This document shows, one piece after another, positions 1 to 39,420 of a stretch of 39,420 nt of DNA. The first letter of the stretch is position 1, and the number at the start of each line of letters is the position of its first letter. The stretch spans positions 1 through 39,420 of the forward strand of contig JALONO010000017.1 of the NCBI GenBank assembly GCA_025454895.1, read 5' to 3'. The notes under the pieces were generated by a model. That model was not told the origin of the DNA. It searched no databases and was given only the letters and a program-made list of their open reading frames with translations. Origin of the DNA: Bernardetiaceae bacterium. Lineage in GTDB: Bacteria; Bacteroidota; Bacteroidia; Cytophagales; Thermoflexibacteraceae. The translations under genes were made by a program, and so were the position numbers.

Positions 1-560
1 GTCATTTCAATGTAAGGGCGCGAGCCTACCTTGCCGGTAAGTTCCAACCGCAGCCCGTGGGGCAGGGTAGGGGCCACCATCAACAACGCCGAAATATATT
101 GGCTGCTCACGTCGCCCCGGATGGCCACGGTGTGGGTGCGGGGCGTAAATCCCCGGATCAAAATCGGCGGAAATCCTTCATTTTCAATATATTCAATCTG
201 CGCGCCTAGGGTGCGCAGCGCGTCCACCAAAATACCGATGGGCCGCTCTTTCATGCGCGAAGAACCAGTGAGCACGGTCTCTCGGCCTTTGGCGGCGCAG
301 AAAGCCGTTAAAAACCGCATGGTGGTCCCAGCATCCAGCACGTCCAGCTCGCGGGCGGGCGAGGCCAGCAGCCGCTGCATGGTTTGGGTATCGCGGGCCT
401 CCGACAAATTGCTGAGTTGCACCGGTTGCGGGCACAAAGCGGCGATAATCAACGCCCGGTTGCTTTCGCTTTTGGAAGACGGCAATGGCACCGAGGTTTG
501 GACCTGGCCCTTGGGGTGCGATACATGGACCGAGGCGGCTTGTTTGATAGTGGCGAGCAT
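1..560 (-). CDS. aroA: 3-phosphoshikimate 1-carboxyvinyltransferase (EPSP synthase), N-terminal part
   Basis: Transfers the enolpyruvyl group of PEP to shikimate 3-phosphate in the cytoplasmic shikimate pathway to chorismate. About 186 codons are visible from an ATG at 560 (MLATIKQAASV); the 3' half runs off the left edge. Family landmarks in order are SKSESNRALIIAAL near residue 28 (substrate-binding SKS and NRAL), LDAGTTMRFLTA near 75, SSRMKERPIG near 97 and GDVSSQYISALLM near 150, all typical of AroA domain 1. It lies 82 bp downstream of the lipoprotein gene on the same strand, so co-transcription is possible, but nothing functional links the two. Identity is secure from the ordered motifs; completeness of the C-terminal domain cannot be judged. 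Confidence 0.95.
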   Translation of the reverse strand, partial: MLATIKQAASVHVSHPKGQVQTSVPLPSSKSESNRALIIAALCPQPVQLSNLSEARDTQTMQRLLASPARELDVLDAGTTMRFLTAFCAAKGRETVLTGSSRMKERPIGILVDALRTLGAQIEYIENEGFPPILIRGFTPRTHTVAIRGDVSSQYISALLMVAPTLPHGLRLELTGKVGSRPYIEM

Positions 561-642
561 GGCAACTAGCAATAAAAAGGTGGAAAACCAGTTTGATTTT
601 CCACCATAAATAATTGATTTTTAATTAGATAGAAAAATAGGA

Positions 643-1110
643 TTATCCAGGCACTACATCAAGTTGGATGGTGATATTAGGCCCCAAAACCGATAATTGG
701 GTGCCAGCGGTGGGCACCTGGAACGAGAACGAAGCCGTGGCGGCGGAGAGGTTACTCACCGTGCCTGATAGGTTGCCAGGCATAATCGTAATCCGGGTAG
801 GATCGTTAGCATCCAGCATCCAAGTCCCACTGGCCGGGATCGGGATCGGCCCTAAGTTGCTGGCTTGGTAGGTGCCGTCTTCGCGGAAGGTAAAACGGAT
901 GGCCGTTACGTCAAAAGCGGGCAGGCCCGCCAGGGTCAAGGCGGTGGCCAAGGGTACGCCGCCCACCCGCACGTTGGCCGCCCGCCACGTGCGCGACAGG
1001 TTTTGCCGGTTCACTTGCAGCGGATCCTCATTACTTTCCGTGCTGCACCCTGTGCCTAGGAAAACGGTGGCTAAAAAGGCTAAAAACAGAAACTTACGTT
1101 GCATGTACAT
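643..1110 (-). CDS. putative lipoprotein, lipocalin-like
   Basis: A 155-residue exported lipoprotein of unknown role. The N-terminus (MYMQRKFLFLAFLATVFLGTGCS) has basic residues, a hydrophobic stretch and a lipobox FLGTGC with Cys22, so it should be lipid-anchored to a membrane facing the periplasm or surface. The mature part opens with SRTWRAANVRVGGVPL and continues as alternating short beta-rich segments with a TWMLDANDPTRITI stretch. This resembles small Bacteroidota lipocalin-like lipoproteins (DUF5004-like), but the assignment rests on general pattern only. A second in-frame ATG two codons in (1104) is an equally good start. It is divergent from cysQ, and aroA follows on the same strand after 82 bp. 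Confidence 0.7.
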   Translation of the reverse strand: MYMQRKFLFLAFLATVFLGTGCSTESNEDPLQVNRQNLSRTWRAANVRVGGVPLATALTLAGLPAFDVTAIRFTFREDGTYQASNLGPIPIPASGTWMLDANDPTRITIMPGNLSGTVSNLSAATASFSFQVPTAGTQLSVLGPNITIQLDVVPG

Positions 1111-1190
1111 TTATTTGGTTTGAACGTGAAGGCAATATTAACCAATCTCGGCCGAAAAACGGGATATTTGCCCTCTCCCAACCCAATTCA

Positions 1191-2021
1191 ATGACGTTTC
1201 CGGTTATCGACATCGCGGCCGTGGCCCACATTGCCCAGCAGGCCGGGCAAAAAATCATGGAGTTTTATGGCGAGTACGACATCGCCGCTACCATCGAGCA
1301 AAAAGCCGATCAATCGCCGGTAACCGTGGCCGACAAAGCCGCCCATCAAGTAATCGCCGAGGGCCTGGCCGGGTTGGGCCATCCCTTCCCCATTTTATCG
1401 GAAGAAGGGCGGGACATCCCCTATCATGAGCGGCGGGCCTGGCCCACCTTTTGGATCGTGGATCCGTTAGACGGCACCAAGGAGTTTATCCGGCGCACGG
1501 GTCATTTTGCGGTCAACATTGGGCTTATCCACCACGATTTTCCGGTGGCGGGGGTCATTTACCTGCCCGTGAGCGGCCTCACCTACTACGCCGATGCGAA
1601 CGGGGCCTTTAAAATCACCCCCGGCCAGTTGCCCGTCCGCCTGCAATGCCCCGCCGTGGCCCCGGCCCAGTTGCGGGCCGTGCGCAGCAAGGGCAACTTC
1701 GGCCCGGCCGAGCAGCAAGTGCTCGACGCGCTGGCCGTGCAAGAGGTGCGGCCGGTGGGCAGTTCCATCAAGTACTGCCAGGTGGCCGAGGGCCAGGCCG
1801 AACTGTACTACCGGGCCAGCCCCAACAGCGAGTGGGACAGCGCGGCGGGCCAAGCCATTGTCGAGCAAGCTGGAGGCAAGATCTTGGCCGTCCCGCCCCA
1901 ACCGACTGGTTTTGAGCGATTTGGTTATAACAAGCCGTCGCTCATCAACGGCCCGTTCGTATGCGTGGGCTTTGCCGATACGCTGGCGTTGGAACGGCAG
2001 TTAGCGGCTATTTTGAGTTAG
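1191..2021 (+). CDS. cysQ: 3'(2'),5'-bisphosphate nucleotidase CysQ
   Basis: Hydrolyses 3'-phosphoadenosine 5'-phosphate (PAP) to AMP, clearing a by-product of sulfate assimilation and sulfotransfer in the cytoplasm. The 276 residues carry the inositol monophosphatase metal-binding signatures: SEEGRDIP near 66, WIVDPLDGTKEF near 91 (DPLDGT binds metal) and WDSAAGQAIVEQAGG near 214 (second family signature). The KEFIRRTGHFAVNIGLI continuation is characteristic of CysQ rather than SuhB. Length is normal. The start at 1191 is the first ATG in a good N-terminal context (MTFPVIDIAAVAHIAQQAG). No sulfate assimilation genes lie beside it; it is divergent from the lipoprotein gene. Confidence 0.93.
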   Translation: MTFPVIDIAAVAHIAQQAGQKIMEFYGEYDIAATIEQKADQSPVTVADKAAHQVIAEGLAGLGHPFPILSEEGRDIPYHERRAWPTFWIVDPLDGTKEFIRRTGHFAVNIGLIHHDFPVAGVIYLPVSGLTYYADANGAFKITPGQLPVRLQCPAVAPAQLRAVRSKGNFGPAEQQVLDALAVQEVRPVGSSIKYCQVAEGQAELYYRASPNSEWDSAAGQAIVEQAGGKILAVPPQPTGFERFGYNKPSLINGPFVCVGFADTLALERQLAAILS

Positions 2022-2372
2022 CGAACCGACGGGAAATCAAGCAGTTGGGTTAGCCCCGGATAGCCGACCCCAAGCGTGGTTTCTTTGTTCTAAAACCAGG
2101 TTTCTCGGTTAAAACAGAAGAATAAAAGCCCTACTCGACCAGCTATCAGGCAAGGCAGTAATCGGCCATTTTTTCTCCTTTAGTTATTTGATTACAAAAT
2201 TGATTGTCTCCTTAACAAGCAATACCTAATTCACTTTTTCTTTGGTTTTACCAGATACTAAACAGCAGTAATTGTAAATGTTCTTGCCGAGAAAGATAAT
2301 GTTAATTAGCTTTTAACCAGATAGTTGTAATCGTTTTTTGAGCCAGCGGCATAATTTTTTTCAATCCTGATT
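2022..2372. other. gene-free spacer between cysQ and yebC
   Basis: About 350 bp that becomes AT-rich towards yebC. I found no credible open frame, tRNA or strong terminator after cysQ. It holds loose short repeats such as TTGATCA pairs just beyond it (about 2394-2420), but no member of the R1 or R2 families described elsewhere in the window. Confidence 0.5.
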
Positions 2373-2380
2373 TATTTTTG
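2373..2380 (+). promoter_or_regulatory. putative -7 promoter element before yebC
   Basis: TATTTTTG matches the Bacteroidota -7 consensus TAnnTTTG. No TTG sits at the usual 19-21 nt upstream; a T-rich run is there instead. The predicted leader to the yebC ATG would be about 60 nt. Confidence 0.4.
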
Positions 2381-2444
2381 CCCTTACCTTCCATTGATCA
2401 ACCAATAGAGGGAAATTGATCATCTTAATTACTTCCTATTTCAC

Positions 2445-3167
2445 ATGGCAGGGCACAGTCGTTGGGCCAATATCAAGCACAAAAAGGCCGCCTCTGACAA
2501 CAAGCGGGGCAAGTTATTCACCAAGCTGGTTAAAGAGATCATGATCGCCACCAAGGAAGGCGGCCCCCACCTGGATGGCAATCCCCGCTTGCGCCTGGCC
2601 GTGCAAAATGCCCGAGGGGCCAACATCCCTAAAGACACCATCGAGCGGGCCATCAATAAGGGCGCGGGAGTAGGTGTTGACTATCAAGAACTTACATACG
2701 AAGGTTACGGGCCAGGCGGGGCCGCGATTTTCGTGGAAGCCAGCACCGACAATCCAATCCGGACCATTCAAAACGTGCGTTCTTACTTTGCCAAAGTGGG
2801 TGGCTCGCTGGGTAAAAACGGTTCGCTCGAGTTCGTGTTTCAGCGCAAAGGGGTGTTTGCCGTACCGCTGGCCGCCCCCCTGCCCGAGGACGACCTGTGG
2901 GCCTTGATCGATGCCGGGGCCGACGATACCGAGCTTGCCGACGGTTACCTGCACCTCACTTGCCGCTTGGAGGATTTTGGGGCGGTGCAACGCCAACTTG
3001 ACGACCTCCAACTGGTGCCCGAGCAAGCCGGGCTGCAACGAGTGCCCCTGCTGTGGAAAGAAGACCTGCCCGCCGAGAGCTTACAGAAAACCCTCAAGCT
3101 CATCGACCTGCTCGAGGACGACGACGACGTGCAGCAGGTGTACCATAACCTACAATTACCCGACTAA
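2445..3167 (+). CDS. yebC: YebC/PmpR (TACO1) family protein
   Basis: Member of the widespread YebC/TACO1 family. It is annotated as a transcriptional regulator; recent work on the family implicates it in translation of difficult motifs on the ribosome. The 240 residues begin with the diagnostic MAGHSRWANIKHKKAASDNK, followed by FTKLVKEIMIATKEGG and NPRLRLAVQNARGANIPKDTIERAINKG, then the YEGYGPGGAAIFVEASTDN and GGSLGKNGSLEFVFQRKG segments. The acidic tail (LLEDDDDVQQVYHNLQ) is also typical. Length matches the family (about 240). It stands alone on the plus strand with its own putative promoter; the ATP-grasp gene follows after 148 bp. Confidence 0.96.
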   Translation: MAGHSRWANIKHKKAASDNKRGKLFTKLVKEIMIATKEGGPHLDGNPRLRLAVQNARGANIPKDTIERAINKGAGVGVDYQELTYEGYGPGGAAIFVEASTDNPIRTIQNVRSYFAKVGGSLGKNGSLEFVFQRKGVFAVPLAAPLPEDDLWALIDAGADDTELADGYLHLTCRLEDFGAVQRQLDDLQLVPEQAGLQRVPLLWKEDLPAESLQKTLKLIDLLEDDDDVQQVYHNLQLPD

Positions 3168-3315
3168 ACTGCCGCGCCCGCGCCCGGATAGCGGGCGGCC
3201 GAGCCTGCTCAAAGCCTTGGCCACCAATATTTTACCCACAACTGGGTACAAACTATGGTTTCTCCAGTTAATTTCGCGCCCAAATCATTTTCATCACCTA
3301 TTAAAGAAAATAACT

Positions 3316-4434
3316 TTGAAGAAGATCGGCATTTTGCATGGCAAGGAAAGGACTTTCCCCCAAGCGTTTGTGGAACGAGTGAACGAAAAAACCAAGGGCA
3401 AAGACATCATTGCCGAGCCGGTGAGCATTGAGCGGGTGGCCCAAGGCGAAGCCACCGACTATGCGGTGATCATCGACCGCATTTCGCAGGATGTGCCCTT
3501 TTACAAAGCCTACCTCAAAAACGCGGCCCTCAATGGCACGGCTGTGATCAATAATCCTTTCTGGTGGAGTGCGGATGAGAAGTTTTTTAATAACTGTATC
3601 GCCACCAAAGTGGGCGTGCCCGTGCCCAAAACCGTGTTGCTACCCTCCAACCAAATGCCGCCCGATACCAACGAAAACTCGTTTTCTAACCTGTTTGGCC
3701 ATTACAAATGGAGTGAGGCTTGGGAAAGCATCGGCTTCCCGGCTTATATGAAGCCCCACGCCGGGGGCGGCTGGAAAAGCGTGTATAAGTTGAACAACCT
3801 CAACGAGTTTTACGCCAAACACCCAGAAACCGGCCAATTGGTGATGCTGTTGCAGGAAGAGATCCAATTTACCGATTATTTCCGTTGTTACTGCATCGGC
3901 CTCAACGACGTGCGCATTATGCCTTACGAGCCGCGCAACCCGCACCACCTGCGCTACGTGGCCCAAACCAACGCCCAAGGCGAGGCCGCCAAGAAACTGC
4001 TGGCCACCGTAAAAGACTACGTGCTGCGCCTCAACCGCGCCCTGGGCTACGACTTCAACACGGCGGAGTTTGCCGTGCGCGACGGGGTGCCGTATGCCAT
4101 CGACTTCTGTAACCCGGCCCCCGATGCCGACGTGCACTCGGTGGGGCAAGAAAACTTTGAGTGGGTGGTGGAAGCCGCCGCCAACATGGCCATTGCCAAA
4201 GCCAAGCAGTTCAAACCCGGCGTGATGAACCTCACCTGGGGCGAGTTTGTCAACGCCTCGGTCAAGCACGAAGCCCTTACGGCCCCGGCGGCCGCGCCCA
4301 AGACGGAGCCTAAACCGAAAGCCGAGCCTAAGCCCAAAGCCGAAGCCCCGGCCAAGGTAACGTTGAAAGCCAAAAGCGAGGCCCCGGCCAAGCCTGCCGC
4401 CAAAAAACCGACCGCCAAAAAGCCGGCTAAGTAA
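3316..4434 (+). CDS. RimK-like ATP-grasp ligase with Lys/Pro-rich tail
   Basis: Predicted ATP-dependent carboxylate-amine ligase of the ATP-grasp fold; the substrate is unknown. The reading frame has no in-frame ATG near the conserved N-terminus. The best start is TTG at 3316, giving MKKIGILHGKERTFPQAFVERVN, the usual beginning of this family; the open frame reaches back into yebC but that part is junk-like. Visible features are DYAVIIDRISQDVPFYKAYLKN, AVINNPFWWSADEKFFNN, FPAYMKPHAGGGWKSVYKL (glycine-rich ATP-grasp loop near 150), LLQEEI near 185, and YAIDFCNPAPDAD near 265 with the metal-binding acidic/Asn residues. The last roughly 55 residues are a low-complexity Pro/Lys/Ala/Glu tail (PKTEPKPKAE repeats) absent from the catalytic core. 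Total is 372 residues. Confidence 0.8.
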   Translation: MKKIGILHGKERTFPQAFVERVNEKTKGKDIIAEPVSIERVAQGEATDYAVIIDRISQDVPFYKAYLKNAALNGTAVINNPFWWSADEKFFNNCIATKVGVPVPKTVLLPSNQMPPDTNENSFSNLFGHYKWSEAWESIGFPAYMKPHAGGGWKSVYKLNNLNEFYAKHPETGQLVMLLQEEIQFTDYFRCYCIGLNDVRIMPYEPRNPHHLRYVAQTNAQGEAAKKLLATVKDYVLRLNRALGYDFNTAEFAVRDGVPYAIDFCNPAPDADVHSVGQENFEWVVEAAANMAIAKAKQFKPGVMNLTWGEFVNASVKHEALTAPAAAPKTEPKPKAEPKPKAEAPAKVTLKAKSEAPAKPAAKKPTAKKPAK

Positions 4435-4450
4435 TTGATCGTCAGCACCA

Positions 4451-4483
4451 GTCAGCCCAATCCTAGCCTAGGGTTGGGCTGAC
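4451..4483 (+). terminator. stem-loop terminator after the ATP-grasp gene
   Basis: GTCAGCCCAA and TTGGGCTGAC form the base of a hairpin extended by CCTAG/CTAGG, about 15 bp with one G-U pair, 16 bp after the stop. It is followed by TGATTTAATTT, a weak U-rich tract. The symmetry would also serve the convergent gene at 4572. Confidence 0.6.
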
Positions 4484-4571
4484 TGATTTAATTTGCAATC
4501 GATGTTAAATAGTTACGAGATGTAAGTTGTCCTTTTTACAAGGGTTCAACCGAAAAATTTCCCCAATGATT

Positions 4572-5081
4572 CTAATACAAATAGACCCCAAACCGCTCAT
4601 CGTCAAATAGTTCCACCTCGATATGCTGGCGGACGGTGGTGGACAGCGCGTAGCCCACGTAGTCGGCCGCGATGGGGAACTGCTGGTGGCCCCGGTCGAC
4701 CACCACGGCGGTTTGCAGCCGCTTGATGGGGATGTCCAAAATGGGCTTGAGGCTGTATGAGAACGTGCGGCCGGAGTACAGCACGTCGTCGGTCATGATC
4801 ACCACTTTGTGGGCCAAAAATTCCGGCGGGCAGTCCAGGAGCACCTCGCTTTGCATGGGGTTGCCCTTGTCGATGCTGATTTTGACCAGGCTGGCCGACA
4901 TGGGGGCGATTTTTACCAACTCGTCGCGCAGCAGCTGGGCAAACCGGTAGCCCCGGTCGTAAATGCCCGCAAAAACGATCTCGGTTTCCGCGAAGTTATC
5001 TTCATAAACTTGGTAGGCGATGCGCCGGATTTTTTGCAGCGTTTGCCACTTGTTCAAAATGGGCGGTTGGTCGGTTGGCAT
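4572..5081 (-). CDS. PyrR-like phosphoribosyltransferase
   Basis: Type I phosphoribosyltransferase of 169 residues. The PRPP-binding loop is VVIMTDDVLYSGRT (near 93), and TAVVVDRGHQQFPIAADYVG further on matches the PyrR signature. PyrR proteins are uracil phosphoribosyltransferases, and in some phyla also RNA-binding attenuators of pyr operons; no pyr gene or attenuator is visible here, so a regulatory role is unsupported. N-terminal LQKIRRIAYQVYEDN and VFAGIYDRGYRFAQLL correspond to the family's IRRIAHEI..NKG segment. The gene is monocistronic, with a consensus promoter at 5115-5145, divergent from the DUF6882 gene. Confidence 0.85.
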   Translation of the reverse strand: MPTDQPPILNKWQTLQKIRRIAYQVYEDNFAETEIVFAGIYDRGYRFAQLLRDELVKIAPMSASLVKISIDKGNPMQSEVLLDCPPEFLAHKVVIMTDDVLYSGRTFSYSLKPILDIPIKRLQTAVVVDRGHQQFPIAADYVGYALSTTVRQHIEVELFDDERFGVYLY

Positions 5082-5114
5082 AGCGCGGGCCGGGTTAGCT
5101 CAGCAATATTAGGC

Positions 5115-5145
5115 CAAAATTAGCGACTCGCGCCGGTGGGGCCAA
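5115..5145 (-). promoter_or_regulatory. consensus Bacteroidota promoter for the PyrR-like gene
   Basis: On the minus strand TTG (5145-5143), a 20-nt spacer and TAATTTTG (5122-5115) match the TTG-N19-21-TAnnTTTG consensus exactly. The ATG at 5081 lies 34 nt beyond the -7 box. Confidence 0.65.
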
Positions 5146-5152
5146 GCCCAGT

Positions 5153-5183
5153 TTGGCGGGCTAATGCTTGCAGGCTAGCTTTG
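5153..5183 (+). promoter_or_regulatory. consensus Bacteroidota promoter for the DUF6882 gene
   Basis: TTG (5153-5155), a 20-nt spacer and TAGCTTTG (5176-5183) match the consensus exactly and face away from the PyrR-like promoter 8 bp away. A short leader to the ATG at 5207 supports that start over the upstream ATG at 5168, which would lie before the predicted transcription start. Confidence 0.65.
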
Positions 5184-5206
5184 CCGGATCATCATCGGTT
5201 ACTCGC

Positions 5207-5947
5207 ATGGGTTTTCTCGATTCGCTTTTTGGTAAAAAGAAGGCCGCCCCTACCAGCCCGGCCACCCAACCGCCCCCTGGGCCGCCCCTCACCGAACTGG
5301 AGGCCATGAACCGCTTTGGCGGCCTAGCCCTGGAAAAACAACTCGATTTTGGGGAACAAGTGGGCGAATTGGCCTGGAGGGCCGATGTGCAACTGGGCAC
5401 CATCACTTTCGGGGAAACCATCACCTATCCCATGCAGATACTGGGTACGTTTTCGGAAGGGAACCAGAGCTGGCTGTGGGCTTGGGCCAACGCTCAGTCC
5501 AATTTGCCCGCCGAGGTGCTGCGCCACGCCCTCAAACTGAAGCAAATGGGACAGGAGAACGGCCTTACCCTGCTGAAAACCCCGTCGTTTGCTTTTACCG
5601 CCAACGAACTGCACGTGCTGGGCTGCCTGGCCTCCGGTTTGCTGGGGCTGGATGCCTACTACATTGCCAACTACGGCCAAGGGGCCATGCTGGTGGGCCT
5701 GCAAAGCCCGGCCATTGCCCAACTGCGGAAAGACACCCACCTGCGGGTGTTCACGGTGTTTCCCCAGTTGATCAGCCAGTTTGAGGTGGAGCACCGCCCG
5801 GCCTTGGCCCATTACCTGCGGGCCAAAGGGTACATGCTCACCGAAGCCCCCGGCCAGCTCGTGGGCGTGCGCAACGGCCAAACCGTTACGGCCCAGTTTG
5901 ACGACCAAGGCCGCCTCACCCAATTGGAAGGGGCCGCTAATCAGTAA
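5207..5947 (+). CDS. DUF6882 domain protein
   Basis: A 246-residue soluble protein of unknown function. After a short Lys/Pro-rich leader (MGFLDSLFGKKKAAPTSPAT..) the DUF6882-type core begins around residue 35 with FGGLALEKQLDFGEQVGELAWRADVQLGTITFGE, then YPMQILGTFSEGNQSWLWAWAN, a pattern recurrent in this family. The MGFLDSLFG start is common in bacterial proteins that put a short amphipathic helix before an unrelated domain and is preferred over the ATG 13 codons upstream. The C-terminal third contains repeated EVEHRPALAHYLRAKGY and VTAQFDDQGRLTQLEG segments. The small PH-like gene follows after 30 bp and is probably co-transcribed. Confidence 0.75.
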   Translation: MGFLDSLFGKKKAAPTSPATQPPPGPPLTELEAMNRFGGLALEKQLDFGEQVGELAWRADVQLGTITFGETITYPMQILGTFSEGNQSWLWAWANAQSNLPAEVLRHALKLKQMGQENGLTLLKTPSFAFTANELHVLGCLASGLLGLDAYYIANYGQGAMLVGLQSPAIAQLRKDTHLRVFTVFPQLISQFEVEHRPALAHYLRAKGYMLTEAPGQLVGVRNGQTVTAQFDDQGRLTQLEGAANQ

Positions 5948-5977
5948 TTTATCCCAACCGTTAAGCTCCGCCCGCTC

Positions 5978-6262
5978 ATGGAAGAACGCTTCAAAGCCAG
6001 CCGATTGATGGACACCCTCACCCCGGACGAGGTGATTTTGACCGACCGCGGGGTAACCTTCCGCATCCGCGAGATATTGGGGGGATCGGAGCACTTTGTG
6101 TTTTACGAAGACATTTCCGGGGTCGAGATCGACAACGGCATCTTGTTCGCCACCATCAAGGTCATCCCTCGGGCCAGGCAAGAGTTGGTGATCGAGAATT
6201 TCTCGAAGGACGATGCCCGGCGGATCAAAGACCTGATTTTGGAGCGCGTGGGCCGGCGGTAG
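5978..6262 (+). CDS. small PH-domain-like protein
   Basis: A 94-residue protein without signal peptide or membrane span. TLTPDEVILTDRGVTFRIREILGGSEHFVFYEDISGVEIDNGILFATIKVIPR has the strand-turn-strand pattern, with a conserved YEDISGVEI step, seen in small bacterial PH-like (bPH) domains. It ends with a basic helix (DDARRIKDLILERVGRR). The function is unknown; such domains often bind lipids or partner proteins. It probably forms an operon with the DUF6882 gene. Its stop codon lies inside a nested hairpin and its 3' end overlaps the convergent SGNH hydrolase gene by 38 bp. Confidence 0.65.
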   Translation: MEERFKASRLMDTLTPDEVILTDRGVTFRIREILGGSEHFVFYEDISGVEIDNGILFATIKVIPRARQELVIENFSKDDARRIKDLILERVGRR

Positions 6263-7115
6263 GCAGGTTGGCAGATATTTCTGCCGTACCGCCAAACCGA
6301 TGTTGTAGGATATTTTTTATCTTTTCGCTCTTTGATACCTCATGCGCGATATCCTTAGCCCATGTTTGATAAGCAAGTTTTGATGGATGAACTCCATCGC
6401 TAAAAAAATCTTCTTTTGTTACGTTCAAGCCGAATTTATCTACCCAGCCCTTTAAAGTTATTTTCTTACCAAAATAAAACGTATTTTCATAGTCGTTTAC
6501 GATTGCCTTTAATTCATTGCCTAAAACCTCAACAAGATTTCCAACAACGAATTTTATTAAATTAGTAAATGCGGGAAACTCCTTGATTGGGGGCATATTA
6601 CAGAAAACAATTATTGCCTCAGGAAATCTCATTTTGACTGCTTCAATTACTGAACGGATTTGAGTATTCCATTTTGATGGCTGGTTCAGTGTAAAAGCAT
6701 CATTGCCACCCAAGCCTATAATTACTAGGTCCACCTGGTTTTCTGTGATTTTTGGAATTAGTTTGGTTTTTACTGTTGTCGCTGTGTAGCCGCTCTTGGC
6801 ATACACCTTCCAAGCAACATTTAGGCTTAACAATCTTGACAATTCATTGGCGAATGTCCCGGTAAATCCCTCTTCATGGGTTTGCACACCCACGCCTGCA
6901 ATGGTACTTTCACCAATCGCGATCACTTTTAGCGTATTTTCTGTTCGTTCATTTAACTGGCATTGCCCCTCAACACCTTCTGCCTCTGGTAATTTGGGCA
7001 CACTAGTGCGAATACGCTTTCCCTGGTAGTACATGATTGGAAGAAGTGGTAGCGAAATCACGGCTAGTAATGAATATCTTAGGTTCACTGCTGTTTTTTT
7101 AAAATGGTCTGACAA
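6225..7115 (-). CDS. SGNH/GDSL-family hydrolase, membrane-anchored
   Basis: Predicted esterase or lipase of 296 residues. It has a hydrophobic N-terminal segment (LLAVISLPLLPIMYY, residues 16-30) that may be a signal anchor. The four SGNH blocks are present: VIAIGESTIAGVG near 65 (GES with nucleophile Ser, replacing GDS), the block II Gly region KSGYTATTV near 106, GLGGNDAF near 133 (GGND) and FSDGVHPS near 244 (DGVHP with Asp and His). The gene is AT-rich, unlike the GC-rich genes to its left. Its last 25 or so residues (FGGTAEISANLPTAGPRAP..) are encoded by GC-rich DNA belonging to the hairpin and 3' end of the neighbouring gene, suggesting the original stop was lost when the island joined this site. 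Confidence 0.85.
   Translation of the reverse strand: MSDHFKKTAVNLRYSLLAVISLPLLPIMYYQGKRIRTSVPKLPEAEGVEGQCQLNERTENTLKVIAIGESTIAGVGVQTHEEGFTGTFANELSRLLSLNVAWKVYAKSGYTATTVKTKLIPKITENQVDLVIIGLGGNDAFTLNQPSKWNTQIRSVIEAVKMRFPEAIIVFCNMPPIKEFPAFTNLIKFVVGNLVEVLGNELKAIVNDYENTFYFGKKITLKGWVDKFGLNVTKEDFFSDGVHPSKLAYQTWAKDIAHEVSKSEKIKNILQHRFGGTAEISANLPTAGPRAPKSGL
6255..6293 (+). terminator. nested hairpin at the end of the DUF6882/PH-like operon
   Basis: An inner perfect stem GGCAGA-TATT-TCTGCC (6270-6285) lies inside an outer pair GGCGGTA / TACCGCC (6255-6261 and 6287-6293). It starts at the stop codon of the PH-like gene. There is no U-run, so termination efficiency is uncertain. The minus-strand SGNH gene reads through it. 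Confidence 0.5.
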
Positions 7116-7418
7116 GATTTGAGGCTTAGCAAAATGAAGGAACTAAAGGTGTAAATGTTTAGTAAACCACAAATGCTTAATATCATTGCTAGTATTAAAT
7201 TTAGTACTTCCGCTCTCGGTTTGCAAAACTCAGGTTGGCAGTAGTTTTTACTTCTTTTCTCTAGTTTTATTTTAATCTCCTCAATTTGTCGTCTTTGTTG
7301 TAAAATTTAAACAATTCTATATTACGTTATTTATGTAATTACACAAACCTGCCCCATAGAGTTAATTAAATTAGTAATAAGTTATTTAACTTAATATTTT
7401 TTCAATTTTATCTTGTGA
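7116..7418. other. AT-rich gene-free spacer
   Basis: About 300 bp of strongly AT-rich sequence upstream of the SGNH gene. No credible open frame, repeat family member or RNA gene was seen. It probably includes the SGNH promoter, but no convincing TAnnTTTG box is placed there. Confidence 0.45.
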
Positions 7419-7438
7419 GGCAAAAAAATGTTTTTGCC
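7419..7438 (-). terminator. stem-loop terminator after the decayed gene
   Basis: GGCAAAAA-AATG-TTTTTGCC is a perfect 8-bp stem with a 4-nt loop. It lies 7 bp past the last stop of the broken frame at 7445-7661 on the minus strand, which supports that frame having once been a real gene. Confidence 0.55.
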
Positions 7439-7444
7439 TTCATG

Positions 7445-7661
7445 TTAATCGCTCACTGTAAAACTTGGTAAATCGTCTGGGTAATTTACTTTTTCCCCAA
7501 AAAGATGTCGTATGTCAATAAAATTATCCAAATTGATTTGCAATTAGGATCAGTTGTTTTATCGTCTATCATTGTAATTAATTCAGCGTCGGAAATGTCC
7601 GCAATTGTTAGCTGAAAATCAGCAATTGCTCTTTCATGTTCGTATCCGAAGTTCTTCCTAA
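7445..7661 (-). pseudogene. decayed small gene downstream of the GNAT gene
   Basis: On the minus strand, directly after the GNAT stop, one frame reads KLIRKNFGYEHERAIADFQ, then LTIADISDAELITMIDD and continues to LTYDIFLGKK before a stop. In the adjacent frame the same region continues smoothly as GEKVNYPDDLPSFTVSD then TAA. A single T missing from a T-run near 7500 would join the two into one acidic protein of about 70 residues. No ATG is available at the 5' end, so the start is also gone or non-canonical. I do not recognise the family. Codon composition is AT-rich like its neighbours, so it belonged to the same block. Sequencing error in the homopolymer is the alternative explanation for the frameshift. 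Confidence 0.5.
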
Positions 7662-8111
7662 TTAATTTTCACCGCCAAAAGTATAGGTAAAGTGTATGGC
7701 ATTCATTTCAGTGCTAAATTTTGTCTTCCTGTAAAAATTTACGGCATCAATGTCATCAGTTTCTGCTTCTACATAGGCATCTGCAAATCCATTGTTTTTG
7801 CAATACTTACAAACTTCCGCAATCAGTGATTTTCCAATACCCTGTCCCTGAAAGTCAGGTGAAATGCCAACGTCATAAATGTAAGCAACTGGTTTTGTGC
7901 CATAGTATCTATGTAAAATATACATTGTCAAGCCACCAATCACTTTGCTGTCCAGTCTTGCAACAAATACCACAAAGCTGGGATCTGAGAGTAATTTGCC
8001 TAATTGCTCGTCGTCAGATATTTGTTCTTCGTTTTCAAAAACACTTTTGAAAATCTCTATCAAGTCTTTGAAATGCGAAATTTCATCATAATTAAGTTTT
8101 TTAATCTCCAT
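7662..8111 (-). CDS. GNAT acetyltransferase, AAC(3)-I-like arrangement
   Basis: A 149-residue single-domain GNAT enzyme that should transfer acetyl from acetyl-CoA to an amine. The acetyl-CoA binding motif A is seen in VAYIYDVGISPDFQGQGIGKSLI (residues 83-105; QGQGIG is the pyrophosphate loop). The preceding VFVARLDSKVIGGLTMYILHRY and the trailing DAVNFYRKTKFSTEMNAIHFTYTF match the order in aminoglycoside 3-N-acetyltransferase type I proteins, although a real aminoglycoside activity is not implied. The gene is AT-rich and 32 bp downstream of the PaiB-like gene, probably in one transcript. PaiA of the Bacillus pai operon is also a GNAT enzyme next to PaiB, but similarity to PaiA specifically is not evident. 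Confidence 0.85.
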   Translation of the reverse strand: MEIKKLNYDEISHFKDLIEIFKSVFENEEQISDDEQLGKLLSDPSFVVFVARLDSKVIGGLTMYILHRYYGTKPVAYIYDVGISPDFQGQGIGKSLIAEVCKYCKNNGFADAYVEAETDDIDAVNFYRKTKFSTEMNAIHFTYTFGGEN

Positions 8112-8143
8112 CGTCCGCTGTAATTAGGTAAGTGCTTTGATGG

Positions 8144-8812
8144 TTACGAGTCGAATTTTGAGCCGTCCCATTCGGCTCCTTCTGGGAATAGTTCTGGCTG
8201 CCTTTTTCGCATTTCAGTGGCAATCAAGGCACTTTGCCCACCTTGTTCTTCCAGTTTTGCAATAATATTTAAATAGCTTTTTTCGTCACGATTTTGGCTA
8301 AGCTTGAAAACATTATCAATCTTGTCTGCTTTAACCTCAAAGCCAACTATGGCAGGCATCATTTTATTCAAAAAGTTATCAGGAAGGTTATCGTAGAATG
8401 TTAATGATTTAGTATTGCCCTTTTCAAACTTTAAAGTAAGTTTTCGCATAAAGTCAATTAGTTCTTCATCAGTCATAAAATTGACTTTACCGGCTACGTG
8501 AACACTCATGTAATTCCAGGTAGAACCAATTTGAGGATTACTATACCAAGAGGCACTGACATAGCAGCTCGGTCCAGTAAATAGCAAAAGCCCATTCGGG
8601 TTTTCAACAAACGCCTTATGGTGGTCCGTGTTTCGCATGATGTGCCCTTGTAAAAATAATTCTCCCTTTTTTTCTTCCAGTAAGACGGGTATCTGAGTTG
8701 CTACTTGTTTACCTGATAAAAAACTACCTGTCATAAAAGCAAACGGATTTTCTTCTATGAAGTTTAAAATGGTCTGCTTGTCTTTTTCTTTAAAGTATGA
8801 GAAGTTGTACAT
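8144..8812 (-). CDS. PaiB-like FMN-binding protein
   Basis: A 222-residue member of the PaiB/FMN-binding split-barrel family, labelled negative transcriptional regulator after Bacillus PaiB. Family landmarks are NPFAFMTGSF near 22, VATQIPVLLEEKKGELFLQGHIMRNTDHHKAF near 37-68, the flavin-pocket stretch FTGPSCYVSASWYSNPQIGSTWNYMSVHVAGKV near 78-110, and the C-terminal IVGFEVKADKIDNVFKLSQNR near 155. Length is normal. It is the first gene of a minus-strand, AT-rich pair with the GNAT gene. No DNA-binding motif is visible, so a regulatory role rests on family annotation only; flavin binding or heme-related chemistry is equally possible. Confidence 0.88.
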   Translation of the reverse strand: MYNFSYFKEKDKQTILNFIEENPFAFMTGSFLSGKQVATQIPVLLEEKKGELFLQGHIMRNTDHHKAFVENPNGLLLFTGPSCYVSASWYSNPQIGSTWNYMSVHVAGKVNFMTDEELIDFMRKLTLKFEKGNTKSLTFYDNLPDNFLNKMMPAIVGFEVKADKIDNVFKLSQNRDEKSYLNIIAKLEEQGGQSALIATEMRKRQPELFPEGAEWDGSKFDS

Positions 8813-8975
8813 ACTATTTGTTGTTTGTTACAATAACTCCAAACACCAAATTTACAAAACTTTCGCCGTATTTCCTGGACTGTTTGACTTTATTGAAGGC
8901 CCCCCGGCTAGCCACTAATATGCATTTGGCTAGAAACTACCGGACTATTTTAAGTCCAGACGACTTAACCAAAGG

Positions 8976-11150
8976 TTACAGATTTTTCACCACAAAATCG
9001 GTGAGCATCTCGAATAAGTGGATGCGGGTGTTGCCGCCGTAAATGCCGTGGTTGCGGTCCGGGTAGTAAAACGAGGTGAACTGCCGCCCGGCCGCGATGA
9101 GGGCGTTTTGGAGGGCAAAGGCGTTCTGGACGTGGACGTTATCGTCGCCCGTGCCGTGAACCAGCAGGAACGCCCCGCGCAACTTGGCCGCATGGGTGAG
9201 CGGGGCGTAGTCGTCGTAGCCGCCGGGGTTGTCTTGCGGGCGTTTGAGGTAGCGCTCGGTGTAAACGGTGTCGTAAAACCGCCAGTTGGTTACCGGGGCT
9301 ACCGCAATGCCCATTTTGAACACGTCGGCCCCGGTAAATAGGCACAGCGAACTGAGGTAGCCCCCGTAACTCCAGCCCCAAATACCGATACGGGCCTTGT
9401 CCACATAGGGCAGGCCGCCCAGGTGCTGGGCCGCCGCTATTTGGTCGGTGCTCTCGAGCTTGCCCAGTTGGCCGTAGGTGCTTTTTTTGAAGGCTTCGCC
9501 GCGCGCGCCCGTGCCCCGGTTGTCCACGCAGGCCACCAGGTAGCCGCGCTGGGTGAGCAGGCCGTGCCAGAGGTCTTCGTAGTCGCCGTTCCATTGCTGG
9601 CGCACCTGCTGCGAGCCTGGCCCGCCGTACACGTGCATGAGCACCGGGTAGCGTTTGGTGGGGTCAAAGTTGGCCGGTTTGAGCAGGTAGCCGTTTAGCT
9701 CGGTACCACCCTGGGTTTTAAAAGTAAAAAACTCGCGCTGGGGCAGCCCATGCTGGCGGTACAGGGCCTTCAGGTCGTCGTTTTGCGACAGCGTTTTGAT
9801 CAACTGGTTATCGGCCAAGCGGTAAAGTCGGTGGCTGAGCGGGTTTTGCGGGTTGCTGTGGGCGGCAATGTAATACTGGTAGCCCCGGCCCAAGTCCACT
9901 TTGTGGTGGCCGCTGGCCTGGGTGAGGCGGGTTTTGCCGCTCCCGTCGAGTTTGATGCGGTAAAACTGGCCCTCCAGCGGCGAAACTTCGGACGAAAGGT
10001 AGTAGAGCACTTGATTTTTCTCGTCCAGGCCCAAAAAGTCGGTTACCTCCCAAGGGCCTTGGGTGATTTGCCGCACCAGTTCGCCCGTGGTTTTATAAAG
10101 GTAAAGGTGTTTGTAACCGTCGCGCTCGCTGGCCCAGAGCAATTGCTGGCCGTCTTGGAGGTATTGGAGGTTGTCAAACACAAACTCGTCGATGTAGGTG
10201 GGGCTGCGCTCGCTGAGCACCACCTGGGTTTGGCCCGATGCCACGTCGGCGTGGAGTAATTCCAGTTGATTTTGCAGCCGGTTGAGGCGCAAAATGCCCA
10301 ACGTGGCCGCCGAGCGGGTCCACCGGATGCGGGGAATGTACAGGTCGGTTTCGGGGCCTAGGTTCATGGCCCGGGTTTGGCCGCTGGGCAGGTCGTACAC
10401 GCTCACCTGCACGCGCGAGTTGGCCTGGCCCGCTTTAGGGTACTTGAACCGATAATCGAACGGGTAGTCGCCGCCGCTCTGCCACACTTGCAGGTTGTAT
10501 TCCTTAACCTCGCTTTCGTCGAAGCTGATGAAGGCCAACCGCTGGCCGTCGGGGCTCCACTCAAAGGCGCGGGCAAAGGAGAATTCCTCTTCGTACACCC
10601 AGTCGGCCGCGCCGTGGATGAGCTTGCCAAACTGGCCGGTGGTGGTTACTTGCACCTCGCGCCCGGTGGCTAATTCGGTGTAAAACACGTTGTTGGCCCG
10701 CACAAAGGCTACCCGGCTACCGTCGGGCGAAAAGGTGGCGAACGATTGCGGCCCGCCTCCCGACAAAGGGGCCAACTGCTTGGTAACCAGGTTGTACACA
10801 TAATACCGGGCCGTGAACGAGCGGCGGTACACCTGCTGGTAGTCGGTGGCGAGCAGCATTTTTTGCTCGTCGCCGCTGAGGCTGTACTCGGCAAATTCCA
10901 GCTTAGGGCTGCTTTGGGCACCGTCGAACAACACCGACTCGGGTTGGCCGGTCGCCACTTGGTACATGACCACCTGCTGGCCGTTCTGTACGGTGTAAAA
11001 TTGGCCGTTGTTGGTCCAGTTGAGGTTGTCCAGGCCGCGCTCGGCTAGCTGGCCGCTGTAAATATCGGCCACGGTGAGCGGCTTTTGGGCCAAGGCACCG
11101 GCCGTGGCCCACAGCCCCATCAGCAGTAAAAAGGGGTATTTTTTTGTCAT
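8976..11150 (-). CDS. dipeptidyl-peptidase IV-type serine peptidase (S9B)
   Basis: Exported prolyl dipeptidyl peptidase of 724 residues that should release X-Pro dipeptides from peptide N-termini. The start at 11150 gives a clear signal peptide (MTKKYPFLLLMGLWATAGALAQ); a longer start at 11201 has none. A beta-propeller occupies roughly residues 30-460, with the DPP-IV double-Glu motif in ADWVYEEEFSFARAFEWSPDG. The alpha/beta hydrolase domain holds the nucleophile in GWSYGGY (Ser594), Asp near 670 in HGTGDDNVH and His701 in DRNHGIYGG. All catalytic parts are intact and length is normal. It is followed by an AT-rich border and preceded on the same strand by the isoprenyl synthase with a 70-bp gap. 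Confidence 0.93.
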   Translation of the reverse strand: MTKKYPFLLLMGLWATAGALAQKPLTVADIYSGQLAERGLDNLNWTNNGQFYTVQNGQQVVMYQVATGQPESVLFDGAQSSPKLEFAEYSLSGDEQKMLLATDYQQVYRRSFTARYYVYNLVTKQLAPLSGGGPQSFATFSPDGSRVAFVRANNVFYTELATGREVQVTTTGQFGKLIHGAADWVYEEEFSFARAFEWSPDGQRLAFISFDESEVKEYNLQVWQSGGDYPFDYRFKYPKAGQANSRVQVSVYDLPSGQTRAMNLGPETDLYIPRIRWTRSAATLGILRLNRLQNQLELLHADVASGQTQVVLSERSPTYIDEFVFDNLQYLQDGQQLLWASERDGYKHLYLYKTTGELVRQITQGPWEVTDFLGLDEKNQVLYYLSSEVSPLEGQFYRIKLDGSGKTRLTQASGHHKVDLGRGYQYYIAAHSNPQNPLSHRLYRLADNQLIKTLSQNDDLKALYRQHGLPQREFFTFKTQGGTELNGYLLKPANFDPTKRYPVLMHVYGGPGSQQVRQQWNGDYEDLWHGLLTQRGYLVACVDNRGTGARGEAFKKSTYGQLGKLESTDQIAAAQHLGGLPYVDKARIGIWGWSYGGYLSSLCLFTGADVFKMGIAVAPVTNWRFYDTVYTERYLKRPQDNPGGYDDYAPLTHAAKLRGAFLLVHGTGDDNVHVQNAFALQNALIAAGRQFTSFYYPDRNHGIYGGNTRIHLFEMLTDFVVKNL

Positions 11151-11220
11151 GAGCGGAGAGTTCTTCGGCTGCAAATTGGCCAAAAACGATTTGATTGTCA
11201 AGAGTTTGGAGTGGTTCGGC

Positions 11221-12198
11221 CTAGTGCTCGCGCTGGATCAGGCCCTGGGCAAACTCGCGCAGGGCTTGCGTGCGGGTGGGGGCCAGCCCGGCCTGGTCCA
11301 AAGCTGCGAAACCTTGGGCGAAATAACTTTCCATTTTTTGCTCGGTCAGCGGGCGGATGCCCAATTGGTCATAAAGGGCGGTTACGGCGCGCACTTTTTC
11401 GGCCTTGTCGAACTGGGGGGCGGCCAGCCAGCTTTGCAAGGCCGTTTGGGCGGGACCTTGGGCCAACTCCAGGGCTTTGAGCAGCAAAAAGGTCTTTTTG
11501 TTGGCAATGATATCACCGCCCACTTGCTTGCCAAACTTGGCCTGGTCGGCGTACACGTCCAGCAGGTCGTCCATCAGTTGGAACCCGATGCCCACGTTGA
11601 CCCCAAATTGAGACAAGGCCGTGGCTTGGGCGGCGGTGGCTCCGGCCAGCAAGGCCCCCAGTTCCAGGCTAAAGCCGAGCAACACCGCCGTTTTCAGGCG
11701 GATCATGTCAATGTATTCCGCCTCGGCCACGGTGGGGCGGGCCTCAAAATCCATATCAAACTGCTGGCCTTCACATACTTCGGCCGCACAACGGCTGAAT
11801 TTTTCCAGCACGGGGCCTAACACCGGGGCGGGCAAAGGTAGAAACTCCTGGTAGGTGCGCACTAGCATCACGTCGCCGCTGAGCAGGGCGGTGTTGGTGT
11901 CCCATTTTTCGTGGACAGTGGGCTGGCCGCGCCGCAACGGGGCCTGATCCATGATGTCGTCGTGCAGGAGGGTAAAGTTGTGGAACATTTCCACCGCCAC
12001 CGCGTAGGGGACGGCGGTTTCCCAGTCATCGGCCAGGGTGTGGTAACCCAGCAGCACCAACAGCGGGCGCATCCGTTTGCCCCCCAGGGCCATAATGTAG
12101 CGAATGGGTTCGTAGAGCCGGGCGGGCTGGGTGCCCAGCGGTAGTTGGGCAATGCGGCTTTCAATGGCCTGGGTGGCGTGGGTAAAATCAAACGTCAT
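11221..12198 (-). CDS. polyprenyl diphosphate synthase (FPP/GGPP-type)
   Basis: Trans-isoprenyl diphosphate synthase of 325 residues that condenses isopentenyl diphosphate onto allylic diphosphates in the cytoplasm. The first Asp-rich motif is LLHDDIMD (Asp80-Asp84) followed by the RRGQP signature; the second is GIGFQLMDDLLDV. GGKRMRP near 40 binds isopentenyl diphosphate. A Phe at the fifth position before the first motif with Thr at the fourth hints at a GGPP-length product, but that rule is unreliable here. Start at 12198 (MTFDFTHATQAIES) is preferred over an ATG 19 codons upstream with an AT-rich, non-conserved extension. It lies upstream of the DPP-IV gene on the same strand. Confidence 0.93.
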   Translation of the reverse strand: MTFDFTHATQAIESRIAQLPLGTQPARLYEPIRYIMALGGKRMRPLLVLLGYHTLADDWETAVPYAVAVEMFHNFTLLHDDIMDQAPLRRGQPTVHEKWDTNTALLSGDVMLVRTYQEFLPLPAPVLGPVLEKFSRCAAEVCEGQQFDMDFEARPTVAEAEYIDMIRLKTAVLLGFSLELGALLAGATAAQATALSQFGVNVGIGFQLMDDLLDVYADQAKFGKQVGGDIIANKKTFLLLKALELAQGPAQTALQSWLAAPQFDKAEKVRAVTALYDQLGIRPLTEQKMESYFAQGFAALDQAGLAPTRTQALREFAQGLIQREH

Positions 12199-12428
12199 GC
12201 GGTGGGGTTGACTTTGGTAAACTCTCTTTTTGCTAGAAGAGAGGGAATTAAACAATAAATCGTTACTTATTTTTCAAATATTGAAAATGAATGAGTTATA
12301 AAGGTTTTGTCAATAGAAACGAATAGTAAAATTCATCTATATAAAGATAAGCATTAAACAGATACCCAAAAGGTTTGATCAAAAGCAATGGATGATTAAT
12401 CGCTATTGCCTTATCTGTATGAAGCAAA
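12199..12428. other. AT-rich spacer upstream of the isoprenyl synthase
   Basis: About 230 bp, strongly AT-rich against its GC-rich surroundings. It must carry the promoter of the minus-strand isoprenyl synthase, but no exact TAnnTTTG box stands out. No gene is seen. Confidence 0.4.
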
Positions 12429-12505
12429 AACTAAATTTAAATGGTGAATTTGTCATCTTATCAATGATTGATAAACAACAGAGAGGGTCATTTAATTACT
12501 CATTC
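12429..12505 (+). repeat. R1 copy A1 (partial, tandem with A2)
   Basis: Degenerate copy of the R1 interspersed element. CTAAATTTAAATGG aligns with the R1 left part (CCAAAATCAAATGG) and AATGATTGATAAACAA with its middle. It joins head-to-tail with copy A2 and keeps the same reading phase. Confidence 0.6.
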
Positions 12506-12608
12506 ATGCCAAAATCAAATCAAGATCGCGCATTTTCTATCCTTGAAATGAAGGATAATCAAATAGAACAATCATTTAATCATGCAATCATTTTAGCATC
12601 ATTGATAT
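12506..12608 (+). repeat. R1 copy A2 (near full length)
   Basis: About 103 bp. It begins ATGCCAAAATCA and contains GATAATCAAATAGAACAATC and TCATGCAATCATT, the most conserved R1 blocks; the right end is worn (TTGATAT). The R1 reading phase is open here (MPKSNQDRAF... to a TAA at 12611), with no proof of expression. Confidence 0.8.
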
Positions 12609-12614
12609 CTTAAA

Positions 12615-12641
12615 CAAAAAAAGCCCACGGCGGGCGCGGGC
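12615..12641 (-). terminator. terminator of the SpoIIE-phosphatase gene
   Basis: On the minus strand GCCCGCG-CCCGC-CGTGGGC folds into a 7-bp stem with one mismatch, followed immediately by seven T residues, 25 bp after the stop codon. This is a typical intrinsic terminator. Confidence 0.75.
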
Positions 12642-12665
12642 AAAAATAGGGTAGGGGCGGCGGGT

Positions 12666-15368
12666 TTACAATTTCACCCCGATAATGGTGATGTCGTCGC
12701 GCTGCTGGGTGCCTTGCAGGTGCTGGTCCAGGGCGGTATCAAGGAGTTCCTTTTGTTTGGCCAGCGACAGCTCGGCGTTGGCTTCCAGCAGGTCGCGCAG
12801 GCGGCGGGTGCTGAACTTCTGCCGCTCGGCGTTGTTCTGGTCGGCCATGCCGTCGCTGAGCACGTAGAAGGTGTCGCCGGCCTGTAAGGTAATTTCATGG
12901 TTGGTGAAGGCTACCGTTTTGCGTTGCAGCCCGCCCACCGAGGCCCGGTCACCTTTGAGCACCTCGAGCTTGGTTTGGCTGCGCTGGTAATAGTACAGCG
13001 AGCGGCGCGCCCCGGCAAACACGATGCGGGTTTGGCCGGTGGGGCGGCCCTGGTCGTCCATGAGGCGGGCCATTTGGCACAAGGCGATGTCCATGCCGTC
13101 GTCGTTCACTTTTTCGTACTGCTTCAGGGCCTCGCGCACGCGCAAGTCTAGCATTTCCAGAATCTGGGCCGGGTCCTGGATGCGCTTGATCTCCACAATT
13201 TCGCTGAGTAAGTGGTTGGCTACCAGCGACATAAAGCCGCCGGGCACTCCGTGGCCCGTGCAGTCCACCAGAGCAAAATACACCCGCTCGCCCGCCTGGG
13301 CACTGGCCAGGGCGGCTTCTTCGTTGTACATGGGCGACATGGGCGTAACCCGGTTGAGCCAGTAAAAGTCACCCGAAACCAGGTCGCGCGGGCGGAAGAT
13401 CACAAAGTTCTCGCCCAGGATTTCCTGCATCAGGCGCGGGGCGGGCAAAATCGCGTCTTGGATGGTTTGGGCGTAGCGGATGCTGTCGGTAATGTCTTTA
13501 TTGCGTCGCTTAATGATCTCGTAGGCGTTCGAGTTGTCCAGCGCGATGGCGATGTAGGAGGCCAGGGCTTGCAATATCTTCACGTCCATTTCCGAGTAAG
13601 CGTGCTTGCGGTTGCTCTGCACCGTTACCACGCCAATGGCCCGCTGCTCGCGCAAAAGGGGCAGGTAAATGAGCGACTGGGGCATCTCGGCGGGCACAGT
13701 GTAGTTGGGCACGCTGAGGTATTTTTTCCACTCGGTGGCCAAGTCGTTGATAATGACCTCTTTCTGATTTTTAATGCTCCATACCGAAAACCGCCGCTTG
13801 TCGTCCATTTGCTCGGAGTGGTAGGTTTGCTTTTGGCCGTTCTCGATAAAATCAAGGAACTCGATCTTTTGGTCGGCTTCGTTGACCACCCCCACACCAA
13901 ACACGGTGGAGTCGATCAGGTTCATCAAGTTTTGGTTCACCGTGGCCACCAAGTTCCTAAAGTCGAGCGTGGCGGTAATCTTTTGCCCGGTGTTGCTGAT
14001 AATTTTGATCTGATTATAAGCCTGTTGCAGGTCTTTGTGTTGCCGCTCGATCTCTTGTTTTTGGCGGGCGATTTTTTTGGCGATGCGCGAATAGGCGAAC
14101 GCCAAGGCCAGGCCCAACAGGGCCACGCCCGCGATGATGTATAACAAGCGGAGGTTGGCTTGGCGCTTTTCTTCCACTTCTTCAATGGTTTGGTCTTTTT
14201 CCAGAATGGTGGACTTCAATTTTTGGACAATCGTCTGCGATTTTTCGGCGGCCTGCTCATAAGCTAAGTCATTGGCAATGAGCGCGTCTTCCAAATTTTT
14301 GAGGTAATTGGTAAGGTTTTGCCGCTGCTGGGGTTTCAAGTTAGCGCTGCTAGTGCCCAGCTTGGTGGCAATCAACTCCATTTGCTGGCGGATTTTGTCG
14401 CCTTTTTCGGCCAGTTCTTGCTTGCGCAGTTCCAGTTGGTTGATCACCTCGTAAAAGTCGCCCCGGTAGTCGAGCACCAGCGAGTCTAGCGGCTCGCGCA
14501 CGGGCGGGCCTGTCGGGGCCTCCCCCTCGGAGCGCACCACGATGAATACGTAGTTGCCCGCGCTATCAAAATCGAAGGTGGCGATGAGGTAGCCCGTGGC
14601 GGAGAACTTGCTCACATCCACAGCTTCGGTGCCGATCACAAACTGGCCCTTGGCGTTGGTTACATACGTTTTACCGTCCACCACAAACGTGATCCCGGCC
14701 AGCGGGGCGTAGGCATCGTCGTAAACGGTTACGTTCACCATCCCGGCGGGCGGGACGGCTACCGAGGTGGTTTCCGCCACCGGGGCCGGGGCCGCCTTGG
14801 CTTGGCCGGGCACGGGCAGGCCCGCAATGAGGACGAAATTATACTTCTCGTTCACCGTGATTTTGTCCGGCCCAATTTCCGCATCGCTAATCTTGAATTT
14901 GGTAGATTTACTTACGCGCAGATTGCTAGGTAGCGTAATGGCAAAAAAGCCGCGAAAATCGGTGGTAGAAACCAGACTTACGCCCTCGATGGCCACGGGC
15001 ACGCCCGCCAAAGGGTTACTGCCTTGATCTAACACTTGGCCTTGAAAAAAGTGCGGCGCGGGCATCATGGTGATGGTCAAACTATTCGCATCAGTTTGAT
15101 AATCAAAGTTTTCCACCCTCATGTTGGCCTTGAGCACCCGCACTTCCTTGATCTTGGTGATTTTTTTGGAAAGCTGGAGCTGGAACTTGCCGCTGCCGTC
15201 GGTGTTGGCAAAGGCACTCCCCTCTACCGATACCTTGGCCCCGGTTACGGCCTGACCGTTGGCATCCACCACCCGGCCAGTGAGGGTAAAATCGTCAGCG
15301 AGGGCGCGCCAGCTTAGGGCGAATATCATCAATAGGGTTAATCCAACGCGAATGGCGGAACGGCTCAT
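12666..15368 (-). CDS. membrane-bound SpoIIE/PP2C phosphatase with GAF and carboxypeptidase-regulatory-like domains
   Basis: A 900-residue predicted serine/threonine phosphatase, probably acting on anti-anti-sigma or similar regulators. Order: signal peptide 1-24; three carboxypeptidase-regulatory-like beta-sandwich domains at about 27-105 (LTGRVVDANGQAVTGAKVSVEG), 107-185 (GQVLDQGSNPLAGVPVAIEG) and 210-280; coiled coil about 305-405; one membrane helix 407-427 (LLYIIAGVALLGLALAFAY); a second coiled coil to 455; GAF domain about 465-615; SpoIIE phosphatase 645-900 with metal-binding Asp in RDLVSGDFYW and VDCTGHGVPGGFMS, plus SDGMADQNN near the end. The sandwich domains face the periplasm and the phosphatase faces the cytoplasm. 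It is monocistronic, with its own terminator. No anti-sigma partner lies nearby. Confidence 0.9.
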   Translation of the reverse strand: MSRSAIRVGLTLLMIFALSWRALADDFTLTGRVVDANGQAVTGAKVSVEGSAFANTDGSGKFQLQLSKKITKIKEVRVLKANMRVENFDYQTDANSLTITMMPAPHFFQGQVLDQGSNPLAGVPVAIEGVSLVSTTDFRGFFAITLPSNLRVSKSTKFKISDAEIGPDKITVNEKYNFVLIAGLPVPGQAKAAPAPVAETTSVAVPPAGMVNVTVYDDAYAPLAGITFVVDGKTYVTNAKGQFVIGTEAVDVSKFSATGYLIATFDFDSAGNYVFIVVRSEGEAPTGPPVREPLDSLVLDYRGDFYEVINQLELRKQELAEKGDKIRQQMELIATKLGTSSANLKPQQRQNLTNYLKNLEDALIANDLAYEQAAEKSQTIVQKLKSTILEKDQTIEEVEEKRQANLRLLYIIAGVALLGLALAFAYSRIAKKIARQKQEIERQHKDLQQAYNQIKIISNTGQKITATLDFRNLVATVNQNLMNLIDSTVFGVGVVNEADQKIEFLDFIENGQKQTYHSEQMDDKRRFSVWSIKNQKEVIINDLATEWKKYLSVPNYTVPAEMPQSLIYLPLLREQRAIGVVTVQSNRKHAYSEMDVKILQALASYIAIALDNSNAYEIIKRRNKDITDSIRYAQTIQDAILPAPRLMQEILGENFVIFRPRDLVSGDFYWLNRVTPMSPMYNEEAALASAQAGERVYFALVDCTGHGVPGGFMSLVANHLLSEIVEIKRIQDPAQILEMLDLRVREALKQYEKVNDDGMDIALCQMARLMDDQGRPTGQTRIVFAGARRSLYYYQRSQTKLEVLKGDRASVGGLQRKTVAFTNHEITLQAGDTFYVLSDGMADQNNAERQKFSTRRLRDLLEANAELSLAKQKELLDTALDQHLQGTQQRDDITIIGVKL

Positions 15369-15625
15369 GTCGGGCTTGTCAAGTTTTATAGGTAATTCTG
15401 CTCAAAACCAGTGCCGTTTGCCCAGCCGCTTAAGGGAAGCAAGTGCTTGACCGGGTGGCTTTTAACTAGGTGGGTACGCCTTTACCCTGTTAACTACCAC
15501 AGTGGGGGCCAAACTTACACGCCACCCGGTGCGGATTTTTCTCCCTTTCTGCCTTTGGCTACTGCCTAGCCAACCCCTCACCTTCAACAAAATGTTATGC
15601 AAGCAGAATATTTTTGGGTTAAACC

Positions 15626-15657
15626 TTGCGAATGCGCCAAGCCCCCGCCTAATTTTG
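15626..15657 (+). promoter_or_regulatory. consensus promoter for etfB
   Basis: TTG (15626-15628), a 21-nt spacer and TAATTTTG (15650-15657) match the Bacteroidota consensus. The leader to the etfB ATG at 15734 would be about 70 nt. Confidence 0.6.
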
Positions 15658-15733
15658 TGCAGGCACGGGCCGCAGTCGCCCGGTGCGCCAAAAGCGGGTT
15701 GCCCGCCATGTACCTGACCTTAAACCACGAACC

Positions 15734-16465
15734 ATGAAAATTTTAGTTTGCATTAGCCACGTGCCCGACACCAACGCTAAAATCCCGTTCAAAGATGGCA
15801 AGCCGGATTTGACGGGCATCAGCATGGTGATTGCCCCTTACGATGACTTTGCCCTGGCCCGGGCGGTGGAACTCCGCGACGCGACCGGCGGCAAGCTCAC
15901 GGTAATTAACGTGGGCCTGGCCGATACCGAGCCGACCATCCGCAAGGCCTTAGCCATCGGGGCCGACGATGCCGTTAGGGTGAACGCCCAACCCACCGAC
16001 GCTTTTTTTGTGGCCAGCCAAATTGCCACCGTGGTCCGGGCCGAAAACTATGATTTGATTTTGACCGGCCGCGAAAGCAGCGATTTCAACGGTGGTCAAG
16101 TACACGGCATGTTGGCCGAACTATTGGGCTTGCCCTGTGTGGTGCCCTGCATGAAGTTGGACTTGAACGGCCGTACCGCCCACATGTATCGCGAAATTGA
16201 AGGCGGCAAAGAAGTGGTGGAAGTGCAACTGCCTCTGGTGGCCGGTTGCCAAGAGCCGATCGCGGAGTGGAAAATCCCCAACATGCGCGGTATCATGAGT
16301 GCCAAAACCAAGCCCTTGAAAGTGGTGGAACCTGCCACTGCCGAGGCCCGCACCACCGTGGCCAGCTACCAAGCCCCGCCCGCGCGTGGCAACGTGAAAA
16401 TGGTAGAAGCCAGCAACGTGGGCGAACTGGTGCGCATGTTGAAGGAAGAAGCCAAGGTCATCTAA
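15734..16465 (+). CDS. etfB: electron transfer flavoprotein beta subunit
   Basis: Beta subunit of the ETF heterodimer, which accepts electrons from acyl-CoA and other dehydrogenases and passes them to ETF:quinone oxidoreductase or another acceptor. The 243 residues start MKILVCISHVPDTNAKIPF and contain the AMP-binding region LTVINVGLADTEPTIRKALAIGADDAVRV, ILTGRESSDFNGGQVHGMLAELLGLP, and the ETF-beta signature near VEVQLPLVAGCQEPIAEWKIPNMRGIMSAKTKPL. The start at 15734 is preferred over an upstream frame extension with atypical sequence. etfA follows on the same strand after 165 bp. Confidence 0.96.
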   Translation: MKILVCISHVPDTNAKIPFKDGKPDLTGISMVIAPYDDFALARAVELRDATGGKLTVINVGLADTEPTIRKALAIGADDAVRVNAQPTDAFFVASQIATVVRAENYDLILTGRESSDFNGGQVHGMLAELLGLPCVVPCMKLDLNGRTAHMYREIEGGKEVVEVQLPLVAGCQEPIAEWKIPNMRGIMSAKTKPLKVVEPATAEARTTVASYQAPPARGNVKMVEASNVGELVRMLKEEAKVI

Positions 16466-16630
16466 AATGAGCACGACGAAACGACTGGGTGACTAAGCGT
16501 AAAATATTGGTTTTCAATTGATTGTTTACGTTTAAATCGTTATTCGTTAGCTACTGCAACCCCATTCATCGTATTTTAAATTAGAAGAAATTGCCCGTCA
16601 ACTTCTTTAAAACCACTTATTCACTTTGCC

Positions 16631-17587
16631 ATGAACAATGTATTGATATTTGTAGAAGCCGAGAACGGAGCCGCTAAAAAGAGTTCGCTGGAGGCGGTGG
16701 TGTACGGGGCCAAGCTAGCCGCCCAAACCGGGGGCCAGGCCGTGGCCGTGGCCACTGCTGACCTGGCCGCCGCCCACGCGCCCGAGGTGGGGCTTTACGG
16801 GGCCGACCGCGTGTTGCACGCAGCTAACGTAGCCCAGCCCCAGGCCGCCGAGATCGCCCAACTGGTGGCCCAGGCCGCCGAGCAGGTGCAAGCGGGCACG
16901 GTGGTGCTGGCCAAGTCCATCGCGGCCGACCTGGCCGCCGCCCAACTGGGCGTGAAGCTGGGGGCCGCTGTGGCTACCAACGTGGCCACCCTGCCCGACC
17001 TGGCCCAAGGCTTTGTCATAGGCCGGGCCGCCTACACGGGTAAGGCCCTCACCCAGGTAAACCTGGCCGGGCCGCGCCGGGTACTCAGCATTAAGAAGAA
17101 CGCGGTGGGCCTTAGCGAACTGCCCAAGGCCGGAGCTTTGGAGAGCTTCAGCCCCAGCCTCGCCGCAAACCCGATCCAGGTGAAAGAAGTGCAAAAGCAA
17201 ACGGGCGAGCTACTGCTCACCGAGGCCGATATTGTGGTCTCGGGCGGGCGCGGGTTGAAAGGCCCCGAGAACTGGGGCCTCATTACCAAGCTGGCCAAAA
17301 CCCTGCACGCGGCTACCGGTTGCTCCAAACCTGTGAGCGACATGGACTGGCGGCCCCACCACGAGCACGTGGGCCAAACCGGGATCAAAGTAAGCCCCAA
17401 TTTGTACGTAGCGGTAGGCATTTCCGGGGCCATTCAACACCTGGCCGGGGTTAGCTCGTCTAAAACCATTGTGGTGATTAATAAAGACCCCGAGGCTCCG
17501 TTTTTCAAAGCGGCCGACTACGGCGTTGTGGGCGATGCCTTTGAGGTGCTGCCCAAGCTCACCGAGGCTTTAGAAAAGGCGATGTAA
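16631..17587 (+). CDS. etfA: electron transfer flavoprotein alpha subunit
   Basis: Alpha subunit of ETF, carrying the FAD. The 318 residues have an N-terminal domain beginning MNNVLIFVEAENGAAKKSSLEAVVYGAKLA and a C-terminal FAD domain with ADIVVSGGRGLKGPENWGLI near 200, and the long FAD signature from GQTGIKVSPNLYVAVGISGAIQHLAG (near 253) through SKTIVVINKDPEAPFFKAADYGVVGD. All family hallmarks are intact and length is normal. The 165-bp AT-rich gap after etfB is unusually long for the pair, so a separate promoter is possible, but no exact consensus is seen. An intrinsic terminator follows at 17668. Confidence 0.96.
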   Translation: MNNVLIFVEAENGAAKKSSLEAVVYGAKLAAQTGGQAVAVATADLAAAHAPEVGLYGADRVLHAANVAQPQAAEIAQLVAQAAEQVQAGTVVLAKSIAADLAAAQLGVKLGAAVATNVATLPDLAQGFVIGRAAYTGKALTQVNLAGPRRVLSIKKNAVGLSELPKAGALESFSPSLAANPIQVKEVQKQTGELLLTEADIVVSGGRGLKGPENWGLITKLAKTLHAATGCSKPVSDMDWRPHHEHVGQTGIKVSPNLYVAVGISGAIQHLAGVSSSKTIVVINKDPEAPFFKAADYGVVGDAFEVLPKLTEALEKAM

Positions 17588-17667
17588 CTGTTTGATTAAG
17601 AAATAATTAAGCTAGGTTTCTTAAACTGAAATCCGCAAGGCATCAAACCCTAGCACGCAATCTTGAC

Positions 17668-17697
17668 CCGCTTGGCCTTGGCCGGGCGGTTTTTTTT
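17668..17697 (+). terminator. intrinsic terminator of etfA
   Basis: CCGCTTGGCC / GGCCGGGCGG form a GC-rich stem with two G-U pairs, directly followed by eight T residues. It lies 80 bp downstream of the etfA stop. Confidence 0.75.
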
Positions 17698-17810
17698 GCG
17701 GTAAGCCGAAGGGAATGTTACTTGACTAGGAAGTTGGCACGATCAAAAGCCCAAAATCAGCTTTGCGGCTTTGCGAGAAAATTTTTGAACGGATACTTGG
17801 GGAGAGCCAG

Positions 17811-17888
17811 GGTGGGATCGGAAAAGGCGGGTTTTGAACGAAAATACGAAGTTAAGACTCGTCAAAAATCTAGTGGGCAAGAGGTCTA
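17811..17888 (+). repeat. decayed R2 element fragment
   Basis: GCCAGGGTGGG at 17815 and the stretch to GCAAGAGGTCTA (17877-17888) align with the minus-strand reading of the intact R2 element at 33711-33916: same order of gccagggtggg, a gaacgaaaat-like segment, then the exact 12-bp terminal repeat. The other end is not recognisable. It directly abuts R1 copy B. Confidence 0.6.
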
Positions 17889-17970
17889 TTGCAGGTTCCT
17901 AATGCGGTAAATGACTGATAAACAAGTAGAAAAATCATTTAATCAAGCAACTATAAGGTCATTTAAGATT
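17889..17970 (+). repeat. R1 copy B (left end missing)
   Basis: Contains AATGACTGATAAACAAGTAG, AAATCATTTAATCAAGCAA and the right end TCATTTAAGATT. The left R1 end is replaced by the R2 fragment that ends at 17888. The right end overlaps the last codons and stop of meaB. Confidence 0.75.
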
Positions 17971-18963
17971 AGCAAATGCCCGCAGCAAAGCCTGGGCGGC
18001 CGAAGCCGCGTGCATTTGGCCTTGGGCCACGGCCTGCCGGTGCCCCGGCAACAGTTGTTGCACGGCGGGGTGCTGGTAAAACTGCTCCTCCAACCGTTGG
18101 CGGATCAGGTCGTGCATCCAGGCCAGGTTTTGGGTTTGCCGCTTGCGGGCCAGCCAGCCGTTGGCGGTGAGTTGTTGGCGGTGCTGTTGCACGGTTTCCC
18201 AAATTTGCGGCAGGCCCAGGCCCGTGGTGGCCGAGCAGGTGAGCACGGGCGGCTGCCAGCCCGTGGGCGCGGGCGGGAACAAATGCAGCGCGTTCTGGTA
18301 CTCCACCCGCGCTGTCTTAGCCTTGGCTTGGTTCTCGCCGTCGGCTTTGTTGATCGCCACCGCATCGGCCATTTCCATGATGCCCTTTTTGATCCCTTGC
18401 AGCTCGTCGCCTGCCCCGGCCAACATGAGCAGGAGGAAAAAATCCGTCATTTGGCTCACGGCCGTTTCTGATTGGCCTACGCCCACCGTCTCGACCACCA
18501 CCACATCGAACCCGGCGGCCTCGCACAGCAGCAGGGCCTCGCGGGTTTTGCGGCTCACCCCGCCCAGCGAGCTGCCCGCAGGCGAAGGCCGGATGTACAC
18601 CTCCGGGCGGTGGCTCAGCGTTTCCATCCGGGTTTTGTCGCCCAGGATGCTGCCGCCCGACACTTGGCTGGTGGGGTCCACGGCCAGCACGGCCAGGCGG
18701 TGCCCTTGGTTCACCACCAAATGCCCAAAAGCCTCGATAAACGTGCTTTTGCCCACGCCCGGCACGCCCGTGATGCCCAGACGGATGCTGCCGCCGGTGT
18801 GGGGCAACACCGCATCAATGACCTGGGCCGCCAGCGCCTGGTCAAAAGGTAACTGGCTTTCTACCAAGGTAATGGCCCGGCTTAATACGTAGCGGTCGCG
18901 GGCCAAGATACCCGCCACGTATTGCTCTGGCAATAGGCGGCCCGGCCGGCTGGGATTAGTCAT
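17959..18963 (-). CDS. meaB: MeaB/ArgK-type GTPase (methylmalonyl-CoA mutase chaperone)
   Basis: G3E-family GTPase of 334 residues that guards and reactivates adenosylcobalamin-dependent methylmalonyl-CoA mutase. Walker A is GITGVPGVGKSTF near 63; LAVLAVDPTSQVSGGSILGDKTRM near 89-112 is the family switch region; DVVVVETVGVGQSE near 153 holds the G3 element; INKAD near 203 is the specificity motif. The C-terminal dimerisation helices (LIRQRLEEQFYQHPAVQQLL) are present. The mutase genes are not in this window. The final residues NLK and the TGA stop are encoded by the right terminal repeat of R1 copy B, so the natural C-terminus may have been altered slightly. A TACTTTTG box lies 20 bp before the start. 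Confidence 0.95.
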   Translation of the reverse strand: MTNPSRPGRLLPEQYVAGILARDRYVLSRAITLVESQLPFDQALAAQVIDAVLPHTGGSIRLGITGVPGVGKSTFIEAFGHLVVNQGHRLAVLAVDPTSQVSGGSILGDKTRMETLSHRPEVYIRPSPAGSSLGGVSRKTREALLLCEAAGFDVVVVETVGVGQSETAVSQMTDFFLLLMLAGAGDELQGIKKGIMEMADAVAINKADGENQAKAKTARVEYQNALHLFPPAPTGWQPPVLTCSATTGLGLPQIWETVQQHRQQLTANGWLARKRQTQNLAWMHDLIRQRLEEQFYQHPAVQQLLPGHRQAVAQGQMHAASAAQALLRAFANLK

Positions 18964-18983
18964 GGTGGGTAACTTTTTGGGGC

Positions 18984-18991
18984 CAAAAGTA
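18984..18991 (-). promoter_or_regulatory. putative -7 element before meaB
   Basis: TACTTTTG on the minus strand matches TAnnTTTG and lies 20 nt before the ATG. The upstream TTG element is not exact (TTTAC at about the right place). Confidence 0.45.
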
Positions 18992-19097
18992 GTACGCCTG
19001 CTTAGATGTAAAGGTGATAAAAAGCAGGTTTAAGGGAATGGAAGATCGACGGTTGATAGCGTTACAAGATGTTGGTTCGTGTATTTGCGCTGAAGTA

Positions 19098-19199
19098 ATA
19101 CCAAAATCAAGTAGCGACTGCGCATTACACGTGCTGTAAATAATTGACAACCAAATAGAACAATCATTTGATCATACAATCATTAAGTCATTTTAGTAT
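19098..19199 (+). repeat. R1 copy C (full length, 102 bp)
   Basis: Complete reference copy. Left end ATACCAAAATCA, right end TCATTTTAGTAT; the reverse complement of the right end (ATACTAAAATGA) matches the left end at 10 of 12 positions. The middle holds GTGCTGTAAATAATTGA and AACAATCATTTGATCAT. Both ends carry TA just outside the CCAAAATCA/TCATTTTAG core, suggesting TA target duplication. Confidence 0.85.
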
Positions 19200-19291
19200 A
19201 ACTCGATGATTGCGTATGCAAATGATCTTTGTGATTGATTATCAGCTATTTTACGTAATTTATATAGGTGGTCTTTATTTGATTTTGGTAT
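19200..19291 (-). repeat. R1 copy C2 (diverged, tail-to-tail with copy C)
   Basis: Read on the minus strand from 19291 it begins ATACCAAAATCAAATAA and contains GCTGATAATCAATC and ATACGCAATCAT. Its right end meets copy C's right end, giving a tail-to-tail pair. Divergence is high, yet its R1 reading phase has no stop (IPKSNKDHLYKLRKIADNQ...). Confidence 0.7.
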
Positions 19292-19483
19292 TACTTCCTG
19301 GGCACCACCGCCTGCCACGCCCGGCGATGGGAGGGCGGTGAGATACGAACCGGTGCGCGGGCGGGCGGGGGCACGGGAACTTGCGTGTACCCCGGACAGC
19401 ACCGTACCGTCGTTGGCCATGAAAACGCTCGGCTTCCGGCGCAGAACAGGAAATTATGATAGTGATAAAGCATTGATTTTCAA
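19292..19483. other. GC-rich spacer between R1 copy C2 and mnmE
   Basis: About 190 bp, markedly GC-rich between an AT-rich repeat pair and the mnmE stop. Open frames cross it on the minus strand, but their translations are Arg/Pro/Ala/Ser-rich and unlike real protein. I see no gene, tRNA or terminator for mnmE. Confidence 0.4.
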
Positions 19484-20893
19484 TTACTTTCCGATACAAA
19501 ATCTACTAAAGATGTGCCCCAGCAAGTCGTCTGAGGATACCTGCCCTGTGATGGTGCCCAGGTGGTAGAGGGCCTGGCGGATGTCCATCGCGAGGAAATC
19601 GCCGGTGAGGCGGGTGTCCAGCCCGTGGCGTACGCGGGCCAGGGCTTCGGCGGTGTTTTGCAGGGCCTCGTAGTGCCGCAAGTTGGTTACCACCGGATCG
19701 CCGGGGGCAAGGTTTTGGGTTTGCACGGCGGCCAGCAGCCGTTGCTTGAGGGCCTCGATACCTTGGCTAGTTTGGGCGGCTATTTGCAACCACGGGCCTT
19801 GGGCCAGTTCGTTCAGGGATGTTTGCCACTCGGGGGCTAGTTGGCGGCCCGGCAGCCGGTCTAGCTTGTTGCCCACCAGCAGCCAGGGCGTGCCGCGCTG
19901 GGTCAGTTGGGCGGTTTCATGGCGGAGGTCTTCCAGGTCAATGTCTTGCAAATCAAATAGATAAATCACCAAGCTGGCTTCTTCCATTTTGGCCCGGGTG
20001 CGGGCCACTCCCATCGCCTCGATCTGGTCTTGGGCATGGCGCAGGCCCGCCGTATCGATAAACCGGAACACCAGCCCGTCGATCACGAGTTGGTCCTCAA
20101 TAAAGTCGCGGGTGGTGCCGGGGATGTCGCTCACGATGGCTTTTTCCTCGTTGAGCAGGGCGTTGAGCAGGGTGGACTTGCCCGCGTTGGGCTTGCCCGC
20201 GATTACCACCGGCACCCCGTTTTTAATGGCGTTGCCTAGGCTAAACGATTGCACCAGGGGGTTCACCACGGCTTGTAGCTCGTTCACCAGTTGGCGCAGG
20301 GCGGCTCGGTCGGCAAATTCCACGTCTTCCTCCCCAAAATCCAGTTCCAGTTCCACCATCGCCGCGAAATGAACCAGTTGCTCGCGCAGTTGGCCGATTT
20401 GCTTGGAAAAACCGCCGCGCAACTGCCGGAACGCGGCCTGGTGGGCGGCTTGGCTGTCGGCCGCGATTAGGTCGGCCACGGCTTCGGCCTGGGCCAGGTC
20501 CATGGCCCCGTGCAAAAATGCCCGCTGGGTAAACTCGCCGGGCTGGGCCAAACGCGCGCCACGTTGCACAAAAAGTTGGAGCACCTGCCGCACAATATAC
20601 GGCGAACCGTGGCAGGTAATTTCCGCCACGTCTTCCTTCGTGAAAGAGCGCGGGGCGCGGTACAAGCTCACCACTACTTCATCAAGTAACTGATTATCAG
20701 TCTGTAATGTACCAAAGTGGAGGGTGTGGCTGGGCTGTTGGTCCAGCGGTTTGGCCCGGCGGCCCGGCGGCACGAACACTTGGCTGACCAAGGCAATGGC
20801 CTGGGGGCCGCTGAGGCGGAGCAGGGCGAGGGCGCCCACGCCTGGCGGGGTGGCCAGGGCTATAATCGTATCGGAGGGGGAGGGGAGCGACAT
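19484..20893 (-). CDS. mnmE: tRNA modification GTPase MnmE
   Basis: With MnmG it installs the carboxymethylaminomethyl (or related) group on U34 of certain tRNAs. The 469 residues begin with the folate-binding domain (DTIIALATPPGVGALALLRLSG) and FTKEDVAEITCHGSPYIVRQVL, then RAFLHGAMDLAQAEAVADLI. The embedded G domain has GKPNAGKSTLLNALL near 231, SDIPGTTRDFIED, DTAGLR near 279 and NKLD near 342. The C-terminal catalytic motif FCIGK is intact at the very end (SSDDLLGHIFSRFCIGK). Length and order are normal. It is divergent from the serine hydrolase gene. Confidence 0.97.
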   Translation of the reverse strand: MSLPSPSDTIIALATPPGVGALALLRLSGPQAIALVSQVFVPPGRRAKPLDQQPSHTLHFGTLQTDNQLLDEVVVSLYRAPRSFTKEDVAEITCHGSPYIVRQVLQLFVQRGARLAQPGEFTQRAFLHGAMDLAQAEAVADLIAADSQAAHQAAFRQLRGGFSKQIGQLREQLVHFAAMVELELDFGEEDVEFADRAALRQLVNELQAVVNPLVQSFSLGNAIKNGVPVVIAGKPNAGKSTLLNALLNEEKAIVSDIPGTTRDFIEDQLVIDGLVFRFIDTAGLRHAQDQIEAMGVARTRAKMEEASLVIYLFDLQDIDLEDLRHETAQLTQRGTPWLLVGNKLDRLPGRQLAPEWQTSLNELAQGPWLQIAAQTSQGIEALKQRLLAAVQTQNLAPGDPVVTNLRHYEALQNTAEALARVRHGLDTRLTGDFLAMDIRQALYHLGTITGQVSSDDLLGHIFSRFCIGK

Positions 20894-21072
20894 CCGCGAT
20901 GGGTTTGGGCCGTAAAATTAACCACTGCCGCTGGGTAGCCGCTCGGTTTTTTGCCATTCCCCGTTCGAAATGGGTCAGGGCAAGGTGGCGCAAGGCCCCG
21001 AACCCACCCGTAGGCTTGAGACCCCGGCAGCGGTTGCGGGCGGCCGGGTGCCACAAGCTCGGAAAAGCCAAG

Positions 21073-21080
21073 TATTTTTG
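21073..21080 (+). promoter_or_regulatory. putative -7 element before the serine hydrolase
   Basis: TATTTTTG matches TAnnTTTG, 34 nt before the ATG at 21115. No TTG lies at the expected distance upstream. Confidence 0.45.
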
Positions 21081-21114
21081 GCCGCGCAGATGCTTCCCCC
21101 CCCCGTAACCAATC

Positions 21115-22383
21115 ATGAAACAATCTTTACTTTTTGCGGGCCTTTTTTGGGCTACCGCCGTGGCCGGGCAAACGCCGGCTCCTAACCTGGTAGAACAGTT
21201 GATGCAGGCCCAGCCCGCCCAGTTTGGGGCCATTTTGGCCAACCCGGCCAAGTACGAAGTACAGGTGCTCTACACCCAAATTGACCGGGACGCGCGCAAC
21301 CGCCCGCAGTTCACTAGCCATGCCTACCGGGTAGATGCCAAGCAGTACTATTATCCGGCCAGCACGGTGAAACTGCCGGGGGCTATTTTGGCCTTGGAAA
21401 AAATCAACGAACTGAAAATAAAGGGGTTAACCAAGTATAGCCCGCTCCAAATCGACAGCGCGGCGGTGGGGCAAATGGCCGTAACCCGTGATACTACCGC
21501 CGAAGACGGGCAGCCTTCGCTAGCGCATTACATCAAAAAAATATTATTGGTGAGCGATAACGATGCCTACAACCGCTGCTACGAATTTTTGGGCCAGCAA
21601 GCCCTCAACGAGCGGCTTTACGCCAAAGGTTTCCGCGATTTGCGGCTCGTCCATCGGCTGTCGGTGGGCGACAACGAGGCCACGGCCAAGGTTACCAACC
21701 CCTTTACGTTTTATGCCCCCGGCACCCAGCGGGTGGTGTACCAACAGCCCTTGCTAACCAACCAGCGGCCGTTTCCCCATCGGCTCGACTCGGCCAGCCT
21801 CCGGCGCGGGGTTGGCTACCTCAGTTTCCGCAATAGTTCCGAGGGTGAACTGGTGAACCAACCTATGGACTTTAACAAAAGTAACTACATTTCCATTGCC
21901 AACTTACAAGGCATTTTAAAGACTTTGTTGTTTCCTGAAGCGGTGCCGAAAGCGCAGCGGTTCAGCCTCACCCCTGACGATTATCAGTTTATGTACCGTT
22001 ATATGTCGATGTACCCCGGCGAGAGCCGCTATCCTGCCTACCAAGATACCTGCTGTAATTATGACGGCTACTGCAAGTTTTTGCTTTACGGCGACACCAA
22101 GGAACCAATCCCCAAAAACATTCGGATTTTCAACAAGGTGGGCAATGCCTATGGCTACTTAATTGACAATGCGTATGTCGTAGATTTTGACCGGGGCATT
22201 GAGTTCCTGCTCACAGCGGTGATCTACGTAAATGAGGACGGAATTTTTAACGATAATCAATACGAATACGATGAAATTGGGTATCCGTTTCTGGCCAATT
22301 TGGGCCGGGCCGTGTACGCCTATGAGCTTACCCGCCCGCGGGCGCGCCGCCCCGATTTACGAAAGTTCAAGTTGAATTATTAG
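21115..22383 (+). CDS. exported serine hydrolase of the class A beta-lactamase fold
   Basis: A 422-residue periplasmic protein with a signal peptide (MKQSLLFAGLFWATAVAGQ). The active-site elements of the class A beta-lactamase/PBP fold are present: SxxK as STVK (Ser83, Lys86) in YYPASTVKLPGAI, SDN at 147-149 (LLVSDNDAYNR), and a KTG-like KVG in FNKVGNAYGYLIDNAYVVDF near 340. Wide spacing between SDN and KVG, with long extra segments, and Val in place of Thr in KTG suggest a hydrolase or peptidase other than a true beta-lactamase. The natural substrate is unknown. It is divergent from mnmE and convergent with the acetyltransferase, with R1 copy D between. Confidence 0.8.
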   Translation: MKQSLLFAGLFWATAVAGQTPAPNLVEQLMQAQPAQFGAILANPAKYEVQVLYTQIDRDARNRPQFTSHAYRVDAKQYYYPASTVKLPGAILALEKINELKIKGLTKYSPLQIDSAAVGQMAVTRDTTAEDGQPSLAHYIKKILLVSDNDAYNRCYEFLGQQALNERLYAKGFRDLRLVHRLSVGDNEATAKVTNPFTFYAPGTQRVVYQQPLLTNQRPFPHRLDSASLRRGVGYLSFRNSSEGELVNQPMDFNKSNYISIANLQGILKTLLFPEAVPKAQRFSLTPDDYQFMYRYMSMYPGESRYPAYQDTCCNYDGYCKFLLYGDTKEPIPKNIRIFNKVGNAYGYLIDNAYVVDFDRGIEFLLTAVIYVNEDGIFNDNQYEYDEIGYPFLANLGRAVYAYELTRPRARRPDLRKFKLNY

Positions 22384-22449
22384 GTATTATTTCCTGGCGG
22401 CTAAACAATCGCCGTATAACGCTTTATTGGCTTGATAATAAACTCATTA

Positions 22450-22551
22450 ATACTAAAATGACTAAATGATTGCATGACTAAATGATTGTTCCATTTGATT
22501 GTTAATCACTTACAAGGTAAGAAATGCGCAATCTCCATTTGATTTTGGTAC
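22450..22551 (-). repeat. R1 copy D (full length, 102 bp)
   Basis: Read on the minus strand from 22551: TACCAAAATCAAATGG, then TGCGCATTTCTTACCTTGTAAG, AACAATCATTTAGTCATG, and ends TCATTTTAGTAT at 22450. Same length as copy C. It sits between two convergent genes. Confidence 0.85.
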
Positions 22552-22605
22552 AATTTTTTATTAAGATCGATGTCAACCCAAAGTAAGGTGGTAGGTCTTC
22601 GTTCA

Positions 22606-22624
22606 TTGATTGATCGTCAATCAA
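22606..22624. terminator. perfect short hairpin between convergent genes
   Basis: TTGATTGA-TCG-TCAATCAA is a perfect 8-bp palindrome 31 bp past the acetyltransferase stop on the minus strand. No U-run follows on either strand, so a terminator role is only possible. Confidence 0.35.
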
Positions 22625-22654
22625 GCCAGAAAACCAGGTAATTGGGCAATCATG

Positions 22655-23275
22655 CTAAAACAATTTGCTTACGTCGTTACCCGTCAAATCCTGTACGTGG
22701 GCCGTGATTTTTTCAATCTCCCAATCCCACCATTTAAGGGCTAAAAGGCGTTGGATTTCGGCTTCGGAAAACCGCTTTTTGATTTCGGTGGCTGGGTTGC
22801 CGCCCACCACCGAGTAGGGGGCCACATCTTTCACCACGGTGGCATTAGTGGTAATAATGGCTCCATCGCCGATGGTGATGCCCGCCATAAGGGTGGCGTT
22901 GTAACCGATCCACACATCGTTGCCGATCACCAAGTCGCCTTTGTGGGGGTATGTTTTGCCGTCCATGGCGTTTTCCCAACCGTGGCCGAAAATGGCGAAC
23001 GGATAGGCGGACAAAGCGTTGCTCAAATGGTTGGCCCCATTCATGATAAATTTGACATCGGAAGCGATCATGCAAAACTTGCCGATGATCAGTTTGTCCC
23101 CCACAAAGTCGAAGAGGTATTTGACGTTTTTTTCAAAGTTCTCGACCTGCTCAAAATCATCGTAATAGGTGTAGTCGCCTACTATGATGTTGGGGTTTTT
23201 GACGATGTTCTTTAGAAAACAAAGGCGGTTGTAATACGCCAACGGGAAAGCCTGGGTTTTGTCGGGGCCGGTCAT
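22655..23275 (-). CDS. Vat/CatB-like xenobiotic O-acetyltransferase
   Basis: Left-handed beta-helix acetyltransferase of 206 residues, close in layout to streptogramin A acetyltransferases (Vat) and CatB-type chloramphenicol acetyltransferases. Matches in order: VGDYTYYDD near 32, KLIIGKFCMIASDVKFIMNGANH (catalytic His83) with a hexapeptide pattern, YPFAIFGHGWE, GDLVIGNDVWIGYNATLMAGITIGDGAIITTNATVVKDVAPYSVVGGNPATEIKKRF, and a C-terminal LKWWDW. All expected catalytic and acetyl-CoA contact regions are there. Whether it acts on an antibiotic is not known from sequence; many chromosomal homologues have no proven resistance role. It is flanked by R1 copy D downstream and the PKD lipoprotein gene upstream. 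Confidence 0.88.
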   Translation of the reverse strand: MTGPDKTQAFPLAYYNRLCFLKNIVKNPNIIVGDYTYYDDFEQVENFEKNVKYLFDFVGDKLIIGKFCMIASDVKFIMNGANHLSNALSAYPFAIFGHGWENAMDGKTYPHKGDLVIGNDVWIGYNATLMAGITIGDGAIITTNATVVKDVAPYSVVGGNPATEIKKRFSEAEIQRLLALKWWDWEIEKITAHVQDLTGNDVSKLF

Positions 23276-23453
23276 GGGGAGGTGGGTAAAAACAGGAAAG
23301 TTTGCCTAGAAAACCCCCATTGCGCCGTTTGGGTTCAAGCCTCACATTGAAAAATGACGGAAGGCCGAATCGGCCCCGGCCCCGGAGGAAGGTAGTAACG
23401 GTCAAGCCAAGGGTTTTTAGAGCCGGTTCGGCGGAAAAAGACAACGGCCGAGA

Positions 23454-24305
23454 CTACCCTTCGCTGGGGGGCGGGGTGAGGCCCCGGGGCGGCCCTACGG
23501 TTACCTGCCGGGTAAAGGCCGCCGTGTTGCCAAACTCGTCGCTCACGGTGAGGGTGATGCTGAACGTGCCCGCCCGAGGGAATACGTAGCTGGCGTTTTG
23601 GGTGGTGGCGTTGAAGCCCGCCGGGTCCGACGACCATTGGAAGCCCCGCACCGGCCCGGTGCTCTGGCTGGTGAACGAAATAGGTTCGCCCGCGCGCGGG
23701 TCTTGGGTGGCCACGGTGAAGTTGGCCGCTACGTTGGTGGCCGCTATTACCACCGGTTTGGTAACCGTGCGGCTGCCGCCCGGCCCGGTAGCTTGCAGGC
23801 TTACTTGGTAGGTACCCGCCGCCGGGAAGGCAAACGTAGGGTTGGCCGCCGTGGAGGTAAGCCCCGCAGGCTGCGAACTCCATTGTAGCGAAGTGGCATT
23901 TTGCACCGTGGAGGTAAAGGTTACCGTTTGCCGCGACACCGGGGCGGCGGGCGCGAACGTAAAATCTACCACCGGGCGTGGTTCGCCCACCGTGATATTG
24001 CGCGAAGCCGTAACGCTGCCGCCGTCACCCGTGGCCGTGAGCGTAACCTGGTAGGTGCCCGGCTGGGTAAAAGTATGAGTGGGGTTACGCTCGGTGGAGC
24101 TAAACCCGGCCGGGTTAGAGGCCCACTGCACCGTGTTCACGTTCTCCACATTGGCCGTGAAGGTGATCGGCTCTTGGGCGCGCGGATCGTCGGGGGTGAA
24201 GGTGAAACTGGCCGTGGGGGCCGGGGCTGGGTCGGGGCCACAGGCCGCCAACCAACTTGTAGCCAACAATAACAATCCAAATCGGCGCAAAGCAAAACCG
24301 GTCAT
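23454..24305 (-). CDS. PKD-repeat lipoprotein
   Basis: A 283-residue lipoprotein. The start at 24305 gives MTGFALRRFGLLLLATSWLAAC with a lipobox (LAAC, Cys22), after which the sequence becomes Pro/Ala/Thr-rich. Three PKD-like repeats of about 85 residues follow, each with the order F(T/A)x..DPRAxEPI.FT, VQW.S.PAGF or QWSSQPAGL, a central NPT-type turn and a F..AGTYQVTLTATG-type closing strand, near 30-110, 115-195 and 200-275. Such proteins are surface-exposed in Bacteroidota and may bind polysaccharide or mediate adhesion. No enzyme domain or secretion-system C-terminal signal is seen. A TAACTTTG box lies about 75 bp upstream. Confidence 0.85.
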   Translation of the reverse strand: MTGFALRRFGLLLLATSWLAACGPDPAPAPTASFTFTPDDPRAQEPITFTANVENVNTVQWASNPAGFSSTERNPTHTFTQPGTYQVTLTATGDGGSVTASRNITVGEPRPVVDFTFAPAAPVSRQTVTFTSTVQNATSLQWSSQPAGLTSTAANPTFAFPAAGTYQVSLQATGPGGSRTVTKPVVIAATNVAANFTVATQDPRAGEPISFTSQSTGPVRGFQWSSDPAGFNATTQNASYVFPRAGTFSITLTVSDEFGNTAAFTRQVTVGPPRGLTPPPSEG

Positions 24306-24377
24306 GAGCGCGGTAGAGGAGCTTGGTAATACTCGGTTGAAGTGAAGTAGATAATAGCGTATCGGATTTTTGGCCAA

Positions 24378-24385
24378 CAAAGTTA
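24378..24385 (-). promoter_or_regulatory. putative -7 element before the PKD lipoprotein
   Basis: TAACTTTG on the minus strand matches TAnnTTTG, about 72 nt before the start. No exact TTG is seen at the usual spacing. Confidence 0.4.
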
Positions 24386-24500
24386 ATATTTTTTGCCAGG
24401 CTCCCATACTTTTATTATAACAACGCTGGACCGCCGCGAAAGTTATATACCGGGGTATGGCCTGGCCCCAACCCAGGGTTAGGCTAAGTTAGCTGGGTGC

Positions 24501-24508
24501 TAGCTTTG
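24501..24508 (+). promoter_or_regulatory. possible -7 element before the TPR gene
   Basis: TAGCTTTG matches TAnnTTTG but lies 225 nt before the TPR gene's ATG and lacks an upstream TTG. The rest of the divergent 24306-24733 spacer shows no gene or repeat. Confidence 0.3.
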
Positions 24509-24733
24509 TTAACGAAGCACTTTTTGCCCCGGCAAATAACGCACTCACCGATAAAAAAAGCCCATTGCCCGCCAAAAGCTCCTTCAATTTGGCCCTACGG
24601 CCCTTGGTCGCTTTTTTTGGTATCAAGTTTGAAAATCTTACTCACGAACCTATGCTCGTTAAAGCAAATGGCTGGGGCCGTTTACCCTGGTTTTATGCAG
24701 AGCTTTTTACCTCAACTAACCCCTGTTAATTGT

Positions 24734-26083
24734 ATGAAGAAGTCAGTTTTAGCCGTTATTTGGCTCGCCTTGTGTCTTATTTTAGTCTCTTACATTTCCC
24801 TGGCCCAGTCGGTGGACCGCGATTTGCAGGCCGGCCGCAAGGCTTACAACGAAAAGCGTTACGCCGCCGCCGTTACCTCGCTGGGCCGCGTGATTAGCCG
24901 CCAGCCCGACCACGTGGCCGCCCGTTACCTGCGGGCCAAATCCCTGATGGCCCTCTCAGCCCCCGCCGACGCGATCAAAGATTGGGACCGCCTGGTGAGC
25001 CTGATGCCCACCAACGGTGAGTATTACTTTGAGCGCGGGCAAGCCCACCTCAAGCGCAACAACCGCCAAAGTGCCGTAGCCGATTTTGAAATGGCCTCGC
25101 TCGCCAGCCCGCAAAACGCCACTTTTGCCCTCGAGAAAGCCAAGCTGTACACCCAGTTGGGCCAAACCATCGAGGCGGCCGAAGGCTACCAACTGGCGGT
25201 GGACTTAGACCCCAACAACGGGGCCGCTATTGAAGGCCGCCGGACCTCGCTCAACCAACTTACCGACGAGGATCGCCTGGCCCTTATCGAGACCAACTCG
25301 CGCGTGGCCGCGGCCAGCTTTGGCCGCCTGGAAGCCAAGCCCGTGCCCGATGATCAAAAGGTGATCCGCGAGCGCGAAACCATCTCGCAAACCAAATTTG
25401 CGACCATTGCCGAAGGCCGCCGCTACTACGACCAATTGAACGCCCGCACCGACTTTGCTCCTAGCAAAAAGCGCGTGCTGTTGGGCCTGGTGCGTGAAAA
25501 AATCCTGCGTGATGTGTACGTAGACCCTTACCTGGAAGACGTGGAGCAGATGAAAAAGCTGGTAGAAACCGAAAGCTGGATCAACCCCGAAGGCCGTAAG
25601 CACTACTTCAACACCATCAACGACAGCAAGTTCTGGTTCTCCGGCGGGGTGCAGCGCGACGATGCCTACGTGTATTACCGCGTTACCAAGAGCAAATTCA
25701 AGCCCCGCTATTTTGTGCACATGTACGCGGTACGCAACAACGAGTCGAACTTGGTGTTCAACAGCGACATTGCCGTAACCGAAGATAGCCTGGGCCGCCG
25801 GGTGGATTTGTTTGCCGCTCAAAACCGGGGCTATATGTGGCAGGTTTCTAAAACTGACCTGCTGCGGGCCACTTCTGACCCCAAAAACGGGAATTTTACC
25901 TACACGCCCGAAGGGAACATGCAACGCTTCAGCGAAGCCACGTTTAAGAATCGCCTGGGCAAAGCCGAATACGACAAATTGGTGATCCCGCGCGGTGAGG
26001 GGCTTAATCCCGCCATCCGGTCCACGGTCCACTACCTCATTACCGACTACGCCCGCGTACTGTCGATGCCACTGCGGCAATAG
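24734..26083 (+). CDS. exported TPR-repeat protein of unknown function
   Basis: A 449-residue exported protein. The start at 24734 gives a signal peptide (MKKSVLAVIWLALCLILVSYISLAQ). At least four TPR units cover about 27-170: AGRKAYNEKRYAAAVTSLGRVISRQPDHVAARYLRAKSLMALSAPADAIKDWDRLVSLMP, YYFERGQAHLKRNNRQSAVADFEMAS, and ALEKAKLYTQLGQTIEAAEGYQLAVDLDPNN. The remaining 250 residues form a domain I do not recognise, with repeated aromatic and basic segments (GRRYYDQLNARTDFAPSKKRVLLG; DDAYVYYRVTKSKFKPRYFVHMYAV). TPRs indicate protein-protein contacts in the periplasm. It has a strong intrinsic terminator and stands alone. Confidence 0.75.
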   Translation: MKKSVLAVIWLALCLILVSYISLAQSVDRDLQAGRKAYNEKRYAAAVTSLGRVISRQPDHVAARYLRAKSLMALSAPADAIKDWDRLVSLMPTNGEYYFERGQAHLKRNNRQSAVADFEMASLASPQNATFALEKAKLYTQLGQTIEAAEGYQLAVDLDPNNGAAIEGRRTSLNQLTDEDRLALIETNSRVAAASFGRLEAKPVPDDQKVIRERETISQTKFATIAEGRRYYDQLNARTDFAPSKKRVLLGLVREKILRDVYVDPYLEDVEQMKKLVETESWINPEGRKHYFNTINDSKFWFSGGVQRDDAYVYYRVTKSKFKPRYFVHMYAVRNNESNLVFNSDIAVTEDSLGRRVDLFAAQNRGYMWQVSKTDLLRATSDPKNGNFTYTPEGNMQRFSEATFKNRLGKAEYDKLVIPRGEGLNPAIRSTVHYLITDYARVLSMPLRQ

Positions 26084-26107
26084 ACCGCCACGCAAGGCAA
26101 TCCTAAT

Positions 26108-26144
26108 ATCCCTAAGGGTTTTTGCAAACCTTTGGGGATTTTTT
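26108..26144 (+). terminator. intrinsic terminator of the TPR gene
   Basis: ATCCCTAAGGGTTT and AAACCTTTGGGGAT form a 14-bp stem with wobble pairs and a TTGC loop, followed by six T residues, 24 bp past the stop. Confidence 0.8.
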
Positions 26145-26207
26145 ATGGATAATCAGTAGAGAAAGGGCGTGCGCTGGTTCCACCCGGCGGTTGAATAAAT
26201 CCCGCTA

Positions 26208-26301
26208 ATACCAAAATCAAATAAGCTTTGCCTGTTCCTGGTGCTGTAAATGATGGATAAACAAGGAGAATGATTATGCAATCATTCATTCATTTTAATA
26301 T
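26208..26301 (+). repeat. R1 copy E (94 bp, internal deletion)
   Basis: Begins ATACCAAAATCAAATAAG, has CTGGTGCTGTAAATGATGGAT and ends TTCATTTTAATAT. About 8 bp in the central CAATCATTTG block are missing relative to copy C. Confidence 0.8.
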
Positions 26302-26378
26302 CGCCTATCCACAATCACCGCCCTGGCGCTCCATAAATGTCCCGAACCGCGTAATTTTACCGATCAAACGCGCCTTCG

Positions 26379-26441
26379 GTTTAAATGATTGAATATCGTA
26401 CAAAACAATCATTTGATCATGAAATCATTAAACAATTGAAA
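26379..26441 (+). repeat. R1 copy F (right two thirds) at the uxaA start
   Basis: AAATGATTGAATATCG and AACAATCATTTGATCATG match the R1 middle; the right end has decayed to CAATTGAA, and the next ATG is the start codon used for uxaA. The R1 reading phase is open and in frame with uxaA. Confidence 0.75.
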
Positions 26442-28094
26442 ATGAGCACCAAAGTCCTCAAAATCCACCCGGCCGACAACGTGGTGGTGGCCCTGGCCGA
26501 TCTGCGCCCCGGCGAGCAAGTTCGTTATGCCGACCAAACCTATCAAGTGCGGGAGTTGATCCCAGCCAAACATAAATTTGCCATCGAGGCTTTTGCCCCC
26601 GGCGATGCGGTTACCATGTACGGCGTGTTGGTGGGCCGGGCCACCCAGCCCATTGCCGAGGGCGGGCTGATCTCCACCCAAAACCTGAAACACGCGGCCC
26701 AGCCTTACCAACTCGGGGCCCGCCACCTCGCCTGGCCCCAACCCGAGGTGAGCCGGTTTGCCGGACGCACTTTCCTGGGCTACCACCGCGCCGACGGCCG
26801 GGTGGGCACGGCCAACCATTGGCTGGTAGTGCCCCTAGTGTTCTGCGAAAACCGCAACCTCAACGCCGTGAAAGAAGCCCTGGTCAAAGAACTTGGCTAT
26901 GCCACGGGTCAAAATTATGCCCTGGACGTGCGCGGGTTGGTGCAGCAGTACCAAGCCGGGGCCAACCTGGATCAACTGCTGGCCGCCGATATTCTCCTAG
27001 ACCAGCAACAACGCCAGGCCCAGCGGCTGTTCCCCAACGTGGACGGCATCAAGTTCCTGAACCACGAGGGCGGCTGCGGCGGCACCCGGCAAGACTCCGA
27101 CGCCCTCTGCGGCTTGCTGGCCGGCTACATTACCCACCCCAACGTGGCTGGGGCCACCGTGCTTAGCCTAGGTTGCCAGCACGCGCAAGTGGGTATTTTA
27201 ATGGACGAGATCAAGAAGCGCGACCCCCAATTTAACAAACCGCTTTACGTACTGGGCCAGCAAGAAAGTAAGTCGGAACCCGACTTTGTGGCCGAGGCGG
27301 TGAAAAAGACTTTTGCTGGGCTGGTGCAGGCTAACCAGAACGTCCGCCGCCCGGCCCCGCTGAGCAAGCTGTGCGTGGGGCTGGAATGCGGCGGCTCCGA
27401 TGGGTTTTCCGGCATTTCGGCTAACCCGGCCATTGGCCACGTGGCCGATATGCTGGCCGTTTTGGGCGGCACGGCCATTTTGTCGGAGTTCCCGGAATTG
27501 TGCGGGGTGGAGCAAGAGCTGAGCGATCGCTGCGTGAGCGAAGCGGTGGCCAACAAGTTTATCGGTCTCATGCGCGCCTACGAAGCGCGGGCCTTCGAGG
27601 CTGGTTCGGGGTTCGACATGAACCCTTCGCCGGGCAATATCAAAGACGGCCTCATCACCGATGCCATCAAGTCGGCCGGGGCGGCCAAGAAAGGCGGTAC
27701 CTCGCCCATTACCCAGGTGCTCGATTACCCGGAGCGGTCCACCGAGCCGGGTTTGAACCTGCTTTGCACCCCCGGCAACGACGTGGAAAGCACCACCGCC
27801 CTGGCGGCGGCGGGCTGTAACCTCATTTTGTTCACCACCGGGCTGGGCACGCCTACGGGCAACCCGGTGGCCCCCACGCTCAAAATCGCCACGAATTCCA
27901 CCCTGGCCCGGCGCATGGCGGATATTATTGACGTGGACGCGGGCACCATCATTACCGGGCAAGACAGCATCGCCAGTAAGGGCGAGGAAATCCTTGAACT
28001 GATGATCAAGGTAGCCAGCGGCGAAGTGGTGGCCAAAGCTGTGGCTCTGGGGCAAGACGATTTCATTCCCTGGAAACGCGGGGTTTCGTTGTGA
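26442..28094 (+). CDS. uxaA: UxaA-family altronate dehydratase-like enzyme
   Basis: Sugar-acid dehydratase of 550 residues with an N-terminal SAF domain (about 5-80; LKIHPADNVVVALADLRPGEQVRY) and the C-terminal UxaA catalytic domain: GYHRADGRVGTANHWLVVPLVFCENRN, NHEGGCGG near 212, LGCQHAQ, GLECGGSDGFSGISANPAIG near 315 and the C-terminal TTGLGTPTGNPVAPTLKIATNS. This set fits altronate or galactarate dehydratase, part of hexuronate/hexarate catabolism. No other uronate genes are nearby, so the physiological substrate is uncertain. The start at 26442 (MSTKVLKIHP) matches the family; a longer in-frame start at 26385 would add 19 residues from repeat R1 copy F. Confidence 0.88.
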   Translation: MSTKVLKIHPADNVVVALADLRPGEQVRYADQTYQVRELIPAKHKFAIEAFAPGDAVTMYGVLVGRATQPIAEGGLISTQNLKHAAQPYQLGARHLAWPQPEVSRFAGRTFLGYHRADGRVGTANHWLVVPLVFCENRNLNAVKEALVKELGYATGQNYALDVRGLVQQYQAGANLDQLLAADILLDQQQRQAQRLFPNVDGIKFLNHEGGCGGTRQDSDALCGLLAGYITHPNVAGATVLSLGCQHAQVGILMDEIKKRDPQFNKPLYVLGQQESKSEPDFVAEAVKKTFAGLVQANQNVRRPAPLSKLCVGLECGGSDGFSGISANPAIGHVADMLAVLGGTAILSEFPELCGVEQELSDRCVSEAVANKFIGLMRAYEARAFEAGSGFDMNPSPGNIKDGLITDAIKSAGAAKKGGTSPITQVLDYPERSTEPGLNLLCTPGNDVESTTALAAAGCNLILFTTGLGTPTGNPVAPTLKIATNSTLARRMADIIDVDAGTIITGQDSIASKGEEILELMIKVASGEVVAKAVALGQDDFIPWKRGVSL

Positions 28095-28344
28095 GGGTTT
28101 TTTGGTGGGAGACTCAACCGAGTTCAAGTTGGCCAAAGGACCTGGTTTAGCTAAAATAGCCGCCCCTGGCCATCGCGGCTTTGTCGCGTTGATGAAACGA
28201 GAACAAGTAGGTTTTTTCCTTAATTTTATCTGCTAAAGTTAACCTGCAATTACCTATGGAATGAATGGTTGCAAGTTGGTTAAAATCTTAAAAATCACTT
28301 ATTCAGGCACCCGATGTTGGCTGATTATTTATTACTTTTTTTCT
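28095..28344. other. spacer between uxaA and the molybdopterin-fold gene
   Basis: About 250 bp, GC-rich near uxaA then AT-rich. A weak GCCGC/GCGGC hairpin with a short T-run may terminate uxaA. A TAATTTTA sequence near 28220 is one base off the promoter consensus. No gene seen. Confidence 0.4.
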
Positions 28345-28857
28345 ATGAAACTTAGCTTTGTCTTTTTGTTAATTGCCTTACCTTCAATAGTTTGGGGACA
28401 AAAAACCGATTTGCAAACCCAGGAGTTTGCCGTTACTGGTTTAGTAAAAAAGGAAATGAAATTTACCCTGGCCCAAATAGATAGTTTGGAAGCCCAAACT
28501 CTGCCGGATGTAGCGATTTTAAACCATGCGGGCGAGTCTCGGGGCATGGCCAAACAACTCAAGGGTGTGCTGGTGAAAAACCTACTCCAGGGCCTTGCCT
28601 TGCAAGAAGATAGCCCAAAGCGGTTCAGCGAATTTTACTTGGTTTTCGTCGCGGCGGATGGTTATAAAGTCGTCTATTCTTGGAACGAAATTTTCAATTC
28701 GCCGATCGGGGATAACCTCTATTTCATCACGGCCAAAGAAGGCAAAACGCTGGCCCAGATGGACGAACGAATTCTGGTGCTTACGCCCATCGATTTCAAA
28801 ACCGGACGTCGTCATATCAAGGCCCTTAGCAAAATCGTGGTCAGCCGGGCCGAGTGA
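28345..28857 (+). CDS. exported protein with sulfite-oxidase-type molybdopterin-binding fold
   Basis: A 170-residue protein with a signal peptide (MKLSFVFLLIALPSIVWGQ). The rest resembles the small SUOX/oxidoreductase molybdopterin-binding domain: FAVTGLVKKEMKFTLAQIDSL, KGVLVKNLLQGLALQED, and AADGYKVVYSWNEIFN followed by DERILVLTPIDFKTGRRHIKALSKIVV. In catalytic family members a cysteine ligates molybdenum; this protein contains no cysteine at all, so it is probably not a redox enzyme but a fold derivative, perhaps a binding protein. The start at 28345 is chosen for the signal peptide; an upstream ATG at 28261 adds an unrelated leader. R1 copy G lies just beyond the stop. Confidence 0.65.
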   Translation: MKLSFVFLLIALPSIVWGQKTDLQTQEFAVTGLVKKEMKFTLAQIDSLEAQTLPDVAILNHAGESRGMAKQLKGVLVKNLLQGLALQEDSPKRFSEFYLVFVAADGYKVVYSWNEIFNSPIGDNLYFITAKEGKTLAQMDERILVLTPIDFKTGRRHIKALSKIVVSRAE

Positions 28858-28875
28858 AGCGATGCTGGTTATTGG

Positions 28876-28961
28876 GGATTGTTGATTCTTGATATCATAA
28901 ATAATTGATAATCAAGAAGTGTGATCGTTTGATTAGGCAATCATTAAGCTGTTTTTAGTAA
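28876..28961 (+). repeat. R1 copy G (left part worn)
   Basis: ATAAATAATTGATAATCAAG, TCGTTTGATTAGGCAATCATT and a right end TTTTTAGTA match R1. The left terminal repeat is not recognisable. It lies between two convergent genes, ending 4 bp from the PlsC stop. Confidence 0.75.
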
Positions 28962-28965
28962 GACA

Positions 28966-29688
28966 TTAATTCCCCAGACCAGGCCAATGCCGGGCCAAAG
29001 TTTGGGCAATGGTGCGGTGCACCTCCTGCCGGGCAGTTTCGGGGTCGGTTACCCATACCGGGGCATGAAAGATGACCTTGGCCCGTTGACGGTGCAGCCG
29101 CAGCGGCATTTGATCTGGTAAAATGAGCAGGTTGTAAGGCAGGCTCACCGGCACAATGGGTCGCCCGGTGGCGGCGGCTAGCTTGAAGGCCCCTTCTTTG
29201 AACGCCCCGAGTTGCCCTGGTTGGGGGCTGCCGAACCCACCTTCGGGAAACAGCACCAAACTTTTGCCTTGGGCCAGGGCGGCGGCGGCTTGCTGCATCA
29301 CGGCGTAGCGGCTACGCAGGCTGTCGCGGTCCACGCCAATGTGGACTTTGCGGAACACATAGCCGAAAATGGGCACCCGGCCCAGCGAACTTTTGCCAAT
29401 GAACACGAAAAAGCGGCTAATGGCTTGGGTAAGCACCGGCACATCGATGTACGACGAGTGGTTGGGGCAGAAAATCACTGGCCCCGTCGGGGGGCGCGGC
29501 CCTTCGTACTCGGTTTGTACCCGGATGCCCGCCACCCAGAAAAATGCTTTGCCCCACCAGTGGTAAAAACGGGCGGCCCAGCGGTGGCCCCAAGCCCAAC
29601 GGGCGGCTAACAAGCAGGCCGGGGCTAGGGCCAGGTAAATGCCCACAAACCAAAACGCGCACCAAAAATTGTACAGCGTGCGGGCCAT
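28966..29688 (-). CDS. plsC: 1-acyl-sn-glycerol-3-phosphate acyltransferase (PlsC family)
   Basis: Lysophosphatidate acyltransferase of 240 residues acting at the inner membrane in phosphatidate synthesis. It opens with a membrane helix (FWCAFWFVGIYLALAPACLLAA). Family blocks: NHSSYID (HX4D catalytic motif) near 77, GKSSLGRVPIFGYVFRKVHIGVDRDS near 98-122 (block II), LVLFPEGGFGS near 145 (FPEG, block III) and PIVPVSL near 178 (block IV). Length is normal. DUF4290 is 9 bp upstream on the same strand, so the two probably share a transcript. It could also be a related lysolipid acyltransferase, such as one for ornithine or other amino lipids. Confidence 0.9.
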   Translation of the reverse strand: MARTLYNFWCAFWFVGIYLALAPACLLAARWAWGHRWAARFYHWWGKAFFWVAGIRVQTEYEGPRPPTGPVIFCPNHSSYIDVPVLTQAISRFFVFIGKSSLGRVPIFGYVFRKVHIGVDRDSLRSRYAVMQQAAAALAQGKSLVLFPEGGFGSPQPGQLGAFKEGAFKLAAATGRPIVPVSLPYNLLILPDQMPLRLHRQRAKVIFHAPVWVTDPETARQEVHRTIAQTLARHWPGLGN

Positions 29689-29697
29689 GGGGTTGGG

Positions 29698-30369
29698 TTA
29701 TTTACGACGCTTGAACTTTCCGTGTTTGTTGTTGTTATTGTGCTTGCCGTGCTTGTTTTGGTGCCGTTGTTCGCCGCGCTCGGGTCGCTCGCGCGGGTCG
29801 CGGGCCGAAGGTTCGGCCAGGGAGCCTTCGTTGCGCACCTCGTCGGGCGTGAGCTGCAATTGATTGTTGGAAAGTTCGCGCAAGTGCTTTAAAATCAGCA
29901 CATCTTCCACGTGTTCTTTGTTCCAGGTGGTGTAAAAAGTGCGCATCAGCCTAAATAAATAGAGGGCGGCTTGGTGGCGCTCGGTAGGGTCTTGGATGGC
30001 AATGGCCTGGGCCACCAGCAGTTCCACGTTGCGGCCGTAATGGCGGTAGGTGATCTCGTTGTTCACGTAGCTCATCCGCTTGGGCTTTTTGTAAAGCTCG
30101 GCGCGGTCGGGCTTGGGGTAGGGGCCGTCAATGTCCAGTTGAAAATCGGCCATTACTTGGAGGTGGTCCCAAATGCGCTGGGGGTTGTCCATGCTTTCGC
30201 GCACGCTGGGGTTGAGTTGTTTCATCAAATTGATGAGCACGTGGGCCAGGGCGGTGCGTTCCTCCTGGTTGGGGATGGTACACAGGTACTCGGCCAGTTT
30301 TTGTACGTTACGGCCGTACTCCTTGAGCAACAGGTACGAACGCTGGGTATTGTATTCGAATTGATCCAT
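29698..30369 (-). CDS. DUF4290 protein
   Basis: A 223-residue protein of a Bacteroidota-restricted family of unknown function. The N-terminal core (MDQFEYNTQRSYLLLKEYGRNVQKLAEYLCTIPNQEERTALAHVLINLMKQLNP) and WDHLQVMADFQLDIDGPYPKP are the family signature; MSYVNNEITYRHYGRNVELLVAQAI continues it. The last 45 residues are charged, His/Asn/Lys/Arg-rich low complexity (RHQNKHGKHNNNNKHGKFKRRK), which may bind nucleic acid or metal. The start at 30369 is preferred; an upstream ATG at 30471 adds a sequence unlike the family. It is the first gene of an operon with plsC. Confidence 0.85.
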   Translation of the reverse strand: MDQFEYNTQRSYLLLKEYGRNVQKLAEYLCTIPNQEERTALAHVLINLMKQLNPSVRESMDNPQRIWDHLQVMADFQLDIDGPYPKPDRAELYKKPKRMSYVNNEITYRHYGRNVELLVAQAIAIQDPTERHQAALYLFRLMRTFYTTWNKEHVEDVLILKHLRELSNNQLQLTPDEVRNEGSLAEPSARDPRERPERGEQRHQNKHGKHNNNNKHGKFKRRK

Positions 30370-30443
30370 AAATGCGGGAAGGTAGGCCCAAACAGGGTAG
30401 GCCTGGCCCAGTTTTAAACCGTAAAGGTAGGTTACTTTGGTTA

Positions 30444-30451
30444 CAAAGTTA
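30444..30451 (-). promoter_or_regulatory. putative -7 element before the DUF4290/plsC operon
   Basis: TAACTTTG on the minus strand matches TAnnTTTG, 74 nt before the DUF4290 start; a TTG lies 17 nt upstream of it, slightly closer than usual. Confidence 0.45.
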
Positions 30452-30613
30452 TTTCCGTTCCGCGCAGGCAATACGGCCCACTTGCTCCCAATAAAAACGG
30501 GCCGGATAATTTGCTTTTTGGGCAGAATTCATATTTTTGTAACATCTAAGCCGATTTAGGGTATTTTTCGTAACCAAACCCAGTAAAATCAGCTTTTTTA
30601 GTCTTAACCTGCC

Positions 30614-30621
30614 TATTTTTG
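30614..30621 (+). promoter_or_regulatory. -7 element next to the 39-residue ORF
   Basis: TATTTTTG matches TAnnTTTG. A transcription start a few bases downstream would fall on or next to the ATG at 30626. The TTG element is replaced by a T-run about 14 nt upstream. Confidence 0.4.
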
Positions 30622-30625
30622 TTTC

Positions 30626-30745
30626 ATGCTGCACAAGGAATTTTCGCTTAATCGCAAAAATAATTTGCGGAAGATTATCCTCATCGTTGTCGTGGCCTTA
30701 GTGGTTTTGGTCAATTTGCTAAACGCCATTCCGCTCATTTTTTAG
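30626..30745 (+). CDS. 39-residue single-span membrane protein
   Basis: MLHKEFSLNRKNNLRKIIL then IVVVALVVLVNLLNAIPLIF: a basic N-terminus and one hydrophobic helix of about 22 residues, ending at the membrane. No family is recognised. A TATTTTTG box lies 4 nt before the ATG, implying an almost leaderless transcript. It is divergent from DUF4290 and convergent with the DUF819 gene. Short length leaves the call uncertain; the promoter match, the clean stop and the transmembrane pattern are the support. Confidence 0.45.
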   Translation: MLHKEFSLNRKNNLRKIILIVVVALVVLVNLLNAIPLIF

Positions 30746-30766
30746 CCAAGGGGTTTCCCTTCCACC

Positions 30767-31921
30767 TTATTGTAGCCATTCGGCCAAGCCTATGCCCAGG
30801 TAAGTGCCTATGGCATAGCCAATTCCGCCCCCGAGCACTCCGGGCAGTAGCAGGTCGGGTCGGCGCAAGCCCTCGGCTACGGCCAGGGCGGTGGGCGGCC
30901 CGCCGATGTTGGCCATCGAGGCCACCGCGATTTTGGCCCAGTCTTGCCCCAGCCATCCGCCTACCCCAAAAATGAAGAGGGCATGGGTGCTGATGAGGAT
31001 TCCCACAAAAGCCATCAGTTGCAGGGCCAATGTATGGTTTTGGATCAAAACGGCAAAATCGCAGTACGCCCCAATCACCGCCAGGAAAATATAGATCAAA
31101 AACGTACCCAACAGTTGCGCCCCCCGCAGGCGGGCCACCGCCGGGATTTGGGCCACGGCCAAACTGAGCGTGGTGAGCACCAAAATGGGCGGTACGGCGG
31201 GCAGCCAAGCGGCCGCCTGGTTGGCTACCCACCACACCGCCAGGCCCAAACCTAAAAGCAGCCCCAGGTCTAGCAATGAGCCGGGCGGGTGGGCAGTAGG
31301 GTGGGGGAGCGGGTCGTTACCTGTTAGGCCACTGTCGGGTGCGGCTTGGTGCCGGGGCCACCGCCGGGCCAGCCAGCGGGTAACGCCCAGGGTGGCCATG
31401 ATGGCCAGGCTGCCCACCACGTTGTCCACGGCGGTGGCGGCCGCGAACACGTGGGGCAACTCTTCGCCCAGGCGGTAGTGCAGGGCGATGGCGTTGAAAT
31501 TGAGGCTGCCCCCAATGTACGTGCCCGTGTACATGCCCGCCACTTTGGCCAACCAAGGGGCGGCTTGGCCCCCGCCCACGGCCCAAAAGGCCAGTACGGC
31601 CCCCACCAAACTGCCCAGGGTACCTAAAAAGAACAGTCCCAGCATGGGCAAACCAATCCGTTGCAAGGTGGGCAGGTTGATGTTGAGCATGAGCAGGAAC
31701 ACCGCCAGCGGGGCCAGGTAGGTAAAGGCCGCGTCGTAAACCGGGGTGGGCGTGGCCGAGGCCGGGATCAGCCCCCCGTTGGCCGCCAGCGCCCCTAGCC
31801 CGATCACCAAAATGGCTGGGCTTACCTGGCGGAACGCCCGGCGGCGGCCCAACCAGTCGGCCAGGGCCACTAGCAAGCACAAAATGGCCGCTAACGGCAC
31901 AGGTTGGAAGGTGAAGGGCAT
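30767..31921 (-). CDS. DUF819 family membrane protein
   Basis: A polytopic inner-membrane protein of 384 residues with about 10 hydrophobic segments, in the DUF819 (YjcL-like) family of putative transporters. Marker stretches are MLNINLPTLQRIG near 78, GTYIGGSLNFNAIALHYRL near 132 and the near-repeat VASMANIGGPPTALAVAEGL near 335, the paired Gly-Asn-rich motifs of the family's two halves. The substrate is unknown. A roughly 35-residue hydrophilic Pro/His-rich loop (HQAAPDSGLTGNDPLPHPTAHPPG) separates the halves. No close partner gene is evident. Confidence 0.85.
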   Translation of the reverse strand: MPFTFQPVPLAAILCLLVALADWLGRRRAFRQVSPAILVIGLGALAANGGLIPASATPTPVYDAAFTYLAPLAVFLLMLNINLPTLQRIGLPMLGLFFLGTLGSLVGAVLAFWAVGGGQAAPWLAKVAGMYTGTYIGGSLNFNAIALHYRLGEELPHVFAAATAVDNVVGSLAIMATLGVTRWLARRWPRHQAAPDSGLTGNDPLPHPTAHPPGSLLDLGLLLGLGLAVWWVANQAAAWLPAVPPILVLTTLSLAVAQIPAVARLRGAQLLGTFLIYIFLAVIGAYCDFAVLIQNHTLALQLMAFVGILISTHALFIFGVGGWLGQDWAKIAVASMANIGGPPTALAVAEGLRRPDLLLPGVLGGGIGYAIGTYLGIGLAEWLQ

Positions 31922-31990
31922 GGCGGGTGCTTAAGCCGGGGGTGATAGGGTGAAAAGGTGGGGGGTATATCGTTCAAGAAAACTATTCCG

Positions 31991-32058
31991 ATATTTAATA
32001 AATTGATAGTCAATAATTTACAAGGAGAGAGTGCAGCTCTTTTAATTTGGTTTTGGCT
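31991..32058 (-). repeat. R1 copy I (deleted, about 68 bp)
   Basis: Read on the minus strand: CCAAAACCAAATTAAAAG, CTCCTTGTAAATTATTGACT, then a jump to a worn right end. The central CAATCATTTGATCAT block is missing. It lies between the prs-like stop and DUF819. Confidence 0.65.
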
Positions 32059-32084
32059 AGCACTTTGTGCCCGTAACTCACTGG

Positions 32085-33026
32085 CTAAAACATCGGTCGT
32101 TCCACGCCCAGCAGGGCCTGGTGCAGCAGTTGGGCCACGCTGGTTACCTGCACAAAGGGGCTTTGAGCGGCCAGCGCATTCGGGTGGCTATCGGTAACCA
32201 CCACTTTTTCAATAAGTTGGCTTTTTTGCAGCCGCTCGGCGGCTTGGTTGTTGAACAGGCCGTGGGTGGCCAGTACCAGCAAACGGGCGGCCCCGGCCTC
32301 GTGGTAGGCTTGGGCCGCCTGCAACAGCGAGCCGCCCGTGCGGATCATGTCGTCGTACAGGACCACGGTTTTGCCGCGCACGTCGGCGTTTACACCCGTG
32401 AGCTGGGTTTGGCTGCCGCTGAGCCGCCGCTTGTACACGAAGGCAGCGGGCACCCCCAGGTCGTTGGCCAACGACTCGACCCATTTGGCCCGGCCCGCAT
32501 CGGTGCTGGCCATCACAAAATCAGGCCCGGCCAGTTGCTGGGCCAGGTGGGTGATCAGCGGCTTGGCGTACACGTGCAACGGTCGAATGCCGCCCTCGAA
32601 ATAATGCGGGATACCCTCGGAGTGGAGGTCCAGGCAGAGCACCCGGTTGCCAAAATAAGCCTGGGGCACGGCCGAGAGCAGCCTGGCCCGGGTTTTGGCG
32701 GTTACCACCTCGCCCGTTTTGCTGGCCCGTTCCATGGTGGCGTAGCCGTAAAAGGGGATCACCAGGTGCAGCTTGCGCGCCCCCAGTTCCACAATGCCGC
32801 AGGCCAGGTCGTAGAGTTCCAGGGTGTCGGCATCGGAGATGGTGCCGCCCAGGAGCACCACCTCGCGGTATTCCAAGCTAGACCCGATGCGGTAATAATG
32901 CTCCCCGTCGGGGAAGGTGCGGGCCTCGAGCAGGCCGGCTTCGTAGTGGCCGGTGGCTAGCAGTTGCTCGCGCAGGTAGGCGTACGAGCGGGTGGAGAAC
33001 AGCACGGTGGTATCGGGCGGCGACAT
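32085..33026 (-). CDS. divergent ribose-phosphate pyrophosphokinase homologue
   Basis: A 313-residue protein with two tandem PRTase-type domains as in PRPP synthetase. Conserved parts are FPDGEHYYRI near 38, VIPFYGYA near 88, LDLHSEGIPHYF near 130 (catalytic-region His), VYKRRLSG near 193 and the PRPP loop VVLYDDMIRTGGS near 217. It departs from standard Prs where the ATP-binding YGYARQDRK stands: here YGYATMERASKTGEVVTAK, lacking the Arg-Gln-Asp-Arg run, and the N-terminal FSG..NPxLA segment is shortened. It could be a variant Prs or a PRPP-using relative. Its promoter (33062-33091) is a consensus match. R1 copies I and H flank the gene. Confidence 0.75.
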   Translation of the reverse strand: MSPPDTTVLFSTRSYAYLREQLLATGHYEAGLLEARTFPDGEHYYRIGSSLEYREVVLLGGTISDADTLELYDLACGIVELGARKLHLVIPFYGYATMERASKTGEVVTAKTRARLLSAVPQAYFGNRVLCLDLHSEGIPHYFEGGIRPLHVYAKPLITHLAQQLAGPDFVMASTDAGRAKWVESLANDLGVPAAFVYKRRLSGSQTQLTGVNADVRGKTVVLYDDMIRTGGSLLQAAQAYHEAGAARLLVLATHGLFNNQAAERLQKSQLIEKVVVTDSHPNALAAQSPFVQVTSVAQLLHQALLGVERPMF

Positions 33027-33061
33027 GGCAATAGGGTGGGCCAGGCGGCCCGTTAACGCAG

Positions 33062-33091
33062 CAAACTTAGAGGGTTTCGATTTTTTGGCAA
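33062..33091 (-). promoter_or_regulatory. consensus promoter for the prs-like gene
   Basis: On the minus strand TTG (33091-33089), a 19-nt spacer and TAAGTTTG (33069-33062) match the Bacteroidota consensus; the ATG is 36 nt beyond the -7 box. Confidence 0.65.
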
Positions 33092-33127
33092 GTGGCCAGT
33101 GGTAAAATGTTGGCGATGAAAACCTTC

Positions 33128-33190
33128 TACTAAAATGATTTTATGATTGCCAGAATAATGGTTGTTCTCCTTGGTTATCAATAGAGTTTT
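33128..33190 (-). repeat. R1 copy H (left part unclear)
   Basis: On the minus strand: TATTGATAACCAAGGAGAAC, GGCAATCATAAAATCATTTTAGTA. The right end is intact; the left part is degraded and may extend to about 33228, where an R2-type fragment starts. Confidence 0.7.
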
Positions 33191-33231
33191 TGTGTGTTGA
33201 TAATGAGCATCTTAGCTTAATTCGGAGGAAG

Positions 33232-33314
33232 CCCCTCCCCGACGGACGACCAAAAGCGAATGAGCTTTTGGGGCGAGCCTGTGTGATGGCTTGGGGTGGG
33301 GCCAAGACGGGCGG
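33232..33314 (-). repeat. R2 internal fragment 1 (inverted relative to the intact element)
   Basis: CCCCTCCCCGACGGACGACC, the hairpin CCAAAAGC-GAATGA-GCTTTTGG (33250-33271), GGGGCGAG and GGTGGGGCCAAG repeat the interior of R2 in the opposite orientation. Terminal repeats are absent. Confidence 0.7.
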
Positions 33315-33379
33315 GTAAAACAGCTTTTTTGCAATGAAGCTCACTCAAAAATGTATTTATAGAAAAAAATATAAATTTC

Positions 33380-33460
33380 GCTCTTTTTGGCCCCACCCTG
33401 GCCAACCGCACTTTCTCGCCCAAAAACTCTCGTTTTTGTCGTCCGTTGGGCAGGGGCGAT
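33380..33460 (+). repeat. R2 internal fragment 2 (diverged, same orientation as the intact element)
   Basis: CGCTCTTTTTGGCCCCACCC, TGGCCAACCGCACTTTCTCG and GTCGTCCGTTGGGCAGGGG follow the order seen in the intact R2 element at 33775-33855, with many substitutions. Terminal repeats are absent. Confidence 0.65.
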
Positions 33461-33610
33461 CCGTTCTGTTTTCCGTCCGGTTGGTCAAAGGGAAAGTCCC
33501 CTCTCCGAGAGGGGATTTAGGGGTGTGTCGGCGGCCAGAGCGACCAGCCAATCGGTTTGTTCTTTTTCGGGCAAATTCAAGGCTTTAGGAAGAACGGATC
33601 ACCCCTGCCC
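33448..33610. repeat. long inverted repeat enclosing a GC-rich hairpin
   Basis: A 20-bp arm at 33448-33467 (GGGCAGGGGCGATCCGTTCT) is mirrored with one mismatch at 33591-33610. The enclosed 123 bp contain a perfect 8-bp stem, CCCCTCTC-C-GAGAGGGG, at 33498-33514, followed by ATTTAGGGGTG. Possible RNA structure or element remnant; no ORF of note. Confidence 0.6.
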
Positions 33611-33710
33611 GACGGGGAGGGGACGCAATTTTGAAGCGCGTAGGAGGTGGCAGACAAGAGGCCAGCTTAAGTCAACTGCCTGATTTTCAATATGCATAAA
33701 CTCTAATTAT

Positions 33711-33916
33711 TAGACCTCTTGCAGATTAGGTTTTTGGCCGGGTGAAAGCCCGGGATTTTCGCTCGAAATTCGCCCTTTTTTGGCCCCACCCTGGCCAGCC
33801 GCACTTACTCGCCCCAAAAGCTCACTCGCTTTTGGTCGTCCGTCGGGGAGGGGACGCAATTCCGGGCCTAGAAAGGGTAATTTGGAAGGATTTTAATCTA
33901 ATACGCAAGAGGTCTA
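33711..33916 (+). mobile_element. R2: 206-bp MITE-like element with 12-bp perfect terminal inverted repeats
   Basis: TAGACCTCTTGC (33711-33722) and GCAAGAGGTCTA (33905-33916) are perfect inverted repeats, extending imperfectly to 22 bp (19 matches). The inside has no ORF but a GC-rich core with the hairpin CCAAAAGC-TCACTC-GCTTTTGG (33814-33835) and ggccccaccctggcc. The ends include TA, compatible with TA target duplication as in some DDE-transposase elements. It lies within R1 copy J. No transposase gene is in the window, so movement would need one supplied elsewhere. Confidence 0.7.
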
Positions 33917-33959
33917 TTTACAGCACCAGCAACCCGCAATTCTAATTTAATTTTGGTAT
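33917..33959 (-). repeat. R1 copy J, left part, interrupted by R2
   Basis: Read on the minus strand from 33959: ATACCAAAATTAAATTAG, TTGCGGGTTGCTGGTGCTGTAAAT, where the R2 terminal repeat begins. On the far side of R2 (about 33672-33710) degraded sequence resembling the R1 right half (ATCAGGCAGTTGACTTAAG) continues. Confidence 0.7.
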
Positions 33960-33983
33960 TGGTACTTCCGTGCTAAAAACAAA

Positions 33984-34005
33984 AAAACCGCCCAGCGGCG
34001 GTTTT
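33984..34005 (-). terminator. intrinsic terminator of the HMA-protein gene
   Basis: AAAACCGCC-CAGC-GGCGGTTTT is a perfect 9-bp stem with a 4-nt loop; read on the minus strand it is followed by a T-rich tract (complement of aaaacaaaaaaa). It lies 24 bp past the stop. Confidence 0.8.
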
Positions 34006-34028
34006 ATAAATACTTGATAGCAAGTTAA

Positions 34029-34394
34029 TTACTTGTGGTTGTGGTCTTTGCCGTCGTGGCCGCCCTTTTGGCAGCAGTCGGGCAGGCGGTCGTGGGCCTT
34101 TTTGTCGGCAGGCAGCACGTCGGCATCGTAGCCCACTTTGGTAACGGCACTGCGCAGGGCCTCCGGGTTGGTCTTTCCGTCGCGGTATTGTACGGTCAGC
34201 ACCTTGCTTTTTACGTCAAGCACAGCGGTTTTCACGCCTTTTTCCAGGCCGATGGCTTTCTCGATGCGCTTTTTGCACATGTCGCATTGGGCGGAAGTTT
34301 TGATTTTTACTTCTTTCACGTCGGTTTGGGCCAGGCCGCGCAGGCTAAAGGCACCCACCAGGGCCAGGGCCATTAACCAAATGGAGATTTTCAT
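34029..34394 (-). CDS. periplasmic heavy-metal-associated (HMA) protein, MerP-like
   Basis: A 121-residue exported metallochaperone. The start at 34394 gives a signal peptide (MKISIWLMALALVGAFSLRGLAQ); an upstream ATG at 34454 does not. A single HMA domain follows at about 28-95, with the metal-binding CxxC in QCDMCKKRIEKAI and the VLDVKSKVLTVQYRDGKTNPEALRSAVTKVGYDA betaalphabeta remainder. The tail is Cys/His-rich (LPDCCQKGGHDGKDHNHK), another likely metal site. Copper is the most common ligand of such proteins; mercury is possible, but no mer or cop genes are beside it. A TAGATTTG box lies 46 bp upstream and a clear terminator follows. Confidence 0.88.
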   Translation of the reverse strand: MKISIWLMALALVGAFSLRGLAQTDVKEVKIKTSAQCDMCKKRIEKAIGLEKGVKTAVLDVKSKVLTVQYRDGKTNPEALRSAVTKVGYDADVLPADKKAHDRLPDCCQKGGHDGKDHNHK

Positions 34395-34439
34395 TGAATT
34401 TCGGACGTTTAAATTAAATCGGGATTTTGCTTGGTACTT

Positions 34440-34447
34440 CAAATCTA
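34440..34447 (-). promoter_or_regulatory. putative -7 element before the HMA-protein gene
   Basis: TAGATTTG on the minus strand matches TAnnTTTG. A TTG lies only 15 nt upstream, closer than the usual spacing. Confidence 0.4.
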
Positions 34448-34516
34448 AAGCCAATTTTAAGTCAAAATAAAGCTAATAAAGGCAACGTAATTGGGGCCAA
34501 AAAGTTTACCAAGGGC

Positions 34517-35179
34517 TTAGGCAAATTGGCTGGCGGTGGCGGTTTTCAATTGGGCAATAGTAGCCTCCGGGTCGGTGGCAGAAAACACAAAGTTGCCCGC
34601 CACCAGCACGTTAGCCCCCAGCCGGGCCAGTTCGGGCGCGTTTTGCTGGTTCACCCCCCCGTCAATCTCGATGAGCAGGCTGGGATTTTGATCGGCGGCT
34701 AGGGCGCGGAGCTTGCGCAGTTTTTCGTAGGTATGAGCAATGAACTTTTGCCCGCCAAACCCCGGGTTGACCGACATGAGGCAGACCAAATCCAAGTCGG
34801 GCAGCAGGTCCTCGAGCGCGCTCACGGGCGTGTGCGGGTTGAGGGCCACCCCGGCCCGGCAACCTAAGTCCTTGATTTGCTGCACGGTGCGGTGCAAGTG
34901 CGGGCAAGCCTCCACGTGTACGGTGAGCACGGCGGCCCCAGCTTCCTTAAAAGCAGCCAGGTAGCGTTCTGGCTGCACGATCATGAGGTGTACATCCAGC
35001 GGTTTTTGGGCGTGGCGGGCAATGGCCGCGCACACGGGCAACCCAAACGAGAGGTTGGGCACAAACACGCCGTCCATGATGTCGATATGCAGCCAGTCGG
35101 CCTGGGAGCGGTTGAGCATCGCTACGTCGCGCTGCAAATTGGCAAAATCAGCAGCCAGGATGGAGGGGGCAATAAGCAT
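34517..35179 (-). CDS. rpe: ribulose-phosphate 3-epimerase
   Basis: Interconverts ribulose 5-phosphate and xylulose 5-phosphate in the pentose phosphate pathway. The 220-residue TIM barrel begins MLIAPSILAADFANLQRDV and shows LHIDIMDGVFVPNLSFG (metal-binding His and Asp) near 32, PLDVHLMIVQPERYL near 62, LMSVNPGFGGQKFI near 137 and IDGGVNQQNAPELARLGANVLVAGNFVF near 172 (phosphate-binding). All catalytic residues are in place. The start at 35179 follows the family; the long upstream frame lies inside pdxJ and is not coding here. pdxJ is 41 bp upstream, probably co-transcribed. Confidence 0.96.
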   Translation of the reverse strand: MLIAPSILAADFANLQRDVAMLNRSQADWLHIDIMDGVFVPNLSFGLPVCAAIARHAQKPLDVHLMIVQPERYLAAFKEAGAAVLTVHVEACPHLHRTVQQIKDLGCRAGVALNPHTPVSALEDLLPDLDLVCLMSVNPGFGGQKFIAHTYEKLRKLRALAADQNPSLLIEIDGGVNQQNAPELARLGANVLVAGNFVFSATDPEATIAQLKTATASQFA

Positions 35180-35220
35180 GATAAAGTATTGATTGTTAGG
35201 GAGATAAAATACTACGTGCG

Positions 35221-35946
35221 TTATTGCAGTTGGCGCAAGTAAAGTTGGATGGTGTTTTCCAACCCATAATACAGCGCGTCGCACACCAGGGCGTGGCCGA
35301 TGGACACCTCGAGCAGGCCCGGCAGGTGTTGGTGCAAGTAACGCAGGTTGTGCAGGTCCAGGTCGTGCCCGGCGTTGATGCCCAGGCCCAGTTGGTTGGC
35401 CAATTCGGCGCACTGGCGGTACGCGGCCAGGGCGGCGGCCGGCCCGGCGGCAAATTGCTTGGCGTAGGCTTCGGTGTAGAACTCGATGCGGTCGGTGCCC
35501 ACCTGGGCCGCGCCCTCGATCATCGCGGGCACGGGGTCCACAAAAATCGAGGTGCGGATGCCCAGGCCCCGCAGTTCGCCGATCACTTGGCGCAGGTAGT
35601 CAGCGTGGGCCAGGGTGTCCCAGCCCGCGTTGGAGGTAATGGCTCCGTCGGCATCGGGCACCAGGGTGGCTTGGGCCGGGCGCAGCTGTTTCACCAGTTC
35701 CAAGTAGCGGCCCTTTTGCGGGTTGCCCTCCATATTGAACTCCACCTGCCACTGGGCGGTGAGCGGGGCCAGGGCCAGCACGTCGGCGTAGCGGATATGC
35801 CGCTCGTCGGGCCGGGGGTGGACGGTAATACCCTGGGCCCCAAACCGCACGCAGTCGTGGGCCACGGCGAGCAGGTCGGGGTTGTTGCCCCCGCGCGCGT
35901 TACGTAGGGTGGCGATTTTATTGATATTGACGCTTAATTTTGTCAT
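35221..35946 (-). CDS. pdxJ: pyridoxine 5'-phosphate synthase
   Basis: Closes the ring of pyridoxine 5'-phosphate from 1-deoxyxylulose 5-phosphate and 3-amino-1-hydroxyacetone 1-phosphate in the DXP-dependent vitamin B6 pathway. The 241 residues start MTKLSVNINKIATLRNARGGNNPDLL and contain GAQGITVHPRPDERHIRYADV (substrate phosphate and base contacts) near 38, FNMEGNPQKGRYLELV near 68, SIFVDPVPAMIEGAAQVGTDRIEFYTEAYA near 128, and LGINAGHDLDLHNLRYL near 190, all conserved. rpe follows in the same operon. It is divergent from the VOC gene. Confidence 0.96.
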   Translation of the reverse strand: MTKLSVNINKIATLRNARGGNNPDLLAVAHDCVRFGAQGITVHPRPDERHIRYADVLALAPLTAQWQVEFNMEGNPQKGRYLELVKQLRPAQATLVPDADGAITSNAGWDTLAHADYLRQVIGELRGLGIRTSIFVDPVPAMIEGAAQVGTDRIEFYTEAYAKQFAAGPAAALAAYRQCAELANQLGLGINAGHDLDLHNLRYLHQHLPGLLEVSIGHALVCDALYYGLENTIQLYLRQLQ

Positions 35947-35950
35947 TAAT

Positions 35951-35980
35951 TTGCTTTTTAGCCTGATTATCTTATATTTG
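35951..35980 (+). promoter_or_regulatory. consensus promoter facing the VOC gene
   Basis: TTG (35951-35953), a 19-nt spacer and TATATTTG (35973-35980) match the consensus exactly. The leader to the ATG at 36099 would be about 110 nt. Confidence 0.55.
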
Positions 35981-36098
35981 CGCTACTTGACTTAAAGTTT
36001 TAATTTAAATCTAAACAAGTTCCCGGCACAAAGGTAAAGCCAAGGCTCCCCAACTGAAAACCCGATGAGTGGGCTTGCCGGATCGGCCGCGAACCAGG

Positions 36099-36485
36099 AT
36101 GAAACAGCAGCTTGCCCATATTGCCCTCGTGGTGCGCGATTACGACGAAGCCCTGGCCTACTACACCGAGGTGCTGGGGTTCCGGTTGGTGGAAGATACG
36201 CCGCTCAGCCCCGAGAAACGCTGGGTGCTGGTAACCCCGGCGGGCGGCGGTTGCCAATTGTTACTGGCCAAAGCCGCCAGCCCGGAACAAGCCAGCCGGG
36301 TGGGCAATCAAACCGGCGGTCGGGTGTTCTTGTTCCTCCACACCGACGATTTTTGGCGCGATTACCACCGCTTGGTGGCCCAGCAGGTAAAATTTGCGCG
36401 CCCGCCCGCGCAGGAACCTTACGGCACGGTGGCGGTGTTTGAAGATTTGTATGGCAACTTGTGGGATTTGATTGAAAGGAACTAA
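36099..36485 (+). CDS. VOC (glyoxalase/bleomycin-resistance fold) protein
   Basis: A 128-residue vicinal-oxygen-chelate protein. MKQQLAHIALVVRDYDEALAYYTEVLGFRLVEDTPLSPEKRWVLVTPAGGGCQLLL is the first babbb module with the metal His at position 7; RVFLFLHTDDFWRDYHRL and the closing EPYGTVAVFEDLYGNLWDLIE is the second, with the usual Glu in the E(D)LYGN motif. The enzymatic activity is not determined by sequence; members include glyoxalase I, dioxygenases and antibiotic-binding proteins. The start at 36099 is preferred over an ATG ten codons upstream because the conserved module begins there. It sits between pdxJ (divergent) and yqeY. Confidence 0.85.
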   Translation: MKQQLAHIALVVRDYDEALAYYTEVLGFRLVEDTPLSPEKRWVLVTPAGGGCQLLLAKAASPEQASRVGNQTGGRVFLFLHTDDFWRDYHRLVAQQVKFARPPAQEPYGTVAVFEDLYGNLWDLIERN

Positions 36486-36563
36486 AGAAAAACTCCAGAT
36501 CGTTTAAGCACTCATTATTTCTCAACGGGTCAATTGATTGACCGGGTAAACGAATAAAATCCC

Positions 36564-37013
36564 ATGAATTTAAAAGAACAAATCAACGAGGCAATCAAAG
36601 AGGCCATGAAGGCCAAAATGCAGACCGAATTACTGGCCCTCCGCTCGATCAAAGCGAAAATCCTGCTGGCCGAAACGGCCGAAGGTCGTTCGGGGGAGCT
36701 TGGCCAGGAAGACGAAATGAAACTGCTCATGAAAGAGGCCAAACAGCGCAAAGAGTCGGCGGAAGTGTTTGCCCAGCAGGGCCGCCCCGAGCTGGCCGAG
36801 AAAGAACTGGCCGAGTTGGCCGTGATTGAGCGTTTTTTGCCCAAAATGCTGAGCGAAGACGAAATCAAGGCGCGCCTGCAAACGATTATTGCCGAAACCG
36901 GGGCCACCTCGGCCAAGGACATGGGCAAAGTAATGGGCTTGGCTACTAAGCAGTTGGCCGGCCAAGCGGACGGTAAAGTCATTTCGGCCCTGGTGAAAAC
37001 CCTGCTGGCCTAA
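36564..37013 (+). CDS. GatB/YqeY domain protein
   Basis: A 149-residue YqeY family protein, related to the tRNA-interacting tail domain of GatB amidotransferase subunit. It starts MNLKEQINEAIKEAMKAKMQTELLALRSIKAKIL and has EMKLLMKEAKQRKESAEVFAQQGRPELAEKELAELAVIERFLPKMLSEDEI near 50-95, then GATSAKDMGKVMGLATKQLAGQADGKVISALVKTLL, the whole family signature. Free-standing YqeY proteins are common but their role is undefined; tRNA binding or amidotransferase-like activity is often suggested. cvpA follows after 31 bp. A GGTCAAT-TG-ATTGACC palindrome 24 bp before the gene may be an operator or chance. Confidence 0.92.
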   Translation: MNLKEQINEAIKEAMKAKMQTELLALRSIKAKILLAETAEGRSGELGQEDEMKLLMKEAKQRKESAEVFAQQGRPELAEKELAELAVIERFLPKMLSEDEIKARLQTIIAETGATSAKDMGKVMGLATKQLAGQADGKVISALVKTLLA

Positions 37014-37044
37014 CCCTATTTGTTTACCAAAACGAACGCGCACA

Positions 37045-37581
37045 ATGGGCCAGTACCAGAATGTTTCGCTGCCGATGCTCGACATCGTCGTGATTTTCTT
37101 GGTGGTTTGGGGCGGCTACAAGGGCTTCAAAAAGGGCCTCCTCACCGAGCTGCTCTCGATGTTTTTGTTCCTGCTTTTTCTGTTTTGGTTGTCGTGGGGG
37201 GTTACTAATCTGTTCACTTATTCTTACACCACTTACGGCACCGTGCCCCCCAAAGCCGGGGTTTTCATAATTTACCTGGCGGTATTTTTGGGGGTAGTGG
37301 CGGTGGTAAACCTGATTGGCCGCAAAATCAAACAGATTGAAATTTTTGAGGGCTTCGATAACGTGATGGGGGCCTTATTTGCCATCTTCAAATACGTATT
37401 TACCCTCGGTTTGGTCATTGAGTTGTTGGCCACCGCCGGGCTGCTCGATTACAATTCGCTCGAGCGCACTTACACCTATCCTATTGTAGAAAAGGTGTAC
37501 GATTTCGGCATCGGGGTAGGCAAAACCCTCAGCCCTACCGTCAACGAGATCATCAACAATATGAAGAATTATTTGCGCTAG
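37045..37581 (+). CDS. CvpA family membrane protein
   Basis: An inner-membrane protein of 178 residues with four hydrophobic helices: about 12-28 (DIVVIFLVVWGGYKGF), 33-55 (ELLSMFLFLLFLFWLSW), 72-92 (VFIIYLAVFLGVVAVVNLIG) and 110-132 (GALFAIFKYVFTLGLVIELLA). The GGYKGFKKGLLTELLS segment after the first helix and the FDNVMGALFAIFKY segment are typical of CvpA, a family tied to colicin V production and, in other bacteria, to envelope processes. It follows yqeY with a 31-bp gap, likely one transcript, and is convergent with fecR with only 13 bp between stops. Confidence 0.88.
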   Translation: MGQYQNVSLPMLDIVVIFLVVWGGYKGFKKGLLTELLSMFLFLLFLFWLSWGVTNLFTYSYTTYGTVPPKAGVFIIYLAVFLGVVAVVNLIGRKIKQIEIFEGFDNVMGALFAIFKYVFTLGLVIELLATAGLLDYNSLERTYTYPIVEKVYDFGIGVGKTLSPTVNEIINNMKNYLR

Positions 37582-37594
37582 CCAAGCGCACGGC

Positions 37595-38683
37595 TCACGG
37601 GCAGCCGGGGCCTTCGAGCACCCATTGGCCGTCCACTTCGCGGGCGGTGGCGCCTAACGTCTCGGCCATGATTTGCAGCACCTCGGCCAGCGGGCGGTCA
37701 TCGAACCGCACGGTCAATTGGCAATTGGCCAGGGCCGGGTTGGCCAGGTTTACTTTCACTCCGTAGGCGGCTTCTACGTCGGCCAGGGCCTGGCTCAGGG
37801 GCGTGCGGGCAAACTCCAACACTTTAAGGGCATAAGCTAGTTGGTTGGCCTCCCCGGCGGGGGCCTCGCTGGGTTGCAATTGGCCCGTTGTTGCGTCAAA
37901 AACCGCAGTTTGGTTAGCCCCCAACGTAACCGTTTGCGAACCAGCGGTAAATTCTACCCGGCCCTCCCGCACGCTCACGCGCACGGTGGGCGCGCCCGCG
38001 AGGGCTTTCACGTTAAAGGCCGTACCGGTTACGCGCACCTGCGTGCCGTTAGCTTGGATCACGAACGGGTTTTCCGCATCGGGGCGAACTTCGAAATAGG
38101 CTTCGCCGGTGAGTTCGACGGCCCGGCCCGGGCGGCGCGGTTGCCGGGTAAAACTAAGCTGGCTGCCCCGGTTGAGCACCACCCGCGAGCTGTCGGGCAG
38201 GCGGTGTTCGGCGGGGCGGGCGGTGGCCGCAAACTCGGCAACTTCGGGTGGGCCTGGGGTGTACCAGCGTTGCAACCCGTAGCTCACCACGGCTAGCAGG
38301 GCCAGCGTGGCCGCGACTTTCCACCACCCGGCCGGGAGCGGGCGGGCGGGCGGGCGCAAGGGGACCACCTTGCCGCCAAGCGTAGGCGGCGGCAACTCCT
38401 GGGCCGGGGGAGGTTGAGGACTAGGCGGGGCTTCTTCAGTAGCGGGGCCGGTTTGGGGCAAACGCTGCTTGAACTTGCCCCAAGCCTGGTCGGGGTCCAC
38501 GAGCCGGGCCACGGGTTGCGGCGAAGTAAGCTGCCACACCAGGCGCAGGTCGTCGTAATGAGCGTAATGGTCGGGTTCAACCAACCATTCCGCTACCGCC
38601 GCTGCCTCAGCGGGCAGGGTTTGGCCCGTTAAGTGCTTTACCAGCAGGTCGTCGTCAACGATGTAGCCGTTTTGGTCAGCCAA
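37595..38683 (-). CDS. FecR-family anti-sigma factor (transmembrane sensor)
   Basis: Anti-sigma regulator of 362 residues that would hold the adjacent ECF sigma factor and release it on a periplasmic signal. Cytoplasmic part about 1-115 (LLVKHLTGQTLPAEAAAVAEWL, DQAWGKFKQRL), Pro-rich linker 80-118, one membrane helix 119-137 (GWWKVAATLALLAVVSYGL), then a periplasmic FecR domain with HRLPDSSRVVLNRGSQLSFTRQPRRPGRAVELTGEAYFEV near 155-195, and a C-terminal DUF4974-like/secretin-N domain near 285-355 (ALKVLEFARTPLSQALADVEAAYGVKVNL). The order sigma then FecR on the minus strand is standard. No SusC-type receptor gene follows; the next gene is the convergent cvpA. Confidence 0.9.
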   Translation of the reverse strand: MADQNGYIVDDDLLVKHLTGQTLPAEAAAVAEWLVEPDHYAHYDDLRLVWQLTSPQPVARLVDPDQAWGKFKQRLPQTGPATEEAPPSPQPPPAQELPPPTLGGKVVPLRPPARPLPAGWWKVAATLALLAVVSYGLQRWYTPGPPEVAEFAATARPAEHRLPDSSRVVLNRGSQLSFTRQPRRPGRAVELTGEAYFEVRPDAENPFVIQANGTQVRVTGTAFNVKALAGAPTVRVSVREGRVEFTAGSQTVTLGANQTAVFDATTGQLQPSEAPAGEANQLAYALKVLEFARTPLSQALADVEAAYGVKVNLANPALANCQLTVRFDDRPLAEVLQIMAETLGATAREVDGQWVLEGPGCP

Positions 38684-39042
38684 GTGAAATAGGTGATTTA
38701 GGTAATTGTTGTTGGTAAAGGTAGTAGTTTAGGCAATGTTAACCAAAAGTTTAGGATAGACAAAATGGGTTGAAATAGGATTAAGGTTAGTCATCGTCAT
38801 TTTGCCTCGCGGGCTATTTATTCTATTAGCAGATAATTTTAAAGCGACACTAGCTAGCTGCTATACTTACGATCGATTGTTTTAATGAAATGCGTATCAG
38901 GTTTGTGCTTTGTGGTTTTTCTTAAAATGAACAGATTGTAAGAAGAAGTGAATAGCGAATTAAATATAAAATATTGGTTATTAATTACTTAAGTGAAATT
39001 CTATTGTTATTCCCCAATTAATCAAATGCATTTTTTATCAGT
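38684..39042. other. AT-rich spacer between fecR and the sigma gene
   Basis: About 360 bp of AT-rich sequence, long for a sigma/anti-sigma pair. No gene, R1 or R2 copy was found. It may hold a separate fecR promoter, but no exact TAnnTTTG box near the fecR start was identified. Confidence 0.4.
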
Positions 39043-39420
39043 TTATATCCATCTGGTTGGCCACTGGTTGAGATAAAAAAGTTCCATCAACATCAATAGC
39101 AAATAAACGGTTACGTAATCGGCCAAATGGGTACGCAGCACTTTCAGGGCCTTGGTCATTTGGTTCTCCACCGTTTTGACCGAAATGCCCATTTGGTCGG
39201 CAATTTCTTGGTATTTAAGTCCTTCGTAGCGGCTCAGGGTAAACACGGCCCGGCACTGCTCGGGCAGGCTGGCCACGGCCGTCTCTATCCGGCCTTGCAG
39301 CTCGTTTTGCATGGCCAGGTCGGTGGCTTGGGCCGGGTTTTGCCGCAATTGCTCGGCGTTGTAACCCTCGTACACCCGCTTCACTTTTTCGTGCTTGGCC
39401 CGGTTGAGGCAACGGTTGTG
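39043..39420 (-). CDS. ECF RNA polymerase sigma factor (C-terminal part)
   Basis: The N-terminal part runs off the right edge; about 125 codons remain in the frame of HNRCLNRAKHEKVKRVYEG. Sigma region 4 is clear: RIETAVASLPEQCRAVFTLSRYEGLKYQEIADQMGISVKTVENQMTKALKVLRTHLADY, with the helix-turn-helix at YQEIADQMGISVKTVENQM. The class matches Bacteroidota ECF factors paired with FecR. The C-terminus carries an unusual hydrophobic tail (YVTVYLLLMLMELFYLNQW). FecR lies downstream on the same strand after 359 bp. Confidence 0.9.
   Translation of the reverse strand, partial: HNRCLNRAKHEKVKRVYEGYNAEQLRQNPAQATDLAMQNELQGRIETAVASLPEQCRAVFTLSRYEGLKYQEIADQMGISVKTVENQMTKALKVLRTHLADYVTVYLLLMLMELFYLNQWPTRWI

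Follow-up and report, generated by a model that had tools for sequence, protein, structure and literature searches.

The short elements BOX, RUP and SPRITE of Streptococcus pneumoniae are described as bunched and mutually inserted (PMC10969869), and the three short families treated below, R1, R2 and R4, resemble them in this mutual nesting. The insertion sequences ISPsy8, ISPa11, ISPpu9, ISPpu10, ISRm22 and ISRm19 have been reported to insert specifically into REP sequences (PMC1525189). R2 and R4 are like them in being mobile elements found recurrently within another repeat family; whereas the REP-targeting insertion sequences are reported as specific, R2 positions are spread over R1 and show no within-region preference for it (PMC1525189). 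For bacterial IS5 elements, an ANT target duplication has been reported (PMC4482050). A literature search on nested bacterial MITEs and on the R2 end yielded no description of R1, R2 or R4, which is no proof of absence, and for the R2 end it returned only apparently unrelated titles. The sequences of BOX, RUP and SPRITE are, we presume, unrelated to R1, R2 and R4.

The window, 39,420 nucleotides in length, is a whole contig of the 4.58-Mb draft genome of a Bernardetiaceae bacterium (389 contigs). A profile model (HMM) of R1 was built on 104 aligned copies. With this model, the minus-strand copy J of R1 was found as two parts, 33961–33916 (model 2–47) and 33182–33125 (model 49–107), and the features of this locus and of a second contact at 17.8 kb are as follows.

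33919–33961, minus strand: R1 copy J, 5' part, model about 2–44 (to 47 with 33916–33918); R1 HMM, 22.6 bits
33916–33918, no strand: R2 target duplication ATT, right copy (R1 sequence)
33712–33915, no strand: R2, a 204-bp MITE-like element; paired ends, R2 HMM 175.8 bits
33779–33853, plus strand: R3, G+C-rich interior block of R2, common to R4; profile match
33709–33711, no strand: R2 target duplication ATT, left copy
33705–33711, minus strand: 7-bp R1 remnant AATTATT (R1 consensus AATCATT) between R4 and R2; from sequence, rejoined R1 J aligns across it
33705–33707: R4 target duplication AAT, right copy, inside the 7-bp R1 remnant
33183–33704, no strand: R4, a 522-bp MITE-like element with an end family other than that of R2; paired ends, target duplication AAT/AAT
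33386–33456, plus strand: second R3 block within R4, an inverted pair with the first; profile match
33232–33305, minus strand: R3 block within R4; profile match
33180–33182, no strand: R4 target duplication AAT, left copy (R1 sequence)
33125–33182, minus strand: R1 copy J, 3' part, model 49–107; R1 HMM, 30.6 bits
17780–17887, minus strand: truncated R2 (model 1–108), left end missing; 54.1 bits
17888–17968, plus strand: R1 copy B from model position about 24, starting with ATT, the expected R2 duplication; R1 match 17864–17968 and sequence

The 5' part of R1 J breaks off at GTGCTGTAAAT, abutting the R2 end at 33915, and the ends of R2 33712–33915 score higher as R2 ends than any other position in the window; the preliminary description was right that R1 J stops exactly at the R2 terminus (33916 against 33915). 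It had also stated that R1 resumes past the other R2 end, which is true as far as it goes: seven R1 bases follow, then the second element R4, and the distal half of R1 lies beyond R4. The span it had given (33672–33959) accordingly covers R2 and its contacts, with R4 and the distal R1 half outside. When the flanks are rejoined, R1 J becomes a single near-complete match (model 3–106, 71.1 bits) in place of halves scoring 22.6 bits (33961–33916) and 30.6 bits (33182–33125), and this, together with the exact target duplications, bears out the nesting of R2 in R1. R1 J was thus split twice, by R4 and by R2, the starts of the two target sites being four bases from each other once R1 is rejoined. 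Directly observed are the structures, their duplications, the reunited R1 copy and the recurrence of such arrangements over the genome; the locus is an ordinary, well-resolved case of nested MITEs.

Two readings of the R4 side were tried and rejected. The flank beside R2 is not merely decayed R1, R4 being a family apart, with ends and a duplication of its own, and the R4 ends are not decayed R2 ends: scored as R2 ends they rank 625 and 35 among 78,796 positions, yet they match one another. Judged by its end sequences, R4 is a family distinct from R2, and the preliminary description had missed it. At 17.8 kb, the decayed R2 end was correctly said to abut an R1 copy B that lacks its left end; the truncated R2 terminates in AGACCTCTTGC at 17887, the third-best R2-end score of the 78,796 window positions scored, and R1 sequence begins at 17888. 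All three of the R2 or R4 copies found within the window are in contact with R1.

We consider it very probable that three MITE-like families account for these structures, R1 having come first and R2 and R4 later at ANT sites that R1 supplied, with a mover that we infer to be of IS5 type. R1 would have spread first and would already have been present in the intergenic region of R1 J; R4 would then have entered an AAT of R1 J and R2 an ATT four bases away, in either order, each insertion duplicating its own 3-bp ANT target. An IS5-family transposase acting in trans would have mobilised R2 and R4, and R1 copies would have been struck often through their supply of ANT sites and not through recognition. 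R1 J gives a clean relative insertion order for short element families for which no description was found, and clearly records jumps that came one after another.

R1, R2 and R4 are all short, lack a transposase and are represented by tens to hundreds of copies. The ends of R2 are AGACCTCTTGC(AG)ATTAG and CTAAT(AC)GCAAGAGGTCT with the inverted termini AGACCTC/GAGGTCT, and 80 paired copies of 74–636 bp were found in 121 records that together hold 1.66 Mb of this genome. In 64 of these 80, the same three bases, mostly ATT or AAT, stand on both sides. R2 is accordingly a MITE by its inverted terminal repeats, many copies, absence of a transposase gene and 3-bp duplication of fixed length; even its largest copy (636 bp) is too short to encode a transposase of about 280 amino acids. 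The preliminary description had proposed TA-rich sites as the target of R2, for which the flanks substitute ANT (ATT, AAT, rarely ACT), not TA. R4 has the ends AGAGTTTTTGTGTGTTGATAATGA and TTTTCAATATGCATAAACTCT with the inverted terminus AGAGTTT; AGAGTTTTTGTGTGTTGATAATGA and AGAGTTTATGCATATTGAAAATCA match one another, unlike the ends of R2. At up to 3 mismatches, 49 left and 38 right R4 ends were counted genome-wide (reversed patterns, 0), and the flanks are identical in 23 of 28 paired copies, so that R4, too, has the inverted ends, the many copies and the target duplication of a MITE. R3 was rejected as an independent element: paired R2 or R4 elements contain 76 of its 90 matches, and 13 of the remaining 14 have a loose R2 or R4 end at most 250 bp away. 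In one case (L105 11820–12295), the loop of this hairpin-like interior block, common to R2 and R4, has taken up an R2.

R1 is about 108 bp long, with the ends TACCAAAAT/ATTTTAGTA and an apparent TWA duplication, and gave 254 matches, 134 of them near complete, in the rejoined 1.64 Mb. The 3-bp flanks at the TWA position are identical in 45 of 86 near-complete copies, which exceeds shuffled pairing. R1 therefore shows the MITE features of inverted ends and target duplication, less strongly than R2. A non-mobile R1, that is, a conserved regulatory or RNA element that is a common intergenic feature by chance, would fit its very many copies (358 first-look candidates), their considerable divergence and the presence of R1-like repeats in a sister genus. 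It appears very unlikely to us in view of the inverted ends and correlated TWA flanks of R1 and of an Rfam search of the window that gave 0 matches. Moreover, the sister-genus relative (G001; 10 matches scored, three read) carries its own inverted ends, of the TATACTAAA type, around the common core TTGTAAAT-ATTGATTATCAAATAGA. R1-like elements are thus not limited to the source species. The three G001 sites read (L183, L187 and L189) are near-identical, and the repeat has perhaps been active there more recently.

Among 389 other genomes of the order, a search for exact matches to the R2 end gave none; such matches were found in at least 61 stretches from many cyanobacteria and some other organisms. 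In Myxacorys californica (L190 2772–3716), paired R2-type ends with an ATT/AAT-type duplication enclose 945 bp with IS5-type transposase sequence, and in Nodosilinea (L238 4950–5909) a 960-bp element with the same kind of ends and duplication contains an IS5-type transposase that is apparently broken; a further IS5-type transposase gene lies within a longer, 2175-bp end pair (L217). The cyanobacterial transposases within R2-type ends match NF033581 and PF13359; among annotated plasmid sequences, the nearest matches are transposases of the IS5 family, some bearing the label ISMae4 or IS702. These IS5-family elements with AGACCTCTTGC ends share with R2 the terminal 11 bases, ATTA-type subterminal bases and the ATT/AAT (ANT) duplication, and differ from it in carrying a transposase. 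The group of the IS5 family that we propose as the source of R2 is presumably ISL2. Short transposase-less elements with AGACCTCTTGC ends (79–245 bp) occur in cyanobacteria such as Drouetiella and Leptolyngbya; they agree with R2 in ends, in type of duplication and in being too short to hold a transposase, and they are mostly of other sizes and belong to another phylum. The 79-bp form is present in several copies in Drouetiella (L216, L220, L235, L242 and L246).

The source assembly, a draft of 389 contigs, gave no PF13359 match, no significant match to the cyanobacterial transposase and no IS5-type transposase bounded by R2 or R4 ends, which in so fragmented an assembly does not prove that there is none; its one PF01609 match belongs to an unrelated element with other ends. 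The mover of R2 is therefore inferred from another phylum: R2 would have been mobilised in trans by an IS5-family enzyme like that of the cyanobacterial elements. R4 may have been moved by the same kind of transposase, going by the analogous duplication and the shared interior. With R2 ends that match cyanobacteria and no partner transposase found here, a cross-phylum origin becomes testable. A bolder version, in which R2 and R4 burst in a single species of the order under an IS5-family transposase of the type that cyanobacteria now have, acquired across phyla and since lost, the R4/R2 stacks in R1 are fossils of that burst and R4 modestly prefers R1, seems doubtful to us.

The preliminary description had suggested from the two contacts that R2 prefers R1 as a target. 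Insertions were tabulated from 98 paired R2 and R4 copies, of which 6 were dropped for flanks agreeing at fewer than 2 of 3 bases (leaving 92) and 2 as nested, and the usable set of 90 comprises 74 R2 and 16 R4 insertions; the counts do not include single-ended R2 copies such as that at 17.8 kb. Over the 1.66 Mb, R1 hosts 26 of the 74 R2 insertions, and the contacts are to this extent more than coincidence. R1 makes up about 1.4% of the sequence and 20.0% of weighted intergenic ANT sites, and the insertions in R1 are two-fold over this share (p = 0.0003). A test per region, which sets each insertion against the ANT sites available in the intergenic region that holds it, took the place of a pooled 500-bp local control; it leaves out 7 R2 and 1 R4 located in ORF-like sequence, by gene calls that are crude (longest ORFs). 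Conditional on the intergenic region, 26 insertions in R1 were observed and 26.4 expected (odds 0.96, 95% 0.49–1.88), a result that was stable over two ORF cut-offs and three R1 thresholds. An R1-specific preference of R2 is not supported, and R2 differs in this respect from target-specific elements of the REP-targeting type.

For R4, 7 of the first 16 copies lay in R1 where 4.3 were expected (p = 0.013), these being all 7 of the copies in informative regions. This apparent preference weakened when 10 further copies, picked by their ends alone, were added (11 of 26 in R1, 8.4 expected, p = 0.10). Three R1 copies hold R4 and R2 within 30 bp of each other, where 1.0 was expected. Is R1, then, a specific insertion hot spot for R2 and/or R4, as REP is for some IS elements? 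The 26 of 74 R2 and 11 of 26 R4 insertions in R1, the two-fold excess over the global intergenic ANT supply, the first R4 sample and the three shared copies would suit this explanation, and we nevertheless hold it to be unlikely: R2 shows no within-region excess, the enlarged R4 sample gave 11 against 8.4 (p = 0.10), positions within R1 are distributed as its ANT sites are (chi-square p = 0.77), and R1-bearing regions take more insertions outside R1 as well (18 of 47 against a site share of 0.223, p = 0.010), exceeding R1-free regions. The simplest reading of this last excess is that regions tolerating one element tolerate the next. Because R1 is A+T-rich, dispensable, intergenic and the holder of about one fifth of intergenic ANT sites, it would be hit often without being recognised. 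A mild preference for R1, above all of R4, may exist, since the global enrichment is two-fold and the first R4 sample was in R1 in every informative region. More generally, common intergenic space and a short target motif can make one repeat seem to prefer another as its target.

That R1 is the older family, as the preliminary description held, follows from two observations. No R1 match lies inside any paired R2 or R4, against about 15.4 expected naively for R1 inserting at TWA sites, and R1 copies diverge from their consensus by 23% on average, R2 copies by 14%. The corresponding 7.5% for R4 is biased low because its copies were chosen with at most 3 mismatches. R4 lies inside R2 once (L141 4000–4571) and R2 inside R4 once (L100 5936–6498), and a further R4 (L320 3029–3311) interrupts what looks like an R2 end; from this mutual nesting, the activity periods of R2 and R4 seem to overlap.

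The 7 bp between R2 and R4 in R1 J, and two other R1 copies in which R4 and R2 lie close together (L129 and L147), could be taken to mean that the two elements entered R1 J jointly, as a single composite unit. Each has its own exact 3-bp duplication, however, the intervening bases are R1 sequence, and in rejoined sequence the spacing at the three loci varies (4, 22 and 8 bases), which makes joint entry extremely improbable; separate insertion of R4 and R2 into a resident R1 is the reading we retain. In the other two copies, both elements lie within R1, at L129 12026–12610 (22 bases apart) and L147 131–695 (8 bases apart, both rejoined). Elsewhere in the window, R1 copies also occur in adjacent pairs, head to tail at 12425–12599 and tail to tail at 19096–19293, and an R1 copy at 26374–26432 overlaps the first codons of a long ORF (26385–28094), the listed start of which may be wrong.
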